From contig NZ_PDEP01000012.1 in NCBI RefSeq assembly GCF_002554705.1, positions 1-64,000 of the forward strand: a stretch of DNA of 64,000 nt. Direction: 5' to 3'. Source of the DNA: Longimonas halophila. Lineage in GTDB: Bacteria > Bacteroidota > Rhodothermia > Rhodothermales > Salinibacteraceae. How positions within the stretch are numbered: the first letter of the stretch is position 1; every line of letters begins with the position of its first letter. Position numbers and translations under genes: made by a program. Shown here in pieces: positions 1-64,000 of the stretch. The notes beneath the pieces are model-generated. The model did no database searches, was not told the DNA's origin, and saw only the letters and a list, made by a program, of their open reading frames with translations.

Positions 1-104
1 GACCGCTCTTCGTCCGACGGTTGACGTATCGTTCGGTGAGACATGAGACTGTGGCTCCATTCATCGGTAGCGACGCAAAACTTTCCATCGCCGGCAACCC
101 GTAA

Positions 105-899
105 TGTTCTTTCGCTGCTCTACTTAAGACGGAGGGCCAGGCCTCGGTAACACTGGCCGGACGGTCGTTTACCATCAAGAAGCAGTTTCTGGACGATCTG
201 GAGGCGCAGCACATGCGCGACACAATTCGCAATCTGGGGCGTCCGCTGCTGCTCTTTCACAGTCCGATAGACCAGACGGTGGGTGTGGAGAACGCGGCGG
301 CGATCTACGAGGCCGCCAAGCACCCAAAGAGCTACGTCTCGCTCGATCAGGCCGACCACCTGCTCACCAACCCGGACGATGCAACGTACGTGGCGCATGT
401 GCTGGCGGCGTGGGCCGTGCGCTATCTGGATGCGACATCGGCGGAGCAGTCGGCTGATGCGGATGCGGACGTTCCCGAGTCGGGCGTTACGGCGACCACT
501 GGGTCCGACGGCTACCGCACCGAAATGCGAGCGCGGCATCACAAGCTCATCGCTGACGAACCGGCCTCGGTGGGTGGCGAAGACACGGGGCCCACGCCGT
601 ACGAATATCTGAGCGCGGGCCTGGCGGCCTGCACAACCATGACGCTGCAGATGTATGCCCGACGCAAGGGCTGGCCGCTGGACGAAGCGCATGTGGATGT
701 GCAGCACAATAAGATCCACGCCGAGGACTGCGCGGACTGCGATACGAAGGAAGGCAAGATCGACCGCTTTACGCGCACGGTGTCGGTGACGGGCGACCTT
801 TCGGACGAGCAGCGCAGTCGCCTGCTCGACATCGCCAACAAGTGCCCGGTGCACCGCACGCTTCACAGCGAAATTGATGTGGTGACGACGGTGGCGTAG
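105..899 (+). pseudogene. alpha/beta hydrolase-OsmC fusion, 5' part missing
   Basis: The open frame holds the end of an alpha/beta hydrolase followed by a complete OsmC domain. The hydrolase part reads LAGRSFTIKKQFLDDL then LLLFHSPIDQTVG, with a late catalytic-type His in DQADHLL. The OsmC part (from about residue 100 of the ATG form) carries the two conserved cysteines in AACTTMTLQ and NKCPVHRTL, expected for organic peroxide reduction. Family-like sequence begins near 120. Just upstream (102-104) is an in-frame TAA, and the first 100 bases show no hydrolase sequence in any frame. Either the N-terminal half is lost to a frameshift, deletion or assembly join, or a short form starts at the ATG at 213. 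The C-terminal OsmC domain looks intact. Confidence 0.6.
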
Positions 900-936
900 C
901 AGGGTTGAGATGCCGCGGTGAGCGTTAGATCCGTGT

Positions 937-964
937 GTAGGGACACGGCGCGCCGTGTCCCTAC
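937..964. repeat. perfect 28-bp palindrome, REP-like
   Basis: Two 14-bp arms with no loop: GTAGGGACACGGCG followed at once by its reverse complement. It could act as a bidirectional transcription barrier between the OsmC gene and the convergent pbpC. A 17-bp segment of it (949-965) recurs as a direct repeat at 1184-1200, where it supplies the pbpC stop codon. Confidence 0.7.
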
Positions 965-1029
965 GAGGTTATGGGCCTTCTGATAAAAACTTTCCTGGGG
1001 TGAATCGTCCTCCGTTCGCCCCCGTCAGT

Positions 1030-1184
1030 CCCGCCGGAGACGTGCGCGCAGGCTTTTCAGGGGCACTACAAGCATGACCCGTCGGGCCCCTCTGCCCCGC
1101 TAAATTAGCCCAGACACCGCCCGGGACGTCCTTCCGACCGCTATCGGAATACCAGTCCCGGGCTACAAGTCGCTAAACAGATAC
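1030..1184 (-). mobile_element. MITE-like element, family A, decayed copy
   Basis: The minus strand starts with GTATCTGTTTAGCGAC and remains recognisably similar to the complete copy at 40709-40852 through the CTGTAGCCC, GACGTCC, CGGGGCAGAG and AGCCTGCG blocks. Only one terminal repeat (1172-1184 on the plus strand) is clear; the other end has decayed. It is too short to code for a transposase. Confidence 0.5.
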
Positions 1185-1195
1185 GCGCCGTGTCC

Positions 1196-3586
1196 CTACG
1201 GGCCGATCGTGTCGTTGCTGCCGCCTTTGTACACCGTCACAGACACCGGCGCGCTTTGCCGGCGCGTGCCGTGGGCGGTGCGGGCGGAGAGCACCACGGT
1301 GTGGCGTCCCGGTGACAGTGTCCACGCGCCGTCGACGCGCTCGCCATTGACCGTCCACACCGGGTCGGTCCATCCCGCGGGCGTGTGCCCGCGCAGGTGG
1401 ACCCGCTGATGCGCGGCCCGCAGCACCGGATCGATGATAAACCGCGTGCCGGGCGTGGGATAGGTGATTTCGGGGCGGGCGGTGTCGGGTACCGAGACCC
1501 CTTCGCGGACGGGAGGCGGAAGCGACATGCCCTGCTCGCGCATCCAGTCGTGGTATTGGGGCGGATGCACCGTGTAGCGCCGCTCCTCTATGTATTGCGC
1601 GGGGGTAAGGCTGGATGCACGCGTGTCGGTCCGCCGGTCAATGCGAACGCGCTGGTGGACCTCGCATGTGTCGCGTGGGGCGGTGCCGGGCTGGAAGTAC
1701 TCGGTGCGTGTGATGGGGCAGTACGCACCGGGCGTGCTCCCGCTTGCGGGGCAGATAGGTGCTTCAACAAGTTCAGGATGCCCGGCAAATGCACCACCCG
1801 GGCCCAGCATGCGCATCACATCGTGGAAGAGCGGGCCCGCACCGCTTACACCGCTCACGTTCTGCATCGGGCTGCCATCGAAGTTGCCGACCCACACCGC
1901 CACCGTGTGCCGGGGCGTGTAGCCGACCGTCCAGTTGTCGCGGTAGTCTTTCGAGGTGCCTGTTTTGACCGCCACGGGAAACGGAAGCTCCAGCGGCGTC
2001 TCGGCCCCAAACCCGGGCACGCGAGCTTCCGCATCCGACAGCACATCCGTAAGCTGTGTTGTGGTCGCGGAGGCAAGTCCAAGCGGCGATGGGTCTGGCG
2101 GGGCATGATGCAGCGTATCGCCGGTGGCGGTGCGTGTCCAGGTGCGGGCGTGGGCGGTGGGGCGGGTGCCGCCGCGTGCGAGTCCGGCATAGGCTTCGGC
2201 CAGGTCGAGCAGCCGCACCTCGCCATTGCCCAGCGCCAATCCGACACCGTAGTGCGCACCGGTGCGGGTGAGCGTGTCGAATCCGGCTTGTCGTAGCGTA
2301 GCCAGCAGCGCAGGCGGCCCGATTTCGCGGGCTACGCGCACGGCGGGCACGTTGTAGCTGGCGGCCAGGGCCTCGCGCAGGGGCACCGGGCCATGAAACC
2401 GATCGTCGTAGTTCGAAGGCGTAAACGCGCCCCCGGCACTGGGCACGTGCAGCGGAATATCGGGCAGGATGGATGCGGGGGTGTACGTGCCCCGGTCGAG
2501 CGTGTGGCCGTAGAGGAAGGGCTTCAGCGTACTCCCCGGCTGACGCAGCATGCGTACGCCGTCGTTCTGTCCGGCAATGACCTCGTTCCAAAAGTTGCGG
2601 CTGCCCACGTACGCGCGGATGGCGCCGTGTTCGTTGTCGAGCACAAGCACGGCCGCGTTGGTGACATGCTGGTCGCGGAGCTGGTGCAGCCGGGTGCGCA
2701 CCCGGGCTTCGATGCGGGCCTGCAGGGCCGCATCGAGCGTGGTACGCCACTCGCGAGCCGAGCGGTCGGCTTGTTCAGTCTCTTGCAACAGCATGGTGGT
2801 AAAGTGCGGCGCGCGGTGCGTTTGCGACGGCTGCCGCACCTGAAGCGGCACCTGCGCCCACTCTGCACTGTCGGCAGCGGTAATGGCCCCCTGGTCCACC
2901 AGCGCCCCCAGCACGTGCTGCTGTCGCTGTTTGGCACGCTCGGGAAATCGGTATGGATTGTAGGAACTCGGACGCTGCGGCAATCCCACCAGGTAGGTGC
3001 TCTGATGCGGCGTCAGGTCGCGGGCGGAGGTGCCGAAGTAGAGTCGGGCGGCGGCCTCAATGCCGTGCGCCCGGTTGCCAAACGACACGCGGTTGAGCCA
3101 CGTCTGTAGGATCCGATCCTTTGACCAGCGCAGTTCCAGCCGCAGCGCCAGATGGGCCTCGGCGATTTTATTCCACCAGGAGCGCTCGGGCTGCCCACGC
3201 ATCGCTTTGGCCACCTGCATGGTGATAGTTGAGGCCCCCCGCACCACGCGTCCGGCCCGCAGATTCGCCCACGCCGACCCCAACACGCTCAGCACATCGA
3301 TGCCGACATGCGTGTAGAACCGCTGGTCTTCAGTAGCCAGAAGTGCCTGCACGGCCACTGTGTCTACGTCGGCAAGGGAGACGGGGCGGTGGCGTCCGTT
3401 GGGGTAAAGCGTACGCAGCGGCACACCCTGGCGGTCGGTGATGCGCAGGGTTTGGGGCGCGTCGGGCGGCGGGGCGGGCAGCGGCCATGCCAGGGTGAGC
3501 AGGCCGAGGGCACACGCTATCCCGGCCATGCCGTAGGGCGTGCGGAGCCACGCAAGCCAGCGAGAGGAGCACAGAGCAGCTAACAC
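1196..3586 (-). CDS. pbpC: penicillin-binding protein 1C (bifunctional glycosyltransferase/transpeptidase)
   Basis: A 796-residue inner-membrane peptidoglycan synthase. One N-terminal membrane segment (about residues 18-36) precedes a GT51 glycosyltransferase domain with EDQRFYTHVG (86-95) and GASTITMQ (117-124). The transpeptidase domain has the active-site serine in STLK (352-355), SYN (410-412) and KTGTS (near 560). The tail, including APICPASGSTPGAYCP, matches the extra C-terminal domain typical of PBP1C. Length fits the family (about 770-800). The stop codon lies inside a short repeat shared with 949-965. The gene stands alone, convergent with the OsmC gene and divergent from the DUF296 gene. 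Confidence 0.93.
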   Translation of the reverse strand: MLAALCSSRWLAWLRTPYGMAGIACALGLLTLAWPLPAPPPDAPQTLRITDRQGVPLRTLYPNGRHRPVSLADVDTVAVQALLATEDQRFYTHVGIDVLSVLGSAWANLRAGRVVRGASTITMQVAKAMRGQPERSWWNKIAEAHLALRLELRWSKDRILQTWLNRVSFGNRAHGIEAAARLYFGTSARDLTPHQSTYLVGLPQRPSSYNPYRFPERAKQRQQHVLGALVDQGAITAADSAEWAQVPLQVRQPSQTHRAPHFTTMLLQETEQADRSAREWRTTLDAALQARIEARVRTRLHQLRDQHVTNAAVLVLDNEHGAIRAYVGSRNFWNEVIAGQNDGVRMLRQPGSTLKPFLYGHTLDRGTYTPASILPDIPLHVPSAGGAFTPSNYDDRFHGPVPLREALAASYNVPAVRVAREIGPPALLATLRQAGFDTLTRTGAHYGVGLALGNGEVRLLDLAEAYAGLARGGTRPTAHARTWTRTATGDTLHHAPPDPSPLGLASATTTQLTDVLSDAEARVPGFGAETPLELPFPVAVKTGTSKDYRDNWTVGYTPRHTVAVWVGNFDGSPMQNVSGVSGAGPLFHDVMRMLGPGGAFAGHPELVEAPICPASGSTPGAYCPITRTEYFQPGTAPRDTCEVHQRVRIDRRTDTRASSLTPAQYIEERRYTVHPPQYHDWMREQGMSLPPPVREGVSVPDTARPEITYPTPGTRFIIDPVLRAAHQRVHLRGHTPAGWTDPVWTVNGERVDGAWTLSPGRHTVVLSARTAHGTRRQSAPVSVTVYKGGSNDTIGP

Positions 3587-3743
3587 GAGCGCACGGTATA
3601 GATGGCGGGGCGAGCGATCAGCTTCATGATACGAGACCCGCTGCGGAGGTGCAACGCAGGCCGGACATCCGATAAACTCTGTCGGTGCGTGCCTCGTACC
3701 CTCCGCATCCGTCTTTCTCCATGTATTATCGTGACTTCTACGT

Positions 3744-4181
3744 ATGAGCTATCGTGCCCTTTCACTCGACCCGGACGCCTCGCATCTGCTGGTTTTGGAT
3801 CAGAATGCCGACTTCATGGAGAGCCTGATCGATTTTGCGACTACGCACGACGTGCCCAGCGCCACGTTTTACGGTATCGGTGCATTTTCAGAGGCGACGA
3901 TTGCGTTTTTTGACCGTGAAGAACAGGTGTACGACCCGATTGCCGTCAACCAGCAGGTTGAAGTGCTGCACGTAACCGGCAACCTGACATGGCACGAAGG
4001 CGCCGTGCGTGTGCATGCACATGCCACGCTGGGCCGCCCGGATGGCTCTACACTCGGCGGGCACCTGGTGGATGCAACCGTGTGGCCTACGCTTGAACTG
4101 CAGTGCCAGACGTATAACACCCGCGTTGAACGCCTGCAGAACGAAGCCGTTGGCCTTCCGCTCATTCCGCAGAGCACGTAG
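3744..4181 (+). CDS. PPC/DUF296 domain protein
   Basis: A single-domain protein of 145 residues. It has the family pattern: a GIGAFSEATIAFFD block (about residues 45-58), then ITWHEG-like strand residues, a HAHATLGRPDGS segment and the GGHLVDATV glycine-histidine turn. PPC domains form trimers; in plants they are attached to AT-hook DNA-binding proteins, while the bacterial stand-alone forms have no settled function. The ATG at 3744 is the only start that keeps the full domain. The small RHH-like gene follows 29 bases later in the same direction, so the two may be co-transcribed. Confidence 0.8.
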   Translation: MSYRALSLDPDASHLLVLDQNADFMESLIDFATTHDVPSATFYGIGAFSEATIAFFDREEQVYDPIAVNQQVEVLHVTGNLTWHEGAVRVHAHATLGRPDGSTLGGHLVDATVWPTLELQCQTYNTRVERLQNEAVGLPLIPQST

Positions 4182-4210
4182 TACCGTCCCCCTTTTTACA
4201 TCACACCACT

Positions 4211-4411
4211 ATGAAGATTCCCGTCTCTGATACCTTGCTCGATAACTCAGCTGCGGAAACAGTGTCTGTGCGACTGGCCCCTGACGAGATGGAATGGCTG
4301 ACGCAACAGGCTGAGAAGCGCGACCTGTCGAAGCGGCAATTTGTGCGCTACATCATCAACCGCATGATCCGCGCAGAACGCAAACGCGATGGCGATCGCG
4401 ATACTGCATAG
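4211..4411 (+). CDS. small ribbon-helix-helix-like protein
   Basis: A 66-residue protein with the layout of a CopG/Arc-type DNA-binding fold: a short strand (ETVSVRLAPDE), helix (MEWLTQQAEKRD), a turn LSKRQF, then a helix (VRYIINRMIRAE) and a basic tail. It follows the DUF296 gene closely and ends 32 bases from the convergent thiG stop. No toxin partner is visible beside it, so a role as an antitoxin is not supported. Its DNA target and function are unknown. Confidence 0.6.
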   Translation: MKIPVSDTLLDNSAAETVSVRLAPDEMEWLTQQAEKRDLSKRQFVRYIINRMIRAERKRDGDRDTA

Positions 4412-4443
4412 GCCGTTGCGCGCTATGCGAGCTCAGGTGCTGA

Positions 4444-5271
4444 CTACGATCCGACGCGGCCCTGCTGGGGCGACGAGGCTTTCGCGTAGCGCCGACGCGG
4501 GATGCGCCCCGCCCGATAGGCCAGCCGTCCGCCTTCGAGTCCGTGACGGATGGCGCGGGCCATATCGACCGGATGCTTGGCTTCGGCAATGGCCGTGTTG
4601 AGCAGGATGCCGTCGTAGCCGAGCTCCATCGCCTGTGCGGCGTCGCTGGCCGTGCCGATGCCGGCATCTACAATAAGCGGCGTGTCGGGGAGTTCTTCGC
4701 GGATGATGCGCAGGTTATACGGGTTCACGATGCCCATGCCGCTACCGATGGGTGCGCCGAGCGGCATGACGGCGGCACAGCCCAGATCGGCGAGCTTACG
4801 GCACGTGATCGGGTCGTCGTTGGCATAGGCGAGCACCGTGAAGCCGTCGTCGACGAGTGTCTTGGCCGCCTTGAGAAGCTGTTCGACATCCGGCATCAGC
4901 ATCTCGTCGTCGCCGATGACTTCGAGCTTGATGAGGTCGGTGTCGAGCGCCTCGCGGGCCAGATTGGCCACAAGTACGGCTTCGCGGGCGGTGTAGCAAC
5001 CGGCGGTATTCGGCAAGATGGTGTGGCCGCCCTTCCGCAGCAAATCGAGGTGACTCTCAGGGGCCGGGTTTTCTACATTCACACGTCGGATGGCCACCGT
5101 CACCATGTCGGCGCCCGACGCGTCGATGGCATCCAGCATGACCTGCGGGTTGGGATATCCGCTGGAGCCTACCATGAGCCGCGACGTTAAGGTGTAGCTC
5201 CCAATCGTAAGCGCATCTGCGTTGGGGCTGGAATCGGTAGAGGGAGTGGCAACGGCTTTCGCATCCGCCAT
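4444..5271 (-). CDS. thiG: thiazole synthase
   Basis: Forms the thiazole phosphate ring of thiamine from deoxyxylulose phosphate, dehydroglycine and ThiS thiocarboxylate. The (beta/alpha)8 barrel shows [12 protein letters not shown], the Schiff-base lysine region [21 protein letters not shown] and [18 protein letters not shown]. The start at 5271 (MADAKAV) gives 275 residues, near the usual 255-270; an upstream in-frame ATG would add 37 residues of unlikely sequence. It is the last gene of the thiO-thiS-thiG cluster, separated from thiS by 166 bases. Confidence 0.93.
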
Positions 5272-5437
5272 AAAAATAAGGGGATTTGCTTGGAAAAAGA
5301 GCGGTTGGTGCAATGAGTAGTGGCAGTGCTCTACACGCCGTCGCATTGTCACTGGAGACGCAGGAGCATCTCTGTCGTGCACGTCCGACGGGGGACCGTC
5401 GGACGCAGAGCTCTATGGGTTCTGAGGGATGCGTGGC

Positions 5438-5662
5438 TCAGCCGCCCTGAAGCGCCTGGATGACCTCAACCTCATCGCCGGGCTGCACGGTGGTATCGGC
5501 CCAATCTTCGCGGCGGATAACGTCTTCGTTGATGGCGACGGCCACCCCCTGCGTGTCGGCGTGGATTTCCAGGTCATGCAGCAGATCCATGAGCGGGTGC
5601 GGCGGGTCGATGGCGCGCGGATCGCCGTTGAGTTGGATGGTGGCTGCGGTGTCGGTACTCAT
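5438..5662 (-). CDS. thiS: thiamine biosynthesis sulfur carrier ThiS
   Basis: A 74-residue ubiquitin-like carrier ending in the diagnostic Gly-Gly (IQALQGG), which is adenylated and then thiocarboxylated to donate sulfur to ThiG. It shows IQLNGDPRAID at the N-terminus, INEDVIRREDW in the middle and the acidic PGDEVEVIQAL before the tail. Its ATG overlaps the thiO stop as ATGA (5659-5662), so the two are translationally coupled. Confidence 0.92.
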   Translation of the reverse strand: MSTDTAATIQLNGDPRAIDPPHPLMDLLHDLEIHADTQGVAVAINEDVIRREDWADTTVQPGDEVEVIQALQGG

Positions 5663-6795
5663 GAGGTCGGGGCAGTTGCTGTGTGCAAACGGGACGGTGA
5701 AAACGGCGCGATCCAATCGGAGGTTTCTCCGTCGAGCAGCTGGCGCGCCATCTCTTGGGCGGTGACGGGCGTGAGCAGGATGCCGTGCCGGTAGTGGCCG
5801 GTAGCGGTCCAAATGCCGGGATCTCCCGATGGGCCCAGCAGCGGTGCATGATCGCGGCTGGCAGGACGCAGCCCGGCCCACGTGTCGTCCACCGGCAGGT
5901 CGTAGATGCCGGGCACGACCTCCCACGCGCCTTCGAGCAGGTCGTAGAGTCCGCCTGCGGTGACGGTGGTGTCGAAGCCGCGCTCCTCGCTGGTCGCGCC
6001 AATCACGAGGCGTCCGTTGCTCTTGGGCGCAAGGTAGGCGTCGGGCCCGCGAATGACGTGTGACAGCTCGAATGCGCCTTGCATGCGGCACTGGAGCATC
6101 TGCCCCTTCACCGGACGCACAGACGGGGTGTGCGCGGGCGTCCACCCGTCCAGTTCGCGCGACCACACGCCGGCCGCCACCACCACGGCCTGCCCGGTCA
6201 GGGTTTCGCCATTGGTCAGGCGGATGCCGGGTGTGTCTTCGTTCGGCAATATTGCCTCAACCTCGGTGTCTTCGTGCAGGGTGCCGCCCGCGTTCTGGAA
6301 GGCCACACGAAGCGCCTGGAGCAACAGCCGGTTGTCGACCTGATGGTCCATCGGCGCGTGGATGGCAGCGGCCAGGCGCGGTGCCAGAAACGGCTCAATC
6401 TCACGCGCCTCGGCCCCGGAGCACCAGGTCACGTTGAGGCCGTGCTCGGTCTGAAAGTCGTACAGGCGGCGCAGGGCCTCCTCGCTGTCGGGGTCGTCGG
6501 CCACAATGAGGGTGCCGTCGTCGCGGTAGTCGACAGACATGTCGGCGTCGGCTTCCAGGTCGCGGACGAAGTCGGGCCAGCGGCTAAGACTCTCGCGGCT
6601 GAGGCGGTAGAGCTCCAGTTCCTCGAAGCCGATTTCGGCATCGGGCGCCAGCATGCCCGCCGCCAGCCACGAGGTGCCACGTCCGGCCCGGTCGCGCTCC
6701 ACGAGGGTAACGTCTGCCCCGCGCCGTGCGAGCGTCCAGCCCAGCGCGAGCCCAATGGTGCCGCCGCCAACAATGAGATAGGAAGCATCGGTCAT
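5659..6795 (-). CDS. thiO: glycine oxidase ThiO
   Basis: An FAD-dependent oxidase of 378 residues that turns glycine into the imine needed by ThiG under aerobic conditions. The N-terminal dinucleotide-binding motif is YLIVGGGTIGLALGWTLA (residues 6-23), followed by VTLVERDRAGRGTSWLAAG. The family signature VVVAAGVWS lies near 210 and the C-terminal FAD contact TATGHYRHGILLTP near 335. It is first of three genes on the minus strand. I see no TPP riboswitch in the 160 bases upstream. Confidence 0.88.
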   Translation of the reverse strand: MTDASYLIVGGGTIGLALGWTLARRGADVTLVERDRAGRGTSWLAAGMLAPDAEIGFEELELYRLSRESLSRWPDFVRDLEADADMSVDYRDDGTLIVADDPDSEEALRRLYDFQTEHGLNVTWCSGAEAREIEPFLAPRLAAAIHAPMDHQVDNRLLLQALRVAFQNAGGTLHEDTEVEAILPNEDTPGIRLTNGETLTGQAVVVAAGVWSRELDGWTPAHTPSVRPVKGQMLQCRMQGAFELSHVIRGPDAYLAPKSNGRLVIGATSEERGFDTTVTAGGLYDLLEGAWEVVPGIYDLPVDDTWAGLRPASRDHAPLLGPSGDPGIWTATGHYRHGILLTPVTAQEMARQLLDGETSDWIAPFSPSRLHTATAPTS

Positions 6796-6900
6796 ACGTA
6801 CACGGCGTTGCGTGAATGGCTGAGATTGCGTTTCAGATACTTACACGCAAGGCAGCGGAAGCGGTTTGTGAGGGTGGTGTTGCGTTGTGCATCCAACATC

Positions 6901-6932
6901 CGCCCGTGATGAGGATCGCCCGTGATGAGGAT
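6901..6932. repeat. 16-bp tandem direct repeat (two units)
   Basis: CGCCCGTGATGAGGAT occurs twice head to tail (6901-6916, 6917-6932) in the region between divergent thiO and the FAD oxidoreductase. It could be a regulator site or simply slippage. Confidence 0.6.
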
Positions 6933-6977
6933 TCGTTGACATGTGCTGCGTGTCTTCTGTGCTTATGCTTTTGCTCT

Positions 6978-8084
6978 ATGCCTCGCCCTTCCGTTTGCAT
7001 TGCCGGTGCCGGACTCGCAGGCGCGTGCGCCGCACTCTATCTGTCAGATACATACGATGTGCACGTCATTGATGCCGAAGAGGCAGCAGCGGGGGCGTCG
7101 GGTGCAGCGGCGGGACTGGCGAATCCGCTTATGGGGCGGCGCGCGAAACTGACGTGGCGGGCGGCGGAGGCGTGGGGCGCGCTCACGGAAACCGTGGCAC
7201 GGGCGCGTGCTAAATCTGCGTTCAACGACAGTGGTGTGCTGCGCCCTACCACCGAACCGAAGCAGGTGCGCTTCTTCAAGGATGCCGCATCCAAGCATCC
7301 ACGCTGGTGCGACTGGTGGGCTGCCGATACGCTCGCCGGGCGCTACCCACAGGTGCAGGCCCACGACGGCGCGCTCTGGCTGCCCCGTGGCGGCGCGGTG
7401 GATGTGCCCGCCCTCGTGCGCGCAGCGCTGGTCCGCGCTCGCACCCACGGGGCTACCTACACGCCCCACACCCGCCTGACGGACTGGACGCCGCACGACG
7501 ATGGCGTAGCCGTACACACCACATCGGGCGGTTCGCGCTCCACGCAGCGCTACGACTACCTGCTCTGCTGCGTGGGACAGGGCTACCCTTCGCTTCCCGC
7601 CCTGGACCCACTCGATCTGCACGGCATCAAAGGACAGACGCTCACCGTGCGCCTCCGCAACGCGCCCTCGGGGCTGCCCCCGCCTCCAATCTCTGGGCGC
7701 GGATACATCGTGCCAGGCCCGGACACATTTGTGCTCGGCAGTTCTTACGAACACGAGTTTGCAGACTTGCAGCCGTCGGAGGCAGAAACCCAGCGCATCC
7801 TCCAGAAAACGCAGACGATGCTCCCGGCCCTTGGCGATGCACAGGTGGAGTCGGTGGCCGTGGGCGTACGTGTGAAGCACAACCCTACAAATCTGCCACT
7901 GGTGGGGCCGTACCAGCACCCGCGCACCTGGGTGATGCTGGGCCTCGGCTCAAAGGGGCTGCTCACGGCACCGCTCATTGCACGCAAGCTGCCCCAGTGG
8001 ATGCGCGCCTCGCACCGCGTGCCAGCGGCCATTCGCGTGCCGCGTGCCTTGCTTCCGGATTCATGGGCCCCAGCGCCATCATGA
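6978..8084 (+). CDS. FAD-dependent oxidoreductase (DAO family)
   Basis: A 368-residue flavoprotein of the D-amino-acid-oxidase fold. The N-terminal motif is VCIAGAGLAGACAALYL (residues 6-22), then ASGAAAGLANPLMGRRAK, which resembles the FAD-binding start of MnmC C-domains and ThiO-like enzymes. LGLGSKGLLTAPLIA near 340 is the C-terminal FAD contact. I chose the ATG at 6978 because the nucleotide-binding strand begins right after it; an in-frame upstream ATG (6816) would add unlikely sequence. It diverges from thiO and its stop overlaps the end of the opposing vanZ-like gene by 6 bases. The substrate is unknown; a small-amine or tRNA-modification role is possible. Confidence 0.75.
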   Translation: MPRPSVCIAGAGLAGACAALYLSDTYDVHVIDAEEAAAGASGAAAGLANPLMGRRAKLTWRAAEAWGALTETVARARAKSAFNDSGVLRPTTEPKQVRFFKDAASKHPRWCDWWAADTLAGRYPQVQAHDGALWLPRGGAVDVPALVRAALVRARTHGATYTPHTRLTDWTPHDDGVAVHTTSGGSRSTQRYDYLLCCVGQGYPSLPALDPLDLHGIKGQTLTVRLRNAPSGLPPPPISGRGYIVPGPDTFVLGSSYEHEFADLQPSEAETQRILQKTQTMLPALGDAQVESVAVGVRVKHNPTNLPLVGPYQHPRTWVMLGLGSKGLLTAPLIARKLPQWMRASHRVPAAIRVPRALLPDSWAPAPS

Positions 8085-8474
8085 GGGCTTCGCTTCAGCA
8101 TCCGACCGCACCGGAGGCCACACGGCCCACGCCATACCCAGCGCCAGTCCGAGCACGTTCGCTACACCGTCGTAGAGACTGCCCTGGCGCGTCGCCAAAA
8201 CAGCGTACTGGACCAGTTCGCTTCCCACCGCCAGCGCCAGTCCCGTTCCGCCCACAACCCAGAGCGTGCGAGATCGAGGCCAGGATGCGAGCGCCCGCAT
8301 CCAGAGCAGCCCAAACCCTGCAAACATAATGAGATGCACGATCTTGTCAAGACCAATCTCAGGCGGCCCGGTGGGCACCGTTGGGGCCGGCACCGTCACG
8401 GCAACGAGAATGCCGAGCGTCCAGAGCACGGCCCACACGTTGGGGCGGCGTAGCGTGTGCAGCAGATTGGCCAT
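8079..8474 (-). CDS. VanZ-like membrane protein
   Basis: A 131-residue protein with about four membrane segments and the VanZ-family landmarks PEIGLDKIVHLIMFAGFGLLW and LAVGSELVQYAV...GSLYDGVANVLG. Bacterial VanZ-like proteins are small membrane proteins of mostly unknown function; VanZ itself gives low-level teicoplanin resistance. It starts 8 bases after the nnr stop and is the last gene of the GDH-lipoprotein-nnr-vanZ unit. Confidence 0.8.
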   Translation of the reverse strand: MANLLHTLRRPNVWAVLWTLGILVAVTVPAPTVPTGPPEIGLDKIVHLIMFAGFGLLWMRALASWPRSRTLWVVGGTGLALAVGSELVQYAVLATRQGSLYDGVANVLGLALGMAWAVWPPVRSDAEAKPS

Positions 8475-8482
8475 GACCTGTG

Positions 8483-10069
8483 TTATTTGTTGAGAGAAGG
8501 CAACGCATCCAGCGCATGCGGACACGCGTCGATGAGGTCGAGCGGCGTGAGCGTGCGGGCATCTTGTTGGGCCGCCACATGCTCGGCGGCGCGTCCGCCC
8601 AGGTGCATGGCACAGGCCGCGGCATCTACCGGAGGCAAACCCTGTGCGGAAAATCCGGCAATGAGCCCGGCCAGGGCATCGCCCGTGCCCGCCGTAGCCA
8701 GCGCCGGACCGCCCGCCAGTCCCACAAACGTCCGTCCCTCTGGATTCGCCACCACGCTCGGGTAGCCCTTCAGCAGCAGCGTAACGCCCCATTCCGCTGC
8801 ATACTGTTGGGTTAGGTGGATACGGGAGGCATCGTCAAGGTCGGCGGGCTTCATGCCAGCAAGCCGAGCGAACTCGCCTGCGTGCGGGGTCAGCACCCAC
8901 GGTGCAGGCGTGTCGCTCTTCGATAGGAGCCGCTCCTTAACCACGTGCAGTGCCCCCGCATCCAGCACGACGGGGCCGTCGAAGGCGTCAAGCAGGCTGT
9001 GGACGATCGGGGCGGCGGCTTCGGGGTCGAGTCCGGGTCCAATGAGCAGCGCGCGTGCTTTCTGCAGCGGATCGTGCAGCGCTTCGGCGGCGGTGTTACG
9101 GCGGTTGGGCCAGGCGTGCACGGGAAATGCGGGCGAATGGCTGGCTACCGTCTGTTGGATAGATTCGGGTACCGCACACGCCACGTATCCGGCCCCGCTG
9201 CGTGCCGCTGCCCGTGCCGCCATCGCCGGAGCCCCGGCATAGGGGGCGCTGCCGCCCACCACGAGCGCCATCCCCACGTTGTATTTGTGCGACTGCCGGG
9301 TGCGCCCAGGCCACTGCGCCTGCATATATGCATCGGTGGTGCCGTAGGCAGAGCCCGACTTGTGGGCATGCTCATGCAGCACATGCTGCGGAATGCCGAT
9401 GCGCACGGTCCGAATGGTTCCTGTGTGCTCCGGCCCCACGCCCAGGCGCAGCCCGACCTTTTCTGCGCCGAACGTGACCGTAGTGTCGGCCTGTACCGTG
9501 GGTGGATGCGCCTGCCCCGTGTCGCTGTTGAGCCCCGAGGGTACGTCGAGCGCCACGGTGGGGGCCGCGTGCACATTCATGCGACGGATGAGCGTGGCCA
9601 GCGGCTCGCGCGGCGCATCGGAAAGGCCCGTGCCGAGCAGCGCGTCCACCCACACAGATGGGATCAGTTCGTCGGGATCGGGCAGGGCCTCGGGCGTGTC
9701 AACGACCGTCCACCGGAGCGCTGAGCCGTACGCATCCGCAAGCTGATGAAGCACCTGCGCGTTCCCCTTCGCATCCCCCGAATACGCTGATGCCGGAATA
9801 GGAGACAACACATGCACATGGGCGCCATGGTCGAGCAGCACGCGCGCCACAACCAGCCCGTCGCCGCCGTTGTTGCCCTTGCCGCACGCAATAGCGACGG
9901 GCTGCCCCGCTACTGGGTCGTACTCCTTGATAATGATACGCGCGGCGCGCTGCCCAGCGGTTTCCATGAGTACACGGCCCGGAATGCCAAGCGTGTCGAT
10001 GGTGTGTGCGTCGGCAGCGCGCATGGCAGCGGCGGTGAGGAGCGGACGTGCCTGGGTGGCCTCGGGCAT
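8483..10069 (-). CDS. nnr: bifunctional NAD(P)HX epimerase / ADP-dependent dehydratase
   Basis: Repairs hydrated NADH and NADPH. The N-terminal YjeF domain (about residues 1-215) has ACGKGNNGGDGLVVARVL. The C-terminal kinase-like domain (about 235-520) has VLTPHAGEFARLAG, LLLKGYPSVVA and the ATP/ADP loop ATAGTGDALAGLIAG. At 528 residues it matches E. coli-type two-domain Nnr. It starts 2 bases after the preceding lipoprotein stop and is followed after 8 bases by the VanZ-like gene, so it is embedded in a tight operon. Confidence 0.93.
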   Translation of the reverse strand: MPEATQARPLLTAAAMRAADAHTIDTLGIPGRVLMETAGQRAARIIIKEYDPVAGQPVAIACGKGNNGGDGLVVARVLLDHGAHVHVLSPIPASAYSGDAKGNAQVLHQLADAYGSALRWTVVDTPEALPDPDELIPSVWVDALLGTGLSDAPREPLATLIRRMNVHAAPTVALDVPSGLNSDTGQAHPPTVQADTTVTFGAEKVGLRLGVGPEHTGTIRTVRIGIPQHVLHEHAHKSGSAYGTTDAYMQAQWPGRTRQSHKYNVGMALVVGGSAPYAGAPAMAARAAARSGAGYVACAVPESIQQTVASHSPAFPVHAWPNRRNTAAEALHDPLQKARALLIGPGLDPEAAAPIVHSLLDAFDGPVVLDAGALHVVKERLLSKSDTPAPWVLTPHAGEFARLAGMKPADLDDASRIHLTQQYAAEWGVTLLLKGYPSVVANPEGRTFVGLAGGPALATAGTGDALAGLIAGFSAQGLPPVDAAACAMHLGGRAAEHVAAQQDARTLTPLDLIDACPHALDALPSLNK

Positions 10070-10071
10070 GG

Positions 10072-12060
10072 TCAGTCGGTGGTCAGTTCAAGAAGCTGAA
10101 GCGGTCTATCGAGCACGTTCGTCCACCGTGCGCGGCCCTCCACGGTCGATTCGCTCCACACGACCGGATCCGCGCGGCGGTACGGGGCGATTTGGCCCGG
10201 CGACCAGCGTCCGGTACCCTCGCGGTCGTGCCACAGCCGAAAGCGGTAGACGCCCTCGGGCACGCGGTCGAAGCGGGCGGTGCCGGTGGTGTCTGTTTCA
10301 ATGCGGCGAGTCGGCCATCCGTTTGGTGAGGTGTCGTGCATCTCCAGCACCAGCCGCTCGGGGCGTTGCAGTAGCGAGTCGGAGCGGGCGCGTAGAGCGG
10401 TCTGTGCGGTATCAGCGGCAGTCACGCGTGCCTCCTGCGTGCTGAGCAGCGTGTCAGGCGGGGCCACCCCCAGCGTAATGGATTCGAACGTCGGCGCGGT
10501 GGTAGCGGCGGTGTCGGGTGGATTCAGAGCACGGCGCACGTACGTGATGGGCACCTCAATCGCGCCAAGTGCGTCGCCCGAGAGACGCCGGTAGCGCTGC
10601 GTCTGCACCGTATCGATGTTCGCGAACAAGTCAGCTCCAACACGTACGTCGACGGGCATCTCGGGGGTGAGCGGCGGCTCGAACGCCAGGCGATGGCGCA
10701 GGCCGTCTTGGCTTTCGGGCACAATGGTGCGTGCGGTGCCGGTGGTGTCGGTGGCCGTGATGCTGTCGTTCCATGCGTCGTCTTCGGGCGGACGCGTGGT
10801 GCGGAGCAGCGGCGCTTCGTCTTGTGTGAGCGGACGGCCCTCCTCACCACCAGAGCGGTCGGGGCGGAAGCCTGAAAACTCGGGCGTCGGATCGCCCTCA
10901 TCGGTCGACGGGGTGAAGCGCAGCGTGGTGTCGGGCACAGCGCGGCCCAGCGAATCCTCAAGCGCCTGTGGCGGCACCGTAAGGCGATGTACGGCCTCGA
11001 CACGCAGCGCCTGTTCGGCCACCACCGCCACCTCGTACGGCGTGTCGGTTGCCGTGTGTACCGAGGCGATGCCAATGGTGTCTTGCGCGGTCGAATCTAC
11101 CAGCGTCCACGACGCAGCGGTGCGCTCGCGCCAGGCTACCGGCTGGCTGAACCGCACAGTCTGCCGCTGCACAGTCTGTGGCCGCACCCGTACCGCCTGG
11201 GGCGGGTCGGGACGCGGGTCGGTCAGGAGCCAGGGAACCTCGACCGCAGCGGTGTCGGCGGAGGCCGTGTCCACGGCAGCGCTTAGGCGCGGCACCGGCG
11301 GCACGGCGTAGGCTTCGTTCGCATCCGGCATGCGGTTGCGGTTATTGTCGCGCACCGCAATGACGTAGTACGATTCCTCGCGGATGTTCTGGAAGGAAAA
11401 CCGCCCCTCACTATCGGTCTGGGTACGGAAGTCCGGGGCCTCGGGCAGCGTGTCGGGCGGAGCCTGTGCCTCCTCTGGCAGTGCATATGCGAACACATCA
11501 ACATCCTGTTCGGGCTGCCCCTCTTTCGGCTCCACCACACGTCCCGCCAGGCGACCCTGGTCGATGCGATTGCCCGTTGAGAAGGCCAGCGTGATGGGTG
11601 CATCCAGCTCCACATTGCCGCGTGCGGTGCGCAGATCCGACCCCAGCGATATGATGTAGGTGGTGCTATCACGCAGCGGCTCCGCAAACGAGACCGCAAT
11701 GCTGCGTCCGCTGTAGTCGAACTCGGGGCGCTGCTGCGGCTCGGGCGTCATGGAGAACGCCTGCGCCATCGCACCCCGGCTGATGTACTTGTCGAAGCGA
11801 AGTACAACCTCCACATCCTGTGAAACGTTCACATCTTCGTCGGCAGGCGTGCTCTCAAGCAGGCGCGCTGGCTCGGTATTGCCGGGGCCGCCGGTGGGGG
11901 CGACCGGGTTGGCGCATCCGCCCAGCAGACTGACCGTGCAGAGCAGCGCGAGCAGCCCGGCCACGCATCCGAAACCCACAGTGGTGGTTGAGAAGCGCGT
12001 GGTTGAGCAGCGCATGGGGGCACGCATACGTGATTTGAAGGATGCGAAGGGAAGCGTCAT
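10072..12060 (-). CDS. Ig-like domain lipoprotein
   Basis: A 662-residue predicted lipoprotein. The N-terminus has a hydrophobic stretch ending in the lipobox LLGGCAN (Cys near residue 49). Residues about 60-165 resemble the bacterial Ig-like (Big_5/SbsA-type) domain: LESTPADEDVNVSQDVEVVLRFDKYI then STTYIISLGSDLRTARGN. A segment with SEGRFSFQNIREESYYVIAVRDNNRNRMPD follows, like a carboxypeptidase-regulatory or calcium-binding loop. Such surface or periplasmic lipoproteins are common in Bacteroidota; the function is unknown. Its ATG overlaps the GDH stop as TAATG. Confidence 0.75.
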   Translation of the reverse strand: MTLPFASFKSRMRAPMRCSTTRFSTTTVGFGCVAGLLALLCTVSLLGGCANPVAPTGGPGNTEPARLLESTPADEDVNVSQDVEVVLRFDKYISRGAMAQAFSMTPEPQQRPEFDYSGRSIAVSFAEPLRDSTTYIISLGSDLRTARGNVELDAPITLAFSTGNRIDQGRLAGRVVEPKEGQPEQDVDVFAYALPEEAQAPPDTLPEAPDFRTQTDSEGRFSFQNIREESYYVIAVRDNNRNRMPDANEAYAVPPVPRLSAAVDTASADTAAVEVPWLLTDPRPDPPQAVRVRPQTVQRQTVRFSQPVAWRERTAASWTLVDSTAQDTIGIASVHTATDTPYEVAVVAEQALRVEAVHRLTVPPQALEDSLGRAVPDTTLRFTPSTDEGDPTPEFSGFRPDRSGGEEGRPLTQDEAPLLRTTRPPEDDAWNDSITATDTTGTARTIVPESQDGLRHRLAFEPPLTPEMPVDVRVGADLFANIDTVQTQRYRRLSGDALGAIEVPITYVRRALNPPDTAATTAPTFESITLGVAPPDTLLSTQEARVTAADTAQTALRARSDSLLQRPERLVLEMHDTSPNGWPTRRIETDTTGTARFDRVPEGVYRFRLWHDREGTGRWSPGQIAPYRRADPVVWSESTVEGRARWTNVLDRPLQLLELTTD

Positions 12061-13364
12061 TACGCGTAGATGCCGCGCAGGCGAAGCGCCTCAGCGACTT
12101 TGCTAACGCCGACCACGTACGCTCCGATGCGAAGCGAGGTGTCGTGTTTCTCGGCGGTTTCGTAGACCCGGTTGAACGCGTCGGTCATGGTGCGCTTCAG
12201 CCGCTTGTTGACGCGCTTTAGCGACCAGAAGTAGCCCTGCCGGTCTTGCACCCACTCAAAGTAGGATACGGTGACGCCGCCCGCATTCGCCAGAATGTCG
12301 GGGACGACCAGCACGCCTTTTTCGTTCAGAATGTCATCGGCAGCGGGCACGGTGGGGCCGTTGGCGCCCTCGACCACGACGCGGGCCTGCATGTCTTCGG
12401 CAATCGACTTGGTGATCTGATCTTCTTTTGCTGCGGGCACGAGCACATCTACGTCGAGCGTAAGCAGCTCTTCGTTGGTAATGTGCGTGGCCTCGGTGTA
12501 GTCCTCCAGCGAGCCGCCGTTCTCCTTGACGTACTGCTGCACGGCTGGAATGTCGAGGCCGTCGGCGTTGTAGTAGCCACCGGTCACATCGCTCACCGCC
12601 ACGACGGTGCAGCCCTGCTCTTGAAGCAGCTGCGCGGCCACAGAGCCTACGTTACCAAAGCCCTGCACGGCCACGGTGCAGTCGCTGGGCGAGCGGTCGA
12701 TCTGCTCCAGCGCCGCCAGCGTTACCGTCATCACGCCGCGTCCGGTAGCCTCGTGACGCCCCTCGGAGCCCCCCAGCGCCACTGGCTTGCCCGTTACGAC
12801 GGCGTTCTCGGTCCGGCGCGAGTGCATGGAGTAGGTATCCAGAATCCACGCCATGATCTGCTCATTGGTGTTCATGTCGGGCGCGGGGATGTCGCGGTCG
12901 GGCCCAAACACGTTGAACATATCGGAGGTGTAGCGCCGCGTAAGGCGCTCCAGTTCGCCCGGACTCATCTCGCTCGGGTTGCAAACCACCCCGCCTTTGG
13001 CCCCGCCAAATGGCACGTCGACCACAGCGCACTTCCAGGTCATCCACGCGGCCAGCGCTTTCACCTCGCTCAGTGTCACATCGGGCGCGTAGCGGATGCC
13101 ACCTTTGCTGGGACCGAGCACATTGTTGTGAATCACCCGGATGCCGTCAAACACTTTCACGTGGCCGGTGTCCATGACCACGGGCACCGACGTCATAAAC
13201 ACGCGGGCCGGGCGGCACAGGTACTCGTAAAAGCCCGGATTCAGCTCCAGGATTTCGGCGGCGATGTCGAAGCGCTCCATCATCGACTGGAACGGTGAAT
13301 CTTGGTCGATGGGTGCGGGCTCGCGGTAGACGGAGCGGTCGTGCACATCAAATTTGAACGGCAT
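12060..13364 (-). CDS. gdhA: Glu/Leu/Phe/Val dehydrogenase (glutamate dehydrogenase)
   Basis: A 434-residue hexameric-type enzyme interconverting glutamate and 2-oxoglutarate plus ammonia. It shows GPSKGGIRYAPDV, the catalytic lysine region AWMTWKCAVVDVPFGGAKGG, DIPAPDMNT and the nucleotide-binding GFGNVGSVAAQLL. The start at 13364 (MPFKFDV) is preceded by a promoter-sized gap; an upstream extension of the frame has no family resemblance. It is first of a four-gene minus-strand unit and diverges from the methyltransferase gene. Cofactor preference cannot be read with confidence. Confidence 0.92.
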   Translation of the reverse strand: MPFKFDVHDRSVYREPAPIDQDSPFQSMMERFDIAAEILELNPGFYEYLCRPARVFMTSVPVVMDTGHVKVFDGIRVIHNNVLGPSKGGIRYAPDVTLSEVKALAAWMTWKCAVVDVPFGGAKGGVVCNPSEMSPGELERLTRRYTSDMFNVFGPDRDIPAPDMNTNEQIMAWILDTYSMHSRRTENAVVTGKPVALGGSEGRHEATGRGVMTVTLAALEQIDRSPSDCTVAVQGFGNVGSVAAQLLQEQGCTVVAVSDVTGGYYNADGLDIPAVQQYVKENGGSLEDYTEATHITNEELLTLDVDVLVPAAKEDQITKSIAEDMQARVVVEGANGPTVPAADDILNEKGVLVVPDILANAGGVTVSYFEWVQDRQGYFWSLKRVNKRLKRTMTDAFNRVYETAEKHDTSLRIGAYVVGVSKVAEALRLRGIYA

Positions 13365-13526
13365 AGGGACAACCTTGGGTTGGTGAGACGTACAGGGGAT
13401 GCAGATGCGTGCTGTAGGGACCGCAGGCACGGACCGTCCAACATACGGGAGCGGTTCCACTCGTGCCACCACGCCCGCGCATCCGCATCCATTTTTACGA
13501 TTTATCGCGCAACGCGCTTTCCGTTT

Positions 13527-14315
13527 ATGTCTACGCCCCTTTCCAACCGCATGGCTTCCACCTTTACCGGCTTGCAACGCCGCCCAAACCGGCAGCGCGC
13601 CCAGCTCAGCGTGCTCGTTGGGATTCGGGCGATTGAGGCCGCGGTGCAGGGCGGGGCCACGCTTGGGCACGTCGCCGGTACGGAATCGGACCTGCGGAGC
13701 ACGCGGTTCCAGGCGGTGCGCGATGCGCTGACCGATGTTCCCCTCTACACCGCCGAGGCCGACACGCTCGACGATCTGGCCCCCACCGCCACCGCTCAGG
13801 GCCTGCTGGCCACCGTGCGCCTGCCCGATCTGTCGCTAAACGGACTCTGGGACGCCGCCCAGACGGCTCTTGTGCTCGACGGCGTGCAGGATCCCGGCAA
13901 TGTAGGCACACTCATTCGCACCGCCGCCTGGTTTGGGGTGGATGCCGTGGTGGCCGGTCCACAGACAGCTGGACTCTTTCACCCATCGGTATTGCGCGCG
14001 GGCATGGGCGGGCACTGGGACGTGCGGCTGGCCCGTTCCTCCGACCTGGTTGATGCCATTGCGCAGGCCCGCCGAGCCGGCTTTACGGGATACGGCGCCG
14101 ACATGGGCGGCACCCCGGCGCAGTACTGGCACCCGGTGCAGCCGTCGCTGCTCGTTGTGGGCAGCGAAGCCCACGGCCTGAGTCCCGCCCTGCTTGGTGC
14201 GCTCGACGAGCCCGTGTCGGTCGACGGGGCCGATTCGCATCCCGCCACCGAATCGCTCAACGCCGCTGTAGCCGCCGGCATCGTGATGCACCGCTGGACT
14301 GTAGCTGCTCCCTGA
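13527..14315 (+). CDS. TrmH/SpoU-family RNA 2'-O-methyltransferase
   Basis: A 262-residue SPOUT methyltransferase. The knotted C-terminal domain shows motif 1 LDGVQDPGNVGTLIRTA, motif 2 LLVVGSEAHGLSP and motif 3 ATESLNAAVAAGIVMHRW, which together bind S-adenosylmethionine. The N-terminal SpoU substrate-binding region spans about residues 20-95. The start at 13527 places the first strand directly after a short leader. The RNA target (tRNA or 23S rRNA) cannot be told from sequence. Confidence 0.88.
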   Translation: MSTPLSNRMASTFTGLQRRPNRQRAQLSVLVGIRAIEAAVQGGATLGHVAGTESDLRSTRFQAVRDALTDVPLYTAEADTLDDLAPTATAQGLLATVRLPDLSLNGLWDAAQTALVLDGVQDPGNVGTLIRTAAWFGVDAVVAGPQTAGLFHPSVLRAGMGGHWDVRLARSSDLVDAIAQARRAGFTGYGADMGGTPAQYWHPVQPSLLVVGSEAHGLSPALLGALDEPVSVDGADSHPATESLNAAVAAGIVMHRWTVAAP

Positions 14316-14464
14316 CGTGCACTGCGTCTGCCTCTGCACCCGGGGACGTTACATCGGGTGGATGCAATTCCCTGTGTCACTTTGTATACTGATTGAGTTA
14401 TCCACCTGGCATCGTCTCTGGTTGCGATGCGCTCGCTCTCATCCAGCACCACCATCCCCACCCC

Positions 14465-15685
14465 ATGGAAATCTCATCGCTTCAGAGCCTCTCGCGTGAG
14501 CACGGACTCATGACGATGGAGCAACCGCTGAAAGAGCGCGATGCCGAACAGCAATTGCGCATCGGCGTGCCCCGCGAGGTCGCCAACGAAGAACGCCGCG
14601 TGGCGCTGGCGCCAAGTGGCGTAGCCTCGCTGGTGGCTTCGGGCCACGAGGTCTATGTGGAACGCAATGCAGGGGTGCAGGCGCACTTCCAGAATGAAGA
14701 ATACGCCGAAGCCGGCGCGGAGCTCATTGACGATCCGGGCGACTTGTACGCGCAGTGCAATCTCATTGTAAAGGTGGGCCCGCCCAACGGCGAGGAGCTC
14801 GACTACCTGCGCGAACGGCAGATCCTCATCTCGGCGCTCAACCTGGGCGGCACAACGCCCGAATACCTGCATCACCTGAAACGCCTGCGCGTGACGGCCA
14901 TCGGGTTTGAGTTCATTCGCGACCGCGACGGTACGTTTCCGCTTGTGCGCATGATGCACGAGATCACCGGCTCCATGGCCATTCAGGTGGCGGGACGCTA
15001 CCTTGAAAGCAATGAAGGCGGCAAGGGTGTTATGCTGGGCGGCATTTCGGGCGTACCGCCGTCTACCGTGGTCATTTTGGGCGCGGGCGTCATTGGCGAA
15101 TGGGCCGCACGCACGGCGCTTGGCTATGGCGCACAGGTCATTGTGCTCGACCAGGAGCTGGGGGCCCTGCGCTCGCTGGAGCACTACCTGGACCGCCGCA
15201 TCACCACCGCCATGGCCAGCGACCAGTACCTGCGACAGGCCGTGCGCTCCGCCGATGTCGTCATTGGCGCCATGATGTCGGATGGCCAGCGCTCGCCCCT
15301 TGCCGTGACCGACGACATGGTCGAGTCGATGGCGCCCGGCGGCGTAATTGTGGATGCGGTGATGGACCAGGGCGGATGCATCGAAACGAGCCGTCCCACC
15401 ACGCACTCCGACCCGGTCTACCGCGAGCACGGCGTCATTCACTACTGCGTGCCGAACATGCCCTCGAACGTCGCGCGCACAGCCAGCTATGCGCTTACGC
15501 ACGTGCTGGTGCCCTACCTGCAGCACATCGGCGAGGTGGGCAGCATCAACGATGCCCTCTGGAATGACGAAGGGCTGCGTAGCGGCACCTATGTGTACCG
15601 CCAGCACCTCACCAAAAAGAGCCTGGCCACACTCTTTGGCATGCCCTATCGGGATATCGAGCTGCTTATTGCATCCGGCATTTAG
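14465..15685 (+). CDS. ald: alanine dehydrogenase
   Basis: Converts alanine to pyruvate and ammonia with NAD. The protein (406 residues from this start) has the N-terminal domain RIGVPREVANEERRVALAPSGV, the MMHEITGSMAIQ segment, and the NAD fold VVILGAGVIGEWAA. IVDAVMDQGGCIETSRPTTHS and YCVPNMPSNVARTASYALT are family signatures. Typical Ald is about 370 residues, so the first 25-30 residues are extra; ATG codons at 14510 and 14516 would give a shorter form. It shares nitrogen and carbon flow with the nearby glutamate dehydrogenase but has its own transcript. Confidence 0.92.
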   Translation: MEISSLQSLSREHGLMTMEQPLKERDAEQQLRIGVPREVANEERRVALAPSGVASLVASGHEVYVERNAGVQAHFQNEEYAEAGAELIDDPGDLYAQCNLIVKVGPPNGEELDYLRERQILISALNLGGTTPEYLHHLKRLRVTAIGFEFIRDRDGTFPLVRMMHEITGSMAIQVAGRYLESNEGGKGVMLGGISGVPPSTVVILGAGVIGEWAARTALGYGAQVIVLDQELGALRSLEHYLDRRITTAMASDQYLRQAVRSADVVIGAMMSDGQRSPLAVTDDMVESMAPGGVIVDAVMDQGGCIETSRPTTHSDPVYREHGVIHYCVPNMPSNVARTASYALTHVLVPYLQHIGEVGSINDALWNDEGLRSGTYVYRQHLTKKSLATLFGMPYRDIELLIASGI

Positions 15686-15768
15686 CTGCAAATCCGCCCG
15701 TATTTTACCGGTCGGCAGGATGCGCTGTGCATCCGCTAATCATTTGTTTTATTCATGTATCCCACTTT

Positions 15769-17052
15769 ATGCGCTTAACTGATACATCCACCTGTTCGTG
15801 TTCTGATTTGCTTTCACAGCATGGGGGAGCGCTCGCTGTGCTGGGCCTGCTACTGAGCCTGCTACTCGGCGCGCCTGCCGCCCATGCCCAATCTGTATTT
15901 GCAGATGCGGGTGGATTCCGCATTGCCGACGACGACGGCGACTACCAGCTCCGCATTGGCGGCGACCTGCAGACGGACGCTCGCATGCTGCTGGGTGATA
16001 CGCCCGGCACGTCGTCCTCCTTTTTCTTGCGACGAGCCCGCGTACGCCTCAGTGCAACCCTACAGCGCCGCTTCAGCATCCGCTTCATGTCCGATTTTGG
16101 GCGCGGGCAGGCAACCATCCAGGATGCTTACATCGACTTCCGGTTTGGATCAGGGCTTTCACTGCGCGCCGGGCGATTCAGTACCCCCCTGGGGCTGGAG
16201 TTCTTGCAGTCCTCGAACGCAACCATGCATGTGGAGCGCGGCTATCCTACGGCCTTTGTATCCAATCGCGATGTGGGCTTCCAACTCTACGGGCGCACCC
16301 TCGGCCAACGCCTGCAGTACAGCGTGGGCGTGTTCAACGGGGCCCCCGACGGCACAAGCCTTGATGGCGATGCTACCCCACCTAAAGACCTCATCGCGCG
16401 CGCCTTCATTGAGCCATGGCGCAACAACCGCGATGCCTCAGACTGGCTGCGCGGGCTGGGCGCGGGGCTGGGCGTTTCCGTAGGCACAGAGCGCAGCGCC
16501 AATGGCAGCTCCGGGCTTGCCTCGTACCGCACGCTGCACCGCAGTGCGCTCTTCTCGTATCGCGGCGGCGTCGAAGCCGATGGACGCCGTATGCGTCTGG
16601 TGCCACAGGCGTACTACTACGCCGGCCCGTTTGGCGTGATCGGCGAGTATGCGCTCAGCCAGCATGATGTGCAGCGCGGCGACAACACTGAAACGCTGGC
16701 CCACCGCGCCTGGCAGATCGGTGGCTCCTGGGTGCTTACCGGCGAGTCGGCTTCATACGGCGGCGTCTCGCCCGAGAACAGCTATGATCCCGAGGCGGGC
16801 ACGTGGGGCGCGTTCGAACTGAGTGCCAAGGTGCAGCGCTTTCAGTTCGACGAAGACGCCTTCCCACAGTACGCCGACCCGGAAGCCCAGGTCGAAAACG
16901 GCACAAGCCTCGCAGCCGGACTTTCATGGTATCCAGTGCGTAATGTCCGCTTTATGACCGTTGCCGAGCGAACAACCTTCGGTGGCACCGAAGCAGCCAA
17001 CGCCCGAGACGCCGAGCACACGCTCACCATGCGCGTGCAGCTGTCGTATTAG
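15769..17052 (+). CDS. outer-membrane porin, OprO/OprP-like
   Basis: A 427-residue predicted outer-membrane beta-barrel. The signal peptide is hydrophobic (LLLSLLLGAPAAHA) with cleavage before QSVFADAG. FLRRARVRLSATLQRRFSIRFMSDFG and the LSLRAGRFSTPLGLEF block match the phosphate-selective porin family, and the protein ends in an aromatic residue (LSY). Alternating aromatic and polar strands continue to the end. The start at 15769 places the signal peptide properly; an in-frame ATG at 15727 is less likely. Substrate preference is unknown. Confidence 0.82.
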   Translation: MRLTDTSTCSCSDLLSQHGGALAVLGLLLSLLLGAPAAHAQSVFADAGGFRIADDDGDYQLRIGGDLQTDARMLLGDTPGTSSSFFLRRARVRLSATLQRRFSIRFMSDFGRGQATIQDAYIDFRFGSGLSLRAGRFSTPLGLEFLQSSNATMHVERGYPTAFVSNRDVGFQLYGRTLGQRLQYSVGVFNGAPDGTSLDGDATPPKDLIARAFIEPWRNNRDASDWLRGLGAGLGVSVGTERSANGSSGLASYRTLHRSALFSYRGGVEADGRRMRLVPQAYYYAGPFGVIGEYALSQHDVQRGDNTETLAHRAWQIGGSWVLTGESASYGGVSPENSYDPEAGTWGAFELSAKVQRFQFDEDAFPQYADPEAQVENGTSLAAGLSWYPVRNVRFMTVAERTTFGGTEAANARDAEHTLTMRVQLSY

Positions 17053-17077
17053 ATTTCTTACACCTGGGCTTCCAGTG

Positions 17078-17584
17078 TCATCGAGCTGCGGGTGCCGAAG
17101 TGGGCTCGTCTTCCGCATCGATGAAGCGGGCTTTAAGATCTGGCGTAGGCAGGCGGCATTGCGATCGCTTGCCAAACCAGTCGTAGCGGTTGGCTGCAAT
17201 CCAGCGGTACACGGCATTGCGGAGCGGGCGCGGCACGGCCTGAAATACGGCCATGAGCATCCACGGGAATCCGAGGCGTTGCATCACACGTAGCGCCGCC
17301 CCCGACTCGCGGTAGATACGTCCGTCTTGCACCAGGACCACGCTATCGAGCGCCGTCGCGTCGTATCCAACCGACCGAAGAAACGACTGAGCAGGCTCGC
17401 GCTGCAGCGTACCAAACCGGAAATAGCCATCCGGGTCGTGGTCAATTACGAAGTTGATGAACCCGTTGCACAGGTTGCATACCCCATCGAACAGCAACAC
17501 GCCGTGGTTAAAGCTAAGCGGACGAATGCGGGCCGAGGAATTAGCCGCGTTATTGTTCGCCGAGGTGTTTACTGAAGCATCCAT
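17078..17584 (-). CDS. DCC-family (DUF393) thiol-disulfide-like protein
   Basis: A 168-residue protein with the name-giving DGVCNLCNGFINFVID motif (Cys-x2-Cys, about residues 34-49), then FRFGTLQREPAQ and the GGALRVMQRLG-like and FGKRSQCRLP segments of the family. DCC proteins are predicted thioredoxin-fold redox proteins with few studied members. The start at 17584 (MDASVN) is preferred over the in-frame 17674, whose extra residues are unlike the family. It faces the porin gene's end (25 bases apart). Confidence 0.82.
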   Translation of the reverse strand: MDASVNTSANNNAANSSARIRPLSFNHGVLLFDGVCNLCNGFINFVIDHDPDGYFRFGTLQREPAQSFLRSVGYDATALDSVVLVQDGRIYRESGAALRVMQRLGFPWMLMAVFQAVPRPLRNAVYRWIAANRYDWFGKRSQCRLPTPDLKARFIDAEDEPTSAPAAR

Positions 17585-17774
17585 AGAAATAGCAAGGCAT
17601 GATGAGCAAGCAAGGTGAACGCGCATAGCACGTTGCATAAGATGCCATGGGGTATGGGGCGTTCCCGCACGCACCCACGGAGAGAGAAAAGGAGCCGGAG
17701 TTCGTTCGCCGAAACTTAGATTCGACTACAGGAACAAACAGAGGCGCACCCCTTTTCCTGGTACGCGAATCGAC

Positions 17775-17848
17775 GGTCCGGTAGTTCAGTTGGTTAGAAT
17801 GCTGCCCTGTCACGGCAGAGGTCGCGGGTTCGAGTCCCGTCCGGACCG
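17775..17848 (+). tRNA. tRNA-Asp (GTC)
   Basis: A full cloverleaf. The acceptor stem is GGTCCGG / CCGGACC with discriminator G, the anticodon loop CTGTCAC reads GTC, and the T-loop is GGTTCGAGTCC. CCA is not encoded (CCT follows). A strong terminator comes right after. Confidence 0.95.
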
Positions 17849-17855
17849 CCTTCAC

Positions 17856-17891
17856 CGCCTCAAGTTGCGCTCTGCAGCTTGAGGCGTTTTT
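17856..17891 (+). terminator. intrinsic terminator after tRNA-Asp
   Basis: A 9-bp stem, CGCCTCAAG paired with CTTGAGGCG, is followed directly by TTTTT. It ends the tRNA transcript just before the ZIP transporter gene. Confidence 0.85.
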
Positions 17892-17920
17892 GCATGTTGC
17901 CTGGCCGACGGCTTTTCTGT

Positions 17921-18757
17921 ATGGACGTATCGGCACTTCTTGGCTTCCTCGAATCCCTTTCGCCGGTCGCACAAGCCCTGGTGGCGGGCCTGCTTACCTG
18001 GGTCGCCACCGCAGTAGGCGCGGCCTTTGTCTTCTCTGCCCGAACCGTCAACCGCCGCTTTCTGGACACGATGCTTGGCTTTGCTGCTGGCGTGATGATT
18101 GCAGCCAGCATCTGGTCGCTCATTGAGCCGTCCATTCGAATGGCCGAGGCGCAGGATATGATTGTCTGGCTCCCTGCAGCCGTGGGAGTGCTGCTTGGCG
18201 GTGGCGTGCTGCGACTGGCCGATGCCCTCATTCCGCACCTGCACAGCGGCGCACCGCTTAGCGAGGCCGAGGGACCGAGCACGTCGTGGCAGCGCGTTAC
18301 GCTGCTGGTGGTGGCTATCACGCTGCATAACATCCCCGAGGGGTTGGCTATTGGGGTGGCGTTCGGAGCCGCTGCTACTGACAGTGGCATCGCTGTTGGC
18401 GCCACCGTGGCCGGGGCCGTGGCGCTCACCATTGGTATCTGCCTGCAGAATCTGCCCGAGGGCATGGCCGTGAGCCTCCCCATTCGCGGCGAAGGCTACT
18501 CGCGCCTCCGCAGCTTTGGCTACGGACAGCTCTCGGGACTGGTGTATCCCTTTGCTACGGTAGCTGGAGCCACCACGACCCTGCTGATCCGTCCGCTGCT
18601 GCCGTACGCGCTGGCGTTTGCCGCCGGGGCCATGCTGTACGTCGTCATCGAAGAGCTCATCCCCGAATCCCACCGCCACGGCCACGCCGATCCTGCCACC
18701 ATGGGCGCCCTCGTCGGGTTTACCGTTATGATGGTGCTCGACGTAGCGCTGGGCTAA
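17921..18757 (+). CDS. ZIP-family divalent metal transporter
   Basis: A 278-residue inner-membrane protein with about eight helices. The metal-path helices carry the paired motifs VAITLHNIPEGLAIG and IGICLQNLPEGMAVSLP, and YVVIEELIPESHRHGHAD, all typical of GufA-type ZIP importers for zinc, iron or manganese. A His-containing loop (LIPHLHSG) lies between helices. The ATG at 17921 is the start that makes the first helix the N-terminus; an earlier ATG (17879) would overlap the tRNA terminator. aroB starts about 42 bases downstream. Confidence 0.88.
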   Translation: MDVSALLGFLESLSPVAQALVAGLLTWVATAVGAAFVFSARTVNRRFLDTMLGFAAGVMIAASIWSLIEPSIRMAEAQDMIVWLPAAVGVLLGGGVLRLADALIPHLHSGAPLSEAEGPSTSWQRVTLLVVAITLHNIPEGLAIGVAFGAAATDSGIAVGATVAGAVALTIGICLQNLPEGMAVSLPIRGEGYSRLRSFGYGQLSGLVYPFATVAGATTTLLIRPLLPYALAFAAGAMLYVVIEELIPESHRHGHADPATMGALVGFTVMMVLDVALG

Positions 18758-18798
18758 CCATCGCCCGCTTTCTGCTTTGCTCCTATCTGTTGCCCGAT

Positions 18799-19908
18799 AT
18801 GCCCGCTTCTCGCCTCCGCCCTGACGCACTCTCGGTAGATACCGACATCCGCACGTACCCCATTCGGTTTGTGCACCTGGCCGACGTGTCTGCGCATCTC
18901 AATGACCTGGGACTGCACGGCCCGCGCGTGGTGGTGATTACGGACGAGAACGTGGCGGCGCACTACCGCACGCCGCTTGTGCATGCGTTTGAGGCGGCAG
19001 GGTGGACACCCCATGTGGTGGTGGTGCCTCCCGGCGAATCGAGCAAATCGCTCGACCGGCTGTCAACGCTCTACGACACGCTGCTGCCGCTGGGCCTGGA
19101 ACGCTCTACCCCCGTATGTACGCTGGGCGGCGGCGTGGTGGGCGATCTGGGTGGGTTCGCAGCGGCTACGCTGCTACGCGGTGTGCCGCTGGTGCACCTA
19201 CCCACCTCGCTCCTGGCGCAGGTCGACAGCTCCATTGGGGGCAAAACCGGCATCAACCACACCGTCGGCAAAAATCTGATCGGCAGCTTCTACCAGCCGC
19301 ACGCGGTGCTGGTCGACCCAGAAACGCTACTCACGCTCCCCGCCCGCGAGTGGGTTAACGGCATGGCCGAAGCCGTAAAGCACGGGTTCATTGCCGACCC
19401 CGAACTCATTGACTACACCGAGCGGCATCTCGTGGATATACTGGGCCACCACGACCTGGAGGCTACGGTGCCTGCCGTGCGCGCAGCCATGCACATTAAG
19501 GCGCAGGTGGTGGCCGATGACGAACGCGAAGCCGGCAAGCGCGCATGGCTCAACTTCGGACACACCTTTGCCCACGCCATTGAGCACGTAGCAGGCTACG
19601 GCACCGTTGCTCATGGTGAAGCCGTAGCGCTGGGCATGCGGGCTGCGCTGTACCTCTCGCACCGCCGCGCCCCCGCTGCACTCGACCACGACCGCCTCGA
19701 CGCACTCCTCGCTCAGCTTCCTACCCCCGACGTGTCCGGCCTCGCGTTCGAGGCGCTGTGGGACGCCATGCGTCACGACAAAAAGACGAAAGACGGCACC
19801 ATCCGGTTCGTGCTGCTGCATGCAGTGGGCGACCCGTTTGTGGCTGACGACTGCACGCGGGCATCGGTGCAGCGGGCCTGGGATTTTGTGCAACAATCGA
19901 CGGCGTAA
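18799..19908 (+). CDS. aroB: 3-dehydroquinate synthase
   Basis: Second step of the shikimate pathway, cyclising DAHP with NAD and a divalent metal. It shows LGGGVVGDLGGFAAA (NAD loop), PTSLLAQVDSSIGGKTGIN, GMAEAVKHGFI, and the metal ligand histidines in LNFGHTFAHAIEH and AHGEAVALGM. Length (369 residues) fits. A TTG nine bases upstream is open in frame, but the ATG at 18799 is more likely. tamB begins 79 bases after the stop. Confidence 0.94.
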   Translation: MPASRLRPDALSVDTDIRTYPIRFVHLADVSAHLNDLGLHGPRVVVITDENVAAHYRTPLVHAFEAAGWTPHVVVVPPGESSKSLDRLSTLYDTLLPLGLERSTPVCTLGGGVVGDLGGFAAATLLRGVPLVHLPTSLLAQVDSSIGGKTGINHTVGKNLIGSFYQPHAVLVDPETLLTLPAREWVNGMAEAVKHGFIADPELIDYTERHLVDILGHHDLEATVPAVRAAMHIKAQVVADDEREAGKRAWLNFGHTFAHAIEHVAGYGTVAHGEAVALGMRAALYLSHRRAPAALDHDRLDALLAQLPTPDVSGLAFEALWDAMRHDKKTKDGTIRFVLLHAVGDPFVADDCTRASVQRAWDFVQQSTA

Positions 19909-19987
19909 CGCCCTCCCCCTGAATCCAAACGACACGCTCGTCGTGTATGTGGCACATGCACTGTTTGCCCTGGCGCCTATTTAGCTT

Positions 19988-22900
19988 GTGAGCCGCTCGT
20001 CGTCTTCCTGGTTTGGCCGTACCGCCACTGGCCTGCTCACCATGCTTTTGCTGGGCCTGGTGCTCTTCTTTGGCCTGACGCGAACCGAGGTGGGGCGCAA
20101 CGGCCTGCGCATCCAGCTCGAACAGCAGTTCAATGCCCAGTTCGAAGGCTCGCTACACATCGGCACGCTCGACGGCAACCTCGTCAATACGTTGTTTGCG
20201 CGGGATGTGCAGGTGCGCGGCCCGAACGGACAGGTGGTTGTTCAGGCGGATTCGTTGGTGCTGCGCCCTACCTGGCAGGCCCTGCTGAACCAAACGCTTA
20301 CGCTCCGCTCCGTAGATGTGCACACCGTGCACATGGTCGCTGAGCAGACCGACGCCGGGGTGCCGCTCGCACAGGCCTTTGCGCGCACCAGCCGCACCAG
20401 CACCGAGCGTCCGCCACTCAACCTCTCCATTCCGCACTTCCGCCTGCACGACGCCCACCTCACCACACGCCACGACGGCCCGCCGCCCCCCGCAATTGCC
20501 AACGGATGGGTTGCAGACCTGCTAAACGCAACGCTGGAGCTGCCCGAAGCCGATGTGCAGGTGCAGTGGAGCCCCGCCGGGCGGTATGTCGATGTAGAGC
20601 TTCGTCGCCTCCAGCATCCGGCCTCAGACGTGATGGTCGAGGCCCTTACCGGACGCCTCGAACACACCGACGGCGGCTGGCAGTTGCAACCCGTGTCGAT
20701 CACAACCCCGAACTCGTCGGTAGAGGTCGAGGGCACGTGGTCGGGCACGCAGAGCGTAGACGCGCCGTTTACGCTGTCGGTACAGGCCGATCCGCTTGAT
20801 CTGGCGGAATGGGGGCGCCTGTTTCCGCGTCTGCCCAACCGTCGCTCGGCTACGATCGAGGCCCGGGTGCGGGGCCCGCTCAATGAACTCGTGGTCGAGA
20901 CCCTCCGCCTCCAACAGAGCGCGTCGACCCTCTCGGTCGAAGGCACGGCTGTGGGCTTCCCCAACGACATTGATGTGGAAGGAGCTGTGCACCTCGACAA
21001 CCTGACGCGTAGCATAGCTGCGTCTTGGACGCCGAACGCGCTGCCTGTTGCGCTGGAGGGCGCCCTTCCGCTCTCCGGGGAAGTGTACGGACGCGGCCAA
21101 GTGCGCGCCACCGCCCGAACCGAGCGGCTGTCAGACTGGCGCCCGGCCTCTGCCGAAGGCATCGTTGAAGCTACGGCCACGTCGGCAGCCGGGCGTGCCC
21201 AGGCAGCAACCGACCTGGAATGGGCCACCGGCGAGCCCCTTGTCTATGCCGGCACGCTGAGCACCGAACAGCTGTCGGTCGATGCGCTGCTTCCCCAATC
21301 AAACCGGGCGCGTACCGAGATTACAGGCCGCGCCGCGGTCGAAGGCACCGGCACCGCCCCGCAGACCGCTACTGCCGAAGCCACGCTACAGCTTGCGCCC
21401 TCGGTGGTGGTCGGGGGCGCTGTTGACGGAATGCAGAGCCGCATCACGCTATCCGAAGGCGTCGTGTCGGGAACGACCACACTTACCCAAGCTGTAAATC
21501 AGGAGCTTCAGGCGACCTGGAGTCTGGGCGGCATCGTATCCGAATCCCCCATGCTGGACGTTTCCCTCCGGGCCCAGGCCTTCGATGTTAGCGCCTGGGG
21601 CGGCCCCTGGCAGCGTACGCGGCTGAGCGGAACAGCAGAAGCCCAGGCGCAGCTTAGCCAGGCATCCATTCGGGCCGGTGCAATGCAGATTGCAGTGGAT
21701 TCATCGTCGGTTACGCCGCAGCGGGAGGCCGAAGAGGAGGCCGCACCGCGTGCCATTCCTCCACACACACTTTCTGCCGAACTGGTGCCGCCCTCGTCGG
21801 CAGAGCAGCAGGAAGCGCAGCTCGTCATAGCAGGCGACGTGCTTTCTGGAACGGCCAAAGGCCGTGGGTGGACGGCCCCCCGGCTGCAACTGCTCCCCGC
21901 CTGGGCCCAGGCCGTTGCACGTACCATAGCATACGAACACGCCGCCGATGGAACCGCGACGGCTACGTTTCCCGCTGCGCTGCGTAGTGCTGAAGCACTG
22001 CCCGCCTCCCTGCTCTCCGAGCAACGTGAACGCCCCACCTGGCAGGCGCCCTCACGCACGGAGGGCCCGTTCACCTTCGAGAGCGAAGTCGAACTGCGTC
22101 GGCCTGAAGTGCTTCAGGCCTGGCTCCCCAACGCACCGCGTACCGCCGACAGCTTGGTGCTGCATACCGATGTGTATGCGGCGTCCGACTCCATGAACGC
22201 CACCGTGCGCCTTACCGCAGCCCATGTGCAATGGCAGGCTGCGGAAGCCCGCACGCTCGACCTACAGGGCAGCGTAGGTGCCGATGCAGAACACACCCTA
22301 CCCGAGCGCCTGCGCCTTTCCGTGCAGGCCGATGCCCAGCAGTTTGAAGCGCCGGGCGCCTCGCTCTTCGAGCCTACGCTTCACCTCTCCTATGCCCAGC
22401 GACGCGGCACGCTCTCTTTTGCCACCGCGCGCCGCAACGAAACCGGACCGATCGAAGTGGAAGCCGATCTGCGTGCCTTCGACCTGCGTAACGAACTCAT
22501 TATTAAGCATATCGGAGCAACAGCAGGCCCCTACAAGTGGCGCATGCTCCAACCCAGCACCTGGCAGCTGTACGCAACGCGCGTTACAGCGACCCCGCTC
22601 CGGCTCACCAGCACTGCATCGTTGCCCGACCGGGACGAGGTGGAGCAATCGATTGTTATTGACGGCGGTTTTTCGCCCGATTCTGACGATGCGATTAACG
22701 TGCAGCTGCGCAACGTGCAACTGTTTCCGCTGTCGCAGTTGGCAGGCTGGTCGCAGCCGCTGGGGGGCGAGGTCAACGGCGCCTTTGAATTGCGCGGTAC
22801 CTGGGCGCGCCCCATCGGCACAGGCGATATCAAGGTCAACGAACTCTCGTTCGACCGGCGCCTGCTGGGCAACCTCTCGGCAACCACCCGCTACGTAGCC

Positions 22901-24793
22901 GGGGCGCCCGACATGGAGCTTGGGCTATCGCTTGCACCAACGCCCGATGTCGACGACCCGAAAGAGGCTACACAAGCGCTTGTGCCCGGTGGACTCCAGC
23001 ATGTAGAGGCCAACCAGTTAGATATGGAGGGCCGCGTGCGTATCACCGAGCAAGCGCCTGACTGGGACGAGGACCAGTGGATTGACCTGGCGCTCGACAT
23101 CGGACGCGCCGACCTCTTCTTCTTCGACTTCATCTTTGCTGATGTCTTAAGCGATATCGAAGGTGCTACGCAGGGTCAGGCTACCATCACCGGCCAGTGG
23201 AGCCGCCCCGTATTTAACGCCGACCTGACAGTAGACGGTGGCTTCTCTATCCCTCGCTTTGGCCTGTCGTACACGCTGAACGGCCCTGTACAAGTTGACC
23301 GCAAAGGCATCCACCTGCAGAACGCCCAACTTGCCGATACCGACGACGGCGCTGCAGAAATTGGCGGAAGCGTCCTCTTCAACGACTATCAGTTCTTCTC
23401 CTTTGACCTGGAAAGCCGAGTTGATAATCTCACGATTATGGATGTGCCACGGGCCAATGACCTACCGTTTTACGGCTTTGTTCGCGCGTCTGGGCCGGTG
23501 CGACTGGAAGGGCCGCTGTCGAACACAAGACTCGTCTCCGAAGACGCTCGCACCTCCGAGGATACCGAGATCTTCATCCCCGTCGTCGAGGATGCCGGAG
23601 GCCCGTCCAGCGGATTCCTCATTTATGCCGATTCGACCAGTCAGATGCTGGATTGGGGGGAGCTTACGCGCCGCGCCAACATTTTCGCCGATCGTCCTGC
23701 CGGAGAGACCTCGTTTCTGGATGGTATGGAGATTGACCTGAACATTGAGGCCACGCAGGGCGGGCGCCTGCATATCGTGTTTGATGCTCTCGTCGGAGAT
23801 GTCATTACCACCGAAGCCACCGGACGCGTGCAGTTGCAGCGTAATGACGGGGAGTTTCTGATCTTTGGCTCGCTGGATGTAGTTGGCGGCACGTACCTGT
23901 TCACGGCGGGCGAGGTCTTCGTGCGACGCTTCGCGATTAACGAGGGGACTCTTTCGTGGGATGGTGACCCCATCAACGCCGAACTCGACATCGACGCGGC
24001 GTTCCGAACGCGAGCCTCGCCAGCGGGGCTGCCCGGCTTTTCGGAGCGCAGCGCACGCATTCCGGTCGTCATTGATCTCGACATCACCGGGCGCGTGGAA
24101 ACGCCCGAGGTTGCGCTTTCGCTTTCGCTCGACCGCGACCAGCGGGATCAGCGCGTAGGCTCGCAAACGTTCGATGCGCTGCTCAATCAGGAGGCACAGA
24201 TGACCGAGTTTGCCACCAGCGTACTGCTGACGAATACCTTCTTGCTCACCACAGAAACACTTGGGGGAGCCAGCACGGGTCCGAGTGAATCGGGGCGCCT
24301 GGCAAATACCGGTAGCCAACTGGCGTTTAACAGCGTGTCGCAGCTTGTATCCAGCCAGCTTAACCGCTACCTGAGCGCGGCTCTGCCCAATGTCGACTTC
24401 AATGTGGGGGTGCAGGGCGAAACGACCGATGACCTTGATATTATTTATGGGGTGGCCTTACGCCTTTTGGATGAACGGCTAATCATTCGCGGCGAAGGAG
24501 TGTATACTGGTAATGACGAGTTCCGCGCCCAGCAATCGGGCCCCCAGGGCGAGTTTGCCGTGGAAGTGCGCCTGAGCAATCAGGTGTCGATGGAGGTGTT
24601 TTACCGCCGCGCTGGCGATTCCCTCACGCAGGGCCAAACGCTGACCAGCACAACCGGTGTGGGGCTGTTCTATCAGACCCAGTTTAGCACCTGGAGCTCG
24701 CTCTGGCATCGCGTAACGGGACGGAGCCCTGCCGAGAATACGGAGTCCGGCACCGCGGCCCCACCCGACGAGGAGGACGCCGACACGCCATAA
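19988..24793 (+). CDS. tamB: TamB-like translocation/assembly protein (DUF490)
   Basis: A 1601-residue inner-membrane-anchored periplasmic protein. One N-terminal membrane helix (TGLLTMLLLGLVLFFGL, about residues 13-29) is followed by a very long region of repeated short beta strands that would form a lipid-carrying groove. The C-terminal DUF490 region (about 1130-1560) shows GGFSIPRFGLSYTLNG, LQRNDGEFLIFGSLDV and AVEVRLSNQVSMEVFYR. The start is a GTG. No partner tamA-like barrel gene is present in the window. In related bacteria such proteins help move lipids or assemble outer-membrane proteins. Confidence 0.87.
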   Translation: MSRSSSSWFGRTATGLLTMLLLGLVLFFGLTRTEVGRNGLRIQLEQQFNAQFEGSLHIGTLDGNLVNTLFARDVQVRGPNGQVVVQADSLVLRPTWQALLNQTLTLRSVDVHTVHMVAEQTDAGVPLAQAFARTSRTSTERPPLNLSIPHFRLHDAHLTTRHDGPPPPAIANGWVADLLNATLELPEADVQVQWSPAGRYVDVELRRLQHPASDVMVEALTGRLEHTDGGWQLQPVSITTPNSSVEVEGTWSGTQSVDAPFTLSVQADPLDLAEWGRLFPRLPNRRSATIEARVRGPLNELVVETLRLQQSASTLSVEGTAVGFPNDIDVEGAVHLDNLTRSIAASWTPNALPVALEGALPLSGEVYGRGQVRATARTERLSDWRPASAEGIVEATATSAAGRAQAATDLEWATGEPLVYAGTLSTEQLSVDALLPQSNRARTEITGRAAVEGTGTAPQTATAEATLQLAPSVVVGGAVDGMQSRITLSEGVVSGTTTLTQAVNQELQATWSLGGIVSESPMLDVSLRAQAFDVSAWGGPWQRTRLSGTAEAQAQLSQASIRAGAMQIAVDSSSVTPQREAEEEAAPRAIPPHTLSAELVPPSSAEQQEAQLVIAGDVLSGTAKGRGWTAPRLQLLPAWAQAVARTIAYEHAADGTATATFPAALRSAEALPASLLSEQRERPTWQAPSRTEGPFTFESEVELRRPEVLQAWLPNAPRTADSLVLHTDVYAASDSMNATVRLTAAHVQWQAAEARTLDLQGSVGADAEHTLPERLRLSVQADAQQFEAPGASLFEPTLHLSYAQRRGTLSFATARRNETGPIEVEADLRAFDLRNELIIKHIGATAGPYKWRMLQPSTWQLYATRVTATPLRLTSTASLPDRDEVEQSIVIDGGFSPDSDDAINVQLRNVQLFPLSQLAGWSQPLGGEVNGAFELRGTWARPIGTGDIKVNELSFDRRLLGNLSATTRYVAGAPDMELGLSLAPTPDVDDPKEATQALVPGGLQHVEANQLDMEGRVRITEQAPDWDEDQWIDLALDIGRADLFFFDFIFADVLSDIEGATQGQATITGQWSRPVFNADLTVDGGFSIPRFGLSYTLNGPVQVDRKGIHLQNAQLADTDDGAAEIGGSVLFNDYQFFSFDLESRVDNLTIMDVPRANDLPFYGFVRASGPVRLEGPLSNTRLVSEDARTSEDTEIFIPVVEDAGGPSSGFLIYADSTSQMLDWGELTRRANIFADRPAGETSFLDGMEIDLNIEATQGGRLHIVFDALVGDVITTEATGRVQLQRNDGEFLIFGSLDVVGGTYLFTAGEVFVRRFAINEGTLSWDGDPINAELDIDAAFRTRASPAGLPGFSERSARIPVVIDLDITGRVETPEVALSLSLDRDQRDQRVGSQTFDALLNQEAQMTEFATSVLLTNTFLLTTETLGGASTGPSESGRLANTGSQLAFNSVSQLVSSQLNRYLSAALPNVDFNVGVQGETTDDLDIIYGVALRLLDERLIIRGEGVYTGNDEFRAQQSGPQGEFAVEVRLSNQVSMEVFYRRAGDSLTQGQTLTSTTGVGLFYQTQFSTWSSLWHRVTGRSPAENTESGTAAPPDEEDADTP

Positions 24794-24882
24794 CGGCTCA
24801 TAATGGCGCCTCTGCTTTGTCTGTTGTTTTCTTTTTCCTTAGAACGTTAACTCTGTTGTCTACTTCTGTTTCCCCTTCCCCG

Positions 24883-26976
24883 ATGCGACAGGCGATCCTG
24901 TCGTTTCTGAAGGACCATCCCGACCGATCGTTTCGCGACCACGAAATCGCCCAAGAGCTGGAGCTCGACGATAACCAGCGCTTCCTGCAGTTCGGGCGCA
25001 CCCTCGAACGCCTCGTTGAGGCCGAACTCATCGAGCGCGACGGCGAAAAGTTCGCCCACAAGGCCATTGAACGCGGCACCATAGGCGTGCTCAGCGCCCA
25101 TCCGCGGGGCTTCGGCTTTGTGACCGATGTGGAAACCGACGAGGAGTACTTCATCCGCGAGCCGCACATGGGCACGGCCCTGCACGGCGACCTGGTGCGC
25201 GTGGCCGTAGGCGCCCAGAAAAGCCCCGACAAAAAGCGCGAGTGCGAAGTGCTTGAGGTCGAAGAGCGCCGCCGCACCCGCGTCGTGGGCACATTTCGTC
25301 CACAGGGCTCGCACGCTATCGTGCAACCCGACGACAACCGCATCCTGCAAGACGTCATCGTGGCGAAAGACGCCTACAACGGGGCCAAGAGCGGCAACAA
25401 GGTGGTCGTGTCGATCGACCGGTTTACCGACCGCCGTGCCTCCCCCGAAGGCCGCATCTTGAACGTGCTGGGCGATGCCGATGACCCCAACGTGCAGGTC
25501 CTCTCGCTGGCGATGAGCATGGACGTGCGCACTGACTTTCCGGAGCCGGTACAGCGCGAGGCCGACGCCATTCGCGCCTCCATCCCACAGTCTGAGATTG
25601 AGCGCCGCCATGACCTGCGCGATGCATTCATCTTCACCATTGACCCCGACGACGCCAAGGACTTCGACGATGCCTTGCATATCCGCAAGACGGGCAACGG
25701 AACGTGGGAGGTCGGCGTGCACATTGCGGACGTGAGCCACTACGTAAAGCCCGATACGGCCATCGAGGAGGAGGCCATGGAGCGCGCCACGAGCGTCTAC
25801 CTGGTAGACCGCACCGTGCCGATGCTGCCCGAGAAGCTGTCCAACGAGCTGTGCTCGCTGCGTCCGCACGAAGACACGCTCGCGTTCTCTTGTATTATGG
25901 AGATCGACAAGCAGGGCGAGCTGGTCGACTACTCGTTCGAGGAGACCGTCATTCACTCGAAGCGCCGCCTTACGTACGACGAGGCGCAGGCGTTTATCAA
26001 CGGCGATAATCCAGATGATGAGGCCGCCCTGCCGGTGAAGCGCGCGCACTCCATCTCCAGCATGCTTACCAAGAACCGGATGGACGGCGGCGGCATCGAC
26101 TTTGGCACCGACGAGGTGAAGGTCGTTCTCGACGACGACGGCCACCCGGTCGATATTGTGGTGAAGGAGCGCATGCCCGCGAACCGCCTGGTCGAGGAGT
26201 TCATGCTGCTCGCGAACCGCACCGCCGCGCGCCACGTGGCCGATTCCGACGATCCGAAACCCTTCATCTACCGCGTGCACGACAGCCCGGATGCCGAGCG
26301 CATCCAGAAGCTCTCCAACTACGTGGAGGTCTTCGGCCACGAACTCCCCCTCACCGACGGCAATGCTACGCCAGCCGACCTGGGCGCGCTCATTGACGCG
26401 ATCAAAGATCAGCCCGAAGAGATTGTCATTACCCGTGCAGCGCTACGGGCGATGTCGAAAGCGGTGTATACGACCAAGAACATTGGTCACTACGGACTGA
26501 ACTTTCCGTACTACACGCACTTCACCAGCCCCATCCGGCGCTACCCTGACCTGATGGTGCATCGCCTCTTGAAGCGCTACCTGAGCGGCGGCGACGCAGC
26601 CGACCAGGAGTTCTTGGAGGAGCGCTGCGAATACTGCTCCGAAAAGGAGCGCGATGCCGAGAGCGCCGAACGCGAGTCGGTCAAGCTGAAGCAGGTTGAG
26701 TACGCGCAAGCCCACATCGGGGATGAGTTTAAGGGCGTTGTGAGCGGCGTCACGAAGTTCGGCGTGTTCGTCGAGCTGAACGACCTGCTCGTGGAGGGCC
26801 TGGCGCACGTACGCGACATGGACGACGACTACTACGTCTACGACGAAGAGACGTACACCATGCGCGGCAAGAATAAGGGCACCACCTACCGCCCCGGCGA
26901 TACGGTGAACGTGCGCATTGTGAGCGCGAACATCGACAAGCGCGAGATCGACCTGTGGCTCCTGAACGATAACTAA
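24883..26976 (+). CDS. rnr: ribonuclease R
   Basis: A 3'-to-5' exoribonuclease of 697 residues that degrades structured RNA. The order is an N-terminal winged-helix-like segment (RQAILSFLKDHPDRSFRDHEIAQ), cold-shock domains, the RNB catalytic core with the metal-binding aspartates in IDPDDAKDFDDALHI, GVHIADVSHYV, HFTSPIRRYPDLMVHRLL, and a final S1 domain (KGVVSGVTKFGVFVEL). The start at 24883 trims 22 upstream residues that are not family-like. Confidence 0.94.
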   Translation: MRQAILSFLKDHPDRSFRDHEIAQELELDDNQRFLQFGRTLERLVEAELIERDGEKFAHKAIERGTIGVLSAHPRGFGFVTDVETDEEYFIREPHMGTALHGDLVRVAVGAQKSPDKKRECEVLEVEERRRTRVVGTFRPQGSHAIVQPDDNRILQDVIVAKDAYNGAKSGNKVVVSIDRFTDRRASPEGRILNVLGDADDPNVQVLSLAMSMDVRTDFPEPVQREADAIRASIPQSEIERRHDLRDAFIFTIDPDDAKDFDDALHIRKTGNGTWEVGVHIADVSHYVKPDTAIEEEAMERATSVYLVDRTVPMLPEKLSNELCSLRPHEDTLAFSCIMEIDKQGELVDYSFEETVIHSKRRLTYDEAQAFINGDNPDDEAALPVKRAHSISSMLTKNRMDGGGIDFGTDEVKVVLDDDGHPVDIVVKERMPANRLVEEFMLLANRTAARHVADSDDPKPFIYRVHDSPDAERIQKLSNYVEVFGHELPLTDGNATPADLGALIDAIKDQPEEIVITRAALRAMSKAVYTTKNIGHYGLNFPYYTHFTSPIRRYPDLMVHRLLKRYLSGGDAADQEFLEERCEYCSEKERDAESAERESVKLKQVEYAQAHIGDEFKGVVSGVTKFGVFVELNDLLVEGLAHVRDMDDDYYVYDEETYTMRGKNKGTTYRPGDTVNVRIVSANIDKREIDLWLLNDN

Positions 26977-27017
26977 ATGCTACAGCACACGCCTTGCCAC
27001 AGAGCCAACCGGCTTTA

Positions 27018-27178
27018 GAGCCTGTTTGGGTTTTGGTTTGACGGCGAGAGCGAGCGCCGCTGAGGCGAAAATTGAACTACGATGGAGGTTCGTAGCCGGG
27101 GCTACGGGCAGACATCGGAGGCAATTTGCAGCCCAGCGCCGCCGCTCGGAGCCCAAAATAAGAAATCAAAGCAGGCTC
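27018..27178 (+). mobile_element. MITE-like element, family C, copy 1
   Basis: 161 bp, starting GAGCCTGTTTGGG and ending CAAAGCAGGCTC as imperfect inverted repeats, flanked on both sides by TTA (27015-27017, 27179-27181), which looks like a target duplication. It shares length and most sequence with the copy at 28601-28761. The tips and TNA-type target resemble IS5-group elements, but no transposase is present. Confidence 0.75.
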
Positions 27179-27209
27179 TTAGGGCCGCACGGTGTTATGC
27201 AATGCGAAA

Positions 27210-27243
27210 CGGGCTGCGCATCCCTCTTGGGGATACGCAGCCC
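27210..27243. terminator. bidirectional terminator hairpin
   Basis: CGGGCTGCG pairs with CGCAGCCCG, extended by an inner ATCCC/GGGAT-type stem. It lies between the convergent rnr and vWA lipoprotein genes, with a short T-rich run (CTCGTTTTGG) on the plus side. Confidence 0.65.
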
Positions 27244-27305
27244 GCTCGTTTTGGTAGAAGAGATGCCAGCACATGAGGCACGGCCCCATGTGCAAGAGGT
27301 GTCAG

Positions 27306-28433
27306 TTATCGCAGAATGAAGGCCCCTGTGGTGTTGGCCTCTGGCACACCGAAGAGGAAATCGCCCTCCACGGTCTCTCCGCCCGAGGTCACACGGAGCG
27401 TTCCCTCCAGGCGCTGTATGCCTTGCTCACGCACCTGCTCCAGCCCCGATTCCACCTGTACGTTAAAGGCCAACGACCCCTGCGACGTGCCCTGTGCCAT
27501 TCCGGCAAACGCCCCTGCAAAGGCCGCCTCCAGGTCCTCATCAGGCACGCCAATGTAGGTGCCCTGCGTGCATTCAGAGATGCGGCGCATCTGCTCCACC
27601 GCAGCGCTCTGCGCTACGTCTGATACGTCCGACGCCGGGCCAAAGCCAATGCCATAGATCGGCGACTCCGCGTCGTTGGCAGCCTGGCAGACCTCATCGC
27701 GGGTTACGATGCCGCCATTCGGAATCCCGTCGCCCAGCAAGACGATCGCTTTTTCGTAGTTGCTGTTCGGACGCTCGGTTTCTGAGTACGCAATCAATTC
27801 CTCAAGCGACTCCCACATCGGCGTTCCCCCCGAAGAGCGAGCCTGGTCAGCAGCCTCGCGCAGCAGATCAGTGTCGCTGGTAAAGCCTTGATAGAGCGAG
27901 GTAAAGTCGAAGTCGGGATCGGTGTTGAAGCCGGGAAACTCAAATACAGCCGACTCGAATGAGACGCCGCTCGCTTCGAGCTCGTCGAAGAAAGCTTCCG
28001 TAGCATCCACACGGCTCCGATCGGGGTCGTTGCCCGACATGCTGCCGCTGCCGTCCAGATTCACCGGCACCGCCAGGTCGTTCCCCGATGGACGCCGCAC
28101 GCGATCTACGCTCACGCTTGCCACCAAATCGATGCTCTGTTCCAGCTCGGAAGCGGTATTGCCTTCGCCCCCTGCCGGACGCAAGTCGACTTCGGCGTCG
28201 ATGTTTTCATCCAAGATCGCGCTCCCACCCGCATCCAACGGTGTGGCAGATAGTCCAAACTCCCCAGTCGTTAGAAAGTCGCTGTCAACTTGGGTGCCAA
28301 TGACGATGACCTCATCAGCAGCGGGCTCCTCGTCGTCTGATCCGAACAGGTCGCATCCGGCCAGCACCGTGGTAAGAAGGAACGAGCCCAGAATCCAATA
28401 TGCGAGACGTGGTGTCGTTCTATGAGTAAACAT
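27306..28433 (-). CDS. von Willebrand factor A domain lipoprotein
   Basis: A 375-residue predicted lipoprotein. The signal ends in LLTTVLAGC with the lipidated Cys at 27. A vWA domain starts near residue 118; its metal-binding MIDAS motif is complete as DGSGS (Asp127, Ser129, Ser131), with the later Thr/Asp region AIVLLGDGIPNG. It probably binds a protein ligand through the metal site. The acidic linker (GSDDEEPAADE) after the Cys is usual for surface lipoproteins. It is bracketed by two direct copies of a 161-bp mobile element. The function is unknown. Confidence 0.83.
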   Translation of the reverse strand: MFTHRTTPRLAYWILGSFLLTTVLAGCDLFGSDDEEPAADEVIVIGTQVDSDFLTTGEFGLSATPLDAGGSAILDENIDAEVDLRPAGGEGNTASELEQSIDLVASVSVDRVRRPSGNDLAVPVNLDGSGSMSGNDPDRSRVDATEAFFDELEASGVSFESAVFEFPGFNTDPDFDFTSLYQGFTSDTDLLREAADQARSSGGTPMWESLEELIAYSETERPNSNYEKAIVLLGDGIPNGGIVTRDEVCQAANDAESPIYGIGFGPASDVSDVAQSAAVEQMRRISECTQGTYIGVPDEDLEAAFAGAFAGMAQGTSQGSLAFNVQVESGLEQVREQGIQRLEGTLRVTSGGETVEGDFLFGVPEANTTGAFILR

Positions 28434-28784
28434 GGATTGTCAGAGTTAGCTTACGAAGAAAGCAAGGGGGCCTAACGAAAGACACCGCACAACACGTTGG
28501 CGCTATGCCAATGGCGCATGCACGGTGCGCTTCCGTCCGCATTAACCCATGCGCAAAAGCACCCGGTGTACCGGACGCCTTGCATCTCTATGATTTGTAA
28601 GAACCTGTTTGGGTTTTGGTTTGAAGGCGAGAGCGAGCGCCGCTGGAGCGAAACGAGGACCACGATAGAGGTTCGTAGCCGGGGCTACGGGCCGAGATCG
28701 GGGACTCGTTGCAGCCCAGCGGAGCCGCTCGCAGCCCAAAATAAGAAATCAAAACAGGTTCTAAGCCCTCTTCGTAAGGGAACT
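28434..28784. other. intergenic stretch with family C element
   Basis: No gene is visible. It contains the 161-bp element at 28601-28761; the 5' side next to the vWA gene presumably holds that gene's promoter, which I could not identify. Confidence 0.6.
28601..28761 (+). mobile_element. MITE-like element, family C, copy 2
   Basis: 161 bp, same orientation as 27018-27178. It starts GAACCTGTTTGGG, ends CAAAACAGGTTC, and is flanked by TAA on both sides (28598-28600, 28762-28764). The different flanking triplets (TTA, TAA) show the two copies inserted separately. Confidence 0.75.
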
Positions 28785-29999
28785 TCAGAACGTGTGCACA
28801 AGCATTCCGCTGATGAGCTTCGGCTCAAACCATGTGGACTTAGGCGGCATAAGATCGCCATCATCCGACACGGCCACCAGTTCCTCAATGGCCGTCGGAT
28901 GCATAGAGATACCCAGATCAGCCCCTCCGGCATCTACGCGTGCCTGCACGGCCTCCGGTCCACGAATGCCCCCAATGTATGCGATTCGGTCGTCTTTGCG
29001 GGGCTCCGTCACGTCAAAGAGCGGGCGCAGCACACCGTCTGTAAGGCGAGCCGCGTCGAGCGTGTCAACGGTGCGCGGTCCTTGCGCAGGGGGCAAGGCC
29101 AAGTCGTGCCAGGCTCCATCCACATACACGCACACGTGCCCCTTCTGCGGCGGCACCGCGTACCCCACGTTGCGAACAAGCGTGCTGCAGGAGGCAAGCG
29201 CATCAATCAGGGATTCAGACGACCGCTCCAGCCCCGAAAGCGTCCGGTTGTACGCCATGATGTGCATCTCATGCATGGGGAAAAGCACCGCCGGAAAGTA
29301 GTGCGCTTCGGGCCGATTCGTGCCATTCTTCGTCCGGTGCCGACGCGCCACCTGGCTGGCTGCCTTGCAGCGATGATGCCCATCGGCAATGTAGAGGCGG
29401 GCCACGCGATCAAAAGCCCGCTGCCACGCCTCGGGCTCCTCGATGCGCCACAGCGTGTGCCGGGCCGACTCGTCCTCAAAGTCAAAGAGTGGCGGCACGC
29501 GGGTCGTAATGGAGCGCACCAGGGCGTCGATAGTGTCGGAGCCGCGATACGTGAGCATGACCGGCTCGGCATGCGCCTGCTGCGCCTCGATGTGGCGCGC
29601 CCGGTCGCGCACTTTGGCCGGACGCGTGGCTTCGTGCTTCAGAATCTTCCCATCGTCATAGTCGGCGGCCGATACGCATCCAAACACACCGGTCTGGGAG
29701 CGCTCGCCCGTATCCACCCGATACACGTAGAGCGAGGGCTCCTCTTCACGCACCGTGTAGGGCGCCTCGATGAAGCCCCGCATGTTGGAGGCGCCGCGTT
29801 CGTACACCGCATCGGCATACTGATCGTCGGCTTCGGGGAGCTCAATTTCGGGCCGAATCACGCGCAAGAACGAGCGCGAGCGTCCGGAGGCAATGTCACG
29901 GGCCTCCGCCGTGCTTACCACATCGTAAGGAGCGCAGCACACGTCCGCTACAGCAGACGGCTGGGGGCGGACGGCGCGGAAGGGGTGCAGGTCGGCCAT
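28785..29999 (-). CDS. DUF1015 family protein
   Basis: A 404-residue protein of the DUF1015 (HTH/kinase-unrelated) family. It shows FRAVRPQPSAVADVCCAPYDVV at the start, YRVDTGERSQTGVFGCVSA, and the highly conserved RLYIADGHHRCKAASQVAR (about residues 198-216), which looks like an active or binding site. No function is established for the family. The ATG at 29999 begins exactly at the family N-terminus; the frame is open far upstream but not conserved. The gene points away from the initiator tRNA. Confidence 0.83.
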   Translation of the reverse strand: MADLHPFRAVRPQPSAVADVCCAPYDVVSTAEARDIASGRSRSFLRVIRPEIELPEADDQYADAVYERGASNMRGFIEAPYTVREEEPSLYVYRVDTGERSQTGVFGCVSAADYDDGKILKHEATRPAKVRDRARHIEAQQAHAEPVMLTYRGSDTIDALVRSITTRVPPLFDFEDESARHTLWRIEEPEAWQRAFDRVARLYIADGHHRCKAASQVARRHRTKNGTNRPEAHYFPAVLFPMHEMHIMAYNRTLSGLERSSESLIDALASCSTLVRNVGYAVPPQKGHVCVYVDGAWHDLALPPAQGPRTVDTLDAARLTDGVLRPLFDVTEPRKDDRIAYIGGIRGPEAVQARVDAGGADLGISMHPTAIEELVAVSDDGDLMPPKSTWFEPKLISGMLVHTF

Positions 30000-30211
30000 A
30001 TCAGGAACGTACCGGGTCGATACAAAGCGATTCGATGCACGCAGGGTAGCGAATGTGCACGGCAATTGCACCCCCGCAATCAATTTTTCGTCGGCGCAAC
30101 ATGCTTCTGCAAAAGAGTGGTGAATCGCATCGCCACGGAGAACAAAGCGAACGGGCAAGGGTCTATTACTACGCTGCAACGGAAGACACGGCGCAGCACA
30201 CATACAAATAT

Positions 30212-30285
30212 CGCGGGGTAGAGCAGTTTGGTAGCTCATCGGGCTCATAACCCGAAGGTCGCAGGTTCGAATCCTGCCCCCGCTA
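30212..30285 (+). tRNA. initiator tRNA-fMet (CAT)
   Basis: Cloverleaf with anticodon CAT in the loop CTCATAA. Initiator marks are an unpaired first base (C1) and three G-C pairs in the anticodon stem (GGG / CCC). The acceptor stem is GCGGGG / CCCCGC. Position 72 is T, so the first pair is C-U rather than the common C-A, and CTA follows where CCA would be. A terminator follows closely. Confidence 0.92.
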
Positions 30286-30291
30286 CTACCC

Positions 30292-30324
30292 ACGGTCGGT
30301 TCGCCCAGCGCGAGCCGACCGTTT
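30292..30324 (+). terminator. intrinsic terminator after tRNA-fMet
   Basis: ACGGTCGG (292-299) pairs with CCGACCGT (314-321), followed by a TTTT run. Confidence 0.7.
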
Positions 30325-30590
30325 TGCGTTTGTGGGCACCACCGACTGTTTACAGGGGGAAAGTCAGAGCACGCCTTGGACCCGCTCATCGCTTCCGATC
30401 CGCAGAATGCCACATCAGGTACAAGGCAAAGACGTGCCGTACGAGCAGGCCACCGCCCCACCGGATGCCCATTCCGGGCGCTCAAGAAAGGCGAGGCGCG
30501 ATGACCGCCCGGGATCCCATAGCCGGGTAACCCGTGCCGACCACTGTCGGTACCGCTTGCGTCCTCGGCGCCCAAACCACCCAAATAAAA

Positions 30591-30623
30591 AGATCTGACA
30601 GGTCTCCAAGACCTGTCAGATCT
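30591..30623. repeat. 33-bp palindrome, REP-like
   Basis: 15-bp perfect arms (AGATCTGACAGGTCT and its complement) around a 3-base loop. No T-run follows, so it is more likely a dispersed repeat than a terminator. Confidence 0.65.
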
Positions 30624-30930
30624 ACTCAGACCCATCATCGCAGAGCCAGAAATGAGTGCGGTGCGTTATCCCTGTCTCTGGCGGGCCGAACTGAGAGACA
30701 ACCAAGTTCATGCGATTGGATCATGCCCAATCTGCAAGAGCGGCGTTGAGATCCTTCTTTCAAAAGGCGCGGGACGTACGCTGCGCTTCCAGTCCCGCGC
30801 TACCGAGCGTGAAATCAATCTACAAACCCCCGCCCCTGGTAAGGAGCGAGGGCTTGCCCCAAGAGAAAGTCATTTCAAAGCTGACTGTGCATTCCGGACA
30901 CTCAGGGAAGAAGAAGGGGCGTCTTGCTCG

Positions 30931-32427
30931 TTACGGCGTCTGGGCCATCGCATCCGCCTGGATGAACAGCATTTCGGTGACGTCGACCACACCGCTGAAG
31001 GCCACGCCCAGCACAAGCAGCAGCACGGCGCACAGGGCCACGGCAGCGGTCGAGAGCCACGCGGGCTGCGCGAAGCCGCCCTCGGGGGCCCGGTCCGCCT
31101 CCGCGACGTCTGCGGCGGTCTGCATGTAGAGGACGTAGATCACGCGCAGGTAGTAGTAGCCCGACATCGCGCTAAAGAGCAGCCCAATGATCACAAGCCA
31201 GGTGAGTCCGGCGCTCACGGCGGGCGCAAAGATGTAGTACTTGCCAATGAATCCGCCAAACGGAGGGAAGCCGATCAGGCTGAACATAAACACCGCCATC
31301 GACGCGCCCAGCACGGGCCGCTCAAGGCCCATGCCAGCAAGCGAACTGAGCGTCTGTTTGCGTCCGGCCATGCCGTCCCACTCCAGGAGCGCAAGCACGC
31401 CGAAAGCGCCCAGATTCATGACGGTGTAGACCAGCAGGTAGAAGAGCGCCCCGCTGTATCCCGCCGTCGTACCGCTGGCCAGCGCCACAAACATGTATCC
31501 GGCGTGCGCAATGGATGAGTAGGCCAGCATGCGCTTCACGTTGGCTTGGCGCAGCGCCATGACGTTGCCCACCGCCATCGTGATGAGCGCCAATACCGCC
31601 AGGACCAAACTCGCCTGGGCGGAGGGCAGCGCAAAGAAGAGGATGAGAATGAGTGCGGCAAACGCCGACGCCTTCGACGCGGTCGACATGTAGCCGGTAA
31701 GCGTAGTGGGCGCGCCCTGGTACACATCGGGTGTCCACATGTGGAAGGGCGCGGCACTCACCTTAAAGCCAAAGCCCACGATGACGAGTCCGACCCCGGC
31801 CCAGAAGAGCAGGGGCACGCCGTCGGGGAAGGCCCCGGCCATTTCGGGCAGGTGCATGGTACCCGTGGTGCCGTACATCAGGGCGATGCCGTAGAGCAGA
31901 AAGCCCGTGGAGAAGGCCCCCAGCACAAAGTACTTAAATCCGCTTTCGATGCCGCCTTCATCTTCGCGCAGCAGCCCGGCCATAATGTAGAGACATACCG
32001 ACATGGTTTCCAGCCCCACAAACACCGAAATGAGCGTGTTTGAGGTGCCCAGCATAATCATCCCCACCGTAGCAAACAGGAGCAGCGCGTAGACCTCACC
32101 AAAGTTGCGATTGAGGCGGCGCAGGTACGGCGGCGACACCAGGGTGGTAAAGAGGCCCGCTCCCAGAATGAGCAGGTTGATGTAGGCGGCATAGCCTCCG
32201 GTACGCAGCTGTTCAAAGAAGGCCGTATCCGGTGCGGTGCCTAACTGGAACGCTTCCCAGCCCATGGCCAGCCCAAAGGCGCCGGCTGTGAGCCACGGGA
32301 TACGCGGGTCGCGGTTCTGGAAGGCTTCCATCAGGATGACAACCAGCCCTGCCGCCCCCACGATCAGCATCGAGAAGATAGCGGGGAGGTCGGCCCACAT
32401 CGCAGTAAATGCGCCCGAAAGATCCAT
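30931..32427 (-). CDS. nuoN: NADH-quinone oxidoreductase subunit N
   Basis: A 498-residue antiporter-like membrane subunit of complex I with about 14 helices. It shows GLVIVGFGFKVSAAPFHMWTPDVYQGAPTT, the hallmark proton-channel helix with its lysine, and LAYSSIAHAGYM. It is the last gene of the nuoJ-K-L-M-N cluster and is separated from nuoM by the pterin dehydratase gene. Confidence 0.94.
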   Translation of the reverse strand: MDLSGAFTAMWADLPAIFSMLIVGAAGLVVILMEAFQNRDPRIPWLTAGAFGLAMGWEAFQLGTAPDTAFFEQLRTGGYAAYINLLILGAGLFTTLVSPPYLRRLNRNFGEVYALLLFATVGMIMLGTSNTLISVFVGLETMSVCLYIMAGLLREDEGGIESGFKYFVLGAFSTGFLLYGIALMYGTTGTMHLPEMAGAFPDGVPLLFWAGVGLVIVGFGFKVSAAPFHMWTPDVYQGAPTTLTGYMSTASKASAFAALILILFFALPSAQASLVLAVLALITMAVGNVMALRQANVKRMLAYSSIAHAGYMFVALASGTTAGYSGALFYLLVYTVMNLGAFGVLALLEWDGMAGRKQTLSSLAGMGLERPVLGASMAVFMFSLIGFPPFGGFIGKYYIFAPAVSAGLTWLVIIGLLFSAMSGYYYLRVIYVLYMQTAADVAEADRAPEGGFAQPAWLSTAAVALCAVLLLVLGVAFSGVVDVTEMLFIQADAMAQTP

Positions 32428-32496
32428 ACTGTTGCTTCGTTAAAGGAATGTATTGGTAGAGAGGAGCACAGCGCGCATCCGGCCGTGCAGGCGCAC

Positions 32497-32796
32497 TTAC
32501 GCCTCAGGCGCCACCGCGTCGATGCGGCGAGCCAGCTCCAGGTCGAGCTCCGTCACGGTGTCGCCCGCGTCGTGCGTGGTCAGCGTAATATCGACGCTAT
32601 TGTAGACGTTGAAGAGCTCAGGGTGGTGCGCCAGTTCCTCGGCGTGAAACCCGATGCGCACGATGAAGGCCACCGCCTCCTGAAAGTCGGCGCAGGTGTA
32701 GGCTTTGGTAATGGTATCGTCTTCGAAGACCCAGCCCTCCATGTCGTCGAGGGCCGCGTCGATGTCGGCGCGAGAGAGGGGCGTACGATCAGCCAT
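32497..32796 (-). CDS. pterin-4a-carbinolamine dehydratase
   Basis: A 99-residue PCD/PhhB-type enzyme that dehydrates the 4a-hydroxy form of tetrahydrobiopterin or related pterins. It shows the family signature HAEELAHHPELFNVYNSV (about residues 51-68), ITLTTHDAGDTVTELDLELA, and active-site histidines in HHPE and TTHD. It sits between nuoM (19 bases upstream) and nuoN (69 bases downstream), in the same direction, so it is probably on the nuo transcript. It may be a molybdopterin-related dehydratase; the true substrate is unknown. Confidence 0.88.
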   Translation of the reverse strand: MADRTPLSRADIDAALDDMEGWVFEDDTITKAYTCADFQEAVAFIVRIGFHAEELAHHPELFNVYNSVDITLTTHDAGDTVTELDLELARRIDAVAPEA

Positions 32797-32815
32797 AGCA
32801 AGGAGAGCGTGTCAG

Positions 32816-34495
32816 TTAGCGGGTTGGCGAAGAGGATGCCGGCGAAGAGGGGGCGGCGGTGCGCAGCGCAGTGGGCATCGACTCGAACAGCGGGGCGGGG
32901 GCGGACTCTACATCCTCCACATGCCCAGCAGGTGAATGCGTGGCAGACGCCGTAGCCTCTTGCTCGGCTTCAATCGCGGCGATGTGCTTCGCCTCAATGG
33001 TTTCGAGGAGGAAATCGGTCGTGGGCTGCGTTTGGTTCAAGAACGGCTGCGGGTAGAAGCCCATCACCAGCATGAGGATGGCCAGCGGCGCCATGAGCAC
33101 AAACTCGCGCATGGTCATGTCGGTCATCTCTGCGTTCTCGGTGTGCGTCAGTTCGCCGAAGAAGGTGTTGTACACCATGTGGAGCAGGTAGACCGCTGCC
33201 AGAATAACGCCCGAGGTGGCCAGCGCAATGAGCATCGGACTGTCGAGCACCGTGCTCTTGAACGAGCCCAGCAGAATCATGAACTCGCCCACGAACCCGT
33301 TCAGTCCGGGCAGTCCAGCAGAGGCCAGCACCGACAGAATCATGAAGGTGGTGAGCACCGGTACCGAGCTGGCAAGCCCGCCGTAATCCTCCATGAGACG
33401 CGTATGCCGCCGCTCGTAGAGCATGCCCACCAGCAGGAAGAGCGCGCCCGTGGAGATGCCGTGGTTAATCATCTGGATAACCGCGCCCTGCATCGCTTCC
33501 GTCGTAAACGCAAAGATGCCGAGCACCACAAAGCCCAGGTGGCTAACCGACGAATAGGCCACGAGCTTCTTGGCATCGGGCTGTACCCGAGCCAGCAGCG
33601 CGCCGTAGATAATGCCAATGACGGCCAGCACCGCAATGAGCACGGCTGCACTCTGCGCCGCATTCGGAAAGAACGGCAGACAGAAGCGGAGGAGTCCGTA
33701 GGTCCCCATTTTCAGCAGTACGCCCGCCAGAATCACCGAGCCGCCGGTGGGCGCTTGCACGTGAGCATCGGGCAGCCAGGTGTGCAGCGGAAAGAGCGGC
33801 ACCTTAATCGCAAAGGCGAGGGCGAAGACGAAAAAGAGCCAGGTTTGCGTCCCCAGCGGAATGGTGTAGTCAATCAGATTGTACCAGTCGGTCGTGAAGC
33901 CGATGCCCTGGGCCGACCCGGCGGCGTATCCCAGAAAGAGCACGCCCGCCAGCATCAGCAGCGAGCCGACCAGCGTGTACAGCACAAACTTAATGGCCGC
34001 GTAGATGCGATCCTCGCCGCCCCAGATGCCGATGATAAAATACATCGGGATGAGCGTAAGCTCGAAGAAGACGTAGAAGAGCACCAGGTCGAACGCCATA
34101 AACACGCCCGTCACGCCCGTCTGCAGGAGCAAGAGGAGCGCGTAGTAGCCTTTGTGGCTGTGTTCGATGTAGTACCACGACGACAGCACTACAATGGGCC
34201 CGAGCAGCGTGGTCAGCAGCACCAGCAGGATGTTCAGCCCGTCAATGCCCACGAAGTACTTCACGTCCACGCCTTCGGGAAACCAGCCCCCAACCACGTG
34301 CGCCATCTGCGGCATGTCAGCCGTGCTCACGGACGGATCGTAGCCCATGAACAGCCCAATGGAGGCCACAAATGTAAGCACCGTGGTGCCCAGGGCCGTC
34401 CACTTGATAGACTCGGCTGAGGGCAGCGCCAGGAGCGCCAGCGCCCCCAGGAGCGGCAGAAAGATAACCAGCGATGTGAGCGCGGCAAAGTCCAT
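32816..34495 (-). CDS. nuoM: NADH-quinone oxidoreductase subunit M
   Basis: A 559-residue antiporter-like complex I subunit with VLFYVFFELTLIPMYFIIG, FALAFAIKVPLFPLHTWLPDAHVQAPT and LVAYSSVSHLGF. Typical NuoM is near 500 residues; about 60 extra low-complexity residues (rich in A, S, E and P) follow the last helix. It is 83 bases downstream of nuoL. Confidence 0.94.
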   Translation of the reverse strand: MDFAALTSLVIFLPLLGALALLALPSAESIKWTALGTTVLTFVASIGLFMGYDPSVSTADMPQMAHVVGGWFPEGVDVKYFVGIDGLNILLVLLTTLLGPIVVLSSWYYIEHSHKGYYALLLLLQTGVTGVFMAFDLVLFYVFFELTLIPMYFIIGIWGGEDRIYAAIKFVLYTLVGSLLMLAGVLFLGYAAGSAQGIGFTTDWYNLIDYTIPLGTQTWLFFVFALAFAIKVPLFPLHTWLPDAHVQAPTGGSVILAGVLLKMGTYGLLRFCLPFFPNAAQSAAVLIAVLAVIGIIYGALLARVQPDAKKLVAYSSVSHLGFVVLGIFAFTTEAMQGAVIQMINHGISTGALFLLVGMLYERRHTRLMEDYGGLASSVPVLTTFMILSVLASAGLPGLNGFVGEFMILLGSFKSTVLDSPMLIALATSGVILAAVYLLHMVYNTFFGELTHTENAEMTDMTMREFVLMAPLAILMLVMGFYPQPFLNQTQPTTDFLLETIEAKHIAAIEAEQEATASATHSPAGHVEDVESAPAPLFESMPTALRTAAPSSPASSSPTR

Positions 34496-34578
34496 GTATT
34501 CCGCTACGTTAAGCCGTGAAAGTAAACAAGTACAAAAGGTGCAGGGGGAGGCGCAGCATTGGTGCTACGCCCATCGGG

Positions 34579-36576
34579 CTATGCGCCCACCATTATAAGT
34601 CCGAGCACGAGCACCACACCGAGCACCAGCATAAGCGCATAGTTCTGGATGAGCCCGGTCTGGATGCGGCTCACACCGTTGCTCACCGACTGCGACAGCG
34701 CCGCCACCCCGTTCACCACGCCATCAATAAGCGTGGCGTCCATGGGCTGCAGCACCTTCTTTGAGGTGTCCAGCAGGCCGTCAACGATCACTTCGTTGTA
34801 GAAGTCGTCGATATGGTACTTGGCGTCCCAGAACGTGTAGAGGCCGCCCAGCCGGTTCTGCAGAGCGGTGTCGTAGGCCATAGCCTGGCCCGGACGATAC
34901 GCGCGGTACCCGATGTAGGCCCCCACAATCGCAATGAGCGACCCGAATCCGACCAGGCCCCATTTCAGGGCCAGCGGCACCTTGGCCAGGTCTTTCATTT
35001 CGTGGACCGGACCGCCGTACGGTTCGCCCAGGAAGTGATGAATCCAGTTCAGGTCGCCGCCCTGAATAACTGCCGGAAGCCCAATGTATCCGCCCACAAT
35101 GGAGAGCCCCGCCAGAATCCAGAGGGGAATCGTCATGGAGGCAGGCGACTCGTGCGGGTGCACGGTGTCGGCATCGGGCCAGCGCGGCTCGCCCTCGAAG
35201 GTAAGCATGTAGGAGCGCAGCATGTAGAACGCGGTTAGCAGCGCGGTGACGACTGCGATGCCCCAGACTACGTATCCGTAGAACGCGCCGCTGTAGCCCA
35301 ACTCGAACGACTTAAACAGAATCTCGTCTTTCGAGAAGAAGCCCGCCAGCAGCGGAATCCCGGCAATGGCCAGCGTAGAGATGAGATAGGTCCACCGCGT
35401 AGACGGCATGTAGTCTTTGAGTCCGCCCATGGTGCGCATATCCTGCGGATCGAACCCGGCCATGTTGTGGCCTTTCGCCTCCAGGTCGTGCTCTACGTGC
35501 TCCATCGAGTGGATCACGCTGCCGGAGCAGAGGAAGAGGCAGCCCTTAAAGAAGGCGTGTGTCACAACGTGGAAGATGGCCACGAAGAAGGCGCCCACAC
35601 CGGCGGCCATGAACATGAAGCCAAGCTGCGAGACGGTTGAGTACGCCAGCACCTTCTTGATGTCGTTCTGGGTGATGGCAATGGTGGCCGCCATGAGCGC
35701 CGTAATTGCGCCTACAATGCCGATGATCACCATGATGTGCGGCACCTCCAGCACCATCGGCGAGAGGCGCGCGAGCAGGTAGAGCCCGCTCGTTACCATC
35801 GTAGCGGCGTGGATGAGGGCCGATACCGGGGTGGGCCCGGCCATCGCATCCGGCAGCCACACAAAGAGGGGGAGCTGCGCGCTCTTGCCAGTAGCTCCAA
35901 TGAAGATCAGCAGCACGATGAACCCGAGCACCGTCGTGTCGATGCCGGGGCCTTCGGCGAGGAGCGTCCCAAAGTCGAGCGCGCCCACCTCGCGAAAGAG
36001 AAAGAACATGGCGAGCAGAAAGGCAAAGTCGCCCACGCGGTTGACGATGAACGCCTTGTTGGCGGCAGCGCTGTTGCTGAGGTCGGTGTACCAGAACCCG
36101 ATGAGCAGATACGAGCAGAGCCCCACGCCCTCCCAGCCCAAGAAGAGCACCGGCAGGTTGTTGGCCAGGATGAGGTTGAGCATCGCGAAGATGAAGAGGT
36201 TCAGATACGCAAAGAAGCGCCAGAACCCGGAATCCCCATGCATGTAGCCGGTTGAGTACAGGTGGATGACGCTGCCCACGCCGGTAACCACGAGCAGCAT
36301 GATGAGCGAGAGCTCGTCGATGCGGTAGGCGAAGTCAATCGACAGATCGCCCGCCGCCATCCACGTAAAATAGGAGGTGATGATCGGGTCCCCCGAGAAG
36401 GTAGCAAAGAGGTAGACCGCAAACGCAAACGGAAGCGCCACCGCAGCAGTGCTTACCGTGCCAATCAGCCCCTCGCTGGTGCGGAGCTGGGGTAGGAACA
36501 GCGGCAGTACCCCGCTGAACAGCGCACCCGCCAGGGGAAGCAGAAGAATAAGTCGTACCAGCAGTTCAGAATCCAT
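34579..36576 (-). CDS. nuoL: NADH-quinone oxidoreductase subunit L
   Basis: The largest antiporter-like membrane subunit (665 residues) of complex I. It has YMHGDSGFWRFFAYLNLF, LGWEGVGLCSYLLIGFWY, GATGKSAQLPLFVWLPDAMAGPTPVSALIHAATMVT with its channel lysine, and a C-terminal amphipathic piston-type helix region. It follows nuoK after 72 bases. Confidence 0.95.
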   Translation of the reverse strand: MDSELLVRLILLLPLAGALFSGVLPLFLPQLRTSEGLIGTVSTAAVALPFAFAVYLFATFSGDPIITSYFTWMAAGDLSIDFAYRIDELSLIMLLVVTGVGSVIHLYSTGYMHGDSGFWRFFAYLNLFIFAMLNLILANNLPVLFLGWEGVGLCSYLLIGFWYTDLSNSAAANKAFIVNRVGDFAFLLAMFFLFREVGALDFGTLLAEGPGIDTTVLGFIVLLIFIGATGKSAQLPLFVWLPDAMAGPTPVSALIHAATMVTSGLYLLARLSPMVLEVPHIMVIIGIVGAITALMAATIAITQNDIKKVLAYSTVSQLGFMFMAAGVGAFFVAIFHVVTHAFFKGCLFLCSGSVIHSMEHVEHDLEAKGHNMAGFDPQDMRTMGGLKDYMPSTRWTYLISTLAIAGIPLLAGFFSKDEILFKSFELGYSGAFYGYVVWGIAVVTALLTAFYMLRSYMLTFEGEPRWPDADTVHPHESPASMTIPLWILAGLSIVGGYIGLPAVIQGGDLNWIHHFLGEPYGGPVHEMKDLAKVPLALKWGLVGFGSLIAIVGAYIGYRAYRPGQAMAYDTALQNRLGGLYTFWDAKYHIDDFYNEVIVDGLLDTSKKVLQPMDATLIDGVVNGVAALSQSVSNGVSRIQTGLIQNYALMLVLGVVLVLGLIMVGA

Positions 36577-36648
36577 GCTCGGAGGCGTCAGACAACGTCA
36601 GGTGGAGGCGAAGCAAGCGGCACACGCGCCGGGGCGTGGCTCGACTGT

Positions 36649-36954
36649 TTAGTGCTTGAACAGATGGATGTCGTTGATATTGACCGTCCGCTTTTTGCGG
36701 AAGATCGCAATCACGATAGCCAGGCCGATGGCGGCTTCGGCAGCGGCTACGGCAATCGAGAAGAACACCAGGATCTGCCCCGTGGGGTCGGCCAACGACT
36801 GGCTGAAGCCGACCAGCGCTACATTTGCCGAGTTCAGCATGAGCTCCACGCACATCAAGATCACAATGGCGTTGCGCTTGAGCAGCACACCAAATACGCC
36901 AATCGTGAACATGACAGCGCTGAGCGCCAGATACCAGTCGAGAGCAACTTCCAT
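36649..36954 (-). CDS. nuoK: NADH-quinone oxidoreductase subunit K
   Basis: 101 residues with three membrane helices, including the conserved glutamates in [14 protein letters not shown] and [11 protein letters not shown]. The start at 36954 (MEVALDW) gives the usual length of about 100; an in-frame ATG at 36987 would add 11 unlikely residues. It follows nuoJ after 78 bases. Confidence 0.93.
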
Positions 36955-37032
36955 AGCGAAGCAGGCGGAAGCGTGAGTAAAGGACACAAAAGCGACACAT
37001 CCCTCATGCGCCGAGGGGCAAGACGCGCAGGC

Positions 37033-37554
37033 TTACGCAAAGCGACGCTGGGCCAGCATCACAGCGCCCACGGTGGCTGCCAGCAGCAGAATGGCTGCGA
37101 CTTGCAGATGCAGGGCATACTCCGTGAAAAGGATTTGTCCCAGCGTATTGGCGGAGCCGTTCTCCACCGCCATGGCCGTTGTTACCGGCTCAGCAGCTTC
37201 CAGCGAAATGCCAAAGCTGGTCAGCATAACGTATAGCAGCTGGGCCAGCAGCCCGATGCCCAACACAAACCCGAGGATGGGACCCCACCCAATGCTGCGC
37301 GGACTCGGCAACGCGTCCAGGTTCAAAAGCATAATCACGAACAGCACCAGCACCATAATCGCTCCGGCATACACCAGAATCTGGATGACGCCGATAAAGG
37401 AGGCGTTCATGGTGAGGTACAGCCCCGCCACCGATAGCAGATTGAGCACCAGCGACAGCGCGCTGTAAATCGGACTCCGTGCGATGAGCACGCCCACCGC
37501 CGACGCTATTGCGATCAGGGCAAGCGCAAAAAAGGTGACCGAAGCAAGAGCCAT
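37033..37554 (-). CDS. nuoJ: NADH-quinone oxidoreductase subunit J
   Basis: 173 residues, about five membrane helices, with SPIYSALSLVLNLLSVAGLYL and the conserved VQILVYAGAIMVLVLFVIMLLN. The start at 37554 (MALASVT) sits just before the first helix. It is first of the five-gene cluster on the minus strand; nuoA-I are not upstream, where a repeat-rich gap and ppx lie. Confidence 0.93.
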   Translation of the reverse strand: MALASVTFFALALIAIASAVGVLIARSPIYSALSLVLNLLSVAGLYLTMNASFIGVIQILVYAGAIMVLVLFVIMLLNLDALPSPRSIGWGPILGFVLGIGLLAQLLYVMLTSFGISLEAAEPVTTAMAVENGSANTLGQILFTEYALHLQVAAILLLAATVGAVMLAQRRFA

Positions 37555-37748
37555 GAATGCACACAAGCGGGTGAGGGAAACACGGGCAGGCCCGGCTCAA
37601 TGCGGTGGAGCCATATTCAACCTGCAACGCAAAGTAGGGAAGTCCCCCCGCATGGGCAAGCGCCGCAGCGGTTAATCCCGGATGAATACGGCCTCAGACG
37701 GGCTCACCCGTATCTCTCCTCCTGCATTTGCCGAGCATTCACAGCAGA

Positions 37749-37796
37749 TGTCATGGGGAGTATTCCCTACCGCTGCCGGAGGAACCATCTCCTACT
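37749..37796 (+). repeat. dispersed repeat, family D, copy 1
   Basis: Runs from TGTCATGGGGAG through ACCGCTGCCGG to GAACCATCTCCTACT. The same order recurs at 37920-37986 and inverted at 41963-42023. Confidence 0.6.
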
Positions 37797-37919
37797 TCGC
37801 TGGCAGGGGTCTTCCAAGATGTAGGGGACTTCTGAACTTGCGGGAGATCTTTCGAGTCGGCTGTGCCTCGCTCAAGATGACAGCATGGTGTAGGGGCTCA
37901 CAACCCAACTCCCAGAACA

Positions 37920-37986
37920 TGTCATGGTGAGCGTATGGAGGTCCGACGCAGGAGCCCCGACCGCTGTCGGGGGAACCATCTCCTAC
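37920..37986 (+). repeat. dispersed repeat, family D, copy 2
   Basis: TGTCATGGTGAGCG, then CCGACCGCTGTCGG, then GGAACCATCTCCTAC. The inner CCGACCGCTGTCGG is itself a small dyad. Confidence 0.6.
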
Positions 37987-38022
37987 TCAACTGGCACCTA
38001 CCTACCGAAATACAAGTCCCCC

Positions 38023-39756
38023 CTACGACTCGGTCGAGGCATGCATCAGCGAATAGGCCATGGCATCTTCGCCCGGCGGACGCGTGTTCGTGCCCCGGTG
38101 CCCCGTAACCTGCACGGAACGACCAAACGCATCTTCAAACAGCGTGCTCGCTTGCTGTGCCGCCCACGTTTCCAGCTCCGGATCGCCTTTGGTGCACGCG
38201 TCAATGTGAAGCGCCTCCTCATTGGCACCTACCGCAAGCGTCGTTACGTTCTGGTAGTGACTGCGGTCGAGGCGCTCGGCAATGCGCAAGATCCCTGCAA
38301 GCTGCGCCACGCGCTTCTGATCGTGCGGCGAAAGGCGCCCGTAGTGCGGATGCGCCGGCAGCGGATGCTCGGCCCGGTGATAGCGCGCCACCAGCGAAAT
38401 GAGATCAACCTCGCCATCGTAAAAGCCGCGCAGGTCGGCATGGCGAATCAGGTAGCGCGAGTGCAGATGGTGGTCGGAGTGGCTAATGTAGTATCCAATA
38501 TCATGGAGCAGCGCCGCGTACTCCAGCAGTTCGCCATCGTCGGATGGTCCCGCGTACCACGGCAGGCATCGGTCAAACAGAAAGAGCGCGGTGGAGGCCA
38601 CGTGCTGCGCGTGCTTCTCATCCCACTCAAACCGAAACGCCACCTCATGGATGCTGCGGCGCCGCACATCCGCATAGGGCGCAATGCGCTGCAGCCGCTC
38701 GTGGTTTTCGCGGATGAACTGCACCACCATGCCCTCGCGCAGCGCGTGGGCCGACACGTGCAGCTTGTTGAACGCGTGCGACTCCAGAAGCACCTGCAGG
38801 AGCACCGCCCCCGCACCAACCTGTCCCACCCGCTTCAGCGCCACCGCAGGAAGCGCTTCCCGCTCGTCCGCAGACGTACCCACGATAAAGCCCAGCGTAT
38901 CGCGAAACGCATCCAGCGACACATCCACCTCAAAGACCGAGGTATCGCCCTGTCCATGCTGGTCCAGGCACACACGCGCCAGGCTCTTCACCGTCCCCGA
39001 CGAGCCGACCAGCGTGCGCACGTCGTGCTCCTGCATCGCCGCCAGCACCGGCGCCAGCTCTTCCCGAAAATGTGTGCGCAACGCCTCCTGGTCGGCGGCC
39101 GACATCGGATCCGACGTCACAAACCGCTCGGTCATGCGGGCGGCGCCCAGCTTCAAGCTCGTGGCCAAGTGCACCGTATCGCCCGTGCACACAATGAACT
39201 CGACCGAACCGCCGCCAATATCCACTACCACCGAGGGCGCATGGACATCCACCTCGCGCCGTACCCCCTGAAAGATGAGATGCGCCTCTTGCGCCCCGCT
39301 AATCGGATCAATGCGCAGCCCAATCTCGTCGCGCACGCGCTCAATGAACGCCCCGCCGTTGTTCGCCTCGCGGATCGCACTGGTGGCACACGCAAAAAAC
39401 GAGCGCGCGCCCTGTCCCTGTGCCAGCAGGTAGATGCGCTTCAGCGCCTGCATGCCGCGCTCCATCGCCTCATCGGCCAACCGCCCCGCCGCCAGCCCGC
39501 TATCGCCCAGGCGCACCATCTCCTTCATCCGGTCTACCACCTTAAAGCTGCCGTTCGCATACGCATCCACAATGATAGCATGAAACGAGTTCGTCCCCAG
39601 GTCAATCACGCACACGCGCAGCGGCGCCGGGGTCGACTGGGCTTCGTAGGTGGTGTGGGGGACGTACGGACACATGGCCCGGGGCATCGAAGCGTCGTCC
39701 ATAAGCACAAAATCGGAGCAGTAAACCGAGAAACGAACGGGTTGGAACCGCTTCAT
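38023..39756 (-). CDS. ppx: exopolyphosphatase (Ppx/GppA family)
   Basis: A 577-residue Ppx/GppA phosphatase that releases phosphate from polyphosphate or pppGpp. The actin-like ATPase fold has VCVIDLGTNSFHAIIVD, FFACATSAIREANNG, SVVVDIGGGSVEF and LVGSSGTVKSLAR. The C-terminal third carries an HD-type helical domain (ALLHDIGYYISHSDHHLHS). The first start (39756) gives a basic N-terminus without resemblance to the family; ATGs at 39702 or 39675 could also be used. The gene lies between the nuo cluster and the CRISPR region. Confidence 0.87.
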   Translation of the reverse strand: MKRFQPVRFSVYCSDFVLMDDASMPRAMCPYVPHTTYEAQSTPAPLRVCVIDLGTNSFHAIIVDAYANGSFKVVDRMKEMVRLGDSGLAAGRLADEAMERGMQALKRIYLLAQGQGARSFFACATSAIREANNGGAFIERVRDEIGLRIDPISGAQEAHLIFQGVRREVDVHAPSVVVDIGGGSVEFIVCTGDTVHLATSLKLGAARMTERFVTSDPMSAADQEALRTHFREELAPVLAAMQEHDVRTLVGSSGTVKSLARVCLDQHGQGDTSVFEVDVSLDAFRDTLGFIVGTSADEREALPAVALKRVGQVGAGAVLLQVLLESHAFNKLHVSAHALREGMVVQFIRENHERLQRIAPYADVRRRSIHEVAFRFEWDEKHAQHVASTALFLFDRCLPWYAGPSDDGELLEYAALLHDIGYYISHSDHHLHSRYLIRHADLRGFYDGEVDLISLVARYHRAEHPLPAHPHYGRLSPHDQKRVAQLAGILRIAERLDRSHYQNVTTLAVGANEEALHIDACTKGDPELETWAAQQASTLFEDAFGRSVQVTGHRGTNTRPPGEDAMAYSLMHASTES

Positions 39757-40106
39757 AGAAATGATGCGCAGCGGAATAAGTTACACGCAACATGAAAAAC
39801 CCGCCGCGTTTACCGATTTTTGCTGGATACAACGCTCAGATGCGGTCCTTGAGCGATTCAGCAGACGTTAAGCGCCCCGGCGGCCCCACCAGTCCCACCG
39901 CACCGCCAACACCCCACGCCCAAACACCCACTCGTCGCAGCCCCACCAGTCCCCAACCGGCTCTCCTGTCTGGTGGATACGCTTGGTCGTGACTACGCTC
40001 TGCGTGATCCTTCTCTTGTTGCAGATGTACACCATTGCAACCTCGTCGCGAGGCTCCGCCTCGTGACGCACGTTGCAGGGGCTCCGCCCCGCTCTCCAAC
40101 AAAAAA
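39757..40106. other. intergenic stretch left of CRISPR array 1
   Basis: No gene is visible. It contains a C-rich stretch with two copies of CCCCACCAGTCCC and small GC hairpins (near 40049 and 40079), then the A-run that on the minus strand is the T-run of the array 1 terminator. Confidence 0.5.
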
Positions 40107-40131
40107 GCACCCGCCCGTGAAGACGGGTGCT
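40101..40131 (-). terminator. repeat-derived intrinsic terminator ending array 1
   Basis: On the minus strand the last, truncated repeat forms a stem beginning GCACCCGTC and ending GGCGGGTGC (nine pairs, one C-A mismatch) and is followed directly by TTTTTTG. The repeat's normal 3' part, with ATTGAAAG, is absent. Confidence 0.75.
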
Positions 40132-40303
40132 ATGGGTCGTATGCGGTGCCCTGCGGGGATTCCGTCGTCTTTCAATCCTCACCCTCCAATGAAGGAGGGT
40201 GCTATCGCTTTGGCAGCGCCCGCGTCTCCCAGATTAAGCTCTTTCAATCCCCCCCCCCGTGAAGGAGGGTGCTATCTGACGCCATGTGCAGGTTTTCTTT
40301 TCC

Positions 40304-40482
40304 GGTAGCGGTTCAATGGTAAGTGATTGTCATATGGCCGACATCATCGGAGCCAGACAACCCCCTCTGTCTATCGACATCTCCCCCTTGGAAAAGGGGG
40401 AGAAACCCGAAGGGAGAGGGGGTTCGAATAAGACAAACCTACATTCTACGATAGCCTTATCACTTAGCGTCTACCCACTACC
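40304..40482 (+). mobile_element. MITE-like element, family B, copy 1
   Basis: 179 bp with 24-bp imperfect inverted ends (GGTAGCGG...TAAGTGAT; 18 of 24 positions match), flanked by a perfect 8-bp duplication TCTTTTCC (40296-40303, 40483-40490). Inside are nested complementary runs (AACCCCCTCT / AGAGGGGGTT and CTCCCCCTT / AAGGGGGAG), so it would fold into a long hairpin. No coding capacity. It interrupts the trailer end of array 1. Confidence 0.85.
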
Positions 40483-40685
40483 TCTTTTCCCTTTGCTGGT
40501 CGCCTTGTAGCAGAATACACGGTCCTGACATCCCCCATTCCCTCACGCTGTTCGGGCCTTTCCCCCTTCACGAAGCGGCGTACATGTCGCGCAGCGACAA
40601 AGGGGGATGCTCGCCCCGGAAGGACAATGGAAAAACTTGCACACCGCGTTATCTGGGCACAGAAGACACACCTGGTTGCGTGGAT
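40483..40685. other. non-repeat DNA inside array 1
   Basis: Unique sequence between element B and the split repeat. It is longer than a spacer and has complementary CATCCCCC (40529-40536) and GGGGGATG (40602-40609). It may be another decayed insertion. No gene. Confidence 0.5.
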
Positions 40686-40708
40686 CTTTCAATCCTCACC
40701 TGCCCGTG

Positions 40709-40852
40709 GTATCTGTTTAGCGACCTGTAGCCCACGACTGGGAACTCAGCAGACGTCCTGGGCAGTGTTTAGCCCAAGTTGGAACGGGGCAGAGCCCCTG
40801 AGCAGCCTGCGTCGCACGGCGGAGCCATGCGACGAGAGGGCTAAACAGATAC
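40709..40852 (+). mobile_element. MITE-like element, family A, inside a CRISPR repeat
   Basis: 144 bp bounded by perfect 13-bp inverted ends GTATCTGTTTAGC / GCTAAACAGATAC. It lies inside one repeat: 23 bp to the left (40686-40708) and 14 bp to the right (40859-40872) together make exactly 37 bp. TGCCCG (40853-40858) repeats the bases TGCCCG(TG) to its left, a target duplication possibly shortened by two bases. No coding capacity. Confidence 0.85.
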
Positions 40853-41668
40853 TGCCCGAAGGCAGGTGCTATGTTGTCGAGACACTGGTATGCCCGCTCC
40901 ACCGTCTTCTTTCAATCCTCACCCTCCCGTGAAGGAGGGTGCTATTCCGTCTCGCTGGCCTCGTGCTGTATCTGCTCGACCTTTCAATCCTTACCCTCCC
41001 GTGAAGGAGGGTGCTATACGAGCTGCACGACGTGCTGAGTGGCCATAAGGCCTTTCAATCCTTACCCTCCCGTGAAGGAGGGTGCTATGTACCAGTGCGT
41101 GCCTTCGCGGTATGCGTACATCGCTTTCAATCCTCACCCTCCCGTGAAGGAGGGTGCTATAGGGCGTCGGGGACGGGGTCGTGCTGGCTGTCTACCTTTC
41201 AATCCTCACCCTCCCGTGAAGGAGGGTGCTATACGAGCGCCGCGTACACCGACGAGGACATGCTTCTTTCAATCCTCACCCTCCCGTGAAGGAGGGTGCT
41301 ATTAAGCGTTTGCGTCATAGGGCTGTCATCCACGCGCTCTTTCAATCCTCACCCTCCCGTGAAGGAGGGTGCTATCGTCTCGAGTCGCTTTGGGCAAGCG
41401 ACCCAGACAATCTTTCAATCCTCACCCTCCCGTGAAGGAGGGTGCTATTACGAGCGGGCCACGATGGAGACGGAGGGGCAAGAGCTTTCAATCCTCACCC
41501 TCCCGTGAAGGAGGGTGCTATGGAGACGGAGCCCGACCATACAACAACTCACTCCCTCTCTTTCAATCCTCACCCTCCCGTGAAGGAGGGTGCTATAGGC
41601 CGCCGCCCGTGATGGCAGAGACAAGGGTTGCCTTTCAATCCTCACCCTCCCGTGAAGGAGGGTGCTAT

Positions 41669-42090
41669 CGCAGTCCTTGTAACCTGATGGAAAACCAGCA
41701 GGTTTCAGAGTCGTTTTCGCGAACCCTTCCTGTCGTGTCAACTCGTCCCGAATCCGCAATCTGTCTTTCTTCCTCCATATCGTTTAATATCAATGCTTTA
41801 CATACAATCGCGATCCCCCGTGCAGATCGGCGACCACTACCGGTTCGCGATGCCTCAAACGCACCACATCATACAGCTACTGTTGTGTCACGCATGGTTG
41901 TTTAGGTCAAGCCGAGAACGCTACGCGTGCTGTGCCGTCCCGAACCGTTCCCGCTAAACGCCAAGGAGATGGTTCCGCCGACAGCGGTCGGCGCCACAGG
42001 GCGGGACTGCGCTCACCATGACAGGCTTCGTGGGGGCTGATTGCAAGGCAACTATCAAAGTGGGGATTGACATAGCACTACAACGGTCGC
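41669..42090 (-). promoter_or_regulatory. leader of CRISPR array 1
   Basis: The region between cas2 and the newest repeat; transcription runs right to left. About 65 bp next to the first repeat match the array 2 leader (CGCGAAAACG, TGAAACC, CTGGTTTT, ATCAGGTTACA). Further out, two TCGCGA sites (41808-41813 and 41845-41850) lie at exactly the distances seen in leader 2. The right part (41963-42023) contains a dispersed repeat of family D inverted. Confidence 0.8.
41963..42023 (-). repeat. dispersed repeat, family D, copy 3
   Basis: Inverted copy: AAGGAGATGGTTCCGCCGAC, then CAGCGGTCGG, then CTCACCATGACA. It lies between cas2 and the array 1 leader. Confidence 0.6.
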
Positions 42091-42381
42091 TTATAAAATA
42101 AGCGGATCATTGAAATCAATCGACTCATCAACACCATACGTCTCCACCGCCTCGGCAGCCGACATGGAGAGGCGATACAGGCGGATGCTGTCTTTGTCGT
42201 TGTCGATTTCCTGAAGCAGGTCGTCTACCATCTGCTCGTACTGCGCTTTCGACACACTGCACTCAAAGACTGATTGCTGCACGCGCTGCCCGTAGTTCGT
42301 ACACACCTGCGCCACGCGGCGCAACCGGCGCGCCCCGCCATCATCAACCGTGGCCACATCGTACGTCACAAGAATCTCCAT
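42091..42381 (-). CDS. cas2: CRISPR-associated endonuclease Cas2
   Basis: 96 residues. The ferredoxin-like fold begins MEILVTYDVATVDDGG with the conserved Asp in YDV, followed by the RRLRRVAQVCTNYGQRVQQSVFECSV block. With Cas1 it forms the spacer-integration complex. It ends the cas operon and is unusually far (243 bases) from cas1. Confidence 0.95.
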   Translation of the reverse strand: MEILVTYDVATVDDGGARRLRRVAQVCTNYGQRVQQSVFECSVSKAQYEQMVDDLLQEIDNDKDSIRLYRLSMSAAEAVETYGVDESIDFNDPLIL

Positions 42382-42624
42382 AGGAGCCGTTTGTTAGTTA
42401 ACGCAAGTTGCTGGGCTGTAAGCGCCCCACCTGAAGGAATGCAGTGCTTTTAGAGCCCGGAGCGGAGTCGAAACGCGAGTGGAGCGACTGATGGGTGAAT
42501 ACGAGCACGTCTCGGCATCGCACCTGTTTTACTCGCAGTGGGAGAGATTCTTCGTCGCTTTGCTCCTCAGAATGACAGATTGTGGAAGGTTGGTGTTCTA
42601 CCCCGCAGCTTGGGTCATTCATTA
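42382..42624. other. cas1-cas2 intergenic gap with dispersed repeat
   Basis: 243 bases with no gene. It holds GAGATTCTTCG...CTCAGAATGACAG (42543-42579), the same type as at 37842-37883. Cas1 and cas2 are usually adjacent, so this looks like later insertion. Confidence 0.55.
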
Positions 42625-43656
42625 TTATCGCACCAGATACGGGATGTACGTCTCCATGTCGCCGCGCAGCGTACGCGCCAGCAGCCGGGACTGCGCATGC
42701 GGGATCAGCCCAATCTCCATCGACTGATCCAAAAACGGATGCGTCACAGTCTGCTGCTTGCGCTCCTGATACGCCGTAATCACGGTTTTGCGTCCGTCAT
42801 CATTCAGCAGCACGGCCCCGCCGTCGGGTGTACGGAAGTCATCCGGCGTGAGCTGGCGGCGGTTGATGAGTGTAAGCGCCAGCCGGTCGGCAACAGGCGC
42901 GCGCAGTTCCTCCATCAGGTCCAACGCCAGCGAGGGACGCCCCGGTCGGGGGCGGTGCAGAAACCCCATCTGCGGATCCAGCCCCACGCCCTCCGCCGCC
43001 GACACGCAGTCGTTCAGCAGTAGCGTGTACAGAAACGAAAGCACCGCGTTAAACCGGTCACGCGGCGGACGCCGCGAGCGCCCGTTCATTTGAAAGGCGT
43101 CGCGCTGCTGACGGATATGATGCGAGAGCACGTCGAAATAGGTCTTGGCGGCTTCGCCCTCCAGTCCGCGTATGGCGTTGGGGTCGGTGGCCGACTCCAG
43201 CGTATCAAGCGTGCGCGCCATGCGTTTGGCGGTGGAGTGCAGGTCGGCCTGCCGGTCGTCGTCATCGACCGACCGGGCCGCGCGCACCACCATGCGGCGG
43301 CTGTTCTGCACCTTGCCCGCCACACAGGCCCGAGCAATGGCCGCCCGATCCGCTTCGGACTCGGCCTGTTCGTACTGCGCCTGCCGCAGCAGCACGTTTC
43401 CCGATTGCGGCCCCTGCACGCGAGCGCGGAACCGTCCGGTGTGGCTCATAAACACCACCGCTCGCCCATCTGCTGCGCATCGCCCCATAAGCGCAGGCGT
43501 CACGAGCACATTGCCAAAGCACACGATAGCGCCCAGATGATGCAGCGGAATCTGCGCCTTCTTGTCGCCCTCGACCTCCAGGCGCACCGTGTCGTGGTCA
43601 AGGCGCAGGTACGAGGGCTCGGTGGTTACGTAGAGCGTGTTGAGGAGCTGGCGCAT
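42625..43656 (-). CDS. cas1: CRISPR-associated endonuclease Cas1 (type I-C)
   Basis: 343 residues. The type I-C N-terminus reads MRQLLNTLYVTTEPSYLRLD. The catalytic glutamate is in GLEGEAAKTYF (near residue 177), with the His in MGFLHRPRPGRPSLALDLMEEL and the acidic residue in LDLMEEL giving the metal site. It integrates spacers with Cas2. It follows cas4 after 62 bases. Confidence 0.96.
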   Translation of the reverse strand: MRQLLNTLYVTTEPSYLRLDHDTVRLEVEGDKKAQIPLHHLGAIVCFGNVLVTPALMGRCAADGRAVVFMSHTGRFRARVQGPQSGNVLLRQAQYEQAESEADRAAIARACVAGKVQNSRRMVVRAARSVDDDDRQADLHSTAKRMARTLDTLESATDPNAIRGLEGEAAKTYFDVLSHHIRQQRDAFQMNGRSRRPPRDRFNAVLSFLYTLLLNDCVSAAEGVGLDPQMGFLHRPRPGRPSLALDLMEELRAPVADRLALTLINRRQLTPDDFRTPDGGAVLLNDDGRKTVITAYQERKQQTVTHPFLDQSMEIGLIPHAQSRLLARTLRGDMETYIPYLVR

Positions 43657-43718
43657 AGAGCGAAAAGCCGTTTATGGGGGAAGCGGACGTGCACGTGTGA
43701 ATGCGAGAGGCCATGTTG

Positions 43719-44357
43719 CTACGCCGCACCGGGCGGGTCGTCGATGCGAAAGAGCGCGCGCTGCCACCACGACTGGCGGTCGGAGGCGGCCATGGGCTCA
43801 GGCATGCACACGCGCTGCAGCGAGCACGGCGGACAGCGGTCGTCGTTCACGGGCGGCGGCACGCGGTTCGATTCCAGCATAGCCCGCACCTCGGCCACGA
43901 TGTCTTCGGTGGCCTGGCGCAGCGACGCATCCAACTCGACTTCCTGCCGACGGCGTGCGCCGGTGTGGTAAATCGCCCCTGCCGTTACCGACGCGCCGGT
44001 CATCTCCTCCAGACAGAGCGCCTGCGCACACAGCTGGATGCGCGCCGGACGGTGGTAGCGCTCAGCACCATGTTTGTACTCCACTGGATACGGCGTCTCT
44101 CCCTGAAACTCCACCACATCGGCGCGGCCCACCAGGCCCAGCCGGTCGGAATACAGCGGCAGGCTGCGCACAATGCGCACGTCGTCGCGTGTGTTGTCGA
44201 GCGGCAGATCCACGCGCTCATGATCGCGGTTGCCCCGCAGCGTGTAGATGTTCTCCTCGTAGCTCTGCTCCACATGGATCAGCGCACACTGCCGCGGACA
44301 GTACGCGTAGTGCTCCAGCGCTGAAATCATGATGCGGTCGTCGTCGGCCCATTCCAT
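43719..44357 (-). CDS. cas4: CRISPR-associated exonuclease Cas4
   Basis: 212 residues. An iron-sulfur cluster is expected from YCPRQCALI near the start and CPPCSLQRVC near the end. The RecB-like nuclease core shows GRADVVEF, PVEYKHG and QLCAQALCLEE. In type I-C systems Cas4 trims prespacers and selects PAM-bearing ends. The start at 44357 (MEWADDD) gives the family length; an upstream ATG at 44396 adds 13 residues. Confidence 0.94.
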   Translation of the reverse strand: MEWADDDRIMISALEHYAYCPRQCALIHVEQSYEENIYTLRGNRDHERVDLPLDNTRDDVRIVRSLPLYSDRLGLVGRADVVEFQGETPYPVEYKHGAERYHRPARIQLCAQALCLEEMTGASVTAGAIYHTGARRRQEVELDASLRQATEDIVAEVRAMLESNRVPPPVNDDRCPPCSLQRVCMPEPMAASDRQSWWQRALFRIDDPPGAA

Positions 44358-44413
44358 AGATGTGGCAGTCGTTACGAGCGTACGAGACGGTATCAAGCCA
44401 TTGGTGCGCCCCG

Positions 44414-45271
44414 CTATATGAGCACAGACAACGTGACGCCATCGGGCAGATTGGCGTCGTCAACGGCTACCGCATAGTCCGAAAACGAACGCGGCGCATC
44501 GCTCTCGGTATGCGCCGTGATCCGGTCGAAGAGCGTGTGAGCAGGCGCATTGCCCAGCTTGTTGTCGTGGCTGAACACGAACAGTCCACGCAGGCCCATC
44601 ATGCCGCGCGACGCCGATCGGTCGAGCTCCCAGCACATCTTAAGCGCGTTCCAGAAGAGTTCCAGGTCGTCGCCGTCGAAGCCCGTCTGGTCGGCCAGCG
44701 TCGGATTGTAAAAGCCGTGCCCGCGATAGAGCCCGTACGGCACGATGGCTTTGCGGCCAAACATGCTTTCGCCTTTTTCTTCGCGCGATTCCTCCGAGAT
44801 CGGTACCGAGCGTGTAATGGTCATATCCATCGGGGCAATCGGGTCGATGGAGCGCGCAAAGGTAAGCTGCATGGGGCCCAGCACTTGCCCGCAATTCAGC
44901 TCTTTGTGGCTCATCACCGCACCAAACGAGCGTACATCGAAGAACTCCTGGCACATCCAGGATCGCGCTTTGCGCACATCAGCTACGTCCGCCTCGCCCG
45001 ATTCAAGATCCAGGGCCTCGTAGGCCTGCTTCTGCTTGTCATGCAGCACATCGCCCTGCCGCACGTAGATTTTGTGCTTGGCCTCGTCTGATGCGTGGTC
45101 GATGTAGTTGCGAATCTTGCGCTTCACCGATACATCGGTCACCAATCCCTGCATCGTTTCGGGATCGGTACGGGGCAGGTTTCCGGCGTCGGGATCGCCA
45201 TTGGGATTGCCGTCGGTTACGTCGAAAAGATAGACGAAGTCGTGGCGCTTTTCGGGGTCGAGGTGACTCAT
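44414..45271 (-). CDS. cas7: type I-C Cascade backbone protein Cas7 (Csd2)
   Basis: 285 residues. The I-C signature NPNGDPDAGNLPRTDPETMQG appears near residue 20, followed by KRKIRNYIDH and YVRQGDVLHDKQ. Multiple copies coat the crRNA spacer. It has 57 bases before cas4 and 53 after cas8c. Confidence 0.95.
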   Translation of the reverse strand: MSHLDPEKRHDFVYLFDVTDGNPNGDPDAGNLPRTDPETMQGLVTDVSVKRKIRNYIDHASDEAKHKIYVRQGDVLHDKQKQAYEALDLESGEADVADVRKARSWMCQEFFDVRSFGAVMSHKELNCGQVLGPMQLTFARSIDPIAPMDMTITRSVPISEESREEKGESMFGRKAIVPYGLYRGHGFYNPTLADQTGFDGDDLELFWNALKMCWELDRSASRGMMGLRGLFVFSHDNKLGNAPAHTLFDRITAHTESDAPRSFSDYAVAVDDANLPDGVTLSVLI

Positions 45272-45324
45272 GGTAGAATGGGAAGTTTGGGGATAGTCGA
45301 TTGCGCGAGTGGATTCGGCGCGGG

Positions 45325-47013
45325 CTATGCAACGTCCGCTTTTTCGTCTTCTGCCTTCTTCTTTTTGGCGGCTTCGATGCGCTCAAACATAGCCTGACGC
45401 TCGTGATAGTAGCCCAGCGCAAATTCAGCCTGCGCTTCGGGCGAGAGCGTTTTGGGCATCTTTCCAGGTGCAATCTGGCTGGTGATTGCTCCAATCCGCT
45501 TCTGAATATCGGTGTAGGCGGATTTGTTGTTCTTACGCAGCTTTGAAAGATGCGCCTGCGCCTGGCCAAGTAGCTTGCCGAACACGCTTTGAGGCGTGGT
45601 TGAGGCGCTCTTAAAGAACTTGTCAGTGATCGTGCTATTCGGGTTGTCGAGCGCCTGAGACTGGGCCTGTTCCAGCGCCGAGAAGAGACGGCCCAGTTGA
45701 TAGGCCACGCTGTCGTAGGTCGGGTCGAGAGCAGAAGGCATAGGAATGCTGTGTGTGATGAGATAGAGTTTGAGGAGGGATGCGCGTTGGGCAGAGACTT
45801 CGCCAAGCGCCTGGTTGCGGTTTAGCGCCTTAAGCAGAAACGGATACGGCACAGGACGTCCGGTGAGGGCGGTGCGCATCAGGCCCTCTTCCATCCACGG
45901 CGGGATGTCGTTCAGGCTTTTGGTGCCCGAAGATACCTGTATGAGACCCATAAGCAGCGCAAAACTGCCGTGGTATCGCCCGTTCACTTCCATCGCCTCA
46001 AAGTATTGGGCCAACCGGGTCTGCACCTGCCCCACAGTAGCCCGCTCGAAATGACGGACGATGAGGCGCCCCTGGTTTTCTTGGAGGCACATCGTCCAGA
46101 GCGGCGTGTCGTTTTCGGTGAGTCTGCCGTCGTAGTAACTGCTTAGCAGCTCCTCGATGTAGTTGGTGTCACCGTCTTGAAGCGGATTCAAGCTGAACGA
46201 GGTATCCATTGGATCCGTCCAGTAGACCCAATACGTCTCGTTGAGGGTGTACGTGTAATCATCGCTATCTACGAGCCAGGAAAGCGCTCTTCCAACTCTG
46301 CGCTGCGATGAATGCGTGAGCCAAGCATTTTCAGAGCGGCCCAATCCGTATGACTCGAATGCTTTTTCATTGTACGACGAGAGTGCACTCCCAAATCGAC
46401 GAACTTCGTAGTGCGTAGCGGCTATTCCACCATCTTTTCCTGTTAGTGCACACGGCCCCGTCCTGTCGGCTTTCTCACTCTCCAGTGAAGCCATGAAGTC
46501 GGCCCACCATGCTTGTACCGCAGGCATCTCATGAAGCAGCGTGCCATCAACGTTCACAAGGACGATGTCTTGGCGTCCCATACTTGGATCAATCGGTGCC
46601 AATTGGACACGCCCGTACCGTACCTCAGCCATAAAACGAAGGTCGCCATACAAGACCGCAGTGTGGGTTTGCACAAACTTCCAAAGGGTCTGTACTTCCG
46701 GAAGGTCGAGGTCGTTAGCTACTTGCTTCACCAAGTCGCGGTATCCCTGGTGTGTCTTTTGGCCACGGTCTTTTTTAGACACCTTGTCCCGCAGCCCAAA
46801 TGTATATTCAGCAGTGTCGATCAGGCGCGGACGGACTGCAGTTCCGGCACGTCCACGGTCTGGCACATTGGCTCTGCCTTCCGTTGGTATCAGATTATAT
46901 GAGGTGTCTTTTGTCCTTAGTTTGAGTATCCATCGCACCGGTCGCCTTTTGTAAGCATCTGGAGGAAGGCGATCTGTGATCTGGTCATGTACATCAAGCA
47001 GCGAATCAAGCAT
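45325..47013 (-). CDS. cas8c: type I-C large subunit Cas8c (Csd1)
   Basis: 562 residues. It starts MLDSLLDVHDQITDRLPPDAY and has the Csd1 pattern GKDGGIAATHYEVRRFGSALSSYNEKAFESYGL, then LLSSYYDGRLTENDTPL and a C-terminal helical region. It recognises the PAM and can also yield the Cas11-like small subunit from an internal start. Its first eight bases overlap the end of cas5. Confidence 0.94.
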   Translation of the reverse strand: MLDSLLDVHDQITDRLPPDAYKRRPVRWILKLRTKDTSYNLIPTEGRANVPDRGRAGTAVRPRLIDTAEYTFGLRDKVSKKDRGQKTHQGYRDLVKQVANDLDLPEVQTLWKFVQTHTAVLYGDLRFMAEVRYGRVQLAPIDPSMGRQDIVLVNVDGTLLHEMPAVQAWWADFMASLESEKADRTGPCALTGKDGGIAATHYEVRRFGSALSSYNEKAFESYGLGRSENAWLTHSSQRRVGRALSWLVDSDDYTYTLNETYWVYWTDPMDTSFSLNPLQDGDTNYIEELLSSYYDGRLTENDTPLWTMCLQENQGRLIVRHFERATVGQVQTRLAQYFEAMEVNGRYHGSFALLMGLIQVSSGTKSLNDIPPWMEEGLMRTALTGRPVPYPFLLKALNRNQALGEVSAQRASLLKLYLITHSIPMPSALDPTYDSVAYQLGRLFSALEQAQSQALDNPNSTITDKFFKSASTTPQSVFGKLLGQAQAHLSKLRKNNKSAYTDIQKRIGAITSQIAPGKMPKTLSPEAQAEFALGYYHERQAMFERIEAAKKKKAEDEKADVA

Positions 47014-47719
47014 CGGGATGGGTATTTTGGTAGAGCGCTTGTGGGATGTGCATCACACCGTCATCTAACGCGGCGTGGAAGAAGTGCGGCGTGGCCTCGT
47101 AATGCTGCGTCTCGGCGTTGATCTCATCGTATGCAATGTCGAACAGCATGCGCCCGAGGGGGCGATCGCCAAGCACCGGGGTGTCCTGGTCGGTCGGCGG
47201 TCGAAACCAGGCGGCAAACTCGCGGCAGCCCATGTACGGACGCTTAAAGCACGCGCCCCGGTCTACACGCCGCCGAAACTGATCGCGGTACTTGGCCGGA
47301 TGCTCATTTTTGCCGTAGCCGACCAGATGGACATCAGCCTCAATCAGATACGCAACATCTTTGAGCGCCAGCGTCGAACGAAGGGCTCGGACGCTCGGGG
47401 TGTTAGGGCGGCTTTTCTCTTTTGCATCCACATCAATGGTCGATACCTCTCGTCCCTCCATCCAGTCTTTTTTGCTGGGGGAGACGGCTTTCTTTTTGAC
47501 TTCGCTGCGGCGCAGTTGAATGTGCTGAATGGGCTGGAGCGGCGTAATCGTCTGGATGCGCCACATGAACGCTGGCTTCCAGAAAATAGCCTCCAGAATG
47601 CCGCGTGCCGCTGACGGTGTCATCACGTCGTAGCTTACGCGCTCAACCTTCATCTCTGGACGCGTGAAGCAGGCAAACGTGCTGCCTACAACCACTTGCA
47701 ATGGAGCATATTCAGACAT
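47006..47719 (-). CDS. cas5: type I-C crRNA-processing protein Cas5 (Cas5d)
   Basis: 237 residues. The N-terminal RAMP fold has ACFTRPEMKVERVSYDVMTPSAARGILEAIFW, and HPAKYRDQFRRRVDRGACF (about residues 140-158) and KRPYMGCREFAAWF follow. Type I-C lacks Cas6, so this protein cleaves the pre-crRNA at the repeat hairpin and stays on the handle. The segment HPAKY holds Lys143-Tyr144, where the B. halodurans enzyme uses Lys-His; I cannot align this reliably. Confidence 0.94.
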   Translation of the reverse strand: MSEYAPLQVVVGSTFACFTRPEMKVERVSYDVMTPSAARGILEAIFWKPAFMWRIQTITPLQPIQHIQLRRSEVKKKAVSPSKKDWMEGREVSTIDVDAKEKSRPNTPSVRALRSTLALKDVAYLIEADVHLVGYGKNEHPAKYRDQFRRRVDRGACFKRPYMGCREFAAWFRPPTDQDTPVLGDRPLGRMLFDIAYDEINAETQHYEATPHFFHAALDDGVMHIPQALYQNTHPDA

Positions 47720-47789
47720 ACATCAACTCGGAAAATGGGTAGAGAGTGAGAGGGTGTGCGCGACCAGCGCAGGTGCGGCTCGGGAAGGG

Positions 47790-49949
47790 TTACCAGATCA
47801 TCTGCTCGATTTGTTCGGGCCGTTCCACATCGAGTTGCAGCCCATACGTGTCGTCGTAAAACATCGAATCCCAGACCCAAACGTCAGGTTCGGCCTCCCG
47901 CACAATGCCGTTGTCAAGCGCTTTGTTGAACTCCCAGTTGTACACGCTCACCATGTACGGCTGCAAGGCACGCCGCACGTGCGGTGGGATGTAGCCCAGG
48001 TGTTTAATCTGACTGCGGTGCGTGTTGAAAATGGGCATTGCCTCGCCGTAGTCCACAAGCACATCGGTGGCGTCTTGCGTAATCAGACGGTAGGCAGCCG
48101 CTACGTCTTCGTAGTTGAAGCGGCGCTGCATATCCTGAACGCCATGCTTGTCTGTTGGAAAATCGTTGTAGAGCTCGGCAAAGTACTGCTTGGCGGCGTC
48201 GGGGCTGTTGAGATCTACACCGTCGCGAAGCATCCCCAGCGCTATTTCTCGGCCTGTTTTGTAGGGCGGTGGCGGACACGATCCGTCGTCCAGCCGGAAG
48301 ATGATGACCCTCCCTGCCTCTTGCTCCCGATTGCGGTTGCAGCGTCCAGCGGATTGGATGATGGAGTCGAGCGGCGCAGCGTCTCGAAGCACCAGCGGGA
48401 AGCTGATGTCTACGCCCGCCTCGATGACCTGCGTTGATACCAGGCGTACCGGCGTGCCCGTGCTCAGTTGCTTCTTTGCCACGCTCATGACTTCGTCACG
48501 ATGCGCGCGGCAGAGTCGTGTCGAGAGGTAGTACGCATCAGCGGCTTCGGCAACACGCTGCGCATCGGCGGTAGTGTTGCAGATGGCGAGTGCCTGTTCT
48601 GCACGCTGCATCTCGCGGGCCACCCGCGCCGCGCTCCATGTTGCATCGGTTTTATCGTGGTAGCGCACCCGTTGCATCCGGTCGTACAACACGTCTGCAC
48701 CATCAATAATCGGAGTGGACGGGTAATGCCCCACGGGTCCGTAACCGGGCTGTGTAGCCGTGCAGAGGACAACCGAACTCGTGTACAGACGGGTAAGCTC
48801 ACGCAAGGCCCACATGGTAGGCGCCACCAACCCAGCGGGCACGCTCTGCACCTCATCGAGCACAATTACGCTGTTGGCATACCGGTGCAGCTTGCGCAGG
48901 CGACTGTTTTGGTTGGAGAAAAGCGTTTCGAGCAACTGCACTGTGGTCGTGACTACAACAGAAGCCTCCCAGTTCTCGGCAGCCAGCACGTCACGTTTCT
49001 CGCTCTCGGTAGGCGCAAAGTCTGCCTTATGGGCACGTTGTACAGCCGAGTGATGCTCAAGCACAGCATCCGCCCCAAAGATGTCGCGGTACTCCCTGGC
49101 ATTCTGGTCGATGATTGATGTGTAGGGGAGCGCGACAATCACGCGATCTAAGCTATGCTTTTTCGCATGTCGCAGCGCAAAGGCCATGACCGAACGCGTC
49201 TTTCCGCCGCCAGTTGGCACCGTCATGTTGTACATGCCCTGCGCTCCATCGCCCGAAGCGAGCGCATCTTCGTAGATCTGGTTACGGATGCGGTTGATCT
49301 CCGTCGTTGGGTTCGCGAACTGCTTTTGGTCGGCTTCAAGTCGCTCCAGGAGCACGCCGGGCCGCGGGCCTGCGCTTCTGAGCTTCGCCATGTCAGCGTT
49401 GAAGTGCGCCTCGGTGTCCAGGTAGTCAGCATCCACGAGTGCGGAGTGCACGAAGCGCGTCCAGAGTTCCAGTTGAAGCACCTGCTCTTCGTTGGCTCCC
49501 GTAAGTTCGGGCATCTGCGTCTCGTCTCCATGCGCGCTGCCCGATGCCTCGATAAATGCGTTCCCTTTTGCAAGCGCTTCTTGGATGCGGGGCTCTTTCT
49601 TTTTAGCGGCAATACGTTTCTTGAGCCGAAGCGCATTCGGAAGTCCGCCGTGGTGCCCAGCGACGCAGATAGCAGGCGTGATCGCGGGCGCATCAGCCCC
49701 CTGTAGCATGCCTACGCTGGAGTGATCGCGTTCGCCTGGATTGTAATTCTCATCGGCGAGAAACCGCTGCACACGAGGATGCGCCTTGCCTGCGTCGTGC
49801 CACCAGCCCAGCCAGCGGGCTATCGCGGCGCTGTCGAACGGCGCGGCAAAGTCCGCCGCCCGCTCGGCGACGTTGCGGGCATGGTCGTGGAGCAGCTGTG
49901 GCTGACCGCCCGACTCCGGAGCCGAATGGGCGATGAGAGGCGCAGACAT
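47790..49949 (-). CDS. cas3: CRISPR-associated helicase-nuclease Cas3
   Basis: 719 residues. The N-terminal HD nuclease domain has LLHDHARNVA, WLGWWHDAGKAHPRVQRFL and VAGHHGG; the helicase has motif I VPTGGGKTRSVMAFALRHA, motif II IVLDEVQSVPAG and motif VI QSAGRCNRNREQ. It is recruited by Cascade to unwind and shred target DNA. It is the first gene of the cas operon, 70 bases before cas5. A candidate promoter (TTTG 20 bases from TACTCTAA on the minus strand, about 50000-50020) is weak. Confidence 0.95.
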   Translation of the reverse strand: MSAPLIAHSAPESGGQPQLLHDHARNVAERAADFAAPFDSAAIARWLGWWHDAGKAHPRVQRFLADENYNPGERDHSSVGMLQGADAPAITPAICVAGHHGGLPNALRLKKRIAAKKKEPRIQEALAKGNAFIEASGSAHGDETQMPELTGANEEQVLQLELWTRFVHSALVDADYLDTEAHFNADMAKLRSAGPRPGVLLERLEADQKQFANPTTEINRIRNQIYEDALASGDGAQGMYNMTVPTGGGKTRSVMAFALRHAKKHSLDRVIVALPYTSIIDQNAREYRDIFGADAVLEHHSAVQRAHKADFAPTESEKRDVLAAENWEASVVVTTTVQLLETLFSNQNSRLRKLHRYANSVIVLDEVQSVPAGLVAPTMWALRELTRLYTSSVVLCTATQPGYGPVGHYPSTPIIDGADVLYDRMQRVRYHDKTDATWSAARVAREMQRAEQALAICNTTADAQRVAEAADAYYLSTRLCRAHRDEVMSVAKKQLSTGTPVRLVSTQVIEAGVDISFPLVLRDAAPLDSIIQSAGRCNRNREQEAGRVIIFRLDDGSCPPPPYKTGREIALGMLRDGVDLNSPDAAKQYFAELYNDFPTDKHGVQDMQRRFNYEDVAAAYRLITQDATDVLVDYGEAMPIFNTHRSQIKHLGYIPPHVRRALQPYMVSVYNWEFNKALDNGIVREAEPDVWVWDSMFYDDTYGLQLDVERPEQIEQMIW

Positions 49950-50248
49950 AACGATTTAATACAGGAAGTTGAGAGAAGTAACATTAGAGTACAAGGCATA
50001 CAGCGAAGATGCAAATGCTGCGAACATGCAGCCGGTGTTTCGGTTTACTTATGTGACACAGAAGCATCGCGAACCCCAAGTGGTTGCTCATTCCCTGGGG
50101 GGTTCGCGATCTGCACTAAGCCGTTTAGAACCAGCATGATACAGATACCCGCTTTGCGTTACCTATATCGCATCCGGTCTGGGGAAACAGGGGTCCGCGA
50201 AAACGGCTTTGAAACCTACTGGTTTTACATCAGGTTACAGCAACCGCG
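49950..50248 (+). promoter_or_regulatory. leader of CRISPR array 2 and cas3 upstream region
   Basis: It lies between divergent cas3 and array 2, so it probably carries both promoters. A dyad ATCGCGAACCCC (50066-50077) and GGGGTTCGCGAT (50099-50110) has perfect 12-bp arms. The 65 bp nearest the first repeat match leader 1. The dyad starts 183 and ends 139 bases before the first repeat, the same as in leader 1. Confidence 0.8.
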
Positions 50249-51292
50249 ATAGCACCTGCCTTCACGGGCAGGTGAGGATTGAAAGATGGACGTCATGTCT
50301 TCACGCAAGGTGTTCACGAATAGCACCTGCCTTCACGGGCAGGTGAGGATTGAAAGGGAAGTGCAGGCTCGCGCCCCGCAGGTCTTTTCCATAGCACCTG
50401 CCTTCACGGGCAGGTGAGGATTGAAAGGCAATTTTGCAAACTCAACCCCGAAGTCCAGATGAGATAGCACCTGCCTTCACGGGCAGGTGAGGATTGAAAG
50501 ATTTCGTGGCGATCGACCATCCGGCCCAGGCGGCGATAGCACCTGCCTTCACGGGCAGGTGAGGATTGAAAGGACAGCCATGATGGGTGTGCGTTTGTGT
50601 GCGTAGATAGCACCTGCCTTCACGGGCAGGTGAGGATTGAAAGGTATTGCTCATAAGCCTCAGTGCTAACCGTTAGCACAATAGCACCTGCCTTCACGGG
50701 CAGGTGAGGATTGAAAGACGGCCTTCACCTGGAAGTCCCGCGTGCGCGTCTCATATAGCACCTGCCTTCACGGGCAGGTGAGGATTGAAAGACGTAGCTC
50801 TGCACGGCCTCCGGGTCAGCGCCGTCAAATAGCACCTGCCTTCACGGGCAGGTGAGGATTGAAAGATCCACGATCGCGCTGCTCGCACTCCAGGCGGTCG
50901 ATAGCACCTGCCTTCACGGGCAGGTGAGGATTGAAAGGACGTGAGCACTGAGCGACACGCTGTCGCCTTCGGATAGCACCTGCCTTCACGGGCAGGTGAG
51001 GATTGAAAGGAACTCGTCGGTGTAGAGCGTCCATGTGAGTGGATATAGCACCTGCCTTCACGGGCAGGTGAGGATTGAAAGACCGATGACGCGATTGAGC
51101 GCTTCGCCGAGCTTGCATAGCACCTGCCTTCACGGGCAGGTGAGGATTGAAAGACGGTCGACCAGGTGGCGGCGCTCAGTGCCACGCTGATTGATAGCAC
51201 CTGCCTTCACGGGCAGGTGAGGATTGAAAGCTGCTACGTGCTCAGCTGGAGCGATGACGACCTGGATAGCACCCGCCTTCACGGGCAGGTGC
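50249..51292 (+). CRISPR. CRISPR array 2 (type I-C)
   Basis: 15 repeats of 37 bp with spacers of 34-40 bp. Repeats start at 50249, 50320, 50391, 50464, 50536, 50607, 50681, 50755, 50829, 50901, 50973, 51045, 51117, 51194 and a truncated last one at 51266. The repeat begins ATAGCACCTGCC, has the hairpin CACCTGCC / GGCAGGTG, and ends GGATTGAAAG. The body repeats look identical, unlike array 1's trailer end. The leader is on the left. The stem differs from array 1 by two compensating base pairs. Confidence 0.97.
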
Positions 51293-51302
51293 TTCTTTTT
51301 TG
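51269..51302 (+). terminator. repeat-derived intrinsic terminator ending array 2
   Basis: The last repeat keeps GCACCCGCC / GGCAGGTGC (nine pairs, one C-A mismatch) but lacks GGATTGAAAG; CTTCTTTTTTG follows instead. The matching structure ends array 1. Confidence 0.75.
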
Positions 51303-51520
51303 GGTAGCGGTTCAATGGTAAGTGATTGTCATATGGCCGACATCATCGGAGCCAGACAACCCCCTCTGTCTATCGACATCTCCCCCTTGGAAAAGGGGGA
51401 GAAACCCAAACGAGTCCGCAGGACGACTCATGGAGCGCAGCGGAATAAAGGGAGAGGGGGTTCGAATAAGACAAACCTACATTCTACGATAGCCTTATCA
51501 CTTAGCGTCTACCCACTACC
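51303..51520 (+). mobile_element. MITE-like element, family B, copy 2
   Basis: 218 bp, the same ends and fold as copy 1, with about 39 extra internal bases (roughly 51409-51447) including GAGTCC...GGACGACTC. A perfect 8-bp duplication CTTTTTTG (51295-51302, 51521-51528) flanks it, so it inserted into the T-run of the array 2 terminator. Confidence 0.85.
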
Positions 51521-51635
51521 CTTTTTTGGTATCAGGGCAGCACGTCCCGCATCAAGCCCCCGCAAAGCAGGACCGAACCCCGCCGGTCGGGATATGATGG
51601 TGTGCGGTATCCTCATGTGCACGCTCCCCACCGTT

Positions 51636-52700
51636 ATGCTGTCGTCTGTTCGCACGCGTCTGCTCCTCCCACTGGCCATGCTGACCCTGCTGCTCAGCGG
51701 CTGTCTGCCGTCGGGGTGTAGCAGCGGATCGTTCGATGCGATTGCCCCCTCCGATTCGCTCTCGCGTGAGCGCGCCGCCACGGTGGCGGCTGATTCGCTG
51801 CGCCACGTGCGTACCATTGCGTCGACAGAGACCCATCCGCTGCGCTACCCGCGCTCGCTGCGCTACCGGCCCAGCGGCACGCTTGTCGTGGCCGATGCCG
51901 AGCGCAACAGCCTGCACGTCATTGCCCCCGATGGCAGCTACGGCCGCGAACTCACCAGCGACGCCTTCGACGTGCCCTACCTTGCAGGCATCACAGGCGA
52001 CACCCTGTGGGTCTTTAACGCCGGGTCGGATACGGTGGTCGGCGTTGAAAATGGCGATGTGCTGCCCGATGCCGGCTTCGCAATCGAGCGCGCCGACGCG
52101 GCCTCGCTCGTGTATGCCGCCGCCCACTCGGATGCGTTCTACCTGAAGGTGCTGGGCGAAGACATCGGATCCACCCTGTATCAGTACGACTGGAACGGCA
52201 CCCTGCAGGCCGAGCGCCCCCTCTCCCAGCCGTACTGGCGCTACGCAGGCTTTCTACGCATCCAGGGCGATACGCTGTGGAGCCTCTCCGGCTTTCGCCC
52301 CGTGGTCGACCGCCTGCCGCTCGACCTGGAGACAGCCTCGGCATCCCCCGACACACTGGCCCTGCGCGGCTTCGATTCGCCCATGCTGGAGCGCAGCTAC
52401 GCGTTCCTACAGGGCGACACCCACGAGCCGCCCCTGCTCATCCCCTCGGCTACCTTTGCCAATGGACGCCTCTTTGTGCTGAATGTGCGCTCGGGCTGGG
52501 TTCAGGTGGATGTGTTTGGCCGCGACGGCACGTTGCAGCATCGCCTCATCGAAGCAAACCCGCAGCCCAACACCGACTTCTTTCCGCACGACCTGAGCGT
52601 CCGTGCCCACAGCGACGGCTACGACATTACACTGGCCGTCTCCAGCCCCGACCCGGCCATCGTCACCTACCGATGGACGCCCAGCAACACGCTGGAGTAA
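51636..52700 (+). CDS. predicted lipoprotein, six-bladed propeller-like
   Basis: A 354-residue protein with a lipobox in LLLSGCLPSGCSS (Cys near residue 23). The rest has repeated GDTLW- and NGRLFVLNV-type turns and alternating strands, e.g. GTLVVADAERNSLHVIAPDG, resembling NHL or 6-bladed propeller proteins of Bacteroidota. The start at 51636 keeps the signal peptide; ATGs at 51615 and 51594 would lengthen it. The function is unknown. Confidence 0.7.
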   Translation: MLSSVRTRLLLPLAMLTLLLSGCLPSGCSSGSFDAIAPSDSLSRERAATVAADSLRHVRTIASTETHPLRYPRSLRYRPSGTLVVADAERNSLHVIAPDGSYGRELTSDAFDVPYLAGITGDTLWVFNAGSDTVVGVENGDVLPDAGFAIERADAASLVYAAAHSDAFYLKVLGEDIGSTLYQYDWNGTLQAERPLSQPYWRYAGFLRIQGDTLWSLSGFRPVVDRLPLDLETASASPDTLALRGFDSPMLERSYAFLQGDTHEPPLLIPSATFANGRLFVLNVRSGWVQVDVFGRDGTLQHRLIEANPQPNTDFFPHDLSVRAHSDGYDITLAVSSPDPAIVTYRWTPSNTLE

Positions 52701-53057
52701 CGTACAACCCAGAGAAACAGTGGCAATTGAACTGCAAGTGATTGTCGCCTACCTCGAAAACGCATTTCTCTACCTGCGTCATAAAGACGTTCACTATCCC
52801 CCTTTCCTCATCCGCAGGTCATCATCCTAACGCCGACTGCTCACGCTTGGCCTGGGTCTACGCGCTGGAATCCCTTGCACGCGTTCACTCTTCAATACCT
52901 TCGTATACCAACGAAGCATGCAGAGTTGGTGTCATATCCAAAAACCGCAGGATGCTACCATCAATCGCACAATGCTGCAATACATTGCAGCACATGCCAC
53001 ATACCCTTAGCGGTGTTTACATAAATGTTTTGCTTCTCTGCTATGTAATTCTATACC
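52701..53057. other. AT-richer intergenic stretch with dyads
   Basis: 357 bases with lower GC than neighbours and no gene. It has the dyads at 52899-52916 (CTTCGT / ACGAAG) and 52973-52992 (TGCTGCAAT / ATTGCAGCA), possible operators for the downstream RHH-like gene. Confidence 0.5.
52973..52992. promoter_or_regulatory. candidate operator dyad
   Basis: TGCTGCAAT and ATTGCAGCA, perfect 9-bp arms around AC, 65 bases before the RHH-like gene. Typical of an autoregulator site, but no experiment or homologue supports it. Confidence 0.4.
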
Positions 53058-53399
53058 ATGACAGACCTCAATGCGGAGGTCGAGGGCTCCAATGCACAGA
53101 GCCCAGGCCCCTCCAGTCATGTGGATATTCCGCTCTCTACGAGGCAGTTAGACTGGGTGTCAGAGAAAGCTCAGAGTAGCAACCGCTCGCCCGCCTCATT
53201 CATCCGCCTGCTGATCGTCCAGTACAGGAAGTTCTGTGGGCGTCCTAAAGGCACCGATTCCGCTTCTGCAGCCCCATCTTCGTCAGCGGAGAGCGACGGG
53301 GCCACGCAACAGAGTACGAATGACGCCTCTGCCACCAACGATACGCCTGGGGCTGCCCCGCCGCCCTCGATGTTCGACTACGTTGAGGAGGAGCCTTAA
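53058..53399 (+). CDS. RHH-like small protein, hypothetical
   Basis: 113 residues. Residues about 20-58 (VDIPLSTRQLDWVSEKAQ, then RSPASFIRLLIVQYRKF) follow the strand-helix-turn-helix layout of MetJ/Arc-type DNA-binding proteins. The C-terminal half is a low-complexity tail rich in Ser, Ala, Asp and Thr. It precedes a stand-alone receiver protein by 58 bases. I do not recognise the family; the DNA-binding role is inferred. Confidence 0.5.
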   Translation: MTDLNAEVEGSNAQSPGPSSHVDIPLSTRQLDWVSEKAQSSNRSPASFIRLLIVQYRKFCGRPKGTDSASAAPSSSAESDGATQQSTNDASATNDTPGAAPPPSMFDYVEEEP

Positions 53400-53457
53400 G
53401 GCAGCTCTCCTATCTCTCCGCAGCATTCAACTCTTCTAACCCTCCTCTATTCTCGAT

Positions 53458-53838
53458 GTGGATACCCCCCGGTTGCTCGTACTGGACGACCATGCCGATA
53501 CCCGGCTTCTTATTGCACATGTCTGCCCCTCGTCGTGGCACCTTACACCCTGCGCAACCTGTGCCGAGGCCCGCTCGGTGTTAACGACACAGCGTTTCGA
53601 CCTGCTGGTCTTCGACATTCGACTGCCCGACGGATCAGGGTTTGACGTACTTCACTTTGCGCGCAATCATCACACCTCGTGCAACAAGGATGTCCCAGCA
53701 GTTGCCATTACCGCAATGGGATACCCAAATCCTGAAGTTCAGCTCTTCCGCAAAGGATTTGACGAATACATTTCTAAACCCTTCGTGCAGTCTGACCTTA
53801 TGGCACTCTTTCATAAACACGAACTTACCTGGCCTTGA
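53458..53838 (+). CDS. stand-alone response-regulator receiver domain
   Basis: 126 residues, receiver domain only. The phosphoacceptor is Asp53 in LLVFDIRLPDGSG, acidic residues LDDH (10-12) bind metal, and Lys107 in ISKPF is the conserved lysine. There is no output domain and no histidine kinase next to it. The start is a GTG; an overlapping ATG at 53456 is in another frame. It sits between the RHH-like gene and the broken AraC gene. Confidence 0.8.
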   Translation: MDTPRLLVLDDHADTRLLIAHVCPSSWHLTPCATCAEARSVLTTQRFDLLVFDIRLPDGSGFDVLHFARNHHTSCNKDVPAVAITAMGYPNPEVQLFRKGFDEYISKPFVQSDLMALFHKHELTWP

Positions 53839-53880
53839 TACGCTCTCGGAGTTCTGTCCCCCCATAGTGTTTTCACTGCA

Positions 53881-54810
53881 GTGCCTTCTGATACGTCATC
53901 TTCCAATGCATTCGAGGCCCGTTACCATATTCGCGGTGAGCGCCTTTGGCGCGTGGCCCCTGCCACCTCAGTGCCTACGGATGTCCCGTTACTCATTGAG
54001 CAAATTCGGCTCAATAGCACGGAGCCGTTGCATGCCATGCCTCCGCTTCGGCACCACCTACTGGGCGTTATACTGGAGGGCGAAGCAGACGGCCAATATC
54101 GTCTTGATCCTTATGCAAAGACGCACACAATATTGGGGCGTCCCGGAACGGCATACTTTATCGAGATGAGGACTGAAGGCCAATGGGGCTGATCTGCTGA
54201 GTCGTGTGTTGTCATGCTGGTGTACGTGCCGCCCGCATTAGTCCATCATATCGGTGCTGCATACGGATTTAGACCGGCTCACACAGCACTGCGTACCGAG
54301 TTTGTAGCGTACGACCAGTTTCGATACTTGCTGGCCTCATCGCTGAACCAAATTATGGATGACTCTGCGCACACGCTTGCGCAGTCTGTTGTGCACACGA
54401 TGATGCTCCGTGTCATCACAGAGCAAGAGGAAACGTCATCCCTCCTTGAGGCAGCGGAGGGGTCTCTCCTGCTTCCCACGCGGCGGCGCTTGCATGACTA
54501 CATCCGTGCTCATCTTGAAGATGGACTCTCTGTGTCTGAGTTGGCCGCGCATGTAGATATGAGTCCTGCCCACTTCAGCCGTCTGTTCAAGAAAACGGTG
54601 GGCATGTCACCGTATCAGTATGTGCTGCATGAGCGTGTGCGACAAGCGCAACACCTGCTGGCTCACACCGAGGCATCCATTGCCGACATTGCGCTGTGTG
54701 TCGGCTTTACAAGCCAGAGTCATCTTACACGCCGCTTTCGCATCATAACGCATACCACGCCAGCCGCCTATCGGCGCGCGGTGCAAGCTGCCTCAGCGTC
54801 TCCAGAGTAG
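53881..54810 (+). pseudogene. AraC-family regulator split by an in-frame TGA
   Basis: One continuous frame of about 310 codons broken by TGA at 54190-54192. The N-terminal part resembles a cupin/ligand domain; the C-terminal part (from about 54480) has both helix-turn-helix motifs, LSVSELAAHVDMSPAHFSRLF and SIADIALCVGFTSQSHLTRRF. The start is a GTG. An ATG at 54214, 21 bases after the stop, could allow a C-terminal DNA-binding fragment. No programmed recoding signal is evident. Confidence 0.75.
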
Positions 54811-54872
54811 CTCGATTGCCGTGCACCCGCTCCGCGTGCGTCCTAAACGAATGTGCGGCTGGCCTGCGCTCT

Positions 54873-57800
54873 CTACGACTGGGCGGTCTTCACATCTACC
54901 GTTCCTGTTCCCGGTTCGGGCAGCCACGACCAGTTAGGAAGCTTACCGCGCACACGGGCCGCCGCCTGCTCAACGGTGATGTACGCCACGGGAATGAGCA
55001 CCAGCGTAATGAGCGTGGAGGCAAAGAGGCCACCAATCACGACGCGCGCCAGTGCCGCCTGAATGTCGCCCCCGGCCCCCAAGCCGAGTGCCAGCGGAAA
55101 GAGCCCGAGCATGGTGGTGAGCGCGGTCATCAGAATGGGGCGCAGGCGCAGGCGTCCGGCCTCCACCACCGCGTCGATCATCGACAGACCGCGCTCGCGC
55201 CGCATAATGTTGATGTAGTCGACCAGCACAATGGCGTTGTTCACCACAATCCCAATCAGCATAATCAGGCCCATGATGCTCTGGATGTTTACCGTGGTCC
55301 CCGTAAGAAACAGTGTGGGCACCACGCCAATGAGCGCCAGCGGCACCGACAGCATCACAATGAGCGGATCCAGAAAGCGCTCGAACTGCCCGGCCATCAC
55401 CATGTAGATGAGCACGAGCGCCATCAAGATCGAGATCAAGAAATCGCGCTGGGCCGCCTGCTGCTCGCGGTACTCGCCGCCAAAGGTGACAGAGAACTGC
55501 TCGGGCAGGTTCATCTGTGAAATGGCGGCCTGGGCGCTTCCGACCACTTCGTTGAGCGTGGCCCCTTCCTCAAAGGTGGCTTCCAGGTAAGTCACACGCT
55601 GTCCGCTAATGCGCCGGATCGTGCCGGGGCCGCGGCCCTCTTCAATCGTTACAAGTGAGGCGACCGGTATGGTGGCCCCATCAGGGGTGCGCACCGAAAT
55701 ATTGTCGAGGTCCTGCACCGTGAGGCGGTCCTCGGGGCGCAGGCGCACGCGGATGGGAAACTCATCGCCATCCACGCGGAACTGCCCGGCGAGGGCTCCG
55801 GCAAGGTTTACGCGCACCGCCTGGGCCACATCTTGCACGTTGAGCCCGACCTGTGCAATACGCGCGCGGTCGAACCGGATATTCTGCTCGGGACTGCCCC
55901 GGTCGTCGTCGTCGCGGTCTACGCTCGCGATGCCGGGCACGCCTTCGAGCCTGCGCTGCAGGTCGGCTGCCACCAGGCGCGCCTGGTCGAGGTCGTTGCC
56001 TCGCAGTTCAATTTCGAGCTCCTGCTCACCGCCGCCTCCGCTACTGAAGGCCCGGCGCAGCACCCAGAGCCCGGTGCGGGCCCGAACCCGCGTGTCAACT
56101 CCCGGAATCACCCCCTCGATTTCGTTGCGTAGCTGCGCAGCCAACTCCGACGGCTCAATGGAGCGCTCGCTTGCCGGCTTCATCGCAATGTCGATGCGGG
56201 CGCGCCCCCAGCGTATCTCGCTAATCACGAAGCGCGTGTCTTCTTCCGGGATGAGCGGCTCAACGACGGTCTCCAGTTCCTGCAAATAGGACTGCACCAC
56301 CGCTAAGTTCGTGCCCGAATCCATGCTCATGTCAATACGAATCTCATCGGCATCCGTCTGCGGAGCCAACTCCACCGGCAGGAGTGGCCACAGAGCAATA
56401 GCACCTGCCAGCAGCAGCGCAGTGGCGCCGAATACCGTCTTACGATACGCGACTACGGTGCGCAGGCGATCCTTGTACGCATCCTCAACTCGCGAAAACC
56501 ACTGCTGGAATCGCGACTGCGTGTTGGCCTCGGGATTGGCGCTGATGGTCAGAAAGCGGCTGGAGAGCATAGGCACCAGCGTGAGTGCCACGAAGAGCGA
56601 GCACACCAGCGAGAAGACCACCACCAGCGCCAGCGACTGAAAGAGCGAGGCGCTCGACGCCTGTGCAAAGACCAGCGGCAAGAAGATGACGGACGTGGTC
56701 AGGGTGGAGGCCACGATGGCGCCCCCCACCTCACGCGTCCCTACAGATGCCGCCTCGGGCAGGCTCTTGCCGTTCTCCTCCCGATGCCGCACAATGTTTT
56801 CGAGCACCACAATGGCGTTATCCACAATGAGGCCCACGCCCAGCGCCAGCCCCCCAAACGTCATAATGTTGAGCGTGAGTCCGCCAAAGTAGAGCAGCCC
56901 GAACGTGGCAATGACTGAGATCGGGATGGAGAGTGCAATGACGAACGTGGTAGAGCCATTGCGCAGGAATACGTACAGCACCAGAATGGCCAGCAGCGCG
57001 CCCCAGAGGAGCGACGTTTGCACGCTGCTGATGGAGGCCTGGATGAACGTGCTCTGATCGCTGACGACAGTCAGTTCCATGTCATCACGCTCCGCGTTAA
57101 CACGTTCCACCTCTGCGCGGATGCCGTCGGCCACGGCCACGGTGTTCGCATCGTTCATCTTCTGCAGGCGCATCTGGATGATGGGCATGCCGTCGAGCTC
57201 CGTCATCCGGAAGTTGTCCTCGTATCCGTCTTCGACCGTGGCGATGTCGGACACCCGAATGGGCGTTCCATCAGCGTACGCCACAACAGTATTGCCGATC
57301 TGCGCGATGTCGGTGTACTCGCCCAGCGCCCTCACATACATGTCTTTGAGCCCGTCTTTCACATTGCCGCCCCCCACGACCACGTTTTCAGCGGCAATAG
57401 CCTGGCGCACCTCATCGGCGGTGAGGTCGAGCGACTTGAGGCGGTCACGGTTCAGGTTGACACGGATCTCCCGGTTGACATTGCCGCTTAGCTCGATGGT
57501 GCCCACGCCGGGCACCTGCTCAAAGCGACTCGAAAGGTCACGGTCTAAGATGCGCGTGAGCGTCTCCAGGTCATGGCTCGACGCCACCGCAATGCTCACA
57601 ATCGACGTCTCGTTTGGGTCAAAACGCCAGATCCGGGGCGGCTCGATCTCCTCCGGCAGCGACTCGCGCACATCACCCATCGCGTCGCGCACATCGTTAA
57701 TTGCTACGTTCAGATCAGTACCTTGCGCGAACTCCAGGCTCACGCGGCTGCCGCCCTGATCAGACCACGAGGTGAGGCGCTCTACGCCCGCCACGCCCGA

Positions 57801-58016
57801 CATCGCATTCTCCATCGGGTCGGTCACGAGCAGTTCCATCTCTTCAGGCCCTACCTCGCCGTAGTCGGTCGCTACAATGAGCCGCGGATACTCGATCTTG
57901 GGAAGCAGGTCTACCGGCAGGAACCGAAAGCTCACGATGCCCAGCGTGATGATCACCAGAAAGAACATGCTGGTGGCCACGGGGCGCCGGATCGATACGT
58001 TGGTTAAAGAAGCCAT
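54873..58016 (-). CDS. RND efflux transporter (AcrB/HAE-type)
   Basis: 1047 residues, 12-helix inner-membrane proton-driven pump. It shows [19 protein letters not shown] at the start, the permease motifs [12 protein letters not shown] and [20 protein letters not shown], and [24 protein letters not shown]. The charged Asp pair in GLIVDNAI supports proton coupling. The length and pattern fit hydrophobe/amphiphile exporters better than metal pumps. It follows the adaptor gene (64 bases). Confidence 0.92.
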
Positions 58017-58080
58017 AAGGCAGAGTCGGTTGGATCAGCGGGAGAAGAGCACAGGTGCACGTAAGACGCATCTGAATCGG

Positions 58081-59517
58081 TTAGCCCGCTGGTGTGGTTG
58101 ATGAGGAACGCACCGTTCGCATGGAAGACGACGACGGCTGCTGTTCGTCGGTGGCCGAGTCGGTAGGTACGTCGTTCTCTCCGCTGAAGCGCTCGCGTGC
58201 CATGCGCTGCTGACGCTCCAGAAAGTCCTGCAACACGTCTTGGTCTTGCAGGCGCTGCAAACTCATAATGCGCTCCCAGTCCATAGCACGCACCCGCGCA
58301 TCCACATCGCCTCCGCGCTCCATGAGGAGCTCCTGGCCTACGGTTATGACCCATGTGCCCGAGTCAATGCCGCGCACGCCCGCCACCTCGCTGCCTTCTG
58401 CAATGACCTCTACCGCCTGAAACTGCATGGGCGTGGGCTCGGTGAGGGCCGGTCGGGCATCGCTCGAATCGCCCTGATCCGATGTCGTCTCAATCGACAT
58501 CTCTTCGCCCAGAGCCGACGCTACGAAGACGCCTGTTTCGCCAGTGCGCGGGTTGTCGTACAGCGCGCTGCGGGGGATGAGCGTAGCCTGCTCGCTCTCG
58601 CCGTAGAAAATGTCGACCTGAACAAACATGCCGGGTAGCAGACGCTGCTCGCTATTTTCGACATCAATCTCGGCGCGAGCGCTGTAGCTGTCTGAATCCA
58701 GAAAGGGAGAGATGCGGCTGACCTGCGCACGTACCGGATTGTTCTCATCGCCACCAGGCAGGATTTCGACGGTCTGGCCCGCGCGAATCTGGCTGTAGAT
58801 GCGATCGGAGATGGGCACCTGCACCCGCACCCGGCCCAGATCGGCCAGCGTGAATAGCGCAGCGCTCGTCTCTACGCGCTGCCCAACCTGCACGTTGCGC
58901 TCGCCCACGTACCCGCTGAACGGCGCCCGCACAACGGTCTCTTCGACCTCCGCCCGGCGCTCTTGGACGGTGGCTTCAGCCTGCGCCACCTGGCCCTCGG
59001 CCTGGTCCACGGCGGCCTCGGCAGACTCGACCTCCGCCTGCACGCCCTCCAGCGTCTGCGTGCTCTCAAACTCTTGCTCAACAAGGCGCTCTGTGCGGGC
59101 AAGCCGGGCCTCGGCTTCCGACAATGTGGCCCGCGCTGCACGCACGTCGGCCTGGGCCACGCGGAGCGATGCCTCGGCCTGGCGCAATCGGTCGCGGTAC
59201 GAGCGGTCATTGAGCTGCACCAGCGGCTCTCCCTCCTCAACATAGTCTCCACTCTCAGCGTACACATTGGTGACGCGCTCGCTGACTTCCGGGTACACTT
59301 GCACCTGATTGCGTGCCTGCACCGTCCCGCTCACACGCGCCTCCAGCGGCAGGCCGCCAAACTCGGACAGCACCGCCTCGACCGACGGCGGCTCACGGTC
59401 GCCCGCCATTCCGCCAGGGCGCTCTGCGTTTCCGCCACCTTCGCTGCTGCATCCAGCAGCCAGCAGCCCAAGCCCCAGCAGGTGTATCAGTGCAATGTAT
59501 TTCGCAATATATGTCAT
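58081..59517 (-). CDS. RND periplasmic adaptor (membrane fusion protein)
   Basis: 478 residues, predicted lipoprotein with GLLAAGCSS (Cys near residue 23). It has a barrel-sandwich hybrid start (GTVQARNQVQVYPEVSERV), a long coiled-coil of repeated EAxxxLARTE-type helices, VRAPFSGYVGERNVQVGQRV, and the beta-barrel VQVPISDRIYSQI. It couples the pump to an outer-membrane channel. The start at 59517 puts the signal first. No outer-membrane factor is in the window. Confidence 0.9.
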   Translation of the reverse strand: MTYIAKYIALIHLLGLGLLAAGCSSEGGGNAERPGGMAGDREPPSVEAVLSEFGGLPLEARVSGTVQARNQVQVYPEVSERVTNVYAESGDYVEEGEPLVQLNDRSYRDRLRQAEASLRVAQADVRAARATLSEAEARLARTERLVEQEFESTQTLEGVQAEVESAEAAVDQAEGQVAQAEATVQERRAEVEETVVRAPFSGYVGERNVQVGQRVETSAALFTLADLGRVRVQVPISDRIYSQIRAGQTVEILPGGDENNPVRAQVSRISPFLDSDSYSARAEIDVENSEQRLLPGMFVQVDIFYGESEQATLIPRSALYDNPRTGETGVFVASALGEEMSIETTSDQGDSSDARPALTEPTPMQFQAVEVIAEGSEVAGVRGIDSGTWVITVGQELLMERGGDVDARVRAMDWERIMSLQRLQDQDVLQDFLERQQRMARERFSGENDVPTDSATDEQQPSSSSMRTVRSSSTTPAG

Positions 59518-59974
59518 GGAAACGGATTGGGTTTGTCGATGAGCAGCGGTACCGTCTGCTGGCGCAACACCTGCGAGCACCACAGGTTAATGTGCGTCAG
59601 CGAGACCGGCAGGGCTGCTCGCGAAGTATGTATAGCGCCTGGCCTGTATGAAGTATGTATAGCGCCTGGCCTGTATAAGGACCTCTACCCGCTCGCCTTA
59701 GGCAAAGATTATAACGATGTTGGTGACAGACCAGCCGGTCGGAAACGTTGCATTTGCACGGACACTTTCGGCGTCAGCGTGTAGCGCAGACTGCCTGGCA
59801 TACTGCGGCGGCAGGCAGGATACTGTATGACGGGCCCTGCCCTCGGTTACGGACGCTGTTACCAACCTCGTATGCCGCGTAACGAACAGACCTGACGGTT
59901 GGAATATTGCATCGGCGTATCAAGTATGATACATTCCGATAGCCCATCGTATACGCTCGTGTTTTCGGAAGCTC
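59518..59974. promoter_or_regulatory. divergent control region between efflux operon and two-component genes
   Basis: 457 bases without a gene. A 27-bp tandem repeat (59623-59649, 59650-59676) starts GAAGTATGTATAGCGCC, and a 16-bp dyad GTATCAAGTATGATAC lies at 59917-59932. The heptamer AAGTATG appears in all three. These are candidate regulator sites between oppositely directed operons. Confidence 0.5.
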
Positions 59975-61156
59975 ATGTTTTCTATGTCTGCTCCGGTGCC
60001 ATCCACATATCGACAACGGTCTACCTGGATGGAGTTTGGCGTCATCATGGCCGTGTGGTTTGCATTCGCCTCGCTGGTCGTAGGCCGCCTGTTTATTGAT
60101 CCCGACCGCACCGCCCGACCGCCCATCACTGGGGTGTCGGACGTAACCTGGCGCATGTCGATCTACCTGCTGTGGGCCCTCTTTACGCCGTTTATCTTCT
60201 GGCTGTCGAGCCGTACCGGTCTGGGACCGGCCCGCTCGCCGGGGCGCATCGCCCTGCATCTACTTTCTGCTGTTAGCATTGCAACCATCATGGATGCCTA
60301 CAGCGACGTGGTGTACCGCCACGTCCTGAAGTCTCCAGAGGAACGCGAGGCACTGATGGATGTGGTCAGCGGTTCATTCTACGATGTGCTCCGTCTTGGC
60401 TTTCTTTGGGAGCTGATTATCTACGCCGCTATTCTGGCCGTGGGCTTTGCACGCGACTACTACCGCCGCTTTCAGGAACGCCAGATGCAGGCGGCTCGGC
60501 TGGAAGCCCAGCTCACGGAAGCCCGGTTGGATGCGCTGCGCATGCAGATCAACCCGCACTTTCTCTTCAACACGCTGCATGCCATTTCGAGCATGGTCGA
60601 GCGCGACCCCTCGGGCGTACGCAAGATGGTGGCTCGCCTTAGCGCTCTGCTTCGCCACACGCTCGACCACGATGGCGCTCAGGAGGTTGAACTTGCGCGT
60701 GAACTCGACGTGCTCGATGACTACCTCGCCATTATGCAAGTGCGCTTCGAGCACCGCCTCACCATCCGCAACGATATCGCCCCCGATGTGCGCGACGCCA
60801 TGGTGCCCGACATGATCTTGCAGCCGATCGTCGAAAACGCCATCAAGCACGGCGTCACGCAGCGCTCCAGTCCCGGCTGGGTCGAGATTACAGCGACCCA
60901 CACCGGCGACCAGCTTACGCTTGCCGTTGAAGATAACGGTCCCGGTGCGGCCCTCGACGATGAACTGCCCAAAGGCGTAGGGCTGAACAACGTGCGCTCA
61001 CGCCTCGACCAGATGTACGGCGACGCGGCCTCGCTCACGCTTACCACCGGACGCGAAGGCGGCGTGCGCGCCACGCTCACGCTTCCGTACCACACCCACT
61101 CTTCGTTCGATGACGAACCATTCCCCGCCGATCATGACGCAGTCGCTTATGCTTAA
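59975..61156 (+). CDS. LytS-type sensor histidine kinase
   Basis: 393 residues. About four membrane helices (20-40, 60-78, 90-107, 140-160) precede a cytoplasmic linker and the HisKA_3-unlike His_kinase domain with the phosphoacceptor His195 in QINPHFLFNT. The ATPase part has the N-box MILQPIVENAIKHG (near 280) and DNGPG. The LytTR response regulator overlaps its 3' end. Confidence 0.9.
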   Translation: MFSMSAPVPSTYRQRSTWMEFGVIMAVWFAFASLVVGRLFIDPDRTARPPITGVSDVTWRMSIYLLWALFTPFIFWLSSRTGLGPARSPGRIALHLLSAVSIATIMDAYSDVVYRHVLKSPEEREALMDVVSGSFYDVLRLGFLWELIIYAAILAVGFARDYYRRFQERQMQAARLEAQLTEARLDALRMQINPHFLFNTLHAISSMVERDPSGVRKMVARLSALLRHTLDHDGAQEVELARELDVLDDYLAIMQVRFEHRLTIRNDIAPDVRDAMVPDMILQPIVENAIKHGVTQRSSPGWVEITATHTGDQLTLAVEDNGPGAALDDELPKGVGLNNVRSRLDQMYGDAASLTLTTGREGGVRATLTLPYHTHSSFDDEPFPADHDAVAYA

Positions 61157-61931
61157 CGCTCTTGTTGTCGATGACGAACCGCCTGCCCAGCGCCGCCTGA
61201 CGGATCTGCTGGACGCTCGCGACGACATCAAACACGTCAATGTCTGCGATAACGGGCGCGACGCCATCAACGCCATTCGCTCCAACCAGCCCGATGTCGT
61301 CTTTCTGGATGTGCAGATGCCCGATTGCACCGGCATTGAGGTCGTCAACGAAGTGGGGGCCGAGAACATGCCCATCGTGATCTTTGTGACCGCGTACGAC
61401 CAACATGCCCTGAAAGCGTTCGAACTCGCCGCGCTCGACTATCTGCTGAAGCCCTTCGAAGACGAGCGCTTCCACGAGGCCCTCGACCGCGCGGCCCACC
61501 AGGTCGAAATGCGCTCGGCCGACCAGCTGGAGCATCAGCTGGAGCGGCTCCTCGACGTGGCCCGCCCTGATCTTGCCGAAAACGAAAACGAGTACCTGCA
61601 GCGCATCCCGGTACGCACGCGCAACGAGGTCCGCATCGTTACGGTCAACGACATCATGTACTGCGCCGCCGACGGCCCGTACGTGCGCCTGCACCTGCAC
61701 AACGAAGACACCTACCTCATCCGCGAGCGCATGAAGGTGCTCGAAGAACAGCTCGACCCGACTCAGTTCTGCCGCATCCACCGCTCCACTATTGTCAACC
61801 TCGACGACGTTGAGGCCGTGCTGCCCAACCACGACGACCGCTACATGGTGCGCCTGGCCTCGGGCAAGCGCCTACGCGTGAGCCGCAGCCGCCGCGACGC
61901 CTTTGAGGAACGCTTCGGCCTCACCACATAG
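61134..61931 (+). CDS. LytTR-family response regulator
   Basis: 265 residues. The receiver domain has ALVVDDEPPAQRRL (acidic pocket), phosphoacceptor Asp59 in VVFLDVQMPD and Lys in LKPFEDERF. A LytTR DNA-binding domain follows (about 160-260), with RNEVRIVTVNDIMYCAADGPYVRLHL and FCRIHRSTIVNLDDVEAV. It is translationally coupled to the kinase gene (23-base overlap); ATGs at 61110 and 61149 are also possible. It probably regulates the divergent efflux operon. Confidence 0.9.
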   Translation: MTQSLMLNALVVDDEPPAQRRLTDLLDARDDIKHVNVCDNGRDAINAIRSNQPDVVFLDVQMPDCTGIEVVNEVGAENMPIVIFVTAYDQHALKAFELAALDYLLKPFEDERFHEALDRAAHQVEMRSADQLEHQLERLLDVARPDLAENENEYLQRIPVRTRNEVRIVTVNDIMYCAADGPYVRLHLHNEDTYLIRERMKVLEEQLDPTQFCRIHRSTIVNLDDVEAVLPNHDDRYMVRLASGKRLRVSRSRRDAFEERFGLTT

Positions 61932-61982
61932 GCCCGTCTACGCCGTGTCCCGCTGCCCCAACTGCTCTGCTGTTGTCTTGCT

Positions 61983-62591
61983 ATGGTGGATACATACCGT
62001 ACGCTCGCTTCGCCCGGACGCGCCGAACTCAAGCGGAACGGCTCGCGATTTCTTGCCCAGGCACGCTCGGTCGATACGGCAGAAGCGGCCGAATCCTATA
62101 TCGATGCAGTGCGCACCGAGCGCCACCAGGCCACGCACCACTGCACCGCCTACCGCATCCACCCCAGTGGCGATGTCTTTCGCTACAACGACGACGGCGA
62201 ACCCACCGGCACCGCCGGCCCGCCCATCCTGCAACAGATCGACGGACGCGACCTCACCAACACGCTTGTTATCGTAACGCGCTACTACGGCGGCACCAAG
62301 CTGGGCACCGGCGGACTGGTACGCGCTTATGGGGATGCCGCTGCTGCCGCGCTCGATGCCGCATCAATCACAGAATCGGTGGTCCGTACTCCCGTCGCCG
62401 TCACGTTCAACTACAACGACACTGCCGCCGCTGAACAGGTGCTGCGCCAGTTCGACACCGCCCGCCTCGACGACGCCTACACCGACGTAACGCGCTGGGT
62501 CGTGGGACTGCGCCCCTCGCAGGTCGATGCTTTCGTGGATTCTATGACGAACGCCCTGGGCGGACGCGCCACCATTGAGCGCGATCCGTGA
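61983..62591 (+). CDS. YigZ/IMPACT-family protein
   Basis: 202 residues. The N-terminal UPF0029 domain has DVFRYNDDGEPTGTAGPPIL and NTLVIVTRYYGGTKLGTGGLVRAYG, the family signature; a short C-terminal domain follows. Eukaryotic IMPACT affects translational control; the bacterial role is unclear. Confidence 0.87.
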   Translation: MVDTYRTLASPGRAELKRNGSRFLAQARSVDTAEAAESYIDAVRTERHQATHHCTAYRIHPSGDVFRYNDDGEPTGTAGPPILQQIDGRDLTNTLVIVTRYYGGTKLGTGGLVRAYGDAAAAALDAASITESVVRTPVAVTFNYNDTAAAEQVLRQFDTARLDDAYTDVTRWVVGLRPSQVDAFVDSMTNALGGRATIERDP

Positions 62592-62616
62592 ATGGATAGA
62601 GAGGCCCACAGACTAA

Positions 62617-62745
62617 GAATCTGTTTGGGAGGCAGGCGAGAACGAACAGCACGGCGAAAATGGCACCCCCTGATTGCCGCAGTCCAGACAACCTGGCGAG
62701 CCCCTTCGTAAGGCTCTCCCAATCATATCAAACCGTCGGGCAAGA
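62617..62745 (+). mobile_element. MITE-like element, family C, decayed copy
   Basis: It starts GAATCTGTTTGGG after TAA (62614-62616) and keeps GGCGAGA...CGAAAATGG; its right end resembles CCCAATCATATCAAAC. It is shorter than the 161-bp copies and its right flank is unclear. Confidence 0.45.
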
Positions 62746-62874
62746 CCCCACACAACATCGGTAAGCTTCCCGGCACCCCAATGCGCTTGTTTATCGCTTG
62801 CACCGCACCCACCTATCTTGTAGGATGTAGAACAAACCGCTGACCGCCGACTCTCTCCCAATCAACGCACTGCT

Positions 62875-64000
<1,126 letters not shown>

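Follow-up and report, generated by a model that had tools for sequence, protein, structure and literature searches.

A MITE family that inserts beside palindrome tips, probably moved by an IS66-type transposase, is the likely source of an interrupted CRISPR repeat in Longimonas halophila

Insertion sequences (IS) that target REP sequences have been reported for the IS3, IS110, IS4, IS256 and IS5 families, a list that does not include IS66 (PMC1525189), and IS1111 inserts into palindromes in Coxiella (PMC5896051). The element family described here resembles both in entering palindromic repeats, whereas REP-targeting IS use REP sequences and this family uses unrelated palindromes, including a CRISPR repeat, in one geometry. 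IS1272 of the IS1182 family also chooses stem-loops that have no common sequence, deleting the stem-loop and making no duplication (PMC5678879). In contrast, neither of these hallmarks was found at the sites of our family, where insertion leaves the stem in place and creates an 8-bp duplication at a fixed offset. The name RAYT stands for REP-associated tyrosine (HUH) transposase. BIME and REPIN mosaics, which are moved by RAYT, share with our family a short, non-coding, palindromic, mosaic and multi-copy character, but they differ from it in that the latter has 13-bp terminal inverted repeats (TIRs) and 8-bp duplications (PMC2817692, PMC3116915). These duplications speak against mobilization of the family by RAYT. 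REPs, as a rule, are not known to leave duplications of this kind. IS elements have been found inserted in cas genes and in CRISPR loci elsewhere (PMC10359306).

The window, i.e. the whole 64,000-nucleotide stretch of L. halophila DNA that was analyzed, contains a complete type I-C cas operon flanked by two CRISPR arrays, here called A and B, and a 144-bp element that interrupts a repeat at the end of array A. We attribute this insertion, with a probability of about 0.8, to an IS66-mobilized family of MITEs that aims at palindrome tips. The features concerned are as follows.

937-964, no strand: intact perfect 28-bp palindrome GTAGGGACACGGCGCGCCGTGTCCCTAC, which represents the commonest target of the family in its empty form; occupied copies are known
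1081-1184, minus strand: decayed relative of the element with a single end, which abuts half of a GTAGGGACACGGCGCGCCGTGTCCCTAC palindrome; inner boundary approximate
40686-40708, minus strand: CRISPR repeat half of 23 bp in plus-strand reading, ending in the duplicated 8-bp target TGCCCGTG (40701-40708)
40709-40852, plus strand: 144-bp MITE with 13-bp perfect TIRs and a modular palindromic interior; related pieces in its own and the sister genome
40709-40721, plus strand: left TIR, GTATCTGTTTAGC
40840-40852, minus strand: right TIR, GTATCTGTTTAGC (reads GCTAAACAGATAC on the plus strand)
40853-40858, plus strand: TGCCCG, the right copy of the target duplication (TGCCCGTG minus TG)
40859-40872, minus strand: remaining CRISPR repeat half, 14 bp as read on the plus strand
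40909-41668, minus strand: array A, 11 regular 37-bp repeats with spacers of ~35 bp
42091-49949, minus strand: type I-C cas operon (cas3, cas5c, cas8c, cas7, cas4, cas1, cas2)
50249-51230, plus strand: array B, 14 exact copies of the insertion-target repeat (intact, 'empty' sites)

The crRNA strand of array A was taken as minus from the ATTGAAAG end of its repeat and from the cas2 side, and the crRNA strand of the interrupted repeat is also minus. The sequence-only reading of the locus had described an element with perfect 13-bp inverted ends inside a CRISPR repeat, and both ends were confirmed at the positions listed above; 13-bp ends gave five matches at up to two mismatches against 0.44 expected. 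Joining 40686-40708 to 40859-40872 yields CTTTCAATCCTCACCTGCCCGTGAAGGCAGGTGCTAT, which is the exact 37-bp repeat of array B and differs from the consensus of array A, CTTTCAATCCTCACCCTCCCGTGAAGGAGGGTGCTAT, at four stem positions that make up two compensated pairs. The claim that the two halves (23 + 14 bp) rejoin to a perfect repeat thus holds against array B and fails against the consensus of the array that surrounds them. The TGCCCG repetition noted at the flanks is real; in the light of the whole family it represents an 8-bp duplication, TGCCCGTG, that lacks TG on the right. A 6-bp duplication, as this repetition had been read initially, was dropped because TG would then have to move and because family members show 8 bp, and comparison with the intact repeat suggests that TG was lost from the right copy at the CRISPR site. 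The proposed insertion into the hairpin loop is supported by the intact repeat, which contains the palindrome CACCTGCC-CGTGAA-GGCAGGTG and is entered at the offset typical of the family (CACC[TGCCCGTG]AAGGCAGGTG, offset +3.0). A mechanical frame of 101 aa crosses the window copy and bears no marks of a gene, and an Rfam scan of the window returned tRNAs only. The identical 144 bp in an unrelated CRISPR array, which the sequence-only reading would have counted against itself, was not found, and the genome of the sister species lacks these CRISPR repeats.

By inspecting the genome stretches around its copies, we delineated a family of modular non-autonomous elements of 63-331 bp with the ends GTAYSTGTTTAGC, present in the host genome, in a sister species of the same genus and in scattered members of the class, as the sequence-only reading had proposed to check. 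The 3.73-Mb host genome has 18 exact GTATCTGTTTAGC ends, a number which indicates that the ends are repetitive rather than due to chance, plus variants, the commonest being GTACGTGTTTAGC. In the sister genome, 69 ends were found at no more than one mismatch (8 for a reversed-pattern control), and BLAST searches with pieces of the element gave 48 matches in its own genome and 20 in the sister species, whose copies lie at positions that coincide with contigs assigned to an uncultured Rhodothermaceae bacterium. The suspected mobile element with a target duplication is borne out by these repetitive ends, by the many other copies and by the family-wide 8-bp duplications. It has the properties expected of a MITE, being short and non-coding, with 13-bp inverted ends, no transposase inside, 8-bp target duplications and dispersed copies that amount to dozens of ends per genome. 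A second, decayed copy had been suggested at 1030-1184, and a decayed relative with a single end was confirmed, terminating at 1184. The portion of the element at query positions 76-128 often recurs without the ends, so that the interior appears to be a mosaic of smaller palindromic units. The predicted fold of the 144-bp element is far stronger than that of its shuffles (z-score of -6.0 as DNA and -5.1 as RNA). Elsewhere in the host genome (for example, at L015, L040 and L045), palindromic units seem to sit within the loops of others, such as a GGGGCCGAAGGTCATGC..TTGTGCC unit within GCGTCGCACGGC..GCCATGCGACG, as if formed by repeated insertion into palindrome tips.

Comparison of the flanks of 31 paired copies revealed perfect 8-bp duplications in eight, duplications with 1-2 mismatches in nine, and more than two mismatches in the other 14. 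Twenty empty sites were rebuilt, namely those of the perfect and near-perfect copies, those of two copies whose ends are shifted by 1 nt, and a site of the genome G021 obtained by joining; the CRISPR site was rebuilt with its intact repeat. A site passed if its hairpin score was at least 4.5 and the dyad lay 2.5-3.5 nt off the center of the duplication. Eighteen of the 20 sites passed, the CRISPR site included, and the two failures were L136, with a 5-bp stem at the right offset, and L111, where a palindrome is absent. Sliding the duplication over its own flanks gave 0-2 of 20, except for nine at +/-6, which are the mirror image of the same palindromes, and random positions passed at a rate of 1.5% for the window and 1.9% for loci rich in repeats. 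Because six sites fall on one repeated 28-bp palindrome, the set represents ~15 distinct targets, 13 of which pass. The thresholds and the offset window were fixed after viewing this first set, and the independent test is provided by a second set of 17 sites from other genera, fetched later by the end pattern alone. In that set, the offset is seen at 14 of 17 sites when the threshold is lowered to 3.5 and at 12 when it stays at 4.5, and all nine sites with perfect duplications are among the 14. Sliding gives mostly 0-5 of 17, the mirror positions giving 9 and 6. The target palindromes are unrelated in sequence (CTGTACA-AC-TGTACAG, TCGGACGC-TCCT-GCGTCCGA, TAATGGAAGC-GCTTCCATTA and others). The family almost always inserts at one fixed spot beside palindrome tips, and the CRISPR repeat was hit because CRISPR repeats are palindromes and the family targets palindrome tips generally. 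Among open-licence papers, assessed mostly from titles and abstracts, none was found to describe IS66 elements that target palindrome tips, or this geometry.

The mobilizer is likely of the IS66 family (NF033517 / PF03050), which, together with its derived MITEs, has 8-bp duplications and ends beginning with GTA as seen here; the window copy differs in having no transposase. On contig 10 of a class relative (G181), an end GTACGTGTTTAGCGA lies ~30 bp ahead of a 369-aa open frame that matches IS66, with 137.9 bits over 302 aa for NF033517 (below the cut-off of 180) and 68.8 bits for PF03050. This frame is truncated at the C-terminus and has no recognizable right end. In a genome of the same family (G021), an element with these ends stands at several contig breaks, its copies running off the contig ends as those of a multi-copy element would, and joining two of the contig ends gives GTCGCGAGGC[GCGCCTCG]CGAC, where a palindrome carries a perfect 8-bp duplication at the same offset. 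The first 60 residues of its N-terminal frame align to the N-terminus of an IS66 transposase from G169, and 1 of 2000 shuffles aligned equally well; Pfam and NCBIfam scans of this fragment were uninformative. A further genome has a complete IS66 element, 1616 bp long and with a single frame (L206, on G108:C27), and its ends, GTAACTGGTTAGC, are identical in 11 of 13 bases. Many contigs of that genome end inside this element, and its 8-bp duplications, inferred from matching contig ends, lie in AT-rich targets that do not look palindromic. Palindrome targeting is hence not universal among IS66 elements, so that the preference, with IS66 as the likely mobilizer, would belong to an IS66 sub-lineage. 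Searches for an IS66 gene in the host and sister genomes found none, which means that the mobilizer was lost, is unassembled or is another enzyme. Neither the protein fragment, used as a query in 113 genomes, nor PF03050, in 245 genomes, led to a complete autonomous element with these exact ends, and no complete autonomous IS was found in plasmids and viral contigs, the searches overall giving fragments and chance coding matches only. The sequence-only reading had called for a full-length IS with the same ends, and the IS66 frame behind one end goes part of the way. IS256-like genes with weak PF03050 matches, in G024 and G015, have no such ends and were rejected as candidates.

An enzyme of another kind, with identical targeting of palindrome tips, may have moved the family in place of an IS66-type transposase, as the host and sister genomes carry no IS66 gene and the sole transposase found behind an identical end is truncated. 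We consider this unlikely given the 8-bp duplications, the ends starting with GTA, the IS66 frame directly behind the G181 end and the IS66-like N-terminus in G021. The element family is common in the host genome and IS insertions in CRISPR loci occur elsewhere, so an ordinary MITE with no target preference might have hit the repeat by chance. This is very improbable, since 18 of 20 sites and, in the replication with other genera, 14 of 17 have a palindrome at the fixed offset, compared with 1-2% of random positions and 0-2 of 20 slid sites. Slightly less credible again is stem-loop replacing transposition in the manner of IS1272, with the element swapped for the target hairpin; the similar targets, stem-loops of no common sequence, would fit it, but IS1272 removes the stem-loop and duplicates nothing, while here the stem persists beside an 8-bp duplication and an IS66 frame stands behind an identical end. 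Finally, the leader-distal position and the strong RNA structure of the insertion could suggest that it is under selection, insulating or silencing the last unit of the array, a reading to which we give almost no weight, as the insertion occurs once, the sister species has no such repeats and equivalent insertions exist in many unrelated palindromes.

In the mechanism that we propose for the IS66-mobilized family, the 144-bp MITE would have been moved in trans by an IS66-type DDE transposase acting on the 13-15-bp ends GTAYSTGTTTAGCGA. The transposase lineage would pick its targets by shape rather than by sequence and cut at a fixed stagger beside the dyad, ~1 nt past it on one strand and ~7 nt into the stem on the other, and the staggered cut would produce the 8-bp duplication. 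The CRISPR repeat would be one such palindrome, the element having landed in its loop as in other genomic palindromes, and the form of the target that is recognized is presumably an extruded hairpin or cruciform. A broader proposition, to which we give even odds, is that an IS66-type lineage recognizes extruded hairpins (cruciforms or single-stranded foldbacks) and joins the ends at about +1 and -7 from the dyad, so that palindromes of any sequence, including CRISPR repeats, are targets and the nested palindromic mosaics of these genomes are built as elements repeatedly enter one another's tips. Targeting of DNA shape at near single-nucleotide geometry is unusual among DDE transposases and would be a means of probing how hairpins or cruciforms are extruded in cells. 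It would also offer a general reason for CRISPR repeats and other palindromes serving as landing sites, and a route for the growth of mosaic palindromic repeats in bacterial genomes.

The suggestion that the insertion blocks crRNA processing found no support: in the RNA structure predicted for the crRNA strand, the repeat retains its basal stem, and the element stacks on this stem and extends the loop. The interrupted unit is the leader-distal one in the regular array, next to a rearranged trailer, and little effect on immunity is expected from this position; the consequences for CRISPR function are probably small. The two arrays (40909-41668 and 50249-51230) differ in two compensated stem pairs, CACCCTCC/GGAGGGTG versus CACCTGCC/GGCAGGTG. 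Both trailer ends have in common a block of ~200 bp (40288-40488 and 51285-51525, 96-99% identical), which in array A parts three degenerate repeats from the remainder. With this block beside both leader-distal ends, exchange between the arrays may account for the B-type repeat that ends array A. On the transcribed strand, a T run follows the last leader-distal repeat of each array (40107-40135 and 51266-51310), and the repeat hairpin together with the T run looks like an intrinsic terminator.
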